From Rhodopirellula sp. SM50 (GTDB lineage: Bacteria > Planctomycetota > Planctomycetia > Pirellulales > Pirellulaceae), in assembly GCF_002289565.1 (NCBI RefSeq), contig NZ_NTFY01000027.1:1-55039 (forward strand): a DNA stretch of 55,039 nt, given 5' to 3'. Below, in pieces: positions 1-55,039 of the stretch (positions are counted from its first letter, which is position 1; each line of letters begins with the position of its first letter). A program made the position numbers and the translations under genes. Below the pieces are notes generated by a model that ran no database searches, had not been told where the DNA came from, and was given only the letters and a program-made list of their open reading frames with translations.

Positions 1-319
1 ACGGATAAAAAGCAGCCTGGGATCCGTGGGTACGCGCTGCCATCCGTGGGTGTGATCCATTGCTGTGGTACCGGAGATCGTCTGTTCGATCAGATCGATC
101 GAGGGAAGCCGATTGCCAGACGGTCCATGGCTCCCCCGCATGACATCTACCGATAGACGCTGCAGTAGGGCATGCTGTGCATGCCAGATCGCACGTCATC
201 CACATCGTCACGCACAGCGTGACCTACCACTGGGAACACACTGTCTCGGAGGCTCTGCCTTCCCGGTCGCTCCCGACGCGTGCTTGACGAGCCGTATGGC
301 GTCCACGTAGCCTGTCGCG
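1..319. other. Non-coding leader with two small hairpins
   Basis: No convincing gene is seen before the first exporter gene. The stretch holds a hairpin around GGCATGCTGTGCATGCC (about 169-185) and a second one, TCACGCACAGCGTGA (207-221), both with 3-base loops. The same pair of hairpins, in the opposite orientation, lies at 45076-45116 beside mcsB. Near the left edge the short word ATCCGTGGGT occurs twice (about 22-52). No Shine-Dalgarno sequence is evident just before 320. Confidence 0.5.
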
Positions 320-2650
320 ATGCAGTTCTTGATTCAATACGCGATTCGTTGGCGATTGGTCCTGATGGCCCTCGGCATCGTGACCCTGGCCGGCGCGTAC
401 CCCATCTCCACACGATTGACGACCGAACAAAGTGTTTCATCGTTGTTCGGTGATCAAGACATCACGCTGCAACAATACGAAAACCTGAAACGTTGGTTCG
501 GCGAAGACGACGTGCTGGTGCTGATGTACCGCGACGAGGCGTTGCCGACGCCGGGCGGGATCGAGCGGAGCCGGCTATTGACCGAGAAGGTCAGGGCGCT
601 CGAAGGAGTCACCGCCACCCTCTCACCGTGGGTGCTCAATGAAGCGGCCGAGGGGATGAACAAAGTCAACGTGTTGCCGTTCGGCGGCGGCGACGCATCG
701 CCGGCTGACAAGACGCCGGCGCTGATGCGTCCTGACGACCCGGTCGGCAAGGGACTGAGCGACATTTTTTCCGGCTACACCCATTCGGCGGACTATTCGC
801 ACGCGGCGGTCGTGGTGATGATCGACGACCAAAAAACCGCGTCGACCGTGGCGCGGCTGCGCGACATCACCGCCTGGTGGTCCCAGCAGCAGTTGGTCAG
901 CAACGTTTCGCTGGTCGGCGAACCCGTGCTCGTCGACGAAGCGTTTGCCTTGGTGCGTCGGGACGGTGCGCGATTGGCGATCGTAACCGTCGCGTTGTTA
1001 TCGCTGGTGTTGACCCTGGCACTGTTGGACCTGCGTCTGGTACTGCTGTTGGCGCTGGTGATTGGGTGGTCGGTCGTGCTCACCAAAGCCACGATGTTCT
1101 TGGCCGGCATCTCGTTGTCATTGATCGCATCGATTCTGACGGCCATCGTCACCGTGGTGGCGGTCACCGCGGTGCTGCACTTGGGCGTCCGCTATCACAG
1201 CCGCCGCGGCCGCGGGTTTTCTCAGATCGAATCGACCGAAGAAGTCATGCAGCGGATGGCGGCGCCGATTTTTTGGACGTGCGCGACCGATGCGGCGGGA
1301 TTCGCCGCGCTTTGGTTTTCCGAAATCCTGCCGGTGCGTCAGTTCGGATTGATGGTCGCACTGGCGGCGATGAACGTGTTTGTCGCGATCTTGCTGTTCA
1401 CGCCCACTTGCTTGATGCTTCCCGAACTTCGTTGGATCCGCCGCATTCTGCCGACACGGCATCTGCTGACACGCACCTTGCGTCGACTCTGTTTTCGTGT
1501 CGCGGCCTGGTTTGCCGGGCATCGCAAATGGACCGTGTCTGCTGCGGCCGTCGTGATGGTCGTTGCCATTGTCGCCGTCACGCGGGGAGAGACCGAGACG
1601 AGTTTCTTGCGGAACTTTCGCGGCGACAGCACGATCGTCCAGGACTACGGCAACGTTGAAAACAACTTGGGGGGAGCGGGGGTTTGGGATCTGGTGCTCG
1701 ATGTGCCCGCGACCCTGTCCAACCCATTCCTGTCGCAAGTACAAACGCTTCAGCGCGACCTGCTCGGCGAACTCGGCGGCGATTCGGGTTTGAGCAAGGC
1801 GATCAGCATTGCCGATGCCACCGAAGTCCTGGGGCGTTCGTCTGCCGGAAAATGGATGCCGGCATCGGTGCGGATCGCCGCGATGCGGACTCGATTGCCC
1901 ACCTTCATCGGGGCGTTGATTTCCGAACCGATCGGCGCGGCACCGCAGCGGCGTAAGTTACGCGTGATGTTGCGAAGCCCGGAGGGATTGCCGGCGGACA
2001 CCAAACGCGAACTGATCGCAAACGTGCAACGCATCGCGGCGGAACATTTGCAGCGTTGGGACATGGACGCCGAACCCACCACAACCGAACCATCAAAGAG
2101 CGAACAGCCCGTCGCTGAACGTGTCACCGTGACCGGGTACTACGTGATCATGACGCGTTTGGTCGACCAGTTGGTATCGGACCAGTGGCGCTGCTTCATC
2201 GTTTCGGCGTTGTTGATTTGGCTGTTGATGGGCATTGCCACCCGCAGCCTGCGTCTGGCGACGGCGGCGCTGGTGCCGAACTTGCTGCCCGCCTTTCTGG
2301 TTTTGGCAACCGTTTCACTCGGCGGCAGCCGCATCAACATGGGCGCCGCAATGATCGCCGCGGTCTCGGTGGGACTGTCCATCGATGGCTCGGTGCACCT
2401 GTTGACGGTGTATCGACGTCGGCGAGCGATCGGCCGCAACCCCGGTCAGGCGTGCGTGTCCGCGGCCGGCAACATCGGCGCCCCCGTGATGCTGGCGACG
2501 TTCGCGCTGGTCGCCGGTTTCAGCGTGCTGTCGACCAGCGAATTCATTCCCACAGCGACCTTCGGGACGCTGGTCGCATGGACGCTCGTGATCGGGACGC
2601 TGATCAACCTGAGCGTCCTGCCCGCGCTGGTTCGCACGCTGGATCGCTAA
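320..2650 (+). CDS. MMPL/RND-superfamily exporter permease
   Basis: A 776-residue inner-membrane protein of the MMPL/SSD type of the RND superfamily, expected to export lipids or other hydrophobic compounds using the proton gradient; the substrate cannot be read from sequence. It shows the usual two-fold plan: a first membrane helix (about 13-30), a soluble loop to about 215, a bundle of hydrophobic helices (about 218-370, including the glycine- and alanine-rich SSD-like block), a helix near 400-420, a second soluble loop (about 425-620), and a last helix bundle (about 632-770). The length is typical for a single-chain MMPL protein. No membrane-fusion or outer-membrane partner lies next to it. 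The ATG at 320 is the first plausible start, directly before the first helix. The TAA is followed after two bases by a GATAGGCTTCC-type palindrome. Confidence 0.85.
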   Translation: MQFLIQYAIRWRLVLMALGIVTLAGAYPISTRLTTEQSVSSLFGDQDITLQQYENLKRWFGEDDVLVLMYRDEALPTPGGIERSRLLTEKVRALEGVTATLSPWVLNEAAEGMNKVNVLPFGGGDASPADKTPALMRPDDPVGKGLSDIFSGYTHSADYSHAAVVVMIDDQKTASTVARLRDITAWWSQQQLVSNVSLVGEPVLVDEAFALVRRDGARLAIVTVALLSLVLTLALLDLRLVLLLALVIGWSVVLTKATMFLAGISLSLIASILTAIVTVVAVTAVLHLGVRYHSRRGRGFSQIESTEEVMQRMAAPIFWTCATDAAGFAALWFSEILPVRQFGLMVALAAMNVFVAILLFTPTCLMLPELRWIRRILPTRHLLTRTLRRLCFRVAAWFAGHRKWTVSAAAVVMVVAIVAVTRGETETSFLRNFRGDSTIVQDYGNVENNLGGAGVWDLVLDVPATLSNPFLSQVQTLQRDLLGELGGDSGLSKAISIADATEVLGRSSAGKWMPASVRIAAMRTRLPTFIGALISEPIGAAPQRRKLRVMLRSPEGLPADTKRELIANVQRIAAEHLQRWDMDAEPTTTEPSKSEQPVAERVTVTGYYVIMTRLVDQLVSDQWRCFIVSALLIWLLMGIATRSLRLATAALVPNLLPAFLVLATVSLGGSRINMGAAMIAAVSVGLSIDGSVHLLTVYRRRRAIGRNPGQACVSAAGNIGAPVMLATFALVAGFSVLSTSEFIPTATFGTLVAWTLVIGTLINLSVLPALVRTLDR

Positions 2651-2652
2651 AC

Positions 2653-2711
2653 GTGGGATAGGCTTCCAGCCTGTCTTCGCCCAGCATGGCCAAGCTAGAA
2701 GCCTACCCCAC
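2653..2711. repeat. GATAGGCTTCCAGCC palindrome between convergent genes
   Basis: A copy of the 23-bp repeat with core GATAGGCTTCCAGCCTGTC starts two bases after the MMPL stop codon. A diverged copy in the opposite orientation (about 2685-2711) lies just beyond the stop of the sulfatase on the other strand. The two arms can pair into one hairpin shared by both gene ends, so it may act as a two-way terminator or RNA 3' end stabiliser; this role is inferred. Confidence 0.7.
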
Positions 2712-2717
2712 CGCGGG

Positions 2718-4334
2718 TCATCGTGGTCGTCGCTCTTCCAGCCACGTTTGCTCGGGAACCCAGTCGGGATGTTGCCGTGCCCACTCCGGTTCGGGGAACC
2801 AACGCAGACCGCTGACCCGTGGATAGGTCTCCCACACATCCGCCTTCTCGGGCGCGGTGACGCGGACGTCCCCGGTACGGCGCAGATAGCTGTCGAGCAG
2901 GTTTGACAGACGCTCGCGAATCTCGCCGAAGGACGGATCGGCTGCCAGGTTGTGGATGCAATCGGGGTCGCCGACGATGTCATACAGTTCCTCGCCGGGA
3001 CGCAATCCGACCGACAATTGCATCAGCCGAGCAATGTCCGGTCGATCTTGATTGGCGATCATCCAGTCCAGCGTCGGGCACGCATCGATATCGTGATAGC
3101 CGCCGTCGACCGGCCCCAACTCGAAGCTGACCAGCTTGCCGGAATCATCGTATTTGGCGCGGTTGTATTTCTGGGGCGTCCCGGCGGGGAACCGTTCGGG
3201 CGCGAAGTTGCGGATGTAGAGATGGGTGTCGGTTCGGACGCAGCGACAGGGATATCCCAGCGTTCGAAACCGGGACGACGAGTGACGTTCGCGACCGCTA
3301 TACACTGCGTCGCGCGATGGCGTGACCTTGTCGGCTTCGTCGCCGTATCGGGGCAGCAGGTTGATGCCGGGTAACTGATCGGCCTGCCGGGGGACGACGC
3401 CCGCGGCGGCAAAAATGGTTCGCGTCACATCGATCAGACTGACCAGATCATCGGTGTCTTGACCGGCGGAAATCCGCTCGGGCCAGGCGATCGCCAGCGG
3501 CATGTGAATCCCATACTCATACAAATTCGCTTTGGCCCGGGGGAACGACATGCCGTTGTCGCTGGTGACGATCACCAGCGTGTTGTCCAATTCGCCATCG
3601 TGCTGCAGTCGATCCAACATGCGTCCCAAGTGCGAATCAAACCATTGAATCTCGTACATGTAATCAGCGATGTCGCTGCGGATTTCCGGTTCGTCGGGCA
3701 GAAACTTGGGCACCGAGATCGCATCGGTGTCGATGCCGCTTGCTTTGCCCAGGCCCTTGCCAAACACCCGGTGAGGCTCCGAAGCGCCGAACCAGAAACA
3801 AAACGGTTGGTCGTCATCGCGGGCGTCGAGGAAGTCGTCGAAATTGGCGGCGTAGTCGTTCGAGGAGATGCCCTTGGGAGCCTTCAGTTTTCGCTTGCCG
3901 TAGGTTTTGCCCGCAGGGTTGTGGGGCCAACCGACGGCCTTGCCAGGCGCCCATCCCTTGCCCGTCATGCCGACGTGGTAACCGCTTTCTTCCAGCTGGC
4001 TGGTGAAGACCGGCAAATCGGTGGGGAAGTAACTGGCGTGTGTCCCGGCTTCGCGGATCTGCCAGATCTCGCGGCCGGTCAGAAAAGCCGCCCGCATCGG
4101 GCTGCAACCCGGCGCCGGCGTGAACGCGTTTTGAAACAGCACACCGGCTTTGGCCACGCGATCGAAACTCGGGGTCCGGATCGCCGCATCGCCATAGGCC
4201 GAAGCGTGGGGATAGGACTGGTCATCGGAGATCGCGATCAAGATGTTCGGACGCCGGGTCTGAGCCTGGGAGACCGACGGGAGCCACGCTGCCCATCCGC
4301 AGAGGAAAGCAACCAGACCGACGAGTCGTCGCAT
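2718..4334 (-). CDS. Secreted type I sulfatase (arylsulfatase A superfamily)
   Basis: A 538-residue formylglycine-dependent sulfatase. From the chosen start, residues 1-25 form a signal peptide ending near SQAQ. RPNILIAISDD (28-38) gives the metal-binding aspartates. The activation motif is C77-S78-P79-M80-R81 followed by AAFLTGR, where the cysteine would be converted to formylglycine. The GKGWAPGK block and the downstream TSDNG block complete the family pattern. It resembles heparan-N-sulfatase-type enzymes (subfamily inferred) and probably removes sulfate from algal or animal polysaccharide in the periplasm. The frame is open upstream to 4436; ATGs at 4361 and 4334 are both possible, and 4334 gives the cleaner signal peptide. 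The gene lies about 100 bp behind a PAS-AraC regulator on the same strand, which may control it. An anaerobic-type or FGE maturase is not in the window. Confidence 0.9.
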   Translation of the reverse strand: MRRLVGLVAFLCGWAAWLPSVSQAQTRRPNILIAISDDQSYPHASAYGDAAIRTPSFDRVAKAGVLFQNAFTPAPGCSPMRAAFLTGREIWQIREAGTHASYFPTDLPVFTSQLEESGYHVGMTGKGWAPGKAVGWPHNPAGKTYGKRKLKAPKGISSNDYAANFDDFLDARDDDQPFCFWFGASEPHRVFGKGLGKASGIDTDAISVPKFLPDEPEIRSDIADYMYEIQWFDSHLGRMLDRLQHDGELDNTLVIVTSDNGMSFPRAKANLYEYGIHMPLAIAWPERISAGQDTDDLVSLIDVTRTIFAAAGVVPRQADQLPGINLLPRYGDEADKVTPSRDAVYSGRERHSSSRFRTLGYPCRCVRTDTHLYIRNFAPERFPAGTPQKYNRAKYDDSGKLVSFELGPVDGGYHDIDACPTLDWMIANQDRPDIARLMQLSVGLRPGEELYDIVGDPDCIHNLAADPSFGEIRERLSNLLDSYLRRTGDVRVTAPEKADVWETYPRVSGLRWFPEPEWARQHPDWVPEQTWLEERRPR

Positions 4335-4374
4335 TTCAATCAACCAACTGGAACGTATCATCAGGCTGTCGTTT

Positions 4375-4423
4375 CGTGTGGGGAGTGGGTCGTGTGGGGA
4401 GCAGGTCGTGTGGGGCGGGCGGG
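4375..4423. repeat. 16-bp imperfect tandem repeat, three copies
   Basis: Three copies of a unit close to CGTGTGGGGAGTGGGT fill the gap between the stop of the AraC-type gene and the sulfatase start. The third copy is longer and degenerate. It could affect spacing of the sulfatase promoter, but nothing more can be said from sequence. Confidence 0.6.
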
Positions 4424-4436
4424 TCGAGAGACTCAA

Positions 4437-5210
4437 TCAAATGCGTGGCAGAACGCGTTGGCGTTTGCGGAACTTGAGCGGAGTTTCTCCGATGTGTTTT
4501 TTGAACTGTTGAGTGAACGCGCTTTGGTCGCAGAAACCGAATTTCAAGGAGATGTCTCCGACGCTCATGTCGGTATTGATCAGCGCGTCACTGGCCGCTT
4601 TGATCCGCGTTTTGGCCAAGAATTCTTGCACGTTCAATCCGAACAGTTCCACGAATCGACGATGCAGCTGGCGTGACGAGACGCCCGCGATCGCCGCCAG
4701 TTCGTTCACCCCGATCTTGCGATCCAGGTTTTGGTGGATGTGATTCAAGATGTCGTCAATTTGCGAGTAAGCTTGGATCTCGGCACGCGCGCCATTGTAA
4801 TCCCGCACCGTCCCCATCACCCCGATCACTTCGCCACGGGTGTTGCGGACCGGCAGCTTGGTGGTGACGAACCAGTCCAACAGACGATGTTCGGTGTACC
4901 AGATTTCGACACGATTGATCAATGGTCGGCCGGTTTCGATCACCGTCCGATCGTCGCGGACGAATTCATCGGCAAGCTGTGCGGGAAAATGATCGTAGTC
5001 GGATGTCCCGATGATTTCAGCTTCGCTGGACACCCCCAGCCGATTCAGGATTGCGGCGCTGACGGCCATCATGCGGCTTTGGGCATCCTTGACGAAAAAG
5101 TAGACGTCCGGGAGATAGGCGAACAGTTGCTGAAATTGCTGAGGCCCACCCATCGCTTCAAAAAACTGCTCTTGGAGCTGACGGGGGTTGCCGGGCGGGG
5201 ATACATTCAT
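4437..5210 (-). CDS. PAS-domain AraC-family transcriptional regulator
   Basis: A 257-residue regulator. Residues about 25-140 form a PAS domain (PDVYFFVKDAQSRMM, then GTSDYDHFPAQLADEF and VIGVMGTVRDYNGAR), and about 155-255 an AraC/XylS DNA-binding domain with two helix-turn-helix motifs (LAAIAGVSSRQLHRRFVELF and ISLKFGFCDQSAFTQQFKKH). The PAS-plus-AraC layout is common in planctomycetes and suggests sensing of a small ligand or redox state, but no cofactor ligand is obvious. The start is the ATG at 5210; the frame stays open to 5423 but the extra part is arginine- and proline-rich and not domain-like. It is transcribed towards a sulfatase gene on the same strand, a likely target, and lies divergent to the DUF3500 gene. 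Confidence 0.88.
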   Translation of the reverse strand: MNVSPPGNPRQLQEQFFEAMGGPQQFQQLFAYLPDVYFFVKDAQSRMMAVSAAILNRLGVSSEAEIIGTSDYDHFPAQLADEFVRDDRTVIETGRPLINRVEIWYTEHRLLDWFVTTKLPVRNTRGEVIGVMGTVRDYNGARAEIQAYSQIDDILNHIHQNLDRKIGVNELAAIAGVSSRQLHRRFVELFGLNVQEFLAKTRIKAASDALINTDMSVGDISLKFGFCDQSAFTQQFKKHIGETPLKFRKRQRVLPRI

Positions 5211-5465
5211 TTTTTTCGGTCGTCCATGCGATGCACTTGGTGGAGGACGCACTGTCGTCAACAAAACAATAGTGGATTGTAACCGATCTCCCCGGAAAAG
5301 CCTGGCTGGGTAGCGACGCCACCTTGCGTTAGAATCTGGGCGGACGGCACCTCGCCGACACGACTTGATGGCTGGGACCGGATCGCCGGGTCCTGGCACC
5401 GGCTGTCGGCGATCCTCCCGCACCCGCCTCCTACTCTCCCCACCAACCTCGCGAGACTCCTTTCC

Positions 5466-6485
5466 ATGCGAATCCTATCCGTTGCGTTTGTCTTGTTGTG
5501 CCTGGCCGCTGTCGGGCTGAAGCTCGCCGATTCCCCCGGCTCTCAAGTCGCTCTGTTCGCCAATCATTTCCTGGAACAGTTGGACGACGACCAGAAATCG
5601 ACCGCGACGATGCCCTACGACAGCGACAAACGCGTCGATTGGCACTTCATCCCCAAGAAGACTCGCAAAGGGCTGATGCTTCGCAACATGAATGCCTCCC
5701 AGCGGGTCGCCGCCCTGCGGTTGCTTCGCAGTGCCCTCAGCGAGGCGGGCTACGGAAAGGCCAGCAAAATCATGTTGCTCGAAGGCGTGTTGAGGGAACT
5801 GGAAGGGGAAGACCGCACCTGGGAACGCGATCCGCACAAGTACTTCGTGACCCTCTTCGGCACGCCCGGTGACGAAGGGAAATGGGCGCTCAGCTTCGAA
5901 GGGCACCACCTGTCGATGAATTTCAGTTTCAGCGACGGTGCGTTGGTCGACAGCACACCGCAATTCTTCGCCGCCAATCCCGCCACCGTGATGAACGACG
6001 TTTCCGGGCCACTGGGCAAGGGAACACGCGTGCTGCGCGACGAAGAACAACTCGCATTTGATCTGGTCGCGTCGCTCGAAACCGGCCAGAAAGACATCGC
6101 GATCATCGACCAAGACGCGCCCGAAGAAATCCGCTTTGCCGGCGAAGCTCAAGCAAACGCCGATGAACCGGTGGGCATCACCTATCGCGAACTGAGCGAG
6201 GAGTCCAAGGCGTTGCTGACCAAACTGGTCAACACCTACATCGATGCCGTCACCGAACCAGTCGCCGACGAACGCCGTGCCCAGATCGAAGAAGACGGCT
6301 GGGACGGTGTCCATTTCGCTTGGGCCGGCGCCACCAAGCCGGGTATCGGGCATTACTATCGCGTGCAAGGCAAACGGTTCTTGATCGAGTTCGTCAACAC
6401 GCAAGCCGATGCCGCCGGCAACCCGGCCAACCATATCCACTGCGTCTGGCGCGACCTATCCGGCGATTTCGATTTGACGCCATAA
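5466..6485 (+). CDS. DUF3500-family secreted protein
   Basis: A 339-residue protein with an N-terminal signal peptide (about 1-21, RILSVAFVLLCLAAVGL). The body matches the DUF3500 family: the early block RKGLMLRNMNASQRVAALRLLRSALSE, the EGHHLSMNFSF motif, and the C-terminal HYYRVQGKRFLIEFVNTQ...NHIHCVWRD block. The biochemical role of DUF3500 proteins is not established. Length is typical. It starts at an ATG with no strong Shine-Dalgarno sequence and lies divergent from the PAS-AraC gene, with about 255 bp between the two starts. It converges with the NUDIX gene, and the gap between them holds a perfect 23-bp inverted repeat. Confidence 0.85.
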   Translation: MRILSVAFVLLCLAAVGLKLADSPGSQVALFANHFLEQLDDDQKSTATMPYDSDKRVDWHFIPKKTRKGLMLRNMNASQRVAALRLLRSALSEAGYGKASKIMLLEGVLRELEGEDRTWERDPHKYFVTLFGTPGDEGKWALSFEGHHLSMNFSFSDGALVDSTPQFFAANPATVMNDVSGPLGKGTRVLRDEEQLAFDLVASLETGQKDIAIIDQDAPEEIRFAGEAQANADEPVGITYRELSEESKALLTKLVNTYIDAVTEPVADERRAQIEEDGWDGVHFAWAGATKPGIGHYYRVQGKRFLIEFVNTQADAAGNPANHIHCVWRDLSGDFDLTP

Positions 6486-6546
6486 CCGCTCGGTTGCCAC
6501 CTCAACGTGTTGGGATCGAACGGAAAATAAGTGTCGGATCCTGCGA

Positions 6547-6603
6547 GTGGGATAGGCTTCCAGCCTGTCATTCCACCGTCGACAGGCTGGAAGCCTATCC
6601 CAC
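6547..6603. repeat. Perfect 23-bp inverted repeat, GATAGGCTTCC family
   Basis: Arms at 6547-6569 and 6581-6603 are exact reverse complements with core GATAGGCTTCCAGCCTGTC and an 11-base loop. The hairpin sits between the convergent DUF3500 and NUDIX genes and would work in both directions. A second, weaker hairpin with arms CGCGAGCC/GGCTCGCG follows at about 6625-6700. Confidence 0.9.
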
Positions 6604-6746
6604 TTATTTTCTGTGCGTTGCTTAGCGGAACGGCGCGAGCCGTCCGGTCGCGCTTCACAAACACCGTGAAAGACCGGAGGGCTCGCGCCCTACCGCTAAC
6701 AAAAAAAACGCTTGGCGTCAAAGTAGATGGCATTGGGCTCGCCCAC

Positions 6747-7277
6747 TCAATCTCCGGACAACAGCACGTACAGACCCACCAAGGTCTTCGCATCACGGAT
6801 TTTTCCGGTGGCGATCCAGGCTTTGAGCTCGTCCCGCGTCGCGATCCGATTGACGATCGACTCGGTCGCTTCGCGGTCGGGATCCCCGGCGACCAGCCCG
6901 GTCGCCCGGTACAGATGCATCAGTTCGTCGCAAATCCCTGGTGCGGAATAGAACTCATGAACCAATTCCAGCTTGCCTGCCCGGTAGCCGGTTTCTTCGA
7001 TCAATTCTCGCGACGCCGTGACCACGGCCTCTTCGCCCGCTTCGCGCGTGCCGGCCGGAAGCTCCAGCAGCGTCTCGCCCACCGTCGGTCGGGTGTTTTC
7101 GATCAGCACGACGCGGCCGTCGTCCAAGATCGGTAGCAACACGACCGCGCCGGGATGGCGAATCACCTCCCGTTGATAGAGCCGGCCATCGTCGCCGGTC
7201 AACGTCATCCGGTGGACATTGAACCTGGCCCCCTTCAAAAGCATCGGTTCTGCGGGATCATCGTTTCGGCTCATCAT
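6747..7277 (-). CDS. NUDIX hydrolase, ADP-ribose pyrophosphatase type
   Basis: A 176-residue NUDIX enzyme, probably cleaving ADP-ribose or a similar nucleoside diphosphate sugar. The NUDIX box runs from G76 (GTREAGEEAVVTASRELIEE, then TGY) and fits G-x5-E-x7-REUxEExGU with the metal-binding glutamates at 91, 94 and 95. The preceding RPTVGETLLELPAG and the following LVHEFYSAPGICDELMHLY are typical of the NudF/ADPRase subgroup. Two ATGs (7277 and 7274) are equally possible starts. It is divergent from truB, with about 115 bp between the starts. No signal peptide; cytoplasmic. Confidence 0.9.
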   Translation of the reverse strand: MMSRNDDPAEPMLLKGARFNVHRMTLTGDDGRLYQREVIRHPGAVVLLPILDDGRVVLIENTRPTVGETLLELPAGTREAGEEAVVTASRELIEETGYRAGKLELVHEFYSAPGICDELMHLYRATGLVAGDPDREATESIVNRIATRDELKAWIATGKIRDAKTLVGLYVLLSGD

Positions 7278-7392
7278 TCGTCAACCATTCTGTCAGCATG
7301 TTGTCTTGGATCGTCAGCCGGATATGTTACGCGGTCCCTGCGTTTTTGGACAATCCACCGCCTGCATCCTCCATCCTCCACACCCAGGAAAC

Positions 7393-8283
7393 ATGTTCGG
7401 ATTTCTCAATTGCGACAAGCCGATCGGCTTTTCATCACGCGACTTGGTCAACATCGTCCAGGGACGATTGCGCGGGCGAAAGGTCAAGGTGGGGCACTGC
7501 GGCACGCTTGATCCGCTGGCCAGCGGCGTGCTGGTCGTCGGCGTCGGGCCGGCCGCCCGGCTGACCCCCTTCGTGCACGAAGCGTCCAAAAGCTATCGAG
7601 CGACGTTTCGACTCGCCGCCGAGAGTCCGACCGGCGACATGGAATTCGAACCCAAACTGTATCCCGATCATCCGATCCCGACCGCACCAGAACTCGCTTC
7701 GGCGTGCCGCAGCTTGACCGGAAGAATCGAGCAGATCCCGCCGGCTTATTCGGCCATCAAAGTCGACGGCAAACGGGCCTACGTGATGGCACGCGAAGGA
7801 CAGGACGTGGTGATGCCAGCCCGCAAGGTTCACGTCGAAGCGATCGAAATCTTGTCCTACCGCTACCCCGATCTTCAGCTGCAAATCACTTGCGGAACCG
7901 GTACCTACATCCGCACGTTGGGAATGGACCTTGCTAAAGCTGTCGGCACCGTCGCGGTGATGACGTCGCTGGTCCGCACGCGCGTCGGCGAGTTCTCGAT
8001 CTCGGATTCCGTTTCGGAAACGCAGCTCCGTGAAAACGAAATCGAGTCCCTGCTGTTGCCCGCGGCGATCGGCGTTTCGCACCTGCCCCGGATGATCGTC
8101 AATCCGGACGAATGCACACGCCTGACCAACGGGTTGTGTCTCGGCACACGGCAACCCGACACGCCCGGTGGCGCGGACGAAGATCCCGAACATGTTGCGG
8201 CGATCACCCCGGAAGGACACCTCAAAGCGATCTTGGTGCAGAAGCAATCAAGTTGGTGCCCCAAGCGAGTCTTTCCGGATTGA
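7393..8283 (+). CDS. truB: tRNA pseudouridine(55) synthase
   Basis: A 296-residue TruB, which converts U55 in the T-loop of tRNAs to pseudouridine. The start at 7393 gives MFGFLNCDKPIGFSSRDLVN, the normal N-terminus of the family (usually D/NKPxGxTS). The catalytic motif GHCGTLDPLASGVL contains Asp40. Further family blocks are QIPPAYSAIKVDGKRAY and ITCGTGTYIRTLGMDL. The frame is open upstream to 7219 but that part has no family similarity. The C-terminal region after about 200 is short and lacks a clear PUA domain. The usual neighbours rbfA and rpsO are absent here. It converges with the di-heme peroxidase gene. Confidence 0.95.
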   Translation: MFGFLNCDKPIGFSSRDLVNIVQGRLRGRKVKVGHCGTLDPLASGVLVVGVGPAARLTPFVHEASKSYRATFRLAAESPTGDMEFEPKLYPDHPIPTAPELASACRSLTGRIEQIPPAYSAIKVDGKRAYVMAREGQDVVMPARKVHVEAIEILSYRYPDLQLQITCGTGTYIRTLGMDLAKAVGTVAVMTSLVRTRVGEFSISDSVSETQLRENEIESLLLPAAIGVSHLPRMIVNPDECTRLTNGLCLGTRQPDTPGGADEDPEHVAAITPEGHLKAILVQKQSSWCPKRVFPD

Positions 8284-8586
8284 GCCGCCCGCGCGTTGTG
8301 AGCTGGCGACTTGTTCCCAGGCTCGGCCTGGGGACGCGACGTCCTGGAGGCTCCGCCTCCGTGCAGCGAACTGCGTGTGGCTGACGCCACTAGGCTGGCA
8401 TGCCAGCGGGACGCGTAAGCGAGCGGCGTGCGACGGTGTGTGGCAGAGCCACACCCACACCTGCGTTCCAAGGCGGAGCCTTGGAACGAGGAGTGTATGC
8501 AGCACCACGAGCCACTGGCTGACGCGCTTGCATGACAGCGGGAAGCGTAAGCGAGCGGCATGCGGCGTCGTGCGACGGCCGCATCG
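8284..8586. repeat. Cluster of palindromes between convergent genes
   Basis: The gap between truB and the peroxidase contains no gene but at least five palindromes: GTTCCCAGGC/GCCTGGGGAC near 8311, GGAGGCTCCGCCTCC near 8345, TGTGGCAGAGCCACA near 8441, and CGTTCCAAGGCGGAGCC with its complement at 8462-8490. It also has two diverged copies of a unit containing GCGTAAGCGAGCGGC (about 8412 and 8546). The GTTCCAAGGC palindrome recurs at 21094, 21500 and 31897. Confidence 0.75.
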
Positions 8587-9750
8587 CTACGGTTGAGCGA
8601 CAAACGGATCCGAAAACTTGGGATCGGTCAGCAGCGCATCGTCGGTCAGCGTCGCGAGAAACGTTGCCAACGCAACCTTGGGGACTTCCGGCAAGGCCAG
8701 GCCGTTGGCGGCAAAGTCCTCCAGTCGAGGATCCAGGTTTTCGTGCGGCCGAACGCTCCAGTTGTAATGCTCGATCACTTGGTCCAGCGTGACGAATCGA
8801 CCGTCGTGCATGTAGGGACCGGTTTGAGCGATGTTCCGCAACGACGACGGCTTGAACTTTCCCCGGTCTTGCATCCGCCCAGACTGCGAGCCGACTCCGG
8901 CGTCAACGTCGGGGCCATCGATATCGATCCCGTTGTTACCCGGTTCGCTCAACTGAAAGATCGCCCACTGTTCCCCGCCGGCAGCATCGTGGTCGGGCAG
9001 ATGACATTCGGCACAACGGGCGCGGCCGAAGAACTGTCGCTTACCAAGATTCTCTTGGTCGCTGAAATTTGGGAAATCATCCTTCGGTGACTTCACGTGT
9101 TGCAAACCGATGTCGTAGCGTGACCGAAAGGAAATGATCGACCGGACAAACTGCGCGAGCGCCTTGGCGATCCGGTCTTGCGTGACCGCGGGATCGCCGT
9201 ACGCGTTGGTAAACAACGGCGGATAAATCGGATCGCGCGACAACTGTTGCACCAATGCTTCGAGCGTATGTCCCATCTCAAGAGGGTTTTCGATCGGCAT
9301 CAGCACCTGCGTTTCCAGGCTCGATGCCCGTTCGTCCCAGAAGAACCGATCGCGAGCATAGAAACGCAGATTCACAAGACTCATCGAGTTCCGGCTGACC
9401 GTTTCGCCACGGAAGCCGACGCTTTTCGCCCGAGGGTCACTGAACGCGTGCTGTTGCTCGTGGCACGTCGCGCAAGACGTTGTGCCGTTGGCTGAGAGTG
9501 TCTTGTCGTAGAACAGGACGCGGCCGAGTGTCGCCCCGTGGTCGGTCACTGGATTGTCTGCGGGAGTGTTGTCCAGTCGACGGAGTTGATCGGCAATCGC
9601 GTCGGGGACGTCCAAGTCGCTGTAGCGATACGGCGTCGCTGGCAACTCAAGTTTGCGTTGCCGTGCGGACGCGGGCGAACCGCCGACATCACCCGCCGTC
9701 GCGGCAGCGCACATCCACGGCGCAAGCAAGACCGCCGCCAGCAGATTCAT
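8587..9750 (-). CDS. Di-heme cytochrome c peroxidase/MauG-family protein
   Basis: A 387-residue periplasmic di-heme protein of the bacterial cytochrome c peroxidase/MauG superfamily. A signal peptide spans about 1-20. The first heme site is C93-A-T-C96-H97 and the second C246-A-E-C249-H250. The block SMSLVNLRFYARDRFFWDERASSLETQVLMPIENPLEMG is typical of the family, and the C-terminal PSSLRNIAQTGPYMHDGRF carries the usual distal methionine region. It may reduce hydrogen peroxide with electrons from a small cytochrome, or modify another protein as MauG does; the two cannot be separated here. The ATG at 9750 is chosen over an upstream TTG (9771) because it begins the signal peptide. Confidence 0.9.
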   Translation of the reverse strand: MNLLAAVLLAPWMCAAATAGDVGGSPASARQRKLELPATPYRYSDLDVPDAIADQLRRLDNTPADNPVTDHGATLGRVLFYDKTLSANGTTSCATCHEQQHAFSDPRAKSVGFRGETVSRNSMSLVNLRFYARDRFFWDERASSLETQVLMPIENPLEMGHTLEALVQQLSRDPIYPPLFTNAYGDPAVTQDRIAKALAQFVRSIISFRSRYDIGLQHVKSPKDDFPNFSDQENLGKRQFFGRARCAECHLPDHDAAGGEQWAIFQLSEPGNNGIDIDGPDVDAGVGSQSGRMQDRGKFKPSSLRNIAQTGPYMHDGRFVTLDQVIEHYNWSVRPHENLDPRLEDFAANGLALPEVPKVALATFLATLTDDALLTDPKFSDPFVAQP

Positions 9751-10130
9751 GATCAAGACTTGAACCGACAAACCAATGCTCTCCCCTCATCAGGACCGCG
9801 CGCAGGCTGAAGGGGCAAAACGATGGGGGCAAAACAATCCCCGCCCCGATCAACACCCATTCACCATTCTACCCGCAGACATCCTCGCCACCATGGTCCC
9901 ACTCCCCCGACCTCCTGGCTCCCGATTTCTGCCACCCCCATCATTCTGCCACCCCCATCGTTCTGCCACCCCCATCGTTCTGCCACCCCCATCGTTCTGC
10001 CACCCCCATCGTTCTGCCACCCCCCGTCGCTCCCCCCAACGCATTCCCTTACGAGCCGGCACCCCACATTGAGGGTTGCCGGTCAGAACGGCGGGATTGC
10101 GTAGGAACGCCTCAACGGTGAACTATTTTG
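9751..10130. other. Divergent intergenic region with minisatellite
   Basis: This gap separates the divergent peroxidase and PAS-LuxR genes. It contains a C-rich minisatellite (see the separate entry). Apart from that no gene is supported; the frames crossing the repeat are low-complexity proline and serine runs. Both promoters should lie here, but no clear -35/-10 pair was recognised. Confidence 0.5.
9927..10028. repeat. 17-bp minisatellite, five to six copies
   Basis: Units of TTCTGCCACCCCCATCG start at 9927, 9944, 9961, 9978 and 9995, followed by a degenerate sixth copy. The first copy ends in TCA, the rest in TCG. The reverse complement resembles the dispersed GGCAGAAT words at 51371-51455. 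Such near-identical copies indicate recent expansion. Confidence 0.92.
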
Positions 10131-10868
10131 ATGACTCGCACACCAGTTATCCGAACAGGAGCCGTTGACGTGAGCAGTGATTGGGCATTGGACCAGCCTC
10201 GGCCGACCGATTTTGTGGCCCCCTACTTCTTCATTTCCCACAGAGGCCTGTCGGAGATCACCTACGTCAGCCCCTCGGTCGAAAACGTGTTGGGTTACGA
10301 TCCCAATTCGATGGCGGGCCTGCCCTACGAATCGTTCCTTTGCCAGGGCGACCCGCTTAACGACGATGTCGCCGAATGCCAGCACGCAGACCTCAGCGGC
10401 GGCGGCAGCCTTCACGCGCTTCGCTGTGTTCGCGACGCGACGGGCACCCCCCGCATCCTCTCCATCCATACCGTAGGCGTTGCGCAGCACGACGGCGGCC
10501 CGATCGTGAGACGCCACCATCTGGCACGAGATGTGACCGAGAGTGTGCGTCGACACCTGCAGATGATCAAGCAACTCGAGTCGCTCGAACATGCCGCCAG
10601 CCAGCTGACGGACCAGGAACGCGCGGTGGCGGAGCGGATCATGCAGGGCAAAATGAATCGTGTGATCGGACGCGAGTTAGAGATCTCAGATCGAACGGTC
10701 GAACGCCGCCGCGCCGCGATCATGAAACACTTCAACGCAACCACCCTGGCGGAATTGATTTCCAAGCTCGCGCAGCTCGACATGCTTCGAGAATGGACCA
10801 ACACCGAGACGGAGACGCAGTGGAAAACGGCGCGTAATGCTGATCAGGTTTCCGCCTTGGCCGTTTAA
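10131..10868 (+). CDS. PAS-domain LuxR-type response regulator
   Basis: A 245-residue transcription factor. A PAS fold covers about 30-135 (ITYVSPSVENVLGYDPNSMAGLP), and the C-terminal LuxR/FixJ helix-turn-helix covers about 160-215 (LTDQERAVAERIMQGKMNRV, then IGRELEISDRTVERRRAAIM). The TVERRRA segment matches the FixJ-type recognition helix. There is no receiver domain, so it probably senses through the PAS domain itself; a ligand is not visible. The ATG at 10131 follows a TTG; the N-terminal 20 residues are unstructured. It is divergent from the di-heme peroxidase, which is a possible target. No helical phosphoacceptor histidine domain is present. Confidence 0.85.
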   Translation: MTRTPVIRTGAVDVSSDWALDQPRPTDFVAPYFFISHRGLSEITYVSPSVENVLGYDPNSMAGLPYESFLCQGDPLNDDVAECQHADLSGGGSLHALRCVRDATGTPRILSIHTVGVAQHDGGPIVRRHHLARDVTESVRRHLQMIKQLESLEHAASQLTDQERAVAERIMQGKMNRVIGRELEISDRTVERRRAAIMKHFNATTLAELISKLAQLDMLREWTNTETETQWKTARNADQVSALAV

Positions 10869-10922
10869 GTCGGGAGCGGTTCGAAGACTCGTCGTTTCCG
10901 CAAGTCCGGAGGGCCTGCAGGC

Positions 10923-11029
10923 TGTTGATGGAGTGAGCCGTGACGCGTAAGCGGCCGGGCATGCTGGCGTCGCCCGAGGTCTGACGGCCAGCGGCTCACC
11001 GTGGACTCCGCAGATCCCGATTCAATCGC
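10923..11029. repeat. Dispersed ~107-bp inverted-repeat element, copy 1
   Basis: This block shares most bases with 24435-24544. Both begin GTTGAT(G/T)GAGTGAGCC and contain GACGCGTAAGCGGCCGGGC, with a right arm near CGGCCAGCGGCTCACC and a tail CAGATCCCGA(T/A)TCAATC. The arms can pair across the middle. It lies just past the PAS-LuxR stop and before the membrane protein stop, between convergent genes. Confidence 0.85.
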
Positions 11030-11068
11030 CAAGCCGATCGCGCCCAAAGTTTAAAAGGCCACGGATGA

Positions 11069-12292
11069 CTACGGCGACACCGCACCCAGCCAATACCGCC
11101 CTGCCTCTCGCTTCAATTCCGATGCACCGATCAAGAATGTTTCTTGACGTTCCCCGGTCCAACGATCCGAAACACGTTTCAGCTTGACACGAATCGCCCG
11201 ATCCAAATCGTGTCGCTCGGCGAGCCGGATAGCCAGATCAAGCTGATACCTGGCTTGCGGATAAACGGGCACCCAGCGTTGCTCCAGCGACCATTGCCCG
11301 ATGTCCAAGTCACTCCATCGATCACCATCCGAGTCGTCCAAAAAAGCGGCGACATCATTCGGCATCCGATCGATCGCGGACTGATGGATTTGGATTTCGG
11401 CGCGGCTATTGTGCGGCGAGTACAGTGCCCATGACGTCCAATGATCCCAATACCCCGATCGTTCGGTCAGGGGTAAAAGCAAGGCTGCGGCGACCACCAG
11501 ACGAATCGGCCAGCGTAGCGAATGCCGTGTCGGCAGCGGAATTTGCCGAGCGGTGCCCTCCATCGGTCGCGAGGGGACGACGAACAACAACGCTGCCTGA
11601 ATGGCCAGCAATCCGTTCCATGCCAACACGCCCAGGCTGTGCGAGAGTGACCACGGACCGAGCAACCCGATCAACGTCACGTGCATCGCGATGGCGCAAA
11701 CTCCGCCGATTCGGCGTGTCCGGGGAAACGCCAACGCAATCGCGATCGCAAGCTCACCGGCGGGCAGCGCAAAGGCAAATTTCGTCGCGGTCGCATCAGC
11801 AACGCCGCCGATCGGACTGGCCAGCGTTTGGACCATTTGATGGCCGACGGTGTGGACAAACTGGTAATCAAACTTGCCCGACGCGCTATAGAAATAGATG
11901 CTGATCGCGATCGCAATCACCCAGCAGCGCCCTTCCCGCCAGGACATTCCGGCGAGCAGGACGGCATACAACAGCGACTGGTACGCCCAGGGTTGCAATC
12001 GATGTTGGTCCAACACGATCAAAACCGCAAGCGCCGCGGCAACGCCCCACCAGCACCATCGGTCGGCGCCGCGGTAGACGGCCGCCGCCAGGCCGAACAA
12101 CAAGACGGCCAGTGCCAACGATTCCACCGCGCCGGCCAACCACTCGGCACCGGGCACCGCGATCCAAGCAACGGGCGGATAACCGGGGTCGCGCCCCCAG
12201 GACGGGATCCAGATCGGCACCGTGACCAGGATCAAAACCGCTAGCCCGATGGCCCAGACTCGGGCAAACCGGTTGGCTGTGATCGATGGCAT
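11069..12292 (-). CDS. Polytopic membrane protein of unknown function
   Basis: A 407-residue protein with about nine or ten hydrophobic segments (roughly 10-30, 45-65, 75-90, 95-115, 120-140, 170-190, 195-215, 220-240 and 265-285) and a soluble C-terminal tail of about 120 residues. The membrane part, with QFVHTVGHQMVQTLASP and a conserved YSASGKFDYQF, is reminiscent of the DoxX/MauE or HTTM (vitamin K carboxylase-like) groups, but I do not recognise a defined family. The tail carries SGYWDHWTSWALYSP and an acidic DDSDGDRWSDLD segment. An upstream TTG (12343) would add 17 residues; the ATG at 12292 fits the first helix better. It is divergent from the DUF1080 gene. Confidence 0.7.
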   Translation of the reverse strand: MPSITANRFARVWAIGLAVLILVTVPIWIPSWGRDPGYPPVAWIAVPGAEWLAGAVESLALAVLLFGLAAAVYRGADRWCWWGVAAALAVLIVLDQHRLQPWAYQSLLYAVLLAGMSWREGRCWVIAIAISIYFYSASGKFDYQFVHTVGHQMVQTLASPIGGVADATATKFAFALPAGELAIAIALAFPRTRRIGGVCAIAMHVTLIGLLGPWSLSHSLGVLAWNGLLAIQAALLFVVPSRPMEGTARQIPLPTRHSLRWPIRLVVAAALLLPLTERSGYWDHWTSWALYSPHNSRAEIQIHQSAIDRMPNDVAAFLDDSDGDRWSDLDIGQWSLEQRWVPVYPQARYQLDLAIRLAERHDLDRAIRVKLKRVSDRWTGERQETFLIGASELKREAGRYWLGAVSP

Positions 12293-12453
12293 CGGGACCG
12301 TCAAGGGTGATGGGGGATCGGGTTTGTCGGGCAGAAGTTTCAAAACCGGACGTCGGGGTTGCAGAGTGATCGGTCATGCGTCAAGCAGCACGCGTCGGAC
12401 CACGAGGTTACACTACGGCGTTCCAATTCCCCAGCACCTTTCGGAGCATCATC

Positions 12454-13206
12454 ATGCGGCTGTCTCAATCCATCGTTTTGCTGGTCGCCAGCAATCTTCT
12501 GTGGAGCGTTTGCGCCAACGCTCAGTACGAGATCGAAGACGGTTATCAGTCCCTGTTCAACGGCAATGACCTCTCCGGTTGGGTCGTCCCCGAAGGCGAC
12601 AACGGGCACTGGAAAGTCGTCGACGGTGTCATCGATTACGACGCCCGCAGCGAAGCAAGCGGCGACCGAAACTTGAAGACCGCCGCGGCGTTTGGCGATT
12701 TTATTTTAAAGATCGATTGGCGGATCAAGGAAGCCTCCGGGTCCTACGACGTCCCGATCGTGCTGAGCGATGGACGTTACCTGACCGATGCCGCCGGCAA
12801 GAAACTGACGATCAAAATGCCCAATGCCGACTCGGGGATCTACTTGCGAGGTCACCCCCAAGCCCAGCTCAATATTTGGCGCTGGCCGGTCGGTTCGGGC
12901 GAGGTGTATGGGATTCGCCACAACCCCAACACGCCGCCGGAAATCCGTGCCGGCGTCACCCCGCGGATCAACGCCGACAAGCCGATCGGCGAGTGGAATT
13001 CGTTTGTGATCATTTTGATCGGAGACAGGGTCACGGTGCTGTTGAACGACCACTTGGTACTGGAGCAAGCGGAATTACCGGGGATCCCCGAGCGGGGCCC
13101 GATCGTGCTGCAGCACCACGGCGGGCCCGGAAAAGACGGTAAACTCAAGCCCGCCTCCAGCCTGGTTCAATTCAAAAACATCTGGATCAAGCCGTTGGAT
13201 CGGTGA
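12454..13206 (+). CDS. DUF1080 (3-keto-disaccharide hydrolase) family protein
   Basis: A 250-residue secreted protein. A signal peptide (about 1-22, ending ANAQ) is followed by the DUF1080/concanavalin-like fold: GYQSLFNGNDLSGWVVPEGD, then FILKIDWRIKEASGSYDVPI, NADSGIYLRGHPQAQLNIW, and near the end GIPERGPIVLQHHGGPGKDG. Some family members hydrolyse 3-keto-glucosides; others have unknown roles. Planctomycetes carry many copies, often beside Gfo/Idh/MocA oxidoreductases, and one of those lies further on in this window but not next to it. The ATG at 12454 has a GGAG seven bases upstream (12443-12446) and starts the signal peptide, which decides the start. Confidence 0.9.
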   Translation: MRLSQSIVLLVASNLLWSVCANAQYEIEDGYQSLFNGNDLSGWVVPEGDNGHWKVVDGVIDYDARSEASGDRNLKTAAAFGDFILKIDWRIKEASGSYDVPIVLSDGRYLTDAAGKKLTIKMPNADSGIYLRGHPQAQLNIWRWPVGSGEVYGIRHNPNTPPEIRAGVTPRINADKPIGEWNSFVIILIGDRVTVLLNDHLVLEQAELPGIPERGPIVLQHHGGPGKDGKLKPASSLVQFKNIWIKPLDR

Positions 13207-13269
13207 TGCGGCAAGGACCACTTAACACGGCGTGAGCTTTGATTGGCAAGCCGCGTTCACCTCAAAAAA

Positions 13270-13302
13270 AAGGCACCACCGATTCGCAATCGGCGGTGCC
13301 TT
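13270..13302 (-). terminator. Rho-independent terminator of the PEP-CTERM gene
   Basis: A perfect 15-bp stem (13270-13284 with 13288-13302, top-strand arm AAGGCACCACCGATT but one G-T wobble in the pairing) and a 3-base loop. Read on the minus strand the stem is followed by a run of eight T, the standard intrinsic terminator form. It begins 28 bases after the stop of the PEP-CTERM gene. There is no T-run on the plus side. Confidence 0.92.
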
Positions 13303-13330
13303 GATGGCGGGTATCCCCAGGGCTTTCGTC

Positions 13331-13969
13331 TTAGCGACGGCGGCGACGTAACAACACCATACAGCCGACTCCGCTGAGAGCTAACATGGCCGTCGGCTCT
13401 GGCACCGAGGTAATCGTAATGGTTCCCGCGTTTGCGAAAAGCTCTGGATCAAGGTTCGTGAACGAGGCATCATCGAGAACATTGTCCGCAGTTGACCCCG
13501 GGTTCGGATCGGTAAACGTAAACGTCGTCGTGCTTCCGCTTTGTTGTACCGTGTAATCGAAGAAACCAATCAATGCGTTTCCGGTATCCTTACCAGGACG
13601 CAACGGTGAAAAGAAATTCACTCCACCGCCCGAGACGACCGTCCCCGCGACGTTGTCAAATGTTGCAGGTGGACCAAAGCTGAATCCGGCGTCCGTCGTT
13701 GCATTGGAAACAACGCCCACACCCGCGTTGAAATTCGCTTGAAATCCTGCGGTCGTCAGGCCAGTTGCAGCGATGCGGGTGTCACCGGGATCCTGAAAGA
13801 CGAAAACCGAAAGACGTACGGTATCGCCCGCGTCAGCGAGCACAACTAAGTTGTCTCTCGCACTTCCCGCTGTCCCATCGGACGAGTACCTCAACACAGC
13901 AGCTGCAGAAGCCTCGGAAGCAATTCCCACAGCAAGAGCCAGGGCACAAAGGGAGACAAAACCACGCAT
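13331..13969 (-). CDS. PEP-CTERM sorting-domain protein
   Basis: A 212-residue exported protein. Residues 1-22 are a signal peptide (FVSLCALALAVGIASEASA). The C-terminus is a classic PEP-CTERM tripartite signal: VPEPTAMLAL, a hydrophobic helix LSGVGCMVLL, and a basic RRRRR tail. This predicts cleavage by an exosortase and transfer to the surface or matrix. The middle part has a beta-sandwich look (VRLSVFVFQDPGDTRI, GFQANFNAGVGVVSN), possibly cohesin-like; I do not recognise a catalytic site. A GGAG sequence on the minus strand (13976-13979) sits six bases from the ATG. A strong terminator follows. No exosortase gene lies in the window. Confidence 0.9.
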   Translation of the reverse strand: MRGFVSLCALALAVGIASEASAAAVLRYSSDGTAGSARDNLVVLADAGDTVRLSVFVFQDPGDTRIAATGLTTAGFQANFNAGVGVVSNATTDAGFSFGPPATFDNVAGTVVSGGGVNFFSPLRPGKDTGNALIGFFDYTVQQSGSTTTFTFTDPNPGSTADNVLDDASFTNLDPELFANAGTITITSVPEPTAMLALSGVGCMVLLRRRRR

Positions 13970-14014
13970 TACCTACTCCAATGACAGCGATTGACGACCT
14001 AGAGTCAAGTCCCG

Positions 14015-14020
14015 ATCATA
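14015..14020 (-). promoter_or_regulatory. Possible -10 element of the PEP-CTERM gene
   Basis: On the minus strand TATGAT lies about 45 bases before the ATG of the PEP-CTERM gene. No good -35 box lies 16-18 bases further upstream, so the call is tentative. Confidence 0.3.
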
Positions 14021-14137
14021 CGCAAATCCTACAAACTGTCTAGCTTATTGACTGCGAGTTTGCAGATTTATCCGACCCAACACCCCCTCCGCCGGAGCAA
14101 ACCAAACATCCGAATGCGGGAAAAGGCATGCGGTGTC

Positions 14138-14274
14138 GTGAATCCTGCAGGGTCGCTGGCGTCGCATCGCGGCCGTCACGCCAGCGGCGTGCCACAAACC
14201 AAGCTTGGGGTCGCGGTAGCGCACCTCAAGTCCCGGCCACCACCTAGCCGCCAACCCCAACGGGTTGAACACGA
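14138..14274. repeat. Hairpin array, partial left unit
   Basis: This has only the right half of the repeat unit described for 14935-15222: a GTCACGCCAGCGGCGTG triloop hairpin, the CTTGGGGT...ACCTCAAG stem and the closing AACCCCAACGGGTT hairpin, which has lost one G. It marks the left edge of the array. Confidence 0.8.
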
Positions 14275-14310
14275 CGGCGCGATCCCATCGCCGTTCGCGC
14301 CGGCCGCCCC

Positions 14311-14559
14311 TTGTTGAACCCCGTTGGGGTTCCGTGCCATGATTGGCACCCCCCCGGGGTGCGCTGTCGCGACCCCGGGCTGTGTTGTTGCACCGCTCCG
14401 CGGTGTGACGCCGACGGCGTCATCGATCATCACCCCAACAAACCGTCTGCGTCGCAACCGTCACGCCAACGGCGTGCCACATCCAAGCTTGGGGTCGCGG
14501 TAGCGCACCTCAAGTCCCGGCGACCACCTGGCCGCCAACCCCAACGGGGTTGAACACGA
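14311..14559. repeat. Hairpin array unit 1 (type 1, decayed)
   Basis: It opens with the type 1 hairpin GAACCCCGTTGGGGTTC and closes with AACCCCAACGGGGTT. The middle hairpins built on GGCCCGTCACGGGCGC and AACCGCGTCGCGGTT are missing or degenerate (about 14420-14460), so this copy is about 40 bp shorter than the others. It is preceded by a type 1 spacer (14275-14310, GGCGCGATCCCATCGCCG). Confidence 0.85.
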
Positions 14560-14610
14560 CGCACCCGCCGAGTCACCGCCGCCGGTCGCGCCGCACGACC
14601 ATTTCGCGTC

Positions 14611-14899
14611 GTTGTTGAACGCCGCTGGCGTTCCGGTCCCGTTGCGTGCATCACCCGGGGTGCGCTCCGCGACCCCGGGCTGTGTTGTTGCACCGCTCCG
14701 CGGTGTGACGCCAACCGCGTCGCGGGAATGGACAATCACCGGCGCTGTTCCCCAGGCCCGTCACGGGCGCCCGATGATCCGGCCAACCGCATCGCGGTTC
14801 CACGCCACCGGCGTGTCACAACAAAGCTTGGGGTCGCGATAGCGCACCCCAAGTTCCAGTCGCCCCCGGACCGCCAACCCCAACGGGGTTGAACACGAT
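14611..14899. repeat. Hairpin array unit 2 (type 2)
   Basis: It opens with the type 2 hairpin GAACGCCGCTGGCGTTC, where one C-G pair of type 1 has become G-C on the opposite arms, keeping the stem intact. It then carries the same string of hairpins as unit 3 and closes with AACCCCAACGGGGTT. It is preceded by the type 2 spacer (14560-14610, CCGGTCGCGCCGCACGA). Confidence 0.87.
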
Positions 14900-14934
14900 G
14901 GCGCGATCCCATCGCCGTTCGCGCCGGCCGCCCC

Positions 14935-15222
14935 TTGTTGAACCCCGTTGGGGTTCCGTGCCATGATTGGCAATCTACCCGGGGTGCGCTCCGCGACCCC
15001 GGGCTGTGATGTTCCACCGCTCTGCGGTGTGACGCCGACGGCGTCGCGGGAATGGACAATCACCGGCGCTGTTCCCCAGGCCCGTCACGGGCGCGCGATG
15101 ATCCGGCCAACCGCGTCGCGGTTCCACGCCAGCGGCGTGTCACAACAAAACTTGGGGTCGCGCTAGCGCACCCCAAGTCCCACCCACCTCCAGGCCGCCA
15201 ACCCCAACGGGGTTGAACACGA
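14935..15222. repeat. Hairpin array unit 3 (type 1, best preserved)
   Basis: Nine hairpins follow each other: GAACCCC-GTT-GGGGTTC (14940-14956); CCCGGGGT with ACCCCGGG around a 10-base loop (14978-15003); CACCGC-TCT-GCGGTG (15015-15029); GACGCC-GAC-GGCGTC (15031-15045); GCCCG-TCA-CGGGC (15080-15092); AACCGC-GTC-GCGGTT (15109-15123); CACGCC-AGC-GGCGTG (15125-15139); CTTGGGG with CCCCAAG (15151-15177); AACCCC-AAC-GGGGTT (15200-15214). Seven of the nine have 3-base loops. First and last are reverse complements, so the unit has terminal inverted repeats. Confidence 0.9.
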
Positions 15223-15250
15223 TTCGACACCCCCAAACTGGCATTTTTTT

Positions 15251-15278
15251 TTGCGGAAGACGCCGCTGATGCTATACA
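15251..15278 (+). promoter_or_regulatory. Candidate promoter of the Y1 transposase
   Basis: TTGCGG (15251-15256) and TATACA (15273-15278) are separated by 16 bases and follow a run of nine T. They lie about 60 bases before the GTG start. Each box matches the sigma-70 consensus only partly. Confidence 0.35.
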
Positions 15279-15338
15279 GATCAATCAAATGGAATCTGTG
15301 GCGGTTGGATCACATGAGAAATCACCGGAGGCGATCAA

Positions 15339-15791
15339 GTGGGGCAATCGCTGGTTCAAATCTACGTCCACCTCATCTATTCGACGAAAAGCCGAAGGCC
15401 CTTCTTGAAGGACCCCGAATTTCGGCAACGACTGTTCGCGTACAAAGCCGGGATCTGTAACAAACAAGGTTGCCCGGCTGTGATCATTGGTGGAGTCGAA
15501 GACCACGTTCACCTGCTCTGTCGGCTCGGCAAGACAATCGACATCGCCAAATTCGTCCAGTCTCTCAAACGCCCGAGCAGTGATTGGATCAAGGAAGAAT
15601 CGTCCATCAGGAATTTCTATTGGCAAACGGGCTATGGCGCGTTTTCGATCAGCCCCGGACACGTCGATGGATTGACGGAGTACATCCGCGACCAGGAGCT
15701 TCATCATCGTAAAGAATCCTTCCAAGACGAGTTTCGGAGGATTTGTAAACGCTACCACATTGAAATCGACGAGCGGTACGTCTGGGATTGA
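15339..15791 (+). CDS. Y1 (IS200/RAYT-like) transposase inside hairpin array
   Basis: A 150-residue single-domain HUH tyrosine transposase. The HUH motif is H56-V-H58 in GGVEDHVHLLCRL. The candidate catalytic tyrosine is Y115 in TEYIRDQELHHRKESFQDEF, and the family block WQTGYGAFSIS covers 95-105. Such enzymes cut and join single-stranded DNA at short hairpins; IS200/IS605 TnpA moves an insertion sequence, while RAYTs act on dispersed REP palindromes. Here the gene is bracketed by units of a hairpin array rather than by one simple left and right end, which favours the RAYT-like reading (inferred). The GTG start is supported by GGAGG seven bases upstream. Length is near the family norm and no key residue is missing, so it may be active. 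Confidence 0.9.
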   Translation: MGQSLVQIYVHLIYSTKSRRPFLKDPEFRQRLFAYKAGICNKQGCPAVIIGGVEDHVHLLCRLGKTIDIAKFVQSLKRPSSDWIKEESSIRNFYWQTGYGAFSISPGHVDGLTEYIRDQELHHRKESFQDEFRRICKRYHIEIDERYVWD

Positions 15792-15849
15792 AAACGGTGC
15801 GCCCCCCCGATTCCCCTACGCCGGTCGCGCTGCACGATTATCTCGCGTC

Positions 15850-16134
15850 GTTGTTGAACGCCGCTGGCGTTCCATTCCCGTTTTGTCCATCACCCGGGGT
15901 GCGCTCCGCGCCCCCGGGCTGTGTTGTTGCACCGCTCTGCGGTGCGACGCCGATGGCGTCGCGGGAATGGACAATCACCGGCGCTGTTCCCCAGGCCCGT
16001 CACGGGCGCCCGATGATCCGGCCAACCGCGTCGCGGTTCCACGCCAACGGCGTGCCACAACAAAGCTTGGGGTCGCGATAGCGCACCCCAAGTTCCGCCC
16101 ACCTCCAGGCCGCCAACCCCAACGGGGTTGAACA
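15850..16134. repeat. Hairpin array unit 4 (type 2), right of transposase
   Basis: It opens with the type 2 hairpin GAACGCCGCTGGCGTTC and the type 2 spacer (about 15800-15849, GCCGGTCGCGCTGCACGA), carries the full set of hairpins and closes with AACCCCAACGGGGTT. It ends four bases before the stop codon of the AAA+ ATPase on the other strand. The series type 1, type 2, type 1, transposase, type 2 keeps the alternation. Confidence 0.87.
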
Positions 16135-16137
16135 TGC

Positions 16138-17904
16138 CTACAACGCCTCTTCCTCACCTGCGGGGAGTTCCAACACGGGCTCGCCCCAGTCGGCGAGAAA
16201 CATTTCGCCACAGGCTTCGCACTTCACTTCGGTCCCCAAGCATTGATCGTCGATGACTTGCGGGATGCCCTTGCACTCGACACGCACCTTGCCCGGTTCG
16301 GCCGCCATGGCTTTGAGGTGCATCGGATCCACACCCGCCACTTCGATGTCCTCCGGCTGGAGCGTCGTGAGCAACTCACGCGTCACGTCTTCGGCCGTCG
16401 CGATGCGATTGGCCAATCGACGAACGCTCCGTTCCAGGCTGTTGCGGGATGTCCGTCCGTTGCCGAAGTGTCGATCGCGACTGGCGTACAAGTAGGTGAA
16501 TCCGCGCAGCAGTCGACGACGTGATTCGGTCGGCAAGGTGTACTTCGATTTCTTGGCGAGCAATTCAAAGATCCGGCACAGCGCTTCGGGCGAATAGTCC
16601 GAGAACTGCATCGTGGTTCCGACGCGGCTGCTGAGCCCTGGATTGCTGCGAATCATTTGCCGCATTTCGACGGGATAACCGGCCAGGATGACGACCAGTC
16701 GGTCGCGTTGATCTTCCATGCGTTTGAGCAATGTCTGGATCGCTTCGCGGCCGTACTGGTCTTGGCCGCTCTCGTCGATCAACGTATAGGCTTCGTCGAT
16801 AAACAGGACACCGTCGAGCGCTTCATCGATCTTGGTGTTGGTTTTGGGACCGGTCTGCCCGGCGTATTCGGCAACCAATCCGCTTCGATCGGTTTCCACC
16901 AAGTGGCCTTTTTCCAAAATGCCTAGCGCCCCGTAGATCTCGGCAATGATCCGGGCCACCGTCGTCTTTCCGGTTCCCGGGTTGCCGACAAAGGCCATGT
17001 GCAAACTGGGACGCGAGGTCGGCAGATCCAGCTCTTTGCGGCGACGTTCCATCGCCAAAAAATTGGTCAACGTCGTGATCTGATCTTTAATATTCTCCAG
17101 CCCGATCAGACTGTCCAGCTTGGCCTTGGCGTCGGCCAATCGCTGCTCGGGGGTCCGCTCGTCGATCGGCGGATCGCCACTGGAGCGTTCCACCGGCTTG
17201 GCCACGCCGACGCGCCCCCCCGCACCTCCGCCCGGACCGGCAACCGGAGTCGGTTTCTCGGCGGCAGTCGGACCGACACCTTCTCGCAGCCGCTTGGCTT
17301 CTTCGCGCAACCACCTCAGGGCGTCGCGGGCGTTGGACGTGTCGGTCTCGCTGACCAAGGTTTCCGGCGCGCGGCCGCGGGCGAGATCGAACTGCTGTTT
17401 CATCGACTCGATGCGTTCGTTGTCCGACGCGCTGACCGTTCCGTCGACCGACGTCAACAGGGTTGCCATCCGCATGGCCAATGTTTCCAACTCGCCCCAG
17501 TGGCCGCGGAGTTCCGGCAGTTCGGCGAACGGACGCACCAGGTCCGACCACTGGAAGTCATCCGCCGCGTTGATCAGCCAATCGACGGCTTCGTGCAGTT
17601 GGCTGCCCAGCACCGATTTGCCCCAAATGTGTTCCAGCAACACGCGGCCGAGTTGCCGCTGTTCCAGATTCTTGGCACTCGCATCGGGCACCACGGTCGC
17701 AAACACTTTCATCAAGAACCCCTGATGCAGCTCATTCATCTGCTCTGCGAGCGACGCCGCATCGGGATCGTCGCCACCGCCCAACCAGCCGTAGGATCCA
17801 CGCACCAATTTCCCCCCTTCGATGTACAGGGCTTGCGTCTCCGCGAGGGTTTCGCGATAGAGCCGGATGGATTCGATGATCCTGTCGTCGCTAGGTCGTG
17901 ACAT
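16138..17904 (-). CDS. CbbX/SpoVK-like AAA+ ATPase with TerB-like N-terminus
   Basis: A 588-residue AAA+ protein. Residues about 1-180 are helical; the stretch LATLLTSVDGTVSASDNERI (about 145-165) resembles TerB-like domains. A glycine-rich linker (about 215-240) leads to the AAA domain: Walker A GNPGTGKT (307-314), Walker B VLFIDEAY with D370/E371, sensor block ILAGYPVEM, and an arginine-finger region SNPGLSSRVG. This fits the CbbX/SpoVK/EccA group, which remodels protein complexes. After about 545 a short cysteine-bearing tail (CLGTEVKCEACGEMF) suggests a zinc ribbon, though the cysteines are few. It lies 28 bp behind the MOSC gene, probably in one operon. Its target is unknown; neither Rubisco nor a type VII secretion gene is near. 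Confidence 0.85.
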   Translation of the reverse strand: MSRPSDDRIIESIRLYRETLAETQALYIEGGKLVRGSYGWLGGGDDPDAASLAEQMNELHQGFLMKVFATVVPDASAKNLEQRQLGRVLLEHIWGKSVLGSQLHEAVDWLINAADDFQWSDLVRPFAELPELRGHWGELETLAMRMATLLTSVDGTVSASDNERIESMKQQFDLARGRAPETLVSETDTSNARDALRWLREEAKRLREGVGPTAAEKPTPVAGPGGGAGGRVGVAKPVERSSGDPPIDERTPEQRLADAKAKLDSLIGLENIKDQITTLTNFLAMERRRKELDLPTSRPSLHMAFVGNPGTGKTTVARIIAEIYGALGILEKGHLVETDRSGLVAEYAGQTGPKTNTKIDEALDGVLFIDEAYTLIDESGQDQYGREAIQTLLKRMEDQRDRLVVILAGYPVEMRQMIRSNPGLSSRVGTTMQFSDYSPEALCRIFELLAKKSKYTLPTESRRRLLRGFTYLYASRDRHFGNGRTSRNSLERSVRRLANRIATAEDVTRELLTTLQPEDIEVAGVDPMHLKAMAAEPGKVRVECKGIPQVIDDQCLGTEVKCEACGEMFLADWGEPVLELPAGEEEAL

Positions 17905-17932
17905 GGTCTGGGGATTCCATAGAGTGAGAGTG

Positions 17933-18577
17933 TTACGCCAGCGCGTCCTGCCATTCCCGCGACAGTTCGGGGAGATGCATCAGAGTGTGAACGGCCATCC
18001 GATCGACTTCGCGGCCGTAGAGAACATCATTGGCCCGGGCGATGGTCCAATCGGCGTTGGGCCGGCTGATCAATTCCAGCTCCGAACCCGATGTCAACGA
18101 ACCGCCCGTGATGACCCGCACATACCATCCGGTGCGTCCGGTCTGCGTGACCTCTTTGGTCATCGATTTGGTCCGCCAGCGCCGCGCGATCTTCCAACAC
18201 GGCTGACGAGGTTGGCTGACTTCCAGGACACACTCGCCGGACCGAAAACGATCACCGATGCACACGTCCGACTCGGTCACACCGCCGAGTGTCAGGTTTT
18301 CACCGAATCCGCCGGCCAAAAAGTCAAGCTCGGGATGTTCGTCGGCCCACGATCGGTAGTGAACGCCGGCATAGCAGAGGATCGCCTTTTCCGGGCCGCC
18401 GTGATTTTTCGTGTCGGCGACCTGATCACCGACGATGCCCAATTCATTGATCGAGACCGCTCCGACGACGTGCGTCTTTCGAAAGGCACTCGTCCACTGT
18501 CGCGAGATTGCGTCGCGCGCGTTCGGGTCACCCTCGGTCACCACTTTCCCGATTTGGATCGATTCGATCGTGATCAT
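17933..18577 (-). CDS. MOSC domain protein (YiiM-like)
   Basis: A 214-residue protein with the MOSC fold: NELGIVGDQVADTKNHGGPEKAILCY (about 45-70), AGGFGENLTLGGVTESDVCIGDRF (about 85-108), and the block VLEVSQPRQPCWKIARRW that carries the conserved cysteine. MOSC domains bind or deliver sulfur or molybdenum cofactor; YiiM-type members reduce N-hydroxylated bases in E. coli. The sequence is cytoplasmic, with no signal peptide. It starts at the ATG at 18577, divergent from the DinB-like gene, and is probably cotranscribed with the AAA+ ATPase that follows. Confidence 0.9.
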   Translation of the reverse strand: MITIESIQIGKVVTEGDPNARDAISRQWTSAFRKTHVVGAVSINELGIVGDQVADTKNHGGPEKAILCYAGVHYRSWADEHPELDFLAGGFGENLTLGGVTESDVCIGDRFRSGECVLEVSQPRQPCWKIARRWRTKSMTKEVTQTGRTGWYVRVITGGSLTSGSELELISRPNADWTIARANDVLYGREVDRMAVHTLMHLPELSREWQDALA

Positions 18578-18656
18578 TTACGTTAAAGTGGAACGACTTG
18601 GAAACGGCGTCAGTGCGTCGCTTGATAAAAATAACGGATTGGATACGGATTGATCT

Positions 18657-19859
18657 ATGCCCACCACCAGAATATTGCCATTGGACCGCATCTTGTGCGG
18701 TGCCGCGTGTGTCGTCGCCATCCTGATGAGCACCGCGAGAAGTCCCGTGATCGCGGCGGACGGCGAACCGCTCGCGATTCAATTGTGGCCCGACGGTCGC
18801 GTCAGCATCGAAAACCACTGGGGACTTCGGCTGGTGGTTTCAACCAGCCGCTCACCTCAGCAGTCCCCGGACAGTCCCTTTGAAAAGTATGTCACCAACC
18901 GCGGCGGGGTCGATCACGTCTGGTCCCGACGGGCCAATGACGACGCCGCAACATGGACAGCGGCGACTGATCAAAACACGATTCCCGGATCAATTCATGT
19001 GACGTCGGTATCCGGTCAAGACGACAAAGCCGCCGGGATGTTGGTCCGAACCGACGGTGTCCGTGTCGCCGTCCTGAGCGATTCGTCCACCGCGGGCGCC
19101 TCGCTCGCCAAGGAGGATGCGAAACTAGATGTCGTGGTCATCCCGTTGCCGGCGGACGCCCTCCTTGCCGATGCCGCAACCTGTGCGTGGATCAAATCCA
19201 TGCAACCCCGCTACGTGTTGCTTCCGGCCGAGATCACGGACGAAGCCACCAAGCCGTTCGCGGACTCGATCGACGCGTCCGGCGAAATCACCGACGTGGA
19301 CCACAACACGTTTGCCGTTTCCCAGTCCACCGATCGCAGCGGGCAAACACGGTTGGTAAAGTTCGACCAGCGGCCGTACGAGCTTTCCGAGGAACTCGAA
19401 TCGTTGATGAAGCAAATGGAAGCGTCGTGCGATCACTCTCAAGCCGTGTTCAGCCGCCTGAGCGCGAATCAATTGAATTTCCGTCCCGCCAATGGGACGC
19501 ATACGCCACGCTGGAATGCCGAGCACATGATGGGGCGTCAGCTGCTTTTCTTTTCGCAGATCTATCACGCGCTCGACCCGACGATTCCGATAATGGATTT
19601 AAATCCCAAACAGATGCCGCCTGACTACGTGGCGGCCCACCCTGACTGGGACGGAAAGGAAGAGGCACGACAAATGCAACGCGTCAGCGACTTCACGCGA
19701 CGGTTCGCCTATTTGCTCCGCGGTCTCACTCTCGACGTCAGGGCGCCCGGAAGCCGCTGGACACTGCGTGGACTGTTGCGGCAAATGGATCGGCACTACG
19801 AAGACCACACGGCAAACACGAAAAAGAAATTCGAATTGGCCGGCTGGCCGAACGAATGA
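18657..19859 (+). CDS. Exported DinB-like protein with degenerate N-terminal domain
   Basis: A 400-residue protein. A signal-like hydrophobic segment (about 8-34, DRILCGAACVVAILMSTARS) is followed by about 190 residues that look like a metallo-beta-lactamase/UlaG-like fold without its metal ligands (VAVLSDSSTAGASLAKEDAK, then LDVVVIPLPADALLAD and PRYVLLPAEI). No HxHxDH motif is present. The C-terminal half (about 245-400) is a DinB/YfiT-like four-helix bundle: SQAVFSRLSANQLNFRPANG, TPRWNAEHMMGRQLLFFSQI and RQMDRHYEDHT, with histidines that could bind metal. The function is unknown. The stop codon lies at the start of a degenerate 15-bp tandem repeat. It is followed by the flavin oxidase gene on the same strand, 84 bp on. 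Confidence 0.65.
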   Translation: MPTTRILPLDRILCGAACVVAILMSTARSPVIAADGEPLAIQLWPDGRVSIENHWGLRLVVSTSRSPQQSPDSPFEKYVTNRGGVDHVWSRRANDDAATWTAATDQNTIPGSIHVTSVSGQDDKAAGMLVRTDGVRVAVLSDSSTAGASLAKEDAKLDVVVIPLPADALLADAATCAWIKSMQPRYVLLPAEITDEATKPFADSIDASGEITDVDHNTFAVSQSTDRSGQTRLVKFDQRPYELSEELESLMKQMEASCDHSQAVFSRLSANQLNFRPANGTHTPRWNAEHMMGRQLLFFSQIYHALDPTIPIMDLNPKQMPPDYVAAHPDWDGKEEARQMQRVSDFTRRFAYLLRGLTLDVRAPGSRWTLRGLLRQMDRHYEDHTANTKKKFELAGWPNE

Positions 19860-19916
19860 GCCGCGCTGTAATGAGCCGCGTTATATTGTGCGGCGCTAGA
19901 TCGTGCGGCGCGGTTT
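19857..19916. repeat. Degenerate 15-bp tandem repeat starting at a stop codon
   Basis: Four units of about 15 bp (TGAGCCGCGCTGTAA, TGAGCCGCGTTATAT, then two more diverged TGTGCGGCG copies). The first begins with the TGA stop of the DinB-like gene. It lies between that gene and the flavin oxidase start. Confidence 0.6.
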
Positions 19917-19943
19917 GGTGCCTTCACAACGAAAGAGTCTGGG

Positions 19944-21089
19944 ATGGCAAAGTGGGATGTGATCGTGATCGGGCTCGGCGGTGCCGGTAGTGCCGCCGCC
20001 TATCATTTGGCTGCCAGGGGTTGCCGTGTCCTGGGGTTGGACCAGCACCACCGCGTTCACACCCATGGCAGCTCGCATGGCAAGACACGCATCATTCGCC
20101 AAGCCTATTTCGAACATCCGTCCTATGTTCCGTTACTGCGCCGCGGCTACGAACTGTGGAGCGAGTTGGAACAGGCCGTCGATGAAGACCTGTTTCAGCG
20201 AACGGGCTTGGTCGAATTGGGGCCGAAGGAGGGCGTGGTCATTCCCGGTGTGTTGCGAAGCGCAGCGGAGCATGGACTGGCGATCGAAGAACTTTCTGTC
20301 GCCGAGGTGGCGCATCGTTGGCCGGGATTGGCCGCACGAGAAGTGCACTCACAGGCCCAATGGCAGGCCGTGATCGAAAAAGACGCCGGGTACTTGCGCG
20401 TCGAAGCTTGTGTGGAAGCCCATCTACGCCTGGCCGAACAGGCAGCGGCGACGCTGCAACATGAGCGACCGGTCCGTCATTGGCGGGCGACCCCATACGG
20501 CGTGAAAGTGACCACCGACGACGGCGTCGAACACGCCGAGCGACTGGTCATCGCCGGCGGCCCCTGGAGCGGGCAACTGCTTGCCGGGTTGGGGATCCGC
20601 TTGAGTGTGCTCCGCAAGTATCAATATTGGTATGCACCGCAACAAACGGGCTACGATCAACGCGATGGTTTCCCCTGCTTCTTCCACGAGACGCCCGCGG
20701 GAAACTTTTATGGTTTCCCCTCCATCGGACAGGATGGGCTGAAAGTTGCCCGGCACAGTGGTGGAACGCCGGTCGAGACTCCGACGTCCCCGCACCCGAC
20801 CGATGGCGCAGACCAATCATTGATCGAAGACTATCTCAAGGCGTTCTTGCCTGGCGTCGGCAAACACCTGCAAGCGCAATCGGGGTGCTACTACACGATG
20901 ACGCCGGACGAACATTTCATTGTAGATGTGCATCCGGACCACCCCCAGATCGCGATCGTCGCCGGGCTCTCCGGGCATGGATTTAAATTCACCAGCGTGC
21001 TCGGTGAAATCGCCTGTCAACTCGCCCTCGACGGCGAGACGACGCTCGACACGTCGCTGTTGCGGATCGAGAGGTTACGCCAAGTCTGA
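19944..21089 (+). CDS. Monomeric sarcosine/N-methyl amino acid oxidase
   Basis: A 381-residue FAD enzyme of the monomeric sarcosine oxidase/N-methyltryptophan oxidase (SolA) group. The Rossmann dinucleotide motif is VIVIGLGGAGSAAAYHLAARG at the N-terminus. HTHGSSHGKTRIIRQAYFEHP matches the family block after the FAD site. The C-terminal QSGCYYTMTPDEHFIVDVHP carries the cysteine to which FAD is normally attached, and GLSGHGFKFTSVLGE closes the fold. It would demethylate an N-methyl amino acid, giving formaldehyde and hydrogen peroxide; the exact substrate is not readable. No tetrahydrofolate enzyme is nearby. A palindrome of the GTTCCAAGGC family starts four bases after the stop. Confidence 0.9.
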   Translation: MAKWDVIVIGLGGAGSAAAYHLAARGCRVLGLDQHHRVHTHGSSHGKTRIIRQAYFEHPSYVPLLRRGYELWSELEQAVDEDLFQRTGLVELGPKEGVVIPGVLRSAAEHGLAIEELSVAEVAHRWPGLAAREVHSQAQWQAVIEKDAGYLRVEACVEAHLRLAEQAAATLQHERPVRHWRATPYGVKVTTDDGVEHAERLVIAGGPWSGQLLAGLGIRLSVLRKYQYWYAPQQTGYDQRDGFPCFFHETPAGNFYGFPSIGQDGLKVARHSGGTPVETPTSPHPTDGADQSLIEDYLKAFLPGVGKHLQAQSGCYYTMTPDEHFIVDVHPDHPQIAIVAGLSGHGFKFTSVLGEIACQLALDGETTLDTSLLRIERLRQV

Positions 21090-21093
21090 ATCT

Positions 21094-21122
21094 CTCGTTC
21101 CAAGGCTCCGCCTTGGAACGCA
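21094..21122. repeat. GTTCCAAGGCTCCGCC palindrome, copy A
   Basis: A 29-bp block with arms GTTCCAAGG and CCTTGGAAC around CTCCG. It starts four bases after the flavin oxidase stop codon and recurs at 21500-21528, 31897-31925 and, inverted, 8462-8490. Confidence 0.9.
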
Positions 21123-21158
21123 ATGCTCCCATGGCTCCCCCACACGTTACAAGATGTT

Positions 21159-21316
21159 CCCAGGCTCCGCCCTACGCCGTGAACGACTTTTTAGCGGTAG
21201 GGCGCGAGCCCTCCGGTGTGTTGGCAAAGAAGCGGAACCGGAGGGCTTGCGCCCTGCCGCTAAAACCTCGTCAAACGCAGGAAATAAATCGTTCACGGCG
21301 TAGGGCTCCGCCTGGG
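21159..21316. repeat. 158-bp nested inverted-repeat (MITE-like) element, copy 1
   Basis: Outer arms of 26 bp (CCCAGG...CCGTGAAC and GTTCACGG...CCTGGG) enclose inner arms (TAGCGGTAGGGCGCGAG with CTTGCGCCCTGCCGCTA, extended by CCCTCCGG/CCGGAGGG). It has the same length as, and is nearly identical to, 31993-32150. In this copy the middle of the left outer arm reads GGCTCCGCC instead of GGCGGAGCC. Confidence 0.92.
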
Positions 21317-21424
21317 CTGCGCAAAATCGCCGTCTCGCGCCATCGCTAAATTTCTGCCGAATCGACTCTGCGATGGACCATCGATGAGCATGGAGCGGTT
21401 GGGCATCAAAAACACGATTAACAT

Positions 21425-21493
21425 CAGCCGATTCGCGCCAGCGTTCGGGCCTCGGCAACAACGGAGAGCCCGTAGGCTGGCGCCAAACGGCTG
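21425..21493. repeat. CAGCCG inverted repeat, copy 1
   Basis: Imperfect arms CAGCCGATTCGCGCCAGCG and, at the right, CGCCAAACGGCTG with AGGCTGG surround CGGCAACAACGGAGAGC. Its right part (21452-21495) is nearly identical to 32200-32243, and the arms resemble 40610-40685. Confidence 0.75.
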
Positions 21494-21499
21494 ATACTC

Positions 21500-21528
21500 C
21501 TCGTTCCAAGGCTCCGCCTTGGAACGCA
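21500..21528. repeat. GTTCCAAGGCTCCGCC palindrome, copy B
   Basis: Identical to the copy at 21094-21122, including the flanking CTC and GCA. Confidence 0.9.
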
Positions 21529-21663
21529 ATGCTCCCGTGGCTCCGCCACACATTGCGGCTAAACAAACGCTGGGCGCCATTGCCGTGCGGGAGTCGGTTG
21601 GCATTTTCACCTTGCCGCGACGACTTCTTACGCCCGCGAGGGCTTGGGTTTATGTTGTGCGGC

Positions 21664-22620
21664 ATGCAAGACTTTTGGCCCATCATCGCGTCCGTCCTCG
21701 GTGTCTTTCTGGTGATGGGCGTGGGGGCCGCTTGCCGGTCGCTCGGATGGTTGACTGCCGAAGCCGATCGGACGCTGGCCAATCTGACCGCCAACGTCAT
21801 GCTACCGGCGTACTTTGTGCACCAGTTTTCGCAAAGCAGCGAGATCGGTGAGATCTCCACCGCATGGCAACCGCCGCTGTTCGGATTCGTGTCGACCGCG
21901 TTTGGATTGTTTCTGGCGTTTGGCTTTGCCCGTTCGGCGGTCGGCCGCTGGTTCGGGCTGGTCAGCGATTCGTCTCAGCGAGCCTTCGCCTTGAGCGCGG
22001 GGATTTGCAATTACGGCTACATTCCGCTGCCGTTGGCCGAACAGTTTTATCCCACCGCGATGATTGATCTGATTCTGCATAACGTGGGGGTCACGATGGC
22101 GCTGTGGAGCATTGGGATTGCGATCATCAGTGGTTCGGGCCGCGACGGTTGGAAAAAGACGTTGATCAGCCCACCGTTGTGGGCGGTCGTGTTTTCAATC
22201 TTCCTCAGTTCCATGGGGTGGGCACAATCCATCCCAGCTCCCGTGGCGACGGCGATCGGGACACTCGGCTCGTGCGCGATTCCGCTGGGATTGCTGCTCA
22301 GCGGTGCGATCATCGTCGACTTCATCCGTGATCAATCCTGGCTGGCCGACGCGCGGGTGATCGTGGCGGGGATCGGCGTCCGCCAGCTGATCTTGCCGCT
22401 GTTGATGCTCGGCGTGGGTGGCTGGGTGGTGCAAAGTCCCGACTTGCGCACGGTCGTGATGTTGCAGGCGGCGATGCCGGCGGCGGTCTTCCCGATCGTC
22501 TTGACCAAGCTCTACGGGCGCGACACCGAAACCTCCTTGCGAGTCGTCTTGTGGACCTCCGTCGCGGGCATCGTCTTGATTCCCACCTGGCTAGCCGTCG
22601 GAGCCTGGTGGCTGAGCTAG
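21664..22620 (+). CDS. AEC-family permease (auxin efflux carrier-like)
   Basis: A 318-residue inner-membrane transporter with about ten helices in two five-helix halves. Family marks include the TLANLTANVMLPAYFVHQF segment in the first half and IPLGLLLSGAIIVDF in the second, with AAMPAAVFPIVLTKLYGRD near the end. AEC proteins export small organic acids or similar compounds; the substrate is not evident. The frame is open from 21529, but the upstream part runs through a repeat, so the ATG at 21664 (or 21652) is chosen. The gene converges with a membrane-protein pair; a 48-bp tandem duplication lies directly after the stop. Confidence 0.88.
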   Translation: MQDFWPIIASVLGVFLVMGVGAACRSLGWLTAEADRTLANLTANVMLPAYFVHQFSQSSEIGEISTAWQPPLFGFVSTAFGLFLAFGFARSAVGRWFGLVSDSSQRAFALSAGICNYGYIPLPLAEQFYPTAMIDLILHNVGVTMALWSIGIAIISGSGRDGWKKTLISPPLWAVVFSIFLSSMGWAQSIPAPVATAIGTLGSCAIPLGLLLSGAIIVDFIRDQSWLADARVIVAGIGVRQLILPLLMLGVGGWVVQSPDLRTVVMLQAAMPAAVFPIVLTKLYGRDTETSLRVVLWTSVAGIVLIPTWLAVGAWWLS

Positions 22621-22716
22621 CTTGCCAGTGGCGTACGCTTCCAGCTTGCGACTCCCCCAAGCGTCCAGCTTGCCAGTGGCGTACGCTTCCAGCTTGCGAC
22701 TCCCCCAAGCGTCCAG
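22621..22716. repeat. 48-bp exact tandem duplication at a gene end
   Basis: Two identical copies (22621-22668 and 22669-22716) start with the base after the TAG of the AEC permease gene. Within each, GTACGCTTCCAGCTTGCGACTC-like sequence resembles the GATAGGCTTCCAGCCTGTC family, so this may be a diverged member. Confidence 0.9.
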
Positions 22717-22748
22717 CTAGTTCGCTGCTTTCCACAACAGCTGGACCC

Positions 22749-23915
22749 TTACACGACGAACTTCCCCCGCACCAACTCGGTCGCTCGGTTCCAATCGTCG
22801 GCGTTGGCAAACTGTTCACGCGAGACCAGGCAGCAAGCGACGTCGTGCTGGTGGGGATACAGCCCGATGGAGTCCTCGGTGATTTCAACGTGATCAAAGA
22901 ATTGCCAGGTCGTCCGTGTCTGCCCCAGTGACGTCATCGCACAGTACCCTTGATCATCCAGCCAGCCCTTGGAATACCAAGCGATCATCCGGCCCTTTTG
23001 TTTTGCCGCACGACGGGCGCGCCAGACGCGCACCAAGATGCTCGCCACCAAAATGGTGATCCACAGAGCCGCCAGCGCGACATACAGCGTGCGAAACCCC
23101 GTCAGCACAAAGATGCTCAGCAGCAGGCTGGCCAGAAGGACGACCAACGCGACCCAAGTCCGCACCACCGCTTGTTTGGTCGCCTTCAACAAACGCGTTC
23201 CCCGTGCACAGTCCTCGCAAAAAATCCCTTCAAACTCGATCGCATCCTCGGGCATCGAAAACAGACACTCAGCCTCCGGTGGCGTTCGTTTCCGTTCGTC
23301 CAGGAGTTGCGGCAACTGGGGCGGAAAGGCTTGCTGTAGGCCCGCCGCCACGCTTCGGGCCGACGCCGGGTCGGCGAACGCATCGATCGGAAGCGTTTGC
23401 CAAAACGTCTGCTCCTTTCCAAAGCTGAGTACCCACAGTTGGTGGGTTGCGGCGCAGGAGACGAGGTTGGAGAGCGGCCAATAGGCTTGGCTCTGTTCGG
23501 TTTCGATCCACAAACCGTCTCGGTCGATCCAGCCTCGGATCGGCCCCAAAGCCAGCTGAAAGCTTGGGATGCGAGTCCCGATCAACCAACGCTGGTGGCG
23601 ACAAAACAGGACAACGCCGACGAGCAGCACGGCTGTCGCCAGAAGCATGCGAAGCAGGTTGACGGCGTTCAGATTGCCAGAGACCAACACCAGCACGCCG
23701 GACAACAGGGCGAACAAGCCGGCCAGAGCAAGCATGACGCGCGTCGTGTTGCGATACTCGGTTCGGATTCCAGCTTTGATGACCGCATCGCGATGATGCT
23801 GCGGTGTCACCTCACCCTTGAACTCCAAGCGGCCTGGAATGAAGTGACTTGGCGGTGGCGATTGCTGGGCGGCAAGCGAATCCGTCAGCGGAGCTTGATA
23901 GGGATTGGGCGTCAC
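22749..23915 (-). CDS. Two-module membrane protein, YcxB-like
   Basis: A 388-residue membrane protein with two similar halves. Each has a paired hydrophobic hairpin (about 65-110, VMLALAGLFALLSGVLVLVS and LATAVLLVGVVLF; about 245-300, TWVALVVLLASLLLSIFVL and LAALWITILVASILV) followed by a soluble part with a W-rich strand (RGWIDRDGLWIETEQSQAYW, then SKGWLDDQGYCAMTSLGQTR). This layout recalls the YcxB-like family; the function is unknown. The GTG start overlaps the stop of the SseB-like gene by four bases (GTGA), which points to translational coupling. Confidence 0.7.
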   Translation of the reverse strand: MTPNPYQAPLTDSLAAQQSPPPSHFIPGRLEFKGEVTPQHHRDAVIKAGIRTEYRNTTRVMLALAGLFALLSGVLVLVSGNLNAVNLLRMLLATAVLLVGVVLFCRHQRWLIGTRIPSFQLALGPIRGWIDRDGLWIETEQSQAYWPLSNLVSCAATHQLWVLSFGKEQTFWQTLPIDAFADPASARSVAAGLQQAFPPQLPQLLDERKRTPPEAECLFSMPEDAIEFEGIFCEDCARGTRLLKATKQAVVRTWVALVVLLASLLLSIFVLTGFRTLYVALAALWITILVASILVRVWRARRAAKQKGRMIAWYSKGWLDDQGYCAMTSLGQTRTTWQFFDHVEITEDSIGLYPHQHDVACCLVSREQFANADDWNRATELVRGKFVV

Positions 23916-24319
23916 GCCTCCGATTTTTGCACCAGGTCCAAGAGTTCTTGATCGATCACCAGGGATTCATCGCTTTCGGGGTTGAGATACAAACCGTGTT
24001 CGGGAGGCATGTATTGCAGCAGCGCGTCGCCGTCCAGGACGTAGCCTTCGATTTCGTCTCCCTCCTCGTACATTTCTTCCATCGAATGGACGAAATCTCC
24101 GGCGGCCTGTTCGTTGGTGAATGCGACCAACAAATGCATCCCGTCCAGTTCGGTGCTGAAGACGCTGGCACCTTCTTCGTCATCACCGTCTTCCTCATCC
24201 GACATCGTCAGCAGCACAAACTCTGCCGAGTCGAACAATTGACGAACCAGAACGGCGTCTCGCTGCTCGATCGCGAGCGCCAGTTTTGATTCGAGAGATT
24301 CGGTCGATTCGGACATCAT
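23912..24319 (-). CDS. SseB-like N-terminal domain protein
   Basis: A 135-residue acidic protein. ESKLALAIEQRDAVLVRQLF, the strand VFSTELDGMHLLVAFTNEQAA and the closing HGLYLNPESDESLVIDQ match the pattern of SseB N-terminal domains (named after the enhanced serine sensitivity protein). The role is unknown. The middle carries a low-complexity acidic run (DEEDGDDEEGAS). Two adjacent ATGs (24319 and 24316) are possible starts. It is the first gene of a two-gene unit coupled to the YcxB-like membrane protein through a GTGA overlap. Confidence 0.7.
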   Translation of the reverse strand: MMSESTESLESKLALAIEQRDAVLVRQLFDSAEFVLLTMSDEEDGDDEEGASVFSTELDGMHLLVAFTNEQAAGDFVHSMEEMYEEGDEIEGYVLDGDALLQYMPPEHGLYLNPESDESLVIDQELLDLVQKSEA

Positions 24320-24686
24320 TTGGCTCGCAGGTTTTTAGGGGCGGTTGGGCCGGAGTGGTGATCCCCTAGTTATCGCAGCCGGGCACGAAAAAGCAAACCC
24401 GTGATCCCGCCACGCGCCGCCCGCTGACCGGTCGGTTGATTGAGTGAGCCGTGACGCGTAAGCGGCCGGGCAGTCTGGCGCCCGCCCGAGGCCTTACGGC
24501 CAGCGGCTCACCATTGACTCAGCAGATCCCGAATCAATCAACAGCCCGTCACGCGTCCCGCTGGGATGCCGCATCTCAGCACGTGGCGTCAGCCAGTGGC
24601 GCGTGTTTGCCCCGATTCCGCCACGTGCCGCCTGCTCACGACGCTCGCTGACGCGTCCCGCTGGGATGCCGGCCGAGTCGGGGGCG
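24320..24686. other. Repeat-filled intergenic region
   Basis: Contains copy 2 of the 107-bp inverted-repeat element (listed separately) and then palindromic words such as GACGCGTCCCGCTGGGATGCC (twice in part, about 24548 and 24652) and CACGTGGCGTCAGCCAGTGG (about 24579). The latter, inverted, recurs at about 40826-40850. No gene is supported. Confidence 0.7.
24435..24544. repeat. Dispersed ~107-bp inverted-repeat element, copy 2
   Basis: Matches 10923-11029 over nearly its full length, with GAGCCGTGACGCGTAAGCGG identical. Here the arms GGCCGGGC and GCCCGAGGCC are separated by a slightly different centre. It lies upstream of the SseB-like gene and downstream of nothing on its own strand. Confidence 0.85.
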
Positions 24687-25748
24687 TCAGTCCCCCATGA
24701 ACATTTCCCCCAACCCGCCCAACAGCGAGCCTTCGCCCTTGCGGGTGTTTCCGGCCGAGGGAATCGCTGCGGCGAGTCGTCCGGCGAAACGCGAGAACGG
24801 CAGGGATTGCAACCACACCGGACCAGGGCCGCGAACGGTGGCCAGAAACAGCCCTTCGCCGCCGAAGAACGCGTTCTTGAGGCCGCCGACGAACTGGATG
24901 TCGTAGTGGACCGATGGCCCCATCGCCATCAAGCACCCGGTGTCCAGCCGCAGGGTCTCGCCGGGTTCCAATTCGCGGTACATCATCGTTCCGCCGGCGT
25001 GAATGACCGCGATGCCGTCGCCCTTGAGCCGCTGCATGATGAAACCTTCGCCGCCGAACAGCCCCGCACCGATCTTCTTTTGAAAGGCGATGTCCACCGT
25101 GATCCCGCGCGCACCGCACAAGAAGGCATCTTTTTGGCAGATGATTTCGCCGCCCAGTTGATCCAGGTGCAGCGGAATCATGCGTCCGGGATGGGGTGCT
25201 CCGAAGGCGACCTTGGCTTGCCCGCGGCCCTGATTGGTAAAGGTCGTCATGAACAGCGCCTCGCCGGTCAGCGCCCGCTTGCCGGCCGACAAGACCTTGC
25301 CGAACAGGCTGCTGTCTTGCTTGGACGGGTCGCCGAAGACGGTCGCCATCTCGACGCCTTCGGTCATGTACATCAGCGCGCCCGCTTCGGCGATCGTCTG
25401 TTCCCCCGGATCGAGCGTGATTTCGACGTATTGGGTCTCGTGGCCGAAGACTTCATAATCGATCTCGTCACTGCGCCGGCTGACGCCGTCCCCGGATTGT
25501 CCGCCTCGCATCGTGACCGGCGCGGTGCTCATTTCGATCTCACCGGCTGAGAACCGATCATCGCCGTCGGTGGTCGAATCCAGACCGGAAAAACCACCCG
25601 CCGGAGCGGTCGAGGAGCCTCCCGGGACACGAAACGTCTGGCGACAGGCTTTGCAATTGACGTCTTTCCCCGCCATTTCTTCGCCGGCCTGGTAGTGTTT
25701 TCCGCACATCGGACAGTCAAATTCCACCGTTTCCTCTCCTCCAAACAT
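24687..25748 (-). CDS. AIM24/TIGR00266-family protein with N-terminal zinc ribbon
   Basis: A 353-residue protein. The first 40 residues form a four-cysteine zinc ribbon (CPMCGKHYQAGEEMAGKDVN, then CKACRQTF), as is common in planctomycete proteins. After a variable linker, residues about 110-350 match the AIM24/TIGR00266 beta-rich fold: VEITLDPGEQTIAEAGALMYM, RGITVDIAFQKKIGAGLFGG, EGFIMQRLKGDGIAVIHAGG and RLDTGCLMAMGPSVHYDIQF. The molecular role of this family in bacteria is not established; it often lies near TerD or membrane-biogenesis genes. The ATG at 25748 starts just before the ribbon; an upstream alternative (25790) adds 14 residues. It is divergent from the Gfo/Idh/MocA gene. Confidence 0.88.
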   Translation of the reverse strand: MFGGEETVEFDCPMCGKHYQAGEEMAGKDVNCKACRQTFRVPGGSSTAPAGGFSGLDSTTDGDDRFSAGEIEMSTAPVTMRGGQSGDGVSRRSDEIDYEVFGHETQYVEITLDPGEQTIAEAGALMYMTEGVEMATVFGDPSKQDSSLFGKVLSAGKRALTGEALFMTTFTNQGRGQAKVAFGAPHPGRMIPLHLDQLGGEIICQKDAFLCGARGITVDIAFQKKIGAGLFGGEGFIMQRLKGDGIAVIHAGGTMMYRELEPGETLRLDTGCLMAMGPSVHYDIQFVGGLKNAFFGGEGLFLATVRGPGPVWLQSLPFSRFAGRLAAAIPSAGNTRKGEGSLLGGLGEMFMGD

Positions 25749-25945
25749 TAACGAGATGGTCACTTTTCGCTGGGTCGCAGGCTGCCCCAAAGGGCCCGTT
25801 TGCAGTTACCATAGGGCGCTGGCTCCGAGACCGAACGCGACCGATGGATCGCCACCGATCCCCATTCGCTTGCGCCGTCCCGATATCCAGTCCTAATCTT
25901 CCAATTTCCCACACCAATCCAGTCCCCCATCATAAAGGCATTCCG

Positions 25946-27336
<1,391 letters not shown>

Positions 27337-27337
<1 letters not shown>

Positions 27338-28473
27338 TGCCGATGCAGTCCGAAGACGCGATCGATCTCCGTCGTCAGCTTCGCCTGACATGGCTGCTGC
27401 TGACGCTGGTCACCGTGGTCTTTGTCTGGCCGACCGTCCGTGTTTGGCTGGGGATCGGTATGGCCGCCAGCGGAACACCTCGCGCGATCACCCCGCGAGG
27501 TGACTTGGCGGCCTTCGAACAATCGACGGTCGAACTGTTTCGCACGGTCAGCCCATCGGTGGTCTACCTGACGACCCGATCACGCGTCGCCAGCCCGTTT
27601 TCGCGACGGGCCATCGAAGTCGACGCGGGCTCGGGCAGCGGTTTCATGTGGGACGAATTCGGCCACATCGTGACCAATTTCCATGTTCTGCAAGAAGCGT
27701 CTTCGGCCAAAGTCGTGCTCTGGGATCAATCGTCCTACGAAGCGATCTTGGTCGGCGGATCGGCCGACCACGATCTGGCGGTGCTGAAGATCAATGCCCC
27801 GGCGGCGAAATTGCTGCCGGTGGCAATCGGTACCAGCGAGGACTTGCTGGTCGGCCAGGCGGTGTTCGCGATCGGCAATCCCTTCGGACTCAATCAAACC
27901 CTCACCACCGGAGTCGTCTCGGCCAAGAGCCGCTCGATCGACAGCCCGACGGGACGTTCGATTGAAGAGGTCATCCAGATCGATGCCGCGATCAACCCTG
28001 GCAACTCCGGCGGCCCGCTGCTGGACAGTGCCGGGCGGCTGATCGGCGTCAACACGGCCATCTACAGCCCCTCGGGCACCTCGGCAGGCGTCGGGTTCTC
28101 CATCCCCGTCGACACGGTCAACCGGGTCGTCCCGCAAATCATCGCCAACGGTCGCTACGAGCCGCCGCAACTGGGGATCCGCGTCAACCGTGAACTCAGC
28201 GAAGTCGTCACGACGCGACTGGGCGTCGAGGGCGTGCTGATTCTGCACATCGTTCCCGGCGGCCCGGCCGATCTTGCGGGCTTGCGCGAGACCGTGATCG
28301 GACAATCCAGCCTGGTTCGGCCCGGCGACATCATTCAACAGATCGGCGACGCAACCGTTCGCGACATGAACGACATGCTGGAAGCCTTGGAACACCACCG
28401 CGTCGGCGAGACCGTCACGCTGCAATTCCTGCGGGAAGGCCAAACCGAAACCGTCGACGTCGTGCTGCAATAA
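27337..28473 (+). CDS. HtrA/DegP-like trypsin-family protease with PDZ domain
   Basis: A 378-residue membrane-anchored serine protease for periplasmic protein quality control. A membrane anchor spans about 17-40. The catalytic triad is H116 (GHIVTNFHVLQEA), D146 (SADHDLAVLKI) and S224 (NPGNSGGPLLD). One PDZ domain follows at about 275-375 (GVEGVLILHIVPGGPADLAG, then GDIIQQIGDATVRDMNDM). One PDZ makes it closer to DegS/HhoB-like members than to two-PDZ DegP. It starts at the ATG overlapping the stop of the Gfo/Idh/MocA gene. Six GATAGGCTTCC repeats start two bases after its TAA. Confidence 0.93.
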
Positions 28474-28475
28474 CT

Positions 28476-28654
28476 GTGGGATAGGCTTCCAGCCTGTCAA
28501 TCCGCAAGTGGGATAGGCTTCCAGCCTGTCAATCGCGAGTGGGATAGGCTTCCAGCCTGTCAATCGCAAGTGGGATAGGCTTCCAGCCTGTCAATCGCAA
28601 GTGGGATAGGCTTCCAGCCTGTCAATCGCGAGTGGGATAGGCTTCCAGCCTGTC
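28476..28654. repeat. Six-copy tandem array of the GATAGGCTTCC repeat
   Basis: Six copies of the 23-bp repeat with core GATAGGCTTCCAGCCTGTC start at 28476, 28508, 28539, 28570, 28601 and 28632. They are joined by only 8-9 bases (AATCGCAA or AATCGCGA), so the period is 31 bp (32 for the first step). All copies face the same way and the 23-bp cores are identical. Confidence 0.95.
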
Positions 28655-28771
28655 AATCCACGCCCACTCCCCTGTGTCCCACGCCGATCACTGATACCGT
28701 GGTCAGTCCCGTCGGTTTGCCCTAAACTGTTCGCCCCTCTCGACAAACTACCGTCCCCAGGAAGCGAATTG
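28655..28771 (+). other. metY upstream region
   Basis: The leader of the methionine operon. It contains an imperfect hairpin around ACTGATACC and GGTCAGT (about 28691-28709) and an AGGAAG Shine-Dalgarno (28759-28764). I see no recognisable SAM or SAH riboswitch. The operon promoter should be here or within the repeat array, but no clear box pair was found. Confidence 0.4.
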
Positions 28772-30076
28772 ATGAGCGAGAATTATCGCCCAGGAACTTT
28801 GGCGTTGCACGCCGGCCAGGAACCCGACCCGACCACCAACGCCCGCGCGGTGCCGATCTATGCGACCACCAGCTACACCTTCAACGACACCGACCATGCC
28901 GCCGCGCTGTTCGGGCTGACCGAGTTCGGGAACATCTACAGCCGGTTGATGAACCCCACCGTGGATGTGTTGGAAAAACGACTGGCGGCACTCGACGGCG
29001 GCGTCACCGGGCTGTGCTTCGCCTCCGGACAAGCCGCGATCACGGCCGCGATCCTGACGATCGCCCACAGCGGGCAAAACATCGTCAGCAGCACGTCGCT
29101 GTACGGCGGCACCTGGACCCTGTTCACGCAAACGTTCAAGAGTCTGGGCATCGAAGTTCGCTTCTTTGACCCCGATCATCCCGAACAGATTCAGGGCTTG
29201 ATCGACGAGAACACGCGTCTGGTCTACATGGAATCGATCGGCAATCCCAAGAACGATGTGCCGGATTTCAAAGCGATCGCCGACGCGGCACACAGCGCCC
29301 CCCACGGCGCGATCCCCGTGCTGTGTGACAACACCGTGATGACGCCGATGTTGCTCAAACCGATCGAGCACGGCGTCGACATCGTGATCTACAGCACGAC
29401 GAAATTCATCGGCGGCCATGGCACACACATCGGCGGCGCGATCGTCGACAGCGGCAACTTCAAATGGGCCGACCAACCGGAGAAATGGCCGGAGTTCTGT
29501 GCGCCGTCTCCGTCGTATCACGGTGCCGTCTTCGAAGAGCATTTGCGCCCGATGGGCAACATCGCCTACCTGCTGCATGCCCGAACACATTGGTTGCGTG
29601 ATACCGGCGCGGCGATGAGCCCCTTCGCAGCATTCCTGTTTCTGCAAGGCTTGGAAACCCTGCATCTGCGGATGCCCCGACACTGCGAGAACGCCCAAAA
29701 GGTCGCCGAATTCCTGGAGTCCCACGACGCGGTCGAGTGGGTCAATTACCCCGGACTTAAATCGCACAAGGATTACCAGCGCGGACAACAATACCTGCCC
29801 AACGGCCAGGGTGCGATCATGGGATTCGGCATCAAGGGTGGCATGGAAGCGGGAAAGAAATTCATCAACGCCTGCAAGCTTTGTTCACACCTGGCGAACA
29901 TCGGCGACGCCAAGACGTTGGTGATTCACCCGGCCAGCACGACGCACCAACAGTTGACGGCTGAAGAACAGGCCAAGGCGGGAGTGGTTCCCGAGTACGT
30001 TCGGGTCTCGGTCGGGATCGAAGACGTTCAAGACATCATCGATGACCTGAAACAGGCCCTCGCCGCGGCGACGTGA
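28772..30076 (+). CDS. metY: O-acetylhomoserine sulfhydrylase
   Basis: A 434-residue PLP enzyme that makes homocysteine from O-acetylhomoserine and sulfide. The N-terminal [20 protein letters not shown] and the [17 protein letters not shown] block are typical of the MetY branch. The PLP lysine is K211 in [14 protein letters not shown], with D186 (LCDNTVMTP) upstream, and the long C-terminal region has [20 protein letters not shown]. Length fits MetY rather than the shorter MetB/MetC. The ATG at 28772 has AGGAAG at good spacing and is preferred to the TTG just before it. It overlaps the metX-metW gene by four bases (GTGA), and the two enzymes catalyse consecutive steps. Confidence 0.95.
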
Positions 30077-31845
30077 GCCAGCCCGATTCCACCGCCGATC
30101 TGTTCGCAAGCACCGACGACGACCGCGTCGTCGGACCGCTCAAGCATGTCCGCTCGGTGACCTTCGACGGCGATGTTGCACTGGAACTGGGCGGACGCCT
30201 GAGCAACGTTTGCTGTGCCTTCGAAACCTGGGGCACGCTCAACAGCGACGCCTCCAACGCCGTCCTGGTTTGCCACGCCGTCTCAGGTGATTCCCACGCC
30301 GCACGGCACGACGCGGACGACGATCCCGGCTGGTGGGACGATCTGATCGGCCCCGGCAAACCGGTCGACACCGATCGGTTCTTCGTCGTCTGCCCCAACG
30401 TCCTGGGCGGCTGTCGTGGCACGACCGGCCCCAGTGATCTGAACCCGGAAACCGGCCAACCCTTCGGCGCCGACTTTCCGCGGATCACGATCGGTGACAT
30501 GGTCACGGTCCAGCGGATGCTGGCGGATCACCTGGGCATCGGCCGCTGGCACGCCATCGTCGGCGGTTCGCTCGGCGGCCATCAGGCGATGGCTTGGGTC
30601 GCCAAACATCCCGATTCGACCGACTTGTGCGTCGTGATCGCTTCGAGCGCGCGGCTGACCAGTCAAGCGCTCGGGTTCGACATCATCGGCCGCAACGCCA
30701 TCCAAACCGATCCGCACTTTTACGGCGGCCAGTATTACGACAAACCCAAACGGCCCAACACGGGGCTGGCCATCGCACGCATGCTCGGTCACGTGACCTA
30801 TTTGTCGACCGAAGCGATGGAGCAAAAGTTCGGCTCCGATCGTCACGACCCGCGGCAGATCGTTTCTGTGTTCGAACAACGATTCAGCATCGGTTCGTAC
30901 CTGGCCCACCAAGGCCAAAAATTCACCACCCGTTTCGATGCCAACAGCTATGTCACGCTGACGATGGCGATGGATCTGTTTGACCTGGGCGTCAACCGGT
31001 TGCAATTGATGGAAACATTCAACGATGCGGATTGCCAGTTCCTGGTCGTCAGCTTCAGCAGCGATTGGTTGTTCACCACGGACCAGTCACGTGACATCGT
31101 CAACGCGCTGACGGCATTGGGCAAGCCGGTCACCTACGGCGAAATCACCACGCCGCGGGGACACGATTCCTTTCTGATCGCCGAAGACATCGCCCAGTAC
31201 GGACCGTTGGTCCAAGCTCGACTCGGTGACATCGACACCACGCCCGCCTCGATCTCGGACGTCGAAGAGTTGATCCTTGCTGAGATTCCCGACGGCGCAT
31301 CGGTGCTCGACCTGGGCTGTGGAGATGGTCACCTGTTGGCCGCGCTACACAAACGGGGGCACCAGAAACTGGTCGGCGTCGAAGTCGAACAGGAGAGCAT
31401 CGTCCAAACCGGACGCCGGGGCATCGATGTCATCGACTATGACCTCAACCATGGTTTGCCGGCCTTCATCGACAATCAATTCGACGTGGTCATCCTGAGC
31501 GCGACCTTGCAAGCGGTCGCCAACGTGGAAACGCTGTTCCAGGAAATGATCCGTGTCGGTCGACGGATCATCGTCAGCTTTCCCAATTTTGCCTACCGAG
31601 AACTGAGGGAAGACTATGTCGTCCGCGGGCGTTCGCCCAAAGCCCCCGGCGAATTCGCGTTCGAGTGGTACAACACGCCCAATCGACGGTTTCCCAGCAT
31701 CGCCGACGTTCACGACTTGTGCCATCAAATGTCGCTTCGCTTGGAAAAAGAGATCTACGTCGATGCCTCCCAGGGGAAACGTATCGCCGCCGATGACGAT
31801 CCCAATCTGAACGCCGACACCGCGATCCTGGTGATTTCGGGCTAA
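30073..31845 (+). CDS. metX: MetX-MetW fusion: homoserine O-acetyltransferase plus MetW
   Basis: A 590-residue fusion of two methionine-pathway proteins. Residues about 20-385 are the alpha/beta-hydrolase Met[28 protein letters not shown], nucleophile S166 in [13 protein letters not shown]331 in SSDWLFT and H364 in PRGHDSFL. Residues about 395-590 are a MetW-like methyltransferase fold: [20 protein letters not shown] (from 411), then [20 protein letters not shown] and [16 protein letters not shown]. In other bacteria metX and metW are often adjacent separate genes, and MetW is reported to support MetX activity; a fusion would fix them one to one. The GTG start overlaps metY (GTGA). A GATAGGCTTCC palindrome starts two bases after the TAA. 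Confidence 0.93.
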
Positions 31846-31847
31846 CC

Positions 31848-31891
31848 GTGGGATAGGCTTCCAGCCTGTCATCGAAACCGTGGGATAGGCT
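31848..31891. repeat. GATAGGCTTCC repeats after metX-metW
   Basis: One full copy (31848-31870) begins two bases after the TAA of the fusion gene. A second copy (31880-31891) stops after GTGGGATAGGCT and is followed by unrelated sequence, as if broken by the next element. Confidence 0.9.
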
Positions 31892-31896
31892 ATTAA

Positions 31897-31925
31897 CTCG
31901 TTCCAAGGCTCCGCCTTGGAACGCA
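31897..31925. repeat. GTTCCAAGGCTCCGCC palindrome, copy C
   Basis: Identical to 21094-21122 and 21500-21528 over 29 bp. Confidence 0.92.
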
Positions 31926-31992
31926 AGGCCGCGGTGGCTCCTGCCACCCGCTGATGGCAGCTAGGAGGCGGGAGCCTCCACGACAGTGTGTT

Positions 31993-32150
31993 CCCAGGCG
32001 GAGCCCTACGCCGTGAACGATTTTTTAGCGGTAGGGCGCGAGCCCTCCGGTGTGTTGGCAAAGAAGCGGAACCGGAGGGCTTGCGCCCTGCCGCTAAAAC
32101 CTCGTCAAACACAGGAAATAAATTGTTCACGGCGTAGGGCTCCGCCTGGG
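31993..32150. repeat. 158-bp nested inverted-repeat (MITE-like) element, copy 2
   Basis: The outer arms (31993-32018 and 32125-32150) are perfect 26-bp reverse complements. The inner arms repeat those of 21159-21316. Only a handful of bases differ between the two copies, including the loop word AAACGCAGG versus AAACACAGG. Confidence 0.93.
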
Positions 32151-32199
32151 CTGCTCGCAATGCCCGCTCTTTCATGCGTTGTGCCGGATGAGACTTTGG

Positions 32200-32243
32200 T
32201 CGGCAACAACGGAGGGCCCGTAGGCTGGCGCCAAACGGCTGAT
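32200..32243. repeat. CAGCCG repeat, right part
   Basis: 44 bp identical to 21452-21495 except for one A/G difference in the middle. The left arm is degenerate here. Confidence 0.8.
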
Positions 32244-32420
32244 CCCAAGAAGCCCCCGAGGGAATGGAAACCGCCAAAATTCTGCGAAGGAATACACGTT
32301 TCAACGGAGAGATTTTGCGCAGCCCAGGCGGAGCCTGGGAACGAGGCTTCACGGCACGCCCGGCGGTTGCTGCTACAATGGGGCACCGCGCTCTTATTGC
32401 TTCCCGCCCAACGTGATGCC

Positions 32421-35400
32421 ATGCGTCCCACATCGATGCCTCTGCTGGCGTGTCTTTTCGCGATCTTCGCTGGGCAAGTCGCCGTCGCAGACGAGACGTT
32501 TCTCGACTCGGTCGCCCCTGTCTTGGCGCGTCGTTGTTTGAGTTGTCACAACGATCAAAAGTCCGGCGGCGGGCTGTCGATGGTCGATCCGCAACAGTTG
32601 ATCGACGACGGATACATCGAGGTTGCCGACGCGGGATCCAGCCACATCGTCGAGTTGATCTCACCGAGCAACGGGCGGGCCGAGATGCCGAAGGATTCCG
32701 ATCCCCTGTCGGCCGAGGAGATCACGGCGATTCGAAGCTGGATCGATGCCGGGGCGGTGTTGCCCGCAAATTTTCAGCTCCAACCCCCAAAAATCGCCGA
32801 CCGACAATGGTGGTCGCTTGAGCCGATTGGTTCCGATGCAGAAGGAGAGTTGCGCTCGATCGTCGATGAACGGCTCGACGCGAAACTGGCCCAGCAAGGA
32901 CTGACTGCGTTGCCACCGGCGGATCCCGTCACCCTGATCCGGCGGGTCACCTATGACCTGAGCGGGTTGCCCCCGACGCCCCAGCAGGTCGATGCATTCG
33001 TCACGCAGTCCCGCGACGATCCTGAACAAGCCTGGCGGGATCTGGTCGACCGCTTGCTGGCGGCGCCCGAGTTTGGGGAGAAGTGGGGGCAACATTGGCT
33101 GGACATCGCACGCTACGCCGAAACGCATGGTTATGACAAAGACCAACCGCGAAACAACGCGTGGCCGTACCGTGACTACGTCATCAACAGTTTCAATTCG
33201 GACAAGCCGTTCGGGCAGTTTGCTCGAGAGCAGATCGCCGGCGACGTGTTGGCCGATGAGACGTCCGAAGGGATCGTGGCCACCGGTTTTTTGTCCGCAG
33301 GCCCCTGGGATTTGATTGCCCACGTGGAAGTCGGCGAAGGCAAGTTGGATGGCCGAATCGCCAAGCATCTTGACCGTGACGAGATGGCCACGGCCGTATT
33401 CAACGTGTTTCAGAGCACGACGATCCAGTGCGCGCAATGTCACAATCACAAGTTTGATCCGATCGAAAGCGAAGACTACTACCGCGTCCACGCCGTGTTC
33501 GCCGGAGTTGACCGCGCGAATCGAGTCTATGCGGGGCTGTCGGCCGAGCAACAGCGACAAAAGCATGCGTTGCAACAAGAACGCGACGCCATCACTCGCC
33601 AGCGTGATGAGGCGAAAAAGACATTCGAGCAGAAGGTGGAAAGACGAGCCGCCGCAATCGACCCACGACTGGATGCGTTGAGACAAAAGGCGAATCAATC
33701 CACGCCTCCGCCACAGCACGGGTTTCACAGTCAAATCGCCGCACGCGCCGACGTCGTCAAATGGGTTGAGGTGGATTTGGGGACGCCCCAGCCGATCGAT
33801 CGAATCGAGTTGATCGCTTGCTTCGATGATTTCAACAACATCGGCGCCGGGTTCGGGTTTCCGGTTCGATTCAAAGTCGACGTGACCGCGGACGCGACAC
33901 TGACCGATCAAAATTCCGTCACGATCTTTGATCGGACTGCCGACGACTTTACGAACCCCGAAGCGACTCCGGTCAACATCGACGTCGGGGGCCAAGTGGT
34001 GCGAATCGTCCGTGTGACGGCGACCAAACTTGCCGAGCGACGCAACGATTTTATTTTGGCTTTGGGCGAATTACGCCTGCTTTCACCCGTCGACGGCACC
34101 GACGGCACCGACGTCGCGGTCGGAGCCGAGGTCAACGCATCGGACGCGATTCCGCCCAACGCGCGCTGGTCACCCCGGTTTCTGGTCGATCAACGGTACC
34201 ATCGGCTTTCGCTCAATCAAGCCGAGGCCAAGCAGTGGAAACAACTGCGCGAGCAACGTCGTGCGATCGTTGCCGCGGCAACCACACCCGAATACCAACG
34301 CCAAATCGAGCAATGGACCAAACGCCTGGCGGAGATCGAACAGGAACTGAGCGTGATTCCTCCTGGGCAGTTTGTGTACGCCGTGGCGACGGAGTTTCCG
34401 AAACAGGGCAAGTTTCTGCCGACCAAGGGATCGGTGCGGGCGATCCACTTTCTCAATCGGGGTGACTTACAGGCACCGGGAGCTCGCATGCTCCCGGGGG
34501 CTCCGGAATTGTGGCCCGGCGGTCCGTCACGGTTTGTCGATCGCGAGGATTACGATGAAGCGGAGGCACGCGTTGCGCTGGCACGCTATGTCACGCGACG
34601 AGACAATCCCTTGATCTGGCGTTCGATCGCGAATCGGATCTGGCAATGGACGTTTGGCAAACCGCTGGTCGGCACACCGAATGATTTCGGCCGGATGGGA
34701 ATGTTGCCGACGCACCCGGAATTATTGGATCAGTTGGCCGCTCGCCTGCGAGATGACCCCGAACAATCGATCAAGTCAATCGTTCGCGAGTTGGTCTGCA
34801 CAAACGCCTACCGTCGTGCCTCCTTTGCCGACGGTTTCGAAGACATCACGCGAACGAATTTGACGATCGATGCGAGCAACGATGGGTTGTGGCGGTTCAA
34901 TCGACGTCGTCTGACGGCCGAAGAGTTTCGCGATTCGGTATTGGCCGTCAGCGGCACGCTTCGGACCGGAGATCGGGGTGGGCCGAGTTTTCAAGATTTT
35001 GTCATCGAGCGGCCACAGCACTCGCCGCACTATGAATACGATCTCCACGATCCGAACGACCCGGCATCGCATCGTCGCACGATCTATCGGTTCGTGGTGC
35101 GGTCCCAACCGCAGCCGATGTTGACGACCCTCGATTGCGCCGATCCGTCGATCAGCATCGCCCGCCGCGATGAATCGACCACCGCGCTCCAGGCGCTCGC
35201 CCAGTGGAACAATCGGCTGATCGAAGCGATGTCAAAGCGTTTTGCCGATCGGTTGTCTGCCGAAACGACGGCGGACGACGAAGCGATCCGGCTCGCATGT
35301 CGGCTCGCTTGGGGCAGGGACGCGAATGAGACTGAACGGGGTCCGTTAACCGAACTGCTGACCGAGCACGGTCTGGAAACGCTTTGCCGAGTCGTCCTGA

Positions 35401-35429
35401 ATGCGAGTGCGATGATGTATCTCGATTAA
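32421..35429 (+). CDS. Planctomycete cytochrome PSCyt1-DUF1549-DUF1553 protein with discoidin-like insert
   Basis: A 1002-residue exported protein. A signal peptide spans about 1-23. The PSCyt1 heme motif is C39-L-S-C42-H43. DUF1549 (PSCyt2) covers about 145-365 with VTYDLSGLPPTPQQVDAFVT and a second CxxCH, C338-A-Q-C341-H342. A coiled coil (about 375-425) leads to a beta-rich insert (about 436-556, KWVEVDLGTPQPIDRIELIA) resembling an F5/8-type C (discoidin) carbohydrate-binding module. DUF1553 (PSD1) covers about 680-985 with NRIWQWTFGKPLVGTPNDFG. The family is almost confined to planctomycetes and is suspected in polysaccharide use; chemistry is unproven. The DUF1501 gene follows 53 bp later, the usual pairing. 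The ATG at 32421 begins the signal peptide. Confidence 0.92.
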   Translation: MRPTSMPLLACLFAIFAGQVAVADETFLDSVAPVLARRCLSCHNDQKSGGGLSMVDPQQLIDDGYIEVADAGSSHIVELISPSNGRAEMPKDSDPLSAEEITAIRSWIDAGAVLPANFQLQPPKIADRQWWSLEPIGSDAEGELRSIVDERLDAKLAQQGLTALPPADPVTLIRRVTYDLSGLPPTPQQVDAFVTQSRDDPEQAWRDLVDRLLAAPEFGEKWGQHWLDIARYAETHGYDKDQPRNNAWPYRDYVINSFNSDKPFGQFAREQIAGDVLADETSEGIVATGFLSAGPWDLIAHVEVGEGKLDGRIAKHLDRDEMATAVFNVFQSTTIQCAQCHNHKFDPIESEDYYRVHAVFAGVDRANRVYAGLSAEQQRQKHALQQERDAITRQRDEAKKTFEQKVERRAAAIDPRLDALRQKANQSTPPPQHGFHSQIAARADVVKWVEVDLGTPQPIDRIELIACFDDFNNIGAGFGFPVRFKVDVTADATLTDQNSVTIFDRTADDFTNPEATPVNIDVGGQVVRIVRVTATKLAERRNDFILALGELRLLSPVDGTDGTDVAVGAEVNASDAIPPNARWSPRFLVDQRYHRLSLNQAEAKQWKQLREQRRAIVAAATTPEYQRQIEQWTKRLAEIEQELSVIPPGQFVYAVATEFPKQGKFLPTKGSVRAIHFLNRGDLQAPGARMLPGAPELWPGGPSRFVDREDYDEAEARVALARYVTRRDNPLIWRSIANRIWQWTFGKPLVGTPNDFGRMGMLPTHPELLDQLAARLRDDPEQSIKSIVRELVCTNAYRRASFADGFEDITRTNLTIDASNDGLWRFNRRRLTAEEFRDSVLAVSGTLRTGDRGGPSFQDFVIERPQHSPHYEYDLHDPNDPASHRRTIYRFVVRSQPQPMLTTLDCADPSISIARRDESTTALQALAQWNNRLIEAMSKRFADRLSAETTADDEAIRLACRLAWGRDANETERGPLTELLTEHGLETLCRVVLNASAMMYLD

Positions 35430-35482
35430 TTTTAATCTTTCCATCACTCCTGCTCGCTGCCCACAACCAATTCTATGTCGCC

Positions 35483-36934
35483 ATGAAATTTCAGACGATC
35501 CATCGACGATCGATTCTCCGTCAGGGGCTGGGCGGGTTCGCCGGAATCGCACTGGCGGACTTGCTGCATCGCGAGGATGCGACGGCCGATGTGGCGCTGC
35601 ATCATCCGCCCAAGGCCAAACGGGTCGTGCAGTTGTTCATGGCGGGTGCGGCCAGCCACGTGGACACGTTTGACTACAAGCCGGTTTTGGAAAAACGCAA
35701 CGGCGAGCCGTGGGATCCCGGTGAAACCGTCGAGCTGTTTCAAAGCCAGCCCGGTGATTGCTTTGCCAGTCCTTGGAAATTCAAACCGTACGGCCAAAGC
35801 GGCAAGCAGCTCAGCGAAATCGTTGCGCCCCTCGGTGACGTCGTCGACGAGATCGCGTTCATTCACAATCTGGTCGGCAAAACCGGCGTGCACAGCCAGG
35901 GCACGCTGCTGCAGACCACGGGATTCAACTTGCCGGGATTCCCCAGCGCGGGCTCGTGGGTGTCCTATGGCTTGGGCAGCGAAAACGAAAATCTACCGAC
36001 CTTCGTCGTGTTGCCCGATCATCGCGGGTTCGCGTCCAACGGCGCCAAAAACTGGGGCAACGCGTTTCTGTCGGCAAGCCATCAAGGCACGGTGTTGCGA
36101 CCGAGCGGCAAGACACCGATTACGGATTTGTTCCCACCGGAGAGCGACTTTATCACGCAGCAGAGCGACCGGGCGGGGTTGCAGGCACTGAAGCAACTCA
36201 ACGCCGCCTATGCGGCGCGCCGACCGACTGACGACCGACTGGACGCCCGCGTCCGTTCCTACGAATTGGCCGCTGCGATGCAGCTCTCGGCCACCGACGC
36301 GCTCGACCTGGCCTCCGAGCCGCAGTACATCCGTGATCTGTATGGACTGGTCGACGAGGGGGCGCATGTCGATGACACGGAGATCAACCCGAAAGCCGAA
36401 ACCGAGTTCTTTGGCCGCAAGTGCCTCGTCGCCCGGCGATTGCTTGAACGCGGTGTGCGATTCGTGCAGATCTGGAGCGGCAACGACAACGGATTTCCAC
36501 GCCGAAACTGGGACAGCCATGAGAACGTCGCGCGCGATCATGGCCCGTTGGCACTGGGGATGTCTCGGGGAGCAGCGGCGTTGATCAAAGACCTGGCCCA
36601 GCGGGGAATGTTGGACGACACGTTGATCGTGTGGACCACCGAGTTCGGACGGATGCCGTGTTCTCAAGGCAGCGAAGGCCGGGACCACAACCCCTTCGTG
36701 TTCACCAATTGGATGTGCGGCGGCGGCGTCGTGCCGGGGACGTTTGGCGAGAGTGACCAGTGGGGCTTTCGCCCCCGAGACCGTGAGGATGCGACGACGG
36801 TTTATGACATCAACGCCACGATGTTGCACTTGCTGGGCATTGATCACAAACAACTGACCGTCCGGCACAACGGGATCGATCGACGTTTGACCGATGTCCA
36901 CGGGCACGTGCTGCGGGGTGTGGTCGGCGGTTAA
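35483..36934 (+). CDS. DUF1501 protein, Tat-exported
   Basis: A 483-residue protein of the alkaline-phosphatase-like superfamily (DUF1501). The N-terminus has a Tat-type signal (HRRSILRQGLGGFAGIALAD). Family blocks are AKRVVQLFMAGAASHVDTFD, then VGKTGVHSQGTLLQTTG, RRLLERGVRFVQIWSGNDNG and LIVWTTEFGRMPCSQGSEGR. The conserved DHNPFVFTNWM and the aspartate and histidine residues suggest a metal centre, but no substrate is known. It is the second gene of the PSD1-DUF1501 pair. The ATG at 35483 is chosen because it begins the Tat signal. It converges with the GH2-sulfatase gene. Confidence 0.9.
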   Translation: MKFQTIHRRSILRQGLGGFAGIALADLLHREDATADVALHHPPKAKRVVQLFMAGAASHVDTFDYKPVLEKRNGEPWDPGETVELFQSQPGDCFASPWKFKPYGQSGKQLSEIVAPLGDVVDEIAFIHNLVGKTGVHSQGTLLQTTGFNLPGFPSAGSWVSYGLGSENENLPTFVVLPDHRGFASNGAKNWGNAFLSASHQGTVLRPSGKTPITDLFPPESDFITQQSDRAGLQALKQLNAAYAARRPTDDRLDARVRSYELAAAMQLSATDALDLASEPQYIRDLYGLVDEGAHVDDTEINPKAETEFFGRKCLVARRLLERGVRFVQIWSGNDNGFPRRNWDSHENVARDHGPLALGMSRGAAALIKDLAQRGMLDDTLIVWTTEFGRMPCSQGSEGRDHNPFVFTNWMCGGGVVPGTFGESDQWGFRPRDREDATTVYDINATMLHLLGIDHKQLTVRHNGIDRRLTDVHGHVLRGVVGG

Positions 36935-36961
36935 GGTCAAGCCCGAAGGAGGGACAGCAAT

Positions 36962-37024
36962 CGTTGGTGTGCAGCCTTTAGGCGCTTCGCGGTGCCGAGG
37001 ATCGGCTAAAGCCCAATGCCAACG
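36962..37024. repeat. Hairpin of the CTTTAGG family between convergent genes
   Basis: Arms CGTTGGTGTGCAGCCTTTAG (36962-) and CTAAAGCCCAATGCCAACG (to 37024) pair imperfectly. It lies between the DUF1501 and GH2-sulfatase stops. A related hairpin occurs at 54922-54967, after the last gene of the window. Confidence 0.75.
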
Positions 37025-37053
37025 GATTACGCCCGCGCCATCCACCGCTGTCG

Positions 37054-40000
37054 CTACTTCGCAGCCTCGTCCTGTTTGTGCTTCTGATTGAGAAACTGGT
37101 ACATGTTGAAGCGTTTGGGAAATGCCACCCCGGTTTCCGTGGCCCAGGATTCCCACATTTGGATCATGTCCTTGCGCAGCACCGGTTTTTGTTTTGACAG
37201 GTCATTGAGTTCATTTCGGTCTTTGGAGAAATCATACAGCTCCCACGGTTTTTCGTATTCGCGGACAAGTTTCCATTTGCCCATCCGGACCGCCGCGTTG
37301 CCTTCGTGTTCCCAGAACATCGGGTCGAAGTGGATGTCTTGGCGTGTGCCGGCCAGCAGCGGCGCCAGCGACTGCCCTTCGCACTTGGGGATCCCTTGTG
37401 GGTAAGAGCCACCGGCCAGATCGATCACCGTGGTCATGAAGTCTTGCAAGTAGGCGCGTCGGTGCATCAACGTTCCGCGGTCCTTCTCCGCGATTCCGGC
37501 CGGCCAATGGGCGATCATCGGTGTGCAGGCACCGCCTTCGTGCACGTAGTGTTTGTACTTTCGATAGGGCGTATTGCAGGCCCCGGCCCAGTGCAATCCG
37601 ATGCGCACGCCCGCGGTCGTTTCCAGCGGCGGGTTCTTGACCATCGCTTCGTCGCCGACGCCGAAGTTGCCGCCTTCTTGACAGGCGCCGTTGTCGCTGA
37701 GCAAGAAGATCACGGTGTTATCCAGTTGGTCGATCGCTTGGAGGTGCCCGACCAGTTTGCCGATGTTTTGATCAATCGAATCGACGCAACCGGCGTAGGC
37801 CGCCATCACGGCATCCAGTCGGTCGCGTTGTTTTTCGTCCAAGCTGTCCCACTGGGGGCCGGGATGTTCGGCGGGCGAGGTGTCTTGTCGAAGCAGGCCG
37901 AGTTCGCGTTGACGCTCGTTTCGCGCCTTCATCATCGCACGCCAACCGTCTTTGTATTTACCGCGATACTTCTGGTAGTCTTCCCATTTGGCATTCAGCG
38001 GCCAGTGGGGTGCGTTGTAGGCCAGGTACAGAAAAAACGGTGCGTCGCCGGACTCGGTGACGCCGTCGATGTATTCGATGGCTTTGTCGGTAAAGGTATC
38101 GGTAGCGTAGAAACCTTGGGGGACCTCGATCGCTTCGTTGCCTTCGGTCAATCCGCGATCGCCGCCGGGTTTGAAGTAGTTGATCGCACCGCTGATACAT
38201 CCGTAATACTTGTCGAAACCACGTTGCAGCGGCCAGCATTCTTTGCGATCGGCCCCCAGGTGCCACTTGCCGGTCATCAGCGTGGTGTAGTCGGCTGATT
38301 GGAGCACTTCGGCCAGTGTCGTGCAGTTGTCGTTGAGGTAGCCTTGGTAGGGGCCTTCAAATCCGAGCGGTTGTCCGGGAGGTGCGGTCATGTGTCCGAT
38401 GCCGACCTGGTGCGGTTGCAGCCCCGTGATCAAGCTCGCCCGCGTCGGACAACATCGACCTTGGTTGTAGAACTGGGTGAACCGCAATCCGCCGGCGGCC
38501 AGTGCGTCGATGTTGGGGGTATCGATTTCGCCGCCGTAGCAGCCCAGGTCGGAATATCCCATGTCGTCGACGAGGACGATGATGATGTTCGGCCGCGTCT
38601 TGGTCAGCCGGTTTCCGCCGGAGATCAATCCGGCGTCGACGGCGATTTGTTTCAAGTGTCCCGCGGCGATTTTGACGACTTCACGGTCGTAGGTCATCAA
38701 TCCATTGATCTCGCCTTCGACGTCGGTCGTCTGGGTGTAGACGGCACCGGCGACGCCGCGCTGTTTGAGGTCGGCCAGACGGCGGATCGATTCTTTGTAG
38801 CGTTGGATGTATTCCTGTTTGGTTTTCGGGAGCCCGCCGTAGCCCCAATTACGATCGCTCTTGCGCCACAAATGACCGGCAACGGGCCAGCCGTGACCGC
38901 CGAATTCGCCCACGATTTTCACGAAGTCGTCATAGCGGACGTCGTCGACGGGGAAGTTCGGGTGCGGATAAACGTGCTCGTCGGCCATGTCACCGACGGC
39001 GAAGAAATTGCCTCCGCTGGCGATGTTGATGTGTCGCGTCGGATCGTAGTCGACGATCCATTGGCCGACTTCCATCGTTCGGTGTTGGCCCCATCGCTCG
39101 TTGAAAGGCACCCAAGTCACGATGGACGGATGATTGTAGAGGTGATCGACCATCCCCTTCAGTTCGGTCATGAATTGCTGATGAGCCCAGTCGGGCCAGG
39201 ACGCGTCGAGCGGGTCACCGGATTTCCATGATCGCGGCAAGTTCGCTTTTTCGTGATTCCGATCCAAACGTTGCCACTTCGGCCATTCACCCGATTCGAA
39301 TCCCGCACCGCCTTCGATCTGGTCTTGCCAGACGAGCATGCCGGCCCGATCGCAGTGGTAGTAGTACCGCCGCGGCTCGACCTTGATGTGCTTGCGGATC
39401 ATGTTGAATCCGGCCCGTTGCAAGAAGTCGATTTCGAATCGAATGGCTTCGTCCGAGGGAGGCGTCAGCAATCCGCCCGGCCACCAACCTTGGTCGAGCG
39501 GACCCCAATGGAAGATTTCTTCGCCGTTGAGCGTCAGACGCAGGTCGCCGTTGGCGTCACGTTGTTTCCCCACGGTTCGCAGCCCGACGTAGGATCCGAC
39601 CGAGTCGACCACTCGCCCCGCATCATCGAGCAGATCGATCTGCAAGTCGTACAGAAACGGCGAGTCGGGCGACCAGAGTTTGGCGTCGTCGATGGATAGC
39701 TGGACTTCGCCGTTGTCCGATGTTGAGTGCGCAACCTGCTTCTGCTTGTCTTTTGCGACAACGCGTACCACTTTCGCATCGCCCAGCGTGTTGGCTTGCA
39801 CGACCACGTTCCCACCGGCATCGCCGGTGACTTTCAAGTCGACGATGTGCGACGCGGCGACCGGTTCGATCCAAACGGTTTGCCAGATGCCCGACACCGG
39901 CGTGTAGAAGATGCCGCGGTTTTCGACCTTTTGCTTGCCGCGCAATTGGTACTTTCCCGCCGCATCGGTAGCGTCGACGACTTTGACGACGAGCTCATTT

Positions 40001-40542
40001 TGTGTGTCTTGCAGGCCGTCTTCTACCAGGAACGAAAACGGCAGGTTCCCGCCGACGTGCTCGCCCAACGATCGACCGTTCAGCCAGACGTTGCAACGAT
40101 AGTCGACGGCTTCGAAGTGAATCCGAAACGGAGTGGTCTGGTCGCCGGGAAGCACAGCGGATCGGTCAAAGGTGGTTCGATACCAGAGTGATTCGTCGGC
40201 CTTGAGTCGTCGGCCGACACCGGACAAGGGGGATTCGATGGCGAACGGGACGAGGATCTTTCCCGTCCACTGGTTCGGCTGTTCGGCGTCGCTGTTGCTG
40301 ACGGCGTAGTCCCACAACCCGTTCAGATTGGTCCACTGAGTACGCGTCATTTGCGGACGCGGGTACTGGGCCCAAACGTTGTCCGGTGTGATCTGTTTCG
40401 CCCAGCGACTGCTCATCGCGTCTTTGACCGGTGACCACTCGGGTGACGCGGGATCGGTTTGAGCTGTCAAGGACGACGAACATACAAGCATCATCGCAAC
40501 TGCGGCGAGTGCCGACGACACCGATTTCAAACAACAAAGCAC
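37054..40542 (-). CDS. Glycoside hydrolase family 2-sulfatase fusion
   Basis: A 1162-residue exported fusion. A signal peptide spans about 1-27. Residues about 50-640 form a GH2-type enzyme: sugar-binding jelly roll (FEAVDYRCNVWLNGRSLGEH), immunoglobulin-like domain, and a TIM barrel with acid/base E482 in TWVPFNERWGQH and nucleophile E546 in VGEFGGHG. From 650 a type I sulfatase begins at RPNIIIVLVDDMGYSDLGCY, with the formylglycine motif C697-C698-P699-T700-R701 and SLITG, and ends near 1150. The sulfatase has no signal of its own; it takes the place where one would be. The pair would cleave a sulfated glycan and desulfate it; the substrate is unknown. The start is a GTG (40542) before the signal peptide. 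Confidence 0.9.
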   Translation of the reverse strand: MLCCLKSVSSALAAVAMMLVCSSSLTAQTDPASPEWSPVKDAMSSRWAKQITPDNVWAQYPRPQMTRTQWTNLNGLWDYAVSNSDAEQPNQWTGKILVPFAIESPLSGVGRRLKADESLWYRTTFDRSAVLPGDQTTPFRIHFEAVDYRCNVWLNGRSLGEHVGGNLPFSFLVEDGLQDTQNELVVKVVDATDAAGKYQLRGKQKVENRGIFYTPVSGIWQTVWIEPVAASHIVDLKVTGDAGGNVVVQANTLGDAKVVRVVAKDKQKQVAHSTSDNGEVQLSIDDAKLWSPDSPFLYDLQIDLLDDAGRVVDSVGSYVGLRTVGKQRDANGDLRLTLNGEEIFHWGPLDQGWWPGGLLTPPSDEAIRFEIDFLQRAGFNMIRKHIKVEPRRYYYHCDRAGMLVWQDQIEGGAGFESGEWPKWQRLDRNHEKANLPRSWKSGDPLDASWPDWAHQQFMTELKGMVDHLYNHPSIVTWVPFNERWGQHRTMEVGQWIVDYDPTRHINIASGGNFFAVGDMADEHVYPHPNFPVDDVRYDDFVKIVGEFGGHGWPVAGHLWRKSDRNWGYGGLPKTKQEYIQRYKESIRRLADLKQRGVAGAVYTQTTDVEGEINGLMTYDREVVKIAAGHLKQIAVDAGLISGGNRLTKTRPNIIIVLVDDMGYSDLGCYGGEIDTPNIDALAAGGLRFTQFYNQGRCCPTRASLITGLQPHQVGIGHMTAPPGQPLGFEGPYQGYLNDNCTTLAEVLQSADYTTLMTGKWHLGADRKECWPLQRGFDKYYGCISGAINYFKPGGDRGLTEGNEAIEVPQGFYATDTFTDKAIEYIDGVTESGDAPFFLYLAYNAPHWPLNAKWEDYQKYRGKYKDGWRAMMKARNERQRELGLLRQDTSPAEHPGPQWDSLDEKQRDRLDAVMAAYAGCVDSIDQNIGKLVGHLQAIDQLDNTVIFLLSDNGACQEGGNFGVGDEAMVKNPPLETTAGVRIGLHWAGACNTPYRKYKHYVHEGGACTPMIAHWPAGIAEKDRGTLMHRRAYLQDFMTTVIDLAGGSYPQGIPKCEGQSLAPLLAGTRQDIHFDPMFWEHEGNAAVRMGKWKLVREYEKPWELYDFSKDRNELNDLSKQKPVLRKDMIQMWESWATETGVAFPKRFNMYQFLNQKHKQDEAAK

Positions 40543-40609
40543 GGGGGAATCTCCGGGGGAAGGTTTTTAGCTATAACAGCGGGAAGCGTTACGGCCTGTT
40601 GATTTAATC

Positions 40610-40685
40610 AGCCGTTTGGCGCGAGCCTACGGGCCCTGGTGTGTTTTCTTTGTGCTACAGGCCCGTACGCTCGCGCGAAACGGCT
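40610..40685. repeat. CAGCCG inverted repeat, copy 3
   Basis: Arms AGCCGTTTGGCGCGAGCC (from 40610) and GCTCGCGCGAAACGGCT (to 40685), with ACGGGCC/GGCCCGT continuing inwards. They are related to the arms at 21425-21493. Confidence 0.75.
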
Positions 40686-40688
40686 GCG

Positions 40689-40765
40689 CGAAAACGGGGT
40701 CAGGAGTCAATAGCCGGAACGGCCCTACGGGTGCTTCGCACTATTGACTCCTGACCCCCTTTTCG
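40689..40765. repeat. 25-bp inverted repeat, GGGGTCAGGAGTCAATAG
   Basis: Arms at 40689-40713 and 40741-40765 match at 24 of 25 positions, with an exact 18-bp core GGGGTCAGGAGTCAATAG. The 27-base loop contains CCGGAACGGCCCTACGG. This kind of palindrome is a candidate target for a Y1 transposase. Confidence 0.9.
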
Positions 40766-40972
40766 CTCGCAGGACTTTAGGGACGGAGCCTAGCGAGCGG
40801 CGGGTGATCAACGTGTCCTCCACACGTGCCACTGGCTGACGCCACGTGCTGGGATTGATATCCGAAAACCCCATGTCATCGACGTTCCATGTTAAACCAG
40901 TCGGGAAGTCCGGTGGCGGTGAATTCCACGCGGTTGGAACATCGCGAAAGAGATTGACGCAGGATCATAAGA

Positions 40973-41029
40973 GTGGGATCCGCTTCCGGCCTGTCCATGC
41001 TGACATGACCGGCTGGAAGCCTCTCCCAC
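40973..41029. repeat. Diverged GATAGGCTTCC inverted pair
   Basis: Arms GATCCGCTTCCGGCCTGTC (40977-40995) and GACCGGCTGGAAGCCTCTCC (from 41007) are both diverged from the family. It starts nine bases after the SGNH-cytochrome stop codon, read on the minus strand. Confidence 0.8.
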
Positions 41030-41038
41030 GACGGGGCA

Positions 41039-44000
41039 CTATTTCGTTGAGTCCGCCGCACCGTGGTGATGGTGGTGATCGATGTGGTCCGGCAATTGGT
41101 AGCCGCCGGACTGGACATAGGCGTGCAGGTCGAGGATTTCGTCTCGGGTCAACACGTCCAGCAATCCGACGGGCATCGGCGACACCTTGGACGCCGAGCG
41201 GATTTCGACGTTGCGTTTGCGGACTTCGGTCAACGAGTTTGGCGTGAGCAGATTGGTGGCCACCTGGAACGTCGTCTCGTCCTCGCTGGCGACGACGCCG
41301 GTGACGATGCGTCCGTCGGTCAGCAGAAACCGTGACGTTTGATAGTCTTCATGGATCTTGGACGAGGGTTCGATGATTTGACGCAGCAACTCAACGCCCT
41401 TGAGTTTCTTCACGGACTCTTCCAGTTTGGGACCCAGGTCGACGCCGTGGCCGGCGACGACATGGCATTGATTGCAGTTGGCTTTGACGAACGCCATCAT
41501 CCCGCGCGAGCGAGCTTGGGGATCAGCCAGGCGCGCCGAGTTGTCGAAGTCGGCAAAGTCATCCATTGTCCATTGCTTGATGATCTTGGGCTTGCTGCGG
41601 GCCAACAGTCGCTCGGCACTGGCGGCGTCCTCGGCGACGACCAGGACCCCGTTCATCACCACCCAGTGACCCGGGAAGGTGCAAACATAGGGATAGATTC
41701 CCGGCTCGGTCGGCGCGTGAAATCGCAACACATCGACCAACGACGAACGGGTCGGTCCGATCATCGGCGTGGCGTGCAGAATCAGATCGCTCTTGTCACG
41801 CGGGATGAAATCCGATTTGGCGTTGCGCGGGTCCTTGGCCATTTCGTTGGCTGCCATCCCGACTTCCGCCAGCGCCCCCGGTTTGACGATCACCAAGTTG
41901 TGGTCGGTCGCATCGGGGTTGGTGAACACGATCTTGACGGGTTGTCCCGGTGTGGCCGTGATGCGGGTCACGGAGAACAACATCTTTTCCGGGATGGCGG
42001 AAATGTGGACGACGTTGACGTTCTTCTGGGAATCGAACTGTGCGTCGGTGGCTCCCGGTGTGGGCTCTCTGATCGTGCTGTCCTTGGCGGCTTGCCGGAG
42101 GCGTTGCGCGATCCCCCAGCGATCGTCGTTTTCCCAGTGTGGGCGCAGTGTTCTGGAACCCAGGGCGCACGTGATCGCGTATTGCAGGTGCCCGTCGCGG
42201 GGGTGGTTGAACACATCCAGGACCGCTTCCAATGCCGCTTGGGTGCCGACATAGGTTGCCGCGATCACGGCTTGCATGCGGACGATGCCGTTGGAGTCGT
42301 TGGCACTGCGGTTGAGCCGTTCGGTGGCGTCGTCCATGTAGGGATGCCAATACCGCAGCTGTTTGGTCGCCGCGGCGCGGGCATGCGCATCGTCGCAGGA
42401 CAGCAATTGCCGTAGCGTGGTGGTGGCCAGGGCAAGACTGGGCAGGTGATCGGTCGGTTCACCCGAGCGTGATTGAACCTGTGACGGACGTGGGGACGCA
42501 ACGTTTCCGATCGGCGGGTTGATGCTGTCGGGCAGGTCGACCAAGCCGATCGTTCGGTAGGTCCAGATCGCTTCGATCTGGTGGTGCCGGAAGCGTGGAT
42601 CCGATGAATCAAGATTCACGAGAAAGTCGTCGAGCTTGCGCAGCACGTCGTCGCGGTCACGTTCACGCAGCTCACGTTTCGCCCAATCGCGGACGCGGTA
42701 CTCGGGTCGTTTGAGTAATTGCAGCAGCTCGCCGACCGATGCGTCCGCGATTTTGGGAGGTTCTTGCAGCGGGATCCCCTTCGCGGTGATCCTCCAGATC
42801 CGTCCGGAATCTCGGTCTCGGCGTGGATCGCGGAGCGAATACTGCGCGTGGCCTTTGATCGGGTTGTACCAGTCGCAAACATACAGGGCGCCGCGCGGTC
42901 CCCATTGCAAGTCGACGGGGATGAAGCTCAGGTTCTTGCTGAACAACAGGTCTCCGACGTACTCCTCGTTGTATCCAAATGGGCCTTCGACCCATTTGTG
43001 AATCTCGACGCGGTTGGTCGGTTTGTAGCGGACCTTGATGAACCCGCCTTGCAATTCGGCAGGGAACGTCGGGAAGTCGATCATGTGATGACCGCACACG
43101 CCCGAGTAGGCTTGCAGCCCCGTCGGTTTGGGGTGTTGCGCGGGGTAGGAAGGGTCGAGTGAATGAAAGGCTTCGGCGTAGACGGGGTGACTGGCCATGT
43201 GCTGCCCCCAGTCGTCGAAGGTCACGCCCCAGGGGTTGGTGCTGTGGTAGCTTCCGAATCCGACCAGTCGCTGCGTCCGGGGCTGAAATCGAAACCAGCC
43301 ACTGTTCTGTTGTCGGACTGGTCCGTAAGGCGTCTCGACTTGCGAATGATGAAAGATCGATTCGCGAAAAATCAGGTCTCCGTCGGGTGTCCAGGTGAAA
43401 TCGTGCAGCGAATGGTGCGAGTCTTCGGTTCCAAAACCCGTCAGCACGACTTCGTGCACGTCGGCTCGGTCATCGCCATCGGTATCTTTTAAGAAACTCA
43501 GGTTGGGTTGCTCGGACACATAGACGCCGCCGTCGCCGAACTCGAACGACAGCGGCACGTGCAGATCATCGGCGAAGACGGTGGACTTGTCGGCCCGGCC
43601 GTCCCCGTCGCTGTCTTCCAAGATCACCAGTTTGTCGTTGGGTTCCTTGCCGGGATAGACATGCGGGTACGTCGTCGAACAACTGACCCATAGGCGGCCG
43701 CGGGAATCCCAACGCATTTGGATCGGGTTGGCGATCTCGGGGAACTGTTCTTCACCGGCGAACAAGTTGACTTCGAATCGCGGGTCAACCTGAAACGCTT
43801 GCTGTTCATCCGCGGCGGTCATCCAAACATTCGCCCCACGGCTTTGTTTGGTTTCCGGCATCGGGGGCAAGTTGCTGTCATCGATTTCCGTTGACCGTGT
43901 CTTTCCGGCAGCGAGTTTCCAGATCTTCGCGTCACGGTTGGCGGTCATCAAATCAAAATTTCGCATCGCCGGCAGGAAGTCCAGATAGCCGTACGCCTTG

Positions 44001-44989
44001 CTGCGTCCGCCGGTGTAGTAGAACGTGTTCAGCGGTCGAAACCGTCGGAAGAATTGTCGGTTCTTGTCCGCGATGACTTGGAGCAACTCGGGTTTGATGT
44101 CGGGAGCGTCGCGGCGAAACACTTTTTCAAACAAGGTCTTTGAAAAGAACCGGTCGCCGTCTTGGTTGAGGTGGATGCCGTTGATCGTGTGGTCCGACCC
44201 CAGGCTCAAGAATTGTCGGCGTGTCTCGTCAAAGACATCGGCGAACCCCACACCTTGTTCGGCCGCCACGTCTCGCATCACGTCGACGTATTTCTCGATG
44301 GTGTCGTTGTTCCGATCCGCGGCCGGAATATTTGGCAGGTTTTCATTCGCGATTGGAGAAACCAGGACCAACCGCGGTGCGGAGTGACCATTGAAGGCTT
44401 TGGATTTCAGTTCGGTGAGGTAGCGGCCGAGCGCATCGCGGAACCGATCCAGTCCGGCGTCGCCGGCAAACGACTCGTTGAACCCATAAGCGGCGAAGAT
44501 GACATCCACTCGTTCGTGGTGCAGGTGTTGCAGCGTATCGGCAAAGTTATCGGGTCGGGGTTGAAGGTCGATCTCGTCGCCCGTCCAGGCCAGATGACGC
44601 ACGGTCAATTGGTGATCGGGGAACGATTGTTGGATCATCGCTTCCAGATGCCCGAATTGGCCGGACCGTTCCAGCAAGGCGTTGCCGATCAGTGCGATGC
44701 GATCATTCGGTTGCAGCGTCAGGGGCAACGTGGTCACGATCGGATCGGTCGAGTCCGCGCGCGGTGCCGTTTTTTCATAGATGCCGAACTGGGCCAGGGC
44801 GGGATCCTGGGGCGGATCCGGCAGTCCGGTGTCGGTGTTTCTGGCGTCTTTGACGGCAGGCTTGCGGGGCGGCTTTTTCGCTTTCCGAGTCGGGGCGTCA
44901 TCGGCGGGCGCGACACTGATCGTGGCCAAAAAGAACGCGCAGAGCGTGAGGTAGTGAAGCGGACGAAGCAGGGGGGATGATGGATTCAT
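41039..44989 (-). CDS. SGNH-like/PVC heme-binding/cupredoxin/cytochrome c fusion
   Basis: A 1316-residue exported protein. After a signal peptide (about 1-29) comes an SGNH-hydrolase-like domain (about 90-300), but its first block reads IALIGNALLERSG, without the catalytic serine of GDS; GFNES and INGIHLNQDG resemble blocks III and V. A PVC-type beta-propeller follows (about 400-790, DPRFEVNLFAGEEQFPEIAN), then HEAT-like helices (about 790-990). A cupredoxin covers about 1001-1118 with H1030, C1103, H1108 and M1112 as type 1 copper ligands (YVCTFPGHWVVMNG). A cytochrome c with C1172-N-Q-C1175-H1176 and a histidine-rich tail (DHIDHHHHHG) end it. It probably moves electrons in the periplasm. 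The ATG at 44989 begins the signal. Confidence 0.9.
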   Translation of the reverse strand: MNPSSPLLRPLHYLTLCAFFLATISVAPADDAPTRKAKKPPRKPAVKDARNTDTGLPDPPQDPALAQFGIYEKTAPRADSTDPIVTTLPLTLQPNDRIALIGNALLERSGQFGHLEAMIQQSFPDHQLTVRHLAWTGDEIDLQPRPDNFADTLQHLHHERVDVIFAAYGFNESFAGDAGLDRFRDALGRYLTELKSKAFNGHSAPRLVLVSPIANENLPNIPAADRNNDTIEKYVDVMRDVAAEQGVGFADVFDETRRQFLSLGSDHTINGIHLNQDGDRFFSKTLFEKVFRRDAPDIKPELLQVIADKNRQFFRRFRPLNTFYYTGGRSKAYGYLDFLPAMRNFDLMTANRDAKIWKLAAGKTRSTEIDDSNLPPMPETKQSRGANVWMTAADEQQAFQVDPRFEVNLFAGEEQFPEIANPIQMRWDSRGRLWVSCSTTYPHVYPGKEPNDKLVILEDSDGDGRADKSTVFADDLHVPLSFEFGDGGVYVSEQPNLSFLKDTDGDDRADVHEVVLTGFGTEDSHHSLHDFTWTPDGDLIFRESIFHHSQVETPYGPVRQQNSGWFRFQPRTQRLVGFGSYHSTNPWGVTFDDWGQHMASHPVYAEAFHSLDPSYPAQHPKPTGLQAYSGVCGHHMIDFPTFPAELQGGFIKVRYKPTNRVEIHKWVEGPFGYNEEYVGDLLFSKNLSFIPVDLQWGPRGALYVCDWYNPIKGHAQYSLRDPRRDRDSGRIWRITAKGIPLQEPPKIADASVGELLQLLKRPEYRVRDWAKRELRERDRDDVLRKLDDFLVNLDSSDPRFRHHQIEAIWTYRTIGLVDLPDSINPPIGNVASPRPSQVQSRSGEPTDHLPSLALATTTLRQLLSCDDAHARAAATKQLRYWHPYMDDATERLNRSANDSNGIVRMQAVIAATYVGTQAALEAVLDVFNHPRDGHLQYAITCALGSRTLRPHWENDDRWGIAQRLRQAAKDSTIREPTPGATDAQFDSQKNVNVVHISAIPEKMLFSVTRITATPGQPVKIVFTNPDATDHNLVIVKPGALAEVGMAANEMAKDPRNAKSDFIPRDKSDLILHATPMIGPTRSSLVDVLRFHAPTEPGIYPYVCTFPGHWVVMNGVLVVAEDAASAERLLARSKPKIIKQWTMDDFADFDNSARLADPQARSRGMMAFVKANCNQCHVVAGHGVDLGPKLEESVKKLKGVELLRQIIEPSSKIHEDYQTSRFLLTDGRIVTGVVASEDETTFQVATNLLTPNSLTEVRKRNVEIRSASKVSPMPVGLLDVLTRDEILDLHAYVQSGGYQLPDHIDHHHHHGAADSTK

Positions 44990-45075
44990 CAGATCAGGGC
45001 ATCGATGGGGGGAGCAGGTTGAGCCCCCATCATAAACGCTCGCGGCGGTTCCCGGTTCTGTCTGGGTTGGGGAGG

Positions 45076-45116
45076 TCACGCCGGGCGTGACGGCCGGCAT
45101 GCACAGCATGCCCTAC
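45076..45116. repeat. Double hairpin shared with the left edge
   Basis: GTCACGCCGGGCGTGAC (45076-45092) and GGCATGCACAGCATGCC (45096-45112) follow each other downstream of mcsB. The right 21 bases, inverted, are identical to 165-185, where the partner hairpin (207-221) is displaced by about 20 bases. Confidence 0.85.
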
Positions 45117-45131
45117 TTCGTCCACCCGCGG

Positions 45132-46223
45132 CTAATTCCAGGTGGCGTCGTCTTTGCCGGCCAGGTGGTGTTGCAGGAAACTGGCGCGGCGGGCGTGGCG
45201 TTCGGCGGTGCCGAGGACGCGGCCTTGCAGTTTTTGCAGGTGCGCCGATTGGGTTTGCAGGAACAGTTGATTGATGACCTTGACATCCGGCTGTTCGATC
45301 AGCCCCATGCTGATCCCGAGTCGAATCTTGGACAGGTGGTGCATCGTTTCTTCACTGCTGATCTTGCGGGCCGTGCTCAGGATGCCCATCGCGCGACTGA
45401 CTTCGTCGTGCAAGTCATCGCGGTTGTTTTTCAGCAACGCCTGACGCGCCTTGCGTTCATATTCGATGATCCGTGGTGCGACCTCGTCTCCGACCAAGGC
45501 CAGCAAGTCGGCTTCGCTGTGGCCGAGCGTGACTTGGTTGCTGACTTGGTAGAAGTCACCGGTGTACTGGGAACCTTCGCCGTAGAGACCGCGGACGGTG
45601 ACGTTGATCCGTTGCATGCTGCGGAAGACACGGTCCATCTGTTCGGTGATGACCAGTGCCGGCAGGTGCAACATCACGCTGACTCGCAATCCCGTGCCGA
45701 CGTTGGTCGGGCAGGCGGTCAGGTAACCGTAGCGCGGATGGAACGCATATAAGATGACTTCTTCGAGCATGTCATCGATGCGGTTGACCTGCTCCCAGGT
45801 GTTTTTGATGTCCAAGCCACTTTTCATGACTTGGATTCGCAAGTGGTCTTCTTCGTTGACCATCACGCTGTAGCCTTCGGTCGCATCAAAGGCGACGGCC
45901 CGCGACCCGTCGGACTCGGCAATTTCGCGACTGATCAGTTGCCGTTCGACCAGCAGCTGACGATCGATTTCCGAGAGCGGTTCCAGGTCGACGTAGTGGG
46001 CGGAGTTCCAATGGGCGTCGGTCAGACTTTCCATGCGGGCACGGACGGTCCGTTCGATGCTCAATCGATCTTCGTCGCTGCATCGACGGATGAATGGAAA
46101 ATCGGCCAGGTTGCGAGCCAATCGAATCCGGGTGCTGATCACGATATCCGATTCCGGCCCTTCACCGCGCATCCATTCGCCGCTGTACCGGGCCAGTTCG
46201 TCAAAGTCCGCGTCACGTTTCAC
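45132..46223 (-). CDS. mcsB: Protein arginine kinase
   Basis: A 363-residue McsB, the length of the Bacillus enzyme. It phosphorylates arginines on proteins, which in Firmicutes marks them for ClpCP and inactivates CtsR. Family marks are SDIVISTRIRLARNLADFPF near the N-terminus (phosphagen-kinase ATP site), VMVNEEDHLRIQVMKSG (catalytic glutamate region) and CPTNVGTGLRVSVMLHLPAL. The C-terminal third has the expected helical part (LSKIRLGISMGLIEQPDVKV). The GTG start overlaps the mcsA stop by four bases (GTGA). No ctsR or clpC gene lies within the window, so the regulatory partner must be elsewhere or differ. Confidence 0.95.
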   Translation of the reverse strand: MKRDADFDELARYSGEWMRGEGPESDIVISTRIRLARNLADFPFIRRCSDEDRLSIERTVRARMESLTDAHWNSAHYVDLEPLSEIDRQLLVERQLISREIAESDGSRAVAFDATEGYSVMVNEEDHLRIQVMKSGLDIKNTWEQVNRIDDMLEEVILYAFHPRYGYLTACPTNVGTGLRVSVMLHLPALVITEQMDRVFRSMQRINVTVRGLYGEGSQYTGDFYQVSNQVTLGHSEADLLALVGDEVAPRIIEYERKARQALLKNNRDDLHDEVSRAMGILSTARKISSEETMHHLSKIRLGISMGLIEQPDVKVINQLFLQTQSAHLQKLQGRVLGTAERHARRASFLQHHLAGKDDATWN

Positions 46224-46747
46224 GATTGGGTATCCGAGGGGGTCGATGGTGGGGCGATCGGGTCTTCCATCGCTTTGATTTCGTCGCGGATTTCCGATGC
46301 CCGCTCGTAGTCTTCGCGTTCAATGGCTTCTTCCATCTCGCGCCGCAGTCCGATCATTTTTGCCAACGAGTCGGCCGTTCCCGCCGAGCGGGTGGGTTTT
46401 TTGCCCACATGTTCGGTCTTGTCGTGGACATTGACCAGCAGCGGGCGCAAATCGGATTCGAAGTGGGTGTAATCGTAGGGGCAACCGAGACGGCCGCTGT
46501 TGCGAAATTCGAAAAAGCTGATGCCACAAACGGGACACTCCTTCTGATCGAGCTCTTCGAGCACGTCGCCGGATTGACCGAGTTGTTTGGCCAGGGCCGA
46601 GGCGATCGCGGTCATCGGCGGACTGGCTTCTTTGTTCAAAAAACCCTTGGCATGCTCTTCGCACAAGTGCATGACCTGCGGGCCGACCGGTTCGGTCAGT
46701 TCGGTGATGTGGAAGGTGGCCGGTTTTTCACAGAATTGGCACTTCAT
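46220..46747 (-). CDS. mcsA: McsA-like UvrB/UvrC-motif zinc protein
   Basis: A 175-residue McsA-like activator of McsB. Two zinc-binding parts are visible: MKCQFCEKPATFHITELTEP with CEEHAKGF (about 3-32), and CPVCGISFFEFRNSGRLGCP (about 80-100). The C-terminal UvrB/UvrC motif is MIGLRREMEEAIEREDYERA, then SEIRDEIKAME. This domain order matches Bacillus McsA, and adjacency to mcsB supports the call. The frame is open upstream, but the ATG at 46747 begins the first zinc site. It is divergent from trpE, with about 190 bp between starts that should contain both promoters. Confidence 0.93.
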   Translation of the reverse strand: MKCQFCEKPATFHITELTEPVGPQVMHLCEEHAKGFLNKEASPPMTAIASALAKQLGQSGDVLEELDQKECPVCGISFFEFRNSGRLGCPYDYTHFESDLRPLLVNVHDKTEHVGKKPTRSAGTADSLAKMIGLRREMEEAIEREDYERASEIRDEIKAMEDPIAPPSTPSDTQS

Positions 46748-46940
46748 GATCAATCCGAGTTGTGATGGGAGGACCGGGCCGGAAAAAAGAAGACGTGCAG
46801 GGTGTGACGGCGAACCGACACGGCTCGCGACGGCGGGCTGCTTGATCGATTCTATCGCTCGTGAGAGGCAAAACCAACCCGGTCCCCTACACGACTGGCG
46901 TTTCGGTGACGACACTAACGGCAACCGCTCTCGTCCATTC

Positions 46941-48518
46941 ATGAAATTCGCTCCGTCCATGCACCACCCCACCCCCGACGAATTTGCCGCCCTGGCCATC
47001 GAGCACGACTTTGTCCCGGTGTATCGCCGCTTATTGAGTGATGCGTTGACGCCGGTGACAGCATTCGGGCGGCTGGATCGATCCGCCGACGGCACGTCGG
47101 CGGCAGCCGGCGGCGCCTGTTTGTTCGAAAGCGTCATCGGCGGCGAAAAAGTGGGCCGCTACAGCTTTTTGGCCGCCGCACCTTCGCTGCGTTTCTCGGC
47201 CACGCGAAACCAGGTCACCGTGACCGATTTGACCGGTCAGCGGGAAACGGAAACCTTCACCGATCCCGACCCGCTGAACGCCTTCCGCGTGCACTTTCAA
47301 AAATCGGTCGCCGAGATCGACGAACTGCCACCTTTTGTCGGTGGCGCGATCGGCTATGCGGGGTATGACGTGGTGCGTTACGTGGAACACCTGCCCGACG
47401 CGCCCGCGGATGATCGCGGCTTGCCCGATTTGGATTTCGCGTTCTACCACACGCTGTGCGTCTTTGATCACGTCGACAAGACGGTCACGGTCGTTTCCTT
47501 GGCCGATTGTCGTGATGTCAAAAATCCCGACCACGCCGCGGAAGCCTTCGCCAAAGCGGCCTCGGACGTCAACGACACGATCGAAAAACTGTCCGAGACC
47601 ACGGGGGGGCGAGAGATTCGTACCGCCGCCTGGGACGAGACGGTTTGGCGCGAAGCGGCTCAAAACGAGCCGTTGGAAATCTCGTCCAACTTCACCCGTG
47701 AATCGTTCGGTCAGGCGGTCCGCGAGTGCGTCGAATACATTCGTGCCGGTGATATCTTTCAGGTCGTCCCCAGCCAGCGGATGGCCGTGAAAACCGACGT
47801 CGATCCGCTGGAGATCTATCGTTCGTTGCGGGTGGTCAATCCCAGCCCGTTCATGTTTTACCTGCGGACCCCCGAGACCGTTCTGGTGGGGTGTTCGCCG
47901 GAAATCATGTGCCGTGTCGAAGATTCGATCGTCACCGTGCGGCCGTTGGCGGGAACCCGCAAACGCGGACAGACCGAAAAAGAGGACAAGGCGCTCGAGC
48001 AAGAACTGCTGGCCGATCCGAAGGAACGCGCCGAACACGTGATGTTAGTCGACTTGGGACGCAACGACGTCGGCCGCGTGGCCCAATTTGGCAGCATTGA
48101 ATTGACCGAAGTCATGGTCGTTGAACGCTACAGCCACGTGATGCACATCAGCAGCGAGGTTCAAGGAAAGCTGCGTGAAGGGTTGGACGCCTTTGACGCA
48201 CTCAAGGCCGCACTGCCGGCCGGCACGGTTTCGGGCGCCCCCAAGGTCCGCGCGATGGAAGTCATTGATTCGATCGAACCGCATCGCCGCGGCCCCTATG
48301 GCGGCGCCGTCGGCTGGATCGACTATCGAGGCAACATGGATACCTGTATCGCCCTGCGAACCATGGTCGTCAAAGACGACACGGTGTACGTGCAAGCCGG
48401 GTGCGGCGTCGTCGCCGACAGCGATCCCGATGCCGAGTACGAGGAAACGATCAACAAGGCGCGGGCGCTGATCACGGCCATCGAATTGACGGTGCAGCGT
48501 CTGCGGGCGGGGCAGTGA
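46941..48518 (+). CDS. trpE: Anthranilate synthase component I
   Basis: A 525-residue TrpE, which turns chorismate into anthranilate with ammonia from TrpG. Family marks are PFVGGAIGYAGYDVVRYVE, VVNPSPFMFYLRTPETVLVG with CSPEIM, the catalytic RPLAGTRKRGQTEKEDKALE, MLVDLGRNDVGRVAQFGSIE and LPAGTVSGAPKVRAMEVIDS. The early CLFESVIGGEKVGRYSFL carries an LLES-like feedback site. The PSPF/PLAG signatures favour TrpE over PabB. trpG and other trp genes are not adjacent. Starts at 46941 and 46959 are both possible; neither has a clear Shine-Dalgarno. Four tandem copies of a 17-bp word that contains the stop-codon context follow the gene. Confidence 0.93.
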   Translation: MKFAPSMHHPTPDEFAALAIEHDFVPVYRRLLSDALTPVTAFGRLDRSADGTSAAAGGACLFESVIGGEKVGRYSFLAAAPSLRFSATRNQVTVTDLTGQRETETFTDPDPLNAFRVHFQKSVAEIDELPPFVGGAIGYAGYDVVRYVEHLPDAPADDRGLPDLDFAFYHTLCVFDHVDKTVTVVSLADCRDVKNPDHAAEAFAKAASDVNDTIEKLSETTGGREIRTAAWDETVWREAAQNEPLEISSNFTRESFGQAVRECVEYIRAGDIFQVVPSQRMAVKTDVDPLEIYRSLRVVNPSPFMFYLRTPETVLVGCSPEIMCRVEDSIVTVRPLAGTRKRGQTEKEDKALEQELLADPKERAEHVMLVDLGRNDVGRVAQFGSIELTEVMVVERYSHVMHISSEVQGKLREGLDAFDALKAALPAGTVSGAPKVRAMEVIDSIEPHRRGPYGGAVGWIDYRGNMDTCIALRTMVVKDDTVYVQAGCGVVADSDPDAEYEETINKARALITAIELTVQRLRAGQ

Positions 48519-48520
48519 CC

Positions 48521-48588
48521 TTCGGCGGGGCAGTGACTTCGGCGGGGCAGTGACTTCGGCGGGGCAGTGACTTCGGCGGGGCAGTGAT
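48521..48588. repeat. 17-bp tandem repeat copying the trpE stop context
   Basis: Four copies of TTCGGCGGGGCAGTGAC (48521, 48538, 48555, 48572; the last ends in T). The word GGCGGGGCAGTGAC is also the last 14 bases across the trpE stop codon, so the array looks like repeated duplication of the gene end. It lies about 70 bases before the kinase start. Confidence 0.93.
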
Positions 48589-48659
48589 CCAGGCTTTCTC
48601 GTTGGGATCAGCTATGATGGTTGGGAGCTGATTTTCCCGAACCACTCCAACGTCGTCGT

Positions 48660-51290
48660 TTGTCCTTGATCCAGATCGAATGCCCACACTGTTCTGCTAA
48701 GCTGCAGCTGGGAGATCCCAAGCCGGGCCGCTACAAGCCGACGTGCAAGAAGTGTGCGGCGACATTTCTGATGCAGGTCAGTGACGAGGATCCGCCTCGG
48801 GTGCGGGTCGGCAAAGCGAAACAGGCGACCCGACCGCCCTCCGACGCCGCCACGCGGACCAAGGCCGCGGTCGAGCAAACCGTGGATCAGACCTTGGACC
48901 AGGACAGCAGTTCCGCGGCGTCGCCACGGAAGGCTTCTCCGCCGCCGAACATTTCCGCCGGATCGGGAAATCGCCCCGCAGCGACTTCCGACCCCGATCG
49001 CGACGCCGTCGAGGACCGTTCCGATGACGGCGGCGACGAGGCGGGCAGCGCAGGGCCATCGCGACTGGGCGGCTATCGGATCGTTCGCCTGCTCGGCCGC
49101 GGGGCGATGGGCGCGGTCTATCAAGCCAAGCAGGTGTCGCTCGATCGTGACGTCGCGCTGAAAACCATTCGCACGCGACTGGCTGAGAACCCGGCGTCGC
49201 TGGCACGCTTCACTCGCGAAGCCTACGCAGCGGCTCAGCTGTCGCATCACAACGTCGTCCAGATCTATGATTTCGGCGAGGACGGCGGGCAGCTGTTTTT
49301 TTCGATGGAATGGATTCGTGGCGGATCGCTCGGCGATCTGGTCCGCGACAAGGGGAGCTTGGAACCGAAACGGGCGGCGACCTACATCTTGCAGGCCGCG
49401 CGGGGATTGCAGTTCGCCCATCGAAGCGGGATGGTTCATCGCGATGTCAAACCGGCCAATCTATTGCTCAGCGACGACGGCGTCGTCAAGGTGGCCGATC
49501 TAGGACTGGTCAAAGTCCCCGACCAGATCGATCCCGAATCGTCTGATGAAGGTCTCTCCTACAGCGGTCTGCAAAGTGGCACGCAAGTGACGATGCAGGG
49601 CACCGCGATCGGAACCCCGGCATACATGGCGCCCGAACAAGGTGCCGATGCGACGGCGGTCGATCATCGCGCCGACATCTACTCGCTCGGGTGCAGCCTG
49701 TTTTATCTCTTGGCCGGCCGTTCGCCTTACTCGGGAACGCAGGTCTCCGAAGTGATCGAGCAACATGCGCGTTCCCCCTTACCGGATCTGGCCGAAATCA
49801 ACAGCCGCGTTCCCGAACCGCTCTGTCAGATCGTCGCCAAAGCGATGGCCAAGCGACCGAGCGATCGATACGGGTCACTGGCGGAGATGATTGATGCGTT
49901 GCAATCGTTTTTGGGTATCGAGTCGTTGATGGGGTTCTCGCCCTCAAGCGACCAGGCCGATCGTTGGGAATCGATCGCCGCGGCCTACGCGAAAACGCAG
50001 GTTGTCAAACAGCTTTCTGGAAAGCTGTTTGTCGCCCTGGCAGCGCTCTCGATCTTGCTGACACTTGTTTCGCCGTTTTGGTCCCTGGGGGCGATTCTGT
50101 TGGGGCCGATGTTGCTGGCGACCGCTTGCAGCGTGGCGATCGTGTTGGCGACGACGCAGGGGCAGGTTGCGATTGCGAATCACGTGCGGCGTTGGATCGG
50201 ATCGCTTTCGTGGGTCGAGATCGGCGCCGCTTCGTTGGCGTCACTCGTCGCGTTCGCGGTCGTGCTGGTGAGCGGTTTGTGGATCGGTGCCTTGTTGGGA
50301 GTCGTGCTGGGGGCGGCGGTGGGAACCGGCTATCACTTTGCCGTGACCGTGACGGCGGCCAAATCGGGCCAGCCACCACTCGACGAAGCCCGCCGGTTTG
50401 TGCGCGACTTGCGTATCGACGGTGCCGATGAAGAAGGCTTGCGCGACTTCCTGGCACGGTACGCGGGCAAGGGCTGGCAAGCCATCTATGAGGCGTTGTT
50501 CGGTTACGACGCGTTGGTGGAGAAACGTCGGCGTTTGTCACTCGACGTCTCGTTCACCGGCCCGGTCGGTGAAGGATCGCTACGTGACCGGTTGTGTGCC
50601 GCACTGGATCGAAAGACTGAGGCCAGGCGTGAGGCGGTCGACCGCCGCAAACTGGCCGAACTGGAGCAACGGTCACTGATCAGCCAAGGCGTCAGCGCCG
50701 CCGAAGCTCGCGAGCAGGGTTGGGAAATGGCGTCGGCGATCATGGAATCGGCGCGGCAAGCGGCGGAGTCGTTTGGCAAGGATGAAAAGGTGATCGCCGA
50801 AGCCAAACGGAAACGGATCAAAGCGATGTTGGCCGACGCCCGCAGCGGTCGGTACAAACGCCCGCGTGATCGATTCGCATCACTGAAGTACGCGTTCTCC
50901 GGAGTCTCGCGTTTGCTGGTCGGTTGTTTATTGCTGGCGGTGTTTGCCTTTGCCTCGCAAACGGAGGAAGGCTTGATCGCGGACGTGGCCCAATCCGTAG
51001 GACGCGGGCAATTGGACCGGGAAACCCTTCCGCTCGACAAGACGACCGACGCACTGGGAATCACCGTCAGCCTGTGGTCGGTCGGCATCGCGGGGATGTT
51101 GCTGTGCTTGTCGGCGTTTGTGTCCGGATGGAGGATGACGCCGTTTGCGGTTGCCGCGACGATCGTGATTTTGTTCGGTGCCAAACTGGGGCTGCCGGGT
51201 GTCGGCCCGGCGGACGCCTGGATGGTAGCCGCGGCGGTCGGGCTGGTGATCTATTTGCCCGGAGTGTTGTACGGCGAGTCGAAGTCGTAA
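48660..51290 (+). CDS. Membrane Ser/Thr protein kinase with zinc ribbon
   Basis: An 876-residue Hanks-type kinase. Residues 8-32 are a zinc ribbon (C8, C11, C29, C32). A low-complexity linker (about 40-135) leads to the kinase domain (about 139-410): G-loop GRGAMGAVYQAK (147-158 approx.), ATP lysine K168, HRDVKPANLLL (260-270), DLGLV with D280 in place of DFG, and GTPAYMAPEQGAD. A membrane part (about 458-560) has several helices, followed by a charged helical region (about 600-740) and a last set of helices (about 755-870). This is a common planctomycete design; the substrate is unknown. The start is uncertain: no ATG precedes the ribbon, and TTG at 48660 (or 48666) is the best guess. Confidence 0.88.
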   Translation: MSLIQIECPHCSAKLQLGDPKPGRYKPTCKKCAATFLMQVSDEDPPRVRVGKAKQATRPPSDAATRTKAAVEQTVDQTLDQDSSSAASPRKASPPPNISAGSGNRPAATSDPDRDAVEDRSDDGGDEAGSAGPSRLGGYRIVRLLGRGAMGAVYQAKQVSLDRDVALKTIRTRLAENPASLARFTREAYAAAQLSHHNVVQIYDFGEDGGQLFFSMEWIRGGSLGDLVRDKGSLEPKRAATYILQAARGLQFAHRSGMVHRDVKPANLLLSDDGVVKVADLGLVKVPDQIDPESSDEGLSYSGLQSGTQVTMQGTAIGTPAYMAPEQGADATAVDHRADIYSLGCSLFYLLAGRSPYSGTQVSEVIEQHARSPLPDLAEINSRVPEPLCQIVAKAMAKRPSDRYGSLAEMIDALQSFLGIESLMGFSPSSDQADRWESIAAAYAKTQVVKQLSGKLFVALAALSILLTLVSPFWSLGAILLGPMLLATACSVAIVLATTQGQVAIANHVRRWIGSLSWVEIGAASLASLVAFAVVLVSGLWIGALLGVVLGAAVGTGYHFAVTVTAAKSGQPPLDEARRFVRDLRIDGADEEGLRDFLARYAGKGWQAIYEALFGYDALVEKRRRLSLDVSFTGPVGEGSLRDRLCAALDRKTEARREAVDRRKLAELEQRSLISQGVSAAEAREQGWEMASAIMESARQAAESFGKDEKVIAEAKRKRIKAMLADARSGRYKRPRDRFASLKYAFSGVSRLLVGCLLLAVFAFASQTEEGLIADVAQSVGRGQLDRETLPLDKTTDALGITVSLWSVGIAGMLLCLSAFVSGWRMTPFAVAATIVILFGAKLGLPGVGPADAWMVAAAVGLVIYLPGVLYGESKS

Positions 51291-51652
51291 GCGTGATGTG
51301 AGCGACCGACGGAGAACAACGGTTGTTGCCAACGTGTTCTAGATGGCGGCACGACCGAGCGAATTGAAGTGGCAGAATCATACGGGGCAGAATAATGTTC
51401 TGACCGCCCAGATCGCGGAGCCCGATTCATACGGTTATCCCATCATTCTGCCATCCCGGTCTCGCCAAGGCCGCCGTCTGGCGACGGCAACGCGATAGCA
51501 TGACACCAGAACGAACGCGGACACCCAGACGCCGGAGCGAACCGGCTGATGCTCCGTGAAGAATTTCGTTAATCTGATCTGTAGCGCTGGCGCTCGCGGC
51601 CTGTCGACGGAGTCGACGTTCCGAAACTCTTTTACCCCCCAGAGAATTGCAG
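51291..51652. other. Intergenic region with dispersed GGCAGAAT words
   Basis: No gene is supported. TGGCAGAATCATACGGGG and GGCAGAATAATG (about 51370-51396) and the inverse ATCATTCTGCCAT (about 51442-51454) are related to the 17-bp minisatellite at 9927-10028. A GCCGTCTGGCGACGGC hairpin lies near 51472. The deoC promoter should lie near the right end. Confidence 0.55.
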
Positions 51653-52378
51653 ATGGCAGAATTTGAATACCATGACGTTGCCAAAATGATTGACCATTCA
51701 TTGCTCAATCCCACGCTTACCACCGACGACTTGGAAGCAGGCATCCGGTTGGCGCTCGCCTATGATGTCGCAAGTGTCTGTATCATGCCCTACTACATGA
51801 AGATCTGTGCCGAACGACTGGCCGGCAGCACGGTCAGGGCGTCGACCACGATCGGGTTTCCCCACGGCGGACACACGACGGTGATCAAGCGTGCCGAAGC
51901 GGAACAAGCGATCGCCGACGGCTGCGAAGAACTGGATATGGTCGTCAATATTTCCAAGGTCCTCAGCGGTGATTGGGACTACGTGCGAAACGAGATCGCC
52001 CAGATCGTGGAACTCGCGCACAACGCCGGACAGAAGGTGAAGGTGATCTTCGAAAACTCTTATCTCAACGACGAGCAAAAAATCCGACTGTGTGAAATTT
52101 GCACCGAGGTGAACGCCGATTGGGTCAAAACATCCACCGGTTACGGCAGCGGCGGCGCGACGCAAGAAGACTTGAAACTGATGCGTGAGCATTCCGGCGA
52201 TCGGGTGCAAGTCAAAGCGGCCGGCGGCGTCCGTGATCTGGATACCCTGCTGGCCGTCCGCGCGATCGGGGTGACGCGTTGTGGTGCCAGCCGAACCGCC
52301 GAAATCCTGGGCGCAGCCCGCAAGCGATTGGGCTTGCCCGAGATCGAAGCGACCGCATCGGACAATTCGGGGTATTAG
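51653..52378 (+). CDS. deoC: Deoxyribose-phosphate aldolase
   Basis: A 241-residue DeoC, which splits 2-deoxyribose 5-phosphate into glyceraldehyde 3-phosphate and acetaldehyde in nucleoside breakdown. The Schiff-base lysine is K159 in DWVKTSTGYGSGGAT, and the second lysine K188 is in VQVKAAGGVRD. The aspartate in ELDMVVNISKVLSGDW (D95) and the N-terminal MIDHSLLNPTLT complete the site. Length is typical. The ATG at 51653 is preferred to a TTG six bases earlier. The next gene starts 66 bp after it, with no sign of a shared pathway; other deo genes are absent. Confidence 0.95.
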   Translation: MAEFEYHDVAKMIDHSLLNPTLTTDDLEAGIRLALAYDVASVCIMPYYMKICAERLAGSTVRASTTIGFPHGGHTTVIKRAEAEQAIADGCEELDMVVNISKVLSGDWDYVRNEIAQIVELAHNAGQKVKVIFENSYLNDEQKIRLCEICTEVNADWVKTSTGYGSGGATQEDLKLMREHSGDRVQVKAAGGVRDLDTLLAVRAIGVTRCGASRTAEILGAARKRLGLPEIEATASDNSGY

Positions 52379-52444
52379 CGGGAGCCGGTTGATAGAATAG
52401 GGCGGTTCATCCCCGCCCGATTCACGACCACCCCCGCAATTTCC

Positions 52445-54904
52445 ATGACTCGCATCCTTGTCTTGCTCCTGTTTGCTTCCACGGCCGCTGCCGTCGAGCC
52501 ACCGCGATTGTTGGATCCCAACCTGCAAATTGAACTGATCGCGTCCGAACCGGAACTGGTGACTCCGACCGGTTGCTGCTTCGATGACGACGGCTCGCTG
52601 CTGGTGATCGAGTGTCACACGCACTTTCCGCCGGACGATTACGTCGGTCCCAAAACCGATCGCATCTACCGGTTTGATGACAGTGACGGCGATGGGGTGC
52701 TGGATCGGAAATCGCTGTTCTACGAAGGTGGGATCGCGACGATGAACATCGTCAATCTGGGCGACGGATCGTTCGCCGTCGCAACGCGGAGCAATGTCGT
52801 GCGGTTGCGGGATACCGATGGGGACAAGGTGGCCGATGAACGCACCGTCTTGCTGTCCCACAACACGGCCGCGGTTTATCCCCACAACGGACTGGGCGGA
52901 TTGACGTTGGGGCCGGACGGTTGGCTGTACGTCGGGCAAGGTGAAAATTTTGGCGAGCCCTATGAATTGGTCGGAACGGACGGATCAAAACAGATCGGCG
53001 GCGGGGAGGGCGGAAACGTGTTCCGTTGCAAAGCGGACGGCAGCGACGTTCAGCGTGTGGCGACCGGATTTTGGAATCCCTTCGGTTTGTGCTTCGATTC
53101 CGCACGACGACTTTGGGGCGTCGGAAACGATCCCGATGCGATGCCGCCGAATCGATTGATGCACATCGTCCCCGGCGGTGATTATGGATTCCAGTTTCGG
53201 TTCGGCCGAGCCGGCGTTCATCCGCTGCAGGCCTGGGACGGTGAATTTCCCGGGACCTTGCCGATGACGGCCGGGACCGGCGAGGCCGCGTGTGCCGTCG
53301 CCGTGCACGGTCAACACCTGTGGGTGACCAGCTGGGGCGACAATCGCATCGAACGCCACAGCCTGGTCCAGCGTGGTGCGACGTGGGGGACCACCGTCGA
53401 GACTGTCGTTCAAGGGGATGCCAATTTTCGTCCGGTCGCGATGGCGGTCGCCGCTGACGGCGCAGTCTACGTGACCGACTGGGTGGATCGAAGTTATCCC
53501 GTTCATCGCAAAGGACGTCTGTGGCGGGTGGTCCATAAAACGGCCGATGTAAGCGCGACCGCCGACGACGTGCCGGCACTGACCACCCCCGAGAAACTCG
53601 CCAACGTATTACGTGAAGACGGCACGCTCCCAATCGACCGCAGAATGCAAGGGCTCGACAGCCCCGATCCGTTTGTCCGTCAGGCTGCCACGTACGGGCT
53701 GGTGCAAACGGACCAATTGATGTCGCTGGGACGTGAGCAGGCGACGACCGCCGACCAGCGTGTCGCCTTGCTGACCGCGTGGCGCTGGAAGGAACTGGTC
53801 GACCCGAGCAGTCTGTCCGCGGATGAACGTCACGCGCTGATTGAGTGGGGATTGGCAGAGGAGTCCGAAACCGTGCGGTTGGCGGCGATTCGCTGGGCAA
53901 CCGAACGCGACTGCAAGGATCAACTTGCGGCGATCCAAAGTTTGCTGCAACGCCCCGAAACGTCGCCGCGCCTGTTTTCAGCCGTGATCGCATCGATCGC
54001 GTATTTGGAAACCGGTTCGGCATCGCGACGAAGTCGTGATCCGGCGATCGAAAAACTGTTGATCGAATTCGCAGGCAATTCCAGCGCGTCGCCCAAGCTT
54101 CGCGCGATGGCCATCCGGCGCATCCCCGAACTCTCCGAGACGCCGACCGACCAACAGCTTCGTCAATGGCTCGACGATCAGCCCGACCGTGAGTTCGCCA
54201 AGGAAGTCGTCCGCCTATTAGCCGCCCGCGGCGGCAAGGCTGCGCTCGATCAACTCGCCGCGATTGCCGCTGACGAACGATTCGACTTGCAAACCCGAGC
54301 CGACGCGTTGGCGGGACTCTCACGCAACGCCGATGCGTACGCCACGCTGATCAATCGTGCTTCACTGCCCAAACAGCCCGAAACGTTGCGGGTGGAGGCG
54401 CGGCGGATGCAGAAACGGAATTGGGGTGCCGACGAATCGCGTCCGGACAAAGATGACTTGGAGGCGTGGATGGCGTTGATCGCCGACCGAGGCGATGTCG
54501 ATGCAGGACGTCGCGTCTTTTTTCGCACCACGTGCGTGAACTGTCATCGGCACAGTGGGCGTGGTGCCCAGACCGGGCCCGATTTGACCTCGTTGTCGGG
54601 CAACCTGACGAAAAAACGCGTGTTGGATTCCATCCTGCATCCCAGCAAAGAAGTCGGGCCGCTATATGTGCCCTGGAAGATCTTGACGACCGATGGAAAC
54701 GTGCTGACGGGTTTGAAATTGGATCGTGCCGGTGCCGGCAACAGCATGCGGTTTCAGGGTGCCGACGGAGAGGTTTTTGAGGTCCCGCTGGCCGATGTCC
54801 AGCAGCAAGAACCGGTCGACCAATCGATCATGCCGACCGGATTGGAGGGCACGATGGGCATCGGTGAACTCCGCGATTTGATCGCGTTTTTGATCGGCGA
54901 GTAA
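52445..54904 (+). CDS. PVC-type heme-binding CxxCH protein
   Basis: An 819-residue exported protein. A signal peptide covers about 1-17 (MTRILVLLLFASTAAAV). A PVC-type beta-propeller (about 20-370) begins with DPNLQIELIASEPELVTPTG and has GGNVFRCKADGSDVQRVATG, then FWNPFGLCFD and DWVDRSYPVHRKGRLWR. HEAT-like helical repeats (about 375-640) follow. A C-terminal cytochrome c-like domain has the heme motif CVNCHRHSGRGAQTGPDL, then LDSILHPSKEVGPLYVPW. It is the same family as the propeller and cytochrome parts of the 41.0-45.0 kb protein, but without the SGNH and cupredoxin domains. A role in periplasmic electron transfer or sugar oxidation is suspected only. Its ATG begins the signal peptide. 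Confidence 0.9.
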   Translation: MTRILVLLLFASTAAAVEPPRLLDPNLQIELIASEPELVTPTGCCFDDDGSLLVIECHTHFPPDDYVGPKTDRIYRFDDSDGDGVLDRKSLFYEGGIATMNIVNLGDGSFAVATRSNVVRLRDTDGDKVADERTVLLSHNTAAVYPHNGLGGLTLGPDGWLYVGQGENFGEPYELVGTDGSKQIGGGEGGNVFRCKADGSDVQRVATGFWNPFGLCFDSARRLWGVGNDPDAMPPNRLMHIVPGGDYGFQFRFGRAGVHPLQAWDGEFPGTLPMTAGTGEAACAVAVHGQHLWVTSWGDNRIERHSLVQRGATWGTTVETVVQGDANFRPVAMAVAADGAVYVTDWVDRSYPVHRKGRLWRVVHKTADVSATADDVPALTTPEKLANVLREDGTLPIDRRMQGLDSPDPFVRQAATYGLVQTDQLMSLGREQATTADQRVALLTAWRWKELVDPSSLSADERHALIEWGLAEESETVRLAAIRWATERDCKDQLAAIQSLLQRPETSPRLFSAVIASIAYLETGSASRRSRDPAIEKLLIEFAGNSSASPKLRAMAIRRIPELSETPTDQQLRQWLDDQPDREFAKEVVRLLAARGGKAALDQLAAIAADERFDLQTRADALAGLSRNADAYATLINRASLPKQPETLRVEARRMQKRNWGADESRPDKDDLEAWMALIADRGDVDAGRRVFFRTTCVNCHRHSGRGAQTGPDLTSLSGNLTKKRVLDSILHPSKEVGPLYVPWKILTTDGNVLTGLKLDRAGAGNSMRFQGADGEVFEVPLADVQQQEPVDQSIMPTGLEGTMGIGELRDLIAFLIGE

Positions 54905-54921
54905 ACGTCGTGGGGGAGGTC

Positions 54922-54967
54922 GCCTAAAGGCTGGACACCAACGGGTGCTGGTGTGCAGGCTTTAGCC
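54922..54967. repeat. CTTTAGG-family hairpin after the last gene
   Basis: Arms GCCTAAAGGCTGGACACCA (54922-54940) and TGGTGTGCAGGCTTTAGC (54949-54966) pair with few mismatches. It begins 18 bases after the stop of the PVC heme protein and resembles 36962-37024. Confidence 0.8.
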
Positions 54968-55039
54968 CAATACCGCTAAGTTACGAGGACAATTGTCTCG
55001 TCAAACGTGCGTGGGAGAACCGGTAAATTGCGGTGTTTC

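Follow-up and report, generated by a model that had tools for sequence, protein, structure and literature searches.

A Y1 HUH gene with subclass 1.2 motifs lies in an array of three-hairpin ends in Rhodopirellula, a probable REPtron-like element system

The analysed stretch of 55,039 nucleotides from Rhodopirellula sp. SM50 (contig NZ_NTFY01000027.1; hereafter the window) probably holds a REPtron-like single-strand DNA element system, which pairs composite ends with a Y1 HUH enzyme whose motifs are those of TnpAY1 subclass 1.2. The element has the form LE-gene-RE, in which the left end (LE) and the right end (RE) are each a three-hairpin module and the two are inverted and non-identical. Gene-less LE-RE elements are found in tandem in the window and dispersed elsewhere. 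The system extends beyond the planctomycetes.

The hairpin array and its Y1 gene

From approximately position 14160 to 16134, the window carries a tandem repeat of ~290-325 bp units built from small hairpins. The array without the gene cassette contains 23 perfect hairpins (stem of at least 6 bp, 3-nt loop); 200 dinucleotide shuffles average 1.0 and never exceed 5, which confirmed the array as a real, non-random structure. Its elements are arranged head-to-tail, each consisting of an LE and an inverted RE, and the order with the gene included is LE-spacer-RE three times, then LE-gene-RE, then LE (Table 1). Each end comprises three hairpins in the order short-long-short; LE and RE are related modules, and their sequences are not identical. 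Folding of the two ends of the gene-bearing element as single-stranded DNA gave three hairpins for each of them (LE4, 15125-15215, z -4.8; RE4, 15856-15944, z -5.7). The unit starting at 14564 contains nine hairpins, two of which are long and have larger loops; a weak one at 14584-14600 would make ten.

The spacers alternate between two forms. Spacers 14268 and 14892 share 98% identity, and spacer 14553 has 81% identity with the stretch 3' of the Y1 gene (shuffles give 0.59 on average and 0.66 at most), so that the gene-less units resemble versions of the gene-bearing unit with an internal deletion. By eye, the gene cassette occupies the place where the gene-less units run from LE directly into the spacer. 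The initial annotation had described multi-hairpin units in two alternating forms with a Y1 transposase set at a unit junction (15223-15795), and all of this is borne out. Its unit with terminal inverted repeats is a real repeat that we redefine as a pair of inverted three-hairpin ends. The array layout that it proposed also stands, but the same family of ends is dispersed as well, at 16 other places in the genome, some of which hold only single arms or fragments.

Table 1. Positions of the array features and of the neighbouring gene in the window (LE, left end; RE, right end).
Feature	Position	Strand	Remarks
LE1	14177..14267	+	short hairpin 14177-14191, long 14204-14230, short 14252-14267
RE1	14316..14421	+	short hairpin 14316-14332, long 14352-14379, short 14391-14405, extra hairpin 14407-14421
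Acido-Lenti-1 match in RE1	14353-14405		28.4 bits (cut-off 37)
LE2	14462..14552	+	
RE2	14617..14721	+	Acido-Lenti-1 match 14654-14705, 28.3 bits
RE-LE joint	14722..14784	+	similar in three joints of the array; unlike most sister species, close in G009
LE3	14785..14891	+	carries an extra hairpin, 14785-14799
RE3	14940..15045	+	Acido-Lenti-1 match 14978-15029, 26.1 bits
LE4	15109..15215	+	upstream end of the gene-bearing element
Gene cassette	15223..15795	+	missing from the gene-less units (by eye and spacer comparison)
Y1 HUH gene	15339..15791	+	150 aa, GTG start
RE4	15856..15960	+	downstream end of the gene-bearing element; Acido-Lenti-1 match 15893-15944, 21.9 bits
LE5	16024..16130	+	solo end closing the array, a few bp short of the AAA ATPase ORF
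AAA ATPase ORF	16138-17904	minus	neighbouring gene

The encoded protein matches the Pfam Y1_Tnp model with 85 bits. It also passes the NCBIfam IS200 model (59.8 bits, cut-off 55) and scores below the cut-off of the NCBIfam RAYT model NF047646 (22.3 bits, cut-off 80). Its motifs, DHVH, WQTGY and YIRDQELHH, are those of TnpAY1 subclass 1.2, for which Quentin et al. (2018, PMC6006769) describe DH[IV]H, WQ, Y---Q--HH, a length of ~148-150 aa and a C-terminal extension; their account also gives the subclass no REP and few copies, and places it mainly in Cyanobacteria and Bacteroidetes. Set against that description and judged by motif alone, the window protein is a predicted member of subclass 1.2. 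It lies outside the class 2 RAYTs since it has no Y---NP motif and does not reach the RAYT model. The nearest solved chains by sequence are those of the IS608 transposase and several others, and we take the ISDra2 transposase to be among these nearest solved relatives. Matches to solved chains stop at residue 120-125, leaving the C-terminal part with no solved counterpart. This genome has four Y1 genes of such type, and by eye the other three each lie within a small-hairpin array with different stems; in a set of 246 genomes of the phylum, there are up to 11 Y1 hits per genome.

The end module at Y1 loci of several phyla

Loci for a broader comparison were picked by protein and not by hairpins, and comprised 54 Y1 loci of this genome and its relatives plus 80 named loci, the best of 581 that a scan of genome contigs had confirmed. 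Y---Q--HH is present in all of the 54 loci and WQxGY in 52. Hairpins with a stem of at least 6 bp reach a density of 5.6 per kb in the nearest 300 bp around the gene at these 54 loci and ~1.1-1.2 per kb more than 1 kb away; individual loci vary between 12 and 0 per kb in the nearest 1 kb. An inverted stem common to both gene flanks was detected at 108 of the 130 usable loci (four of the 134 had too little flank), compared with 8 of 453 control positions taken from these loci, which are unmatched for intergenic placement and for which IS200-type genes are the better control. An earlier count gave 110 of 125 loci, against a mean of 29.9 and a maximum of 41 in 200 shuffles of partners between loci. 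Shared stems were found at 48 of the 54 loci from this and related genomes, 15 of 17 from named Planctomycetota, 18 of 18 from Verrucomicrobiota, 20 of 28 from Bacteroidota (none at the remaining 8), 3 of 4 from Acidobacteriota and 1 of 2 from Hydrogenedentota, and at the single loci from Calditrichota, Deltaproteobacteria and Armatimonadota. They were absent from both Sumerlaeota loci, the one Kiritimatiellota locus and one unassigned locus.

The module tracks the Y---Q--HH type of Y1 gene and not IS200-type Y1 genes. Among 20 weaker Y1 matches from the same phylum, stems were shared at all four distant Y---Q--HH cousins, at 1 of 15 IS200-type genes (typed by motif alone, several being near-identical copies of each other) and not at the one degenerate gene. 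Within any one genome, the stems are also almost exclusive to their own Y1 gene. The Y1 genes within one genome are diverged (39 pairs among the fetched loci, maximum 73% identity), and 6-mer stems are common to 3 of these 39 pairs. Between genomes, stem sharing goes from 89% of pairs at 80% or more protein identity down to 10% below 40%. Each REP enzyme has been described with its own REP family (PMC6006769).

Read outward from the gene, the module consists of a short hairpin, a gap of ~24 nt (20-25), a long hairpin, a gap of ~12 nt (11-13) and another short hairpin; the stem of the long hairpin is 8 bp in many families, and the outer gap begins with CT[AG]. According to the coordinates, the gaps in the window modules are 20-21 and 11-12 nt. 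Gene-side gaps of 20-28 nt adjoin 70 of 175 long hairpins near genes, compared with 6 of 137 control long hairpins, and outer gaps of 9-15 nt adjoin 90 of 181, compared with 8 of 137. A second peak of the gene-side gap at 9-14 nt (53/175) comes from modules in the reverse orientation. CT[AG] stands next to the nearest long hairpin on its outward side in 72 of 140 cases and on its inward side in 19 of 140, against 16 of 274 control ends. On the opposite strand, the outward CT[AG] reads as YAG at the hairpin's 5' foot, where REPtrons carry the tetranucleotide GT[AG]G; a full GTAG is seen in some loci only. In the window, the foot is CAG at the four RE long hairpins and AAG or AAA, not YAG, at the LE. 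The strict full (perfect) module was identified at 43 of 134 loci, 12 of which have it on both sides.

Acido-Lenti-1 and the gene-less elements

The 46-nt Rfam model RF01687 (Acido-Lenti-1) spans the module from its long hairpin across the gap to the outer short hairpin. The four RE of the window are matched at 21.9-28.4 bits, under the gathering score of 37; the best scores are 50.4 bits beside other Y1 genes and 64.1 bits for dispersed copies in relatives. Among the new Y1 loci, of which 20 of 28 were scored, Acido-Lenti-1 adjoins the gene at 14 and is mirror-oriented on both sides at 9. The flanking match exceeds the Rfam cut-off at 7 of the 14 and is weaker (E at most 0.1) at the others. 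Ten loci from other phyla were chosen by size; Acido-Lenti-1 adjoins the Y1 gene at 8 of them, above the cut-off at 2; two such loci (L155 and L212) have a match downstream of the gene that is not mirror-oriented.

The presence of the repeat follows that of the gene. In counts that ignore the kinship of the genomes, as do the Fisher values of 7e-37 and 1.5e-8, 60 genomes (this one and relatives; strong Y1 at E of at most 1e-20) divide into 31 with both, 3 with Y1 only, 5 with the repeat only and 21 with neither. The corresponding numbers for 246 genomes of the phylum (Y1 at E of at most 1e-8; a set that slightly overlaps the first) are 54, 7, 9 and 176. In the larger set, Acido-Lenti-1 thus occurs in 54 of 61 genomes with Y1 and in 9 of 185 without, and Y1 occurs in 54 of the 63 genomes that carry the repeat. 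None of 14 control genomes contains Acido-Lenti-1. Copy numbers of RF01687 per genome are lower bounds, since at most 84 candidates per genome were scored in the smaller set and 23 in the larger. Weinberg et al. (2010, PMC2864571) tabulated Acido-Lenti-1 among candidate RNAs, for Acidobacteria and Lentisphaerae; our data suggest that it acts as a component of a DNA end module, though it is catalogued as an sRNA.

Dispersed copies were found for the window, C99 and C46 families, which are all three that were searched of the four (C68 was left out). The REPtron trait of an enzyme gene that lies between copies of its own hairpin family, with further copies dispersed in the genome, was therefore observed for three of the four families. 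We read 20 regions with RF01687 matches in a related genome, G029, one of which is a Y1 locus and two of which are cut by contig ends. They are mostly inverted pairs with little-conserved spacers at unrelated sites. For a covariation analysis in this genome, modules were chosen solely by CT together with one half of the long hairpin. Their outer hairpins occur in the compensated types GTCCC/GGGAC (15), GCCGC/GCGGC (10), GCCAC/GTGGC (3) and GCTGC/GCAGC (1). With all 41 rows kept, 5 of them apparent chance matches, 179 of 205 cells are paired, against a mean of 137 and a maximum of 155 in 1000 shuffles. Twelve of the 13 complete dispersed pairs carry one GTCCC-type end and one GC-type end (L252 is the exception; the L240 pair was excluded as spurious, both calls being on the same hairpin), indicating that LE and RE are distinct.

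Proposed mechanism, alternatives and relation to known systems

The near-private stems, the dispersed copies and a repeat whose presence tracks that of the gene fit a REP/RAYT-like reading. The enzyme would bind the folded single strand of the ends. YAG, often present at the foot of the long hairpin, may select CT cleavage sites by analogy with REP enzymes, in which GTAG at the hairpin foot acts as the guide and cleavage occurs at CT (PMC8266576); such a guide step is only partly supported in the window because the LE foot lacks YAG. Cutting and rejoining by the enzyme could then move or multiply gene-less elements in trans. The tandem array would grow and turn uniform within a species through unit duplication or exchange, and the Y1 gene itself would seldom move. 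A planctomycete REP/RAYT system was the best of three guesses in the initial annotation: its REP/RAYT-like part fits, but the system is wider than the planctomycetes and the enzyme is not a classical RAYT. Nor are the units common in genomes without a related Y1 gene, judging by the low frequency of Acido-Lenti-1 there.

A bolder reading, which we put forward tentatively, is that Y---Q--HH enzymes run a third single-strand DNA system, neither IS200 nor REP/RAYT. It would have distinct three-hairpin LE and RE mobilised in trans by a resident gene, it would span many phyla, and Acido-Lenti-1 would be its footprint.

We consider it unlikely that the window holds an IS200-type autonomous insertion sequence with unusually complex ends, in which LE-gene-RE moves whole and the gene-less copies are MITE-like internal deletions. 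Such an element would agree with a gene set between a defined LE and RE, with the identity between the type 2 spacer and the 3' flank of the gene, with the up to 11 Y1 hits per genome and with the distinct ends of the dispersed pairs. Against it stand the divergence of Y1 genes within a genome, which at the fetched loci are not recent copies, and the behaviour of IS200-type Y1 genes of the phylum, which rarely share stems and of which one genome carries four near-identical copies. The window gene, moreover, stays at one locus under strong constraint: Y1 gene and array lie next to the same AAA gene in five species of the genus, with a Y1 dN/dS of 0.03-0.09 across the five. This conservation speaks against the case that the initial annotation had named as a refutation, a transposase bounded by normal IS200/IS605 ends and missing from the array in sister strains. 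An ordinary IS200 insertion into the array was rejected because of the shared position in five species, and also because all four Y1 genes of the genome are in arrays of their own.

None of the loci compared showed a clean insertion together with its empty site. In G005, the array is missing and the PEP-CTERM and AAA genes are adjacent, with a short remnant-like match left (by eye). As an original empty site G005 is disfavoured, since the AAA tree nests it with the array-bearing G006; loss of the array is likelier. Another element, L020, is present in G000 and G009 and has its right half in G007; it is absent from G004, G005 and G006, where the gap is filled by other repeats and no clean empty site is seen. 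A single LE-type arm in the Y1 leader is present in G004 and G009 and absent from G000 and G007, and gene trees conflict on the direction.

Action of the hairpins as RNA, for instance to terminate or regulate the Y1 mRNA, and not as enzyme substrates, appears improbable. IS200-type genes carry regulatory hairpins, and the Rfam type of Acido-Lenti-1 is 'Gene; sRNA', both of which speak for an RNA role. Many copies, in contrast, are inverted gene-less pairs away from Y1 genes, and the repeat tracks the Y1 gene across genomes. Where both flanks match, at the 9 loci noted above, the mirror orientation means that they cannot both be sense in one transcript.

Still more remote is an origin of the repeats from host recombination and an unrelated TIR-bounded element, with the Y1 gene having landed among them by chance. 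In its favour, the joints are more alike within species (0.84) than between them (0.59), the species differing both in how many units they have and in the sequence of the joints, and 9 of 15 dispersed window-family places lie inside such an element (both ends seen in 7 and one in 2; inverted ends of ~22 bp; all by eye). Against it, each of the four Y1 genes of the genome is enclosed by an array of different sequence, and most Y1 genes in the locus set have inverted shared stems on their flanks. As an account of the association it is thus disfavoured; it may explain part of the dispersal, as another transposase may have spread the copies that lie inside the TIR element.

The REPtron-like system offers candidate substrates for a Y1 branch that was described in 2018 as being without REPs, and the anatomy of the module is precise enough for bench testing. 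If Acido-Lenti-1 is part of a DNA end, the annotation of many genomes would change. With several enzyme-hairpin pairs in single genomes, the system also lends itself to studying how each such enzyme tells its own hairpins from the others.

Y1 genes with flanking repeats, together with GTAG REP families, were already noted in Rhodopirellula baltica (Di Nocera et al., 2013, PMC3733652), which makes the bare association of Y1 genes with repeats less novel; neither three-hairpin ends nor a link to subclass 1.2 appear in its passages on these genes. We found no published hairpin modules for subclass 1.2 among titles and abstract openings, in a search that covered few subscription papers, and the hairpin sequences of the window were not found in the literature searched. 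The published account of subclass 1.2 lists no REP (PMC6006769), whereas hairpin modules flank the gene here, and our loci, from a survey without Cyanobacteria, belong to Planctomycetota, Verrucomicrobiota, Bacteroidota, Acidobacteriota and others. We read the shared stems at 108/130 loci as a correction to the description of the subclass, not as exclusion from it. TnpAY1 class 3, as outlined in the same paper, is similar in its occurrence in Planctomycetes and Acidobacteria, in the several atypical hairpins that flank its genes and in its many genomic copies, but its own features (Y----Q, 178 aa and a CnGA foot) differ from those of the window. The IS200/IS605 family is close in that the IS608 transposase is among the nearest solved chains and the NCBIfam IS200 model is passed; it differs in its simple subterminal hairpin, in place of which there are three hairpins per end here, and no near-identical gene copies were seen among the loci examined.

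The closest likeness is to the REPtron, that is, TnpAREP/RAYT with its REPs and REPINs/BIMEs. The differences are Y---Q--HH in place of Y---NP, the three-hairpin ends, an LE that differs from the RE, and a tag that is YAG or missing. Both have a low-copy, conserved HUH Y1 enzyme, and both have near-private hairpin repeats that lie beside the gene and are dispersed as inverted pairs. The long hairpin of many families here (8 bp, loop of 3-4 nt) resembles the REP of S. maltophilia and the short 5-bp hairpins resemble the REP of Marinomonas, as these are described in PMC8266576, and the YAG at the hairpin foot in about half of the cases resembles GTAG.

Hairpin copies within another inverted-repeat element

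Inverted ends near GGGACGTCAATTGTATTACTGA enclose many dispersed copies of the window hairpin family, as if the hairpin pair had been captured by a MITE belonging to another transposase. At L029, similar inverted ends surround different contents, and a fragment of the three-hairpin end module LE lies immediately outside the element.

Elements with inverted ends near GGGACGTCAATTGTATTACTGA enclosing window-family hairpin copies
Loci	Ends seen
L005-L010, L024	both
L025, L027	one

RF01687 matches and the gene-bearing element of G029

Matches to RF01687, the Rfam family (Acido-Lenti-1) that covers the long and the outer short hairpin of the module, form inverted pairs at many other places, whereas on contigs 591, 91 and 12 of genome G021 they lie in direct tandem, spaced by ∼70-90 bp or more. 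Several matches occupy the very first bases of contigs in G173 and G203, a sign that these repeats probably interrupt assemblies and that their copy numbers are too low. In G029, rich in gene-less pairs, the gene-bearing element at the Y1 locus (L246, same gene as L137) has, by eye, a GTCCC-type outer hairpin upstream; its downstream end looks, also by eye, like a shortened GC-type end.

Y1 genes across species and beyond

Gene trees of Y1 and the adjoining ATPase gene AAA (window gene and orthologues) disagree; between G000 and G009, dS is 0.10 for Y1 (window 15339-15791 and orthologues) versus 0.36 for AAA. This conflict suggests exchange at the Y1 locus. One additional LE-type arm is present in the Y1 leaders of G009 and G004 (L084, L083), but not in those of G000 or G007 compared with them. 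For four distant Y1 proteins (L342, L343, L344, L352), hairpins are again common to both flanks of the gene; three contain Y---Q--HH, and a DHxH motif search gave no match. In G042, four Y1 genes of IS200 type (L333-L336) are nearly identical to one another, unlike those of subclass 1.2, which are diverged.
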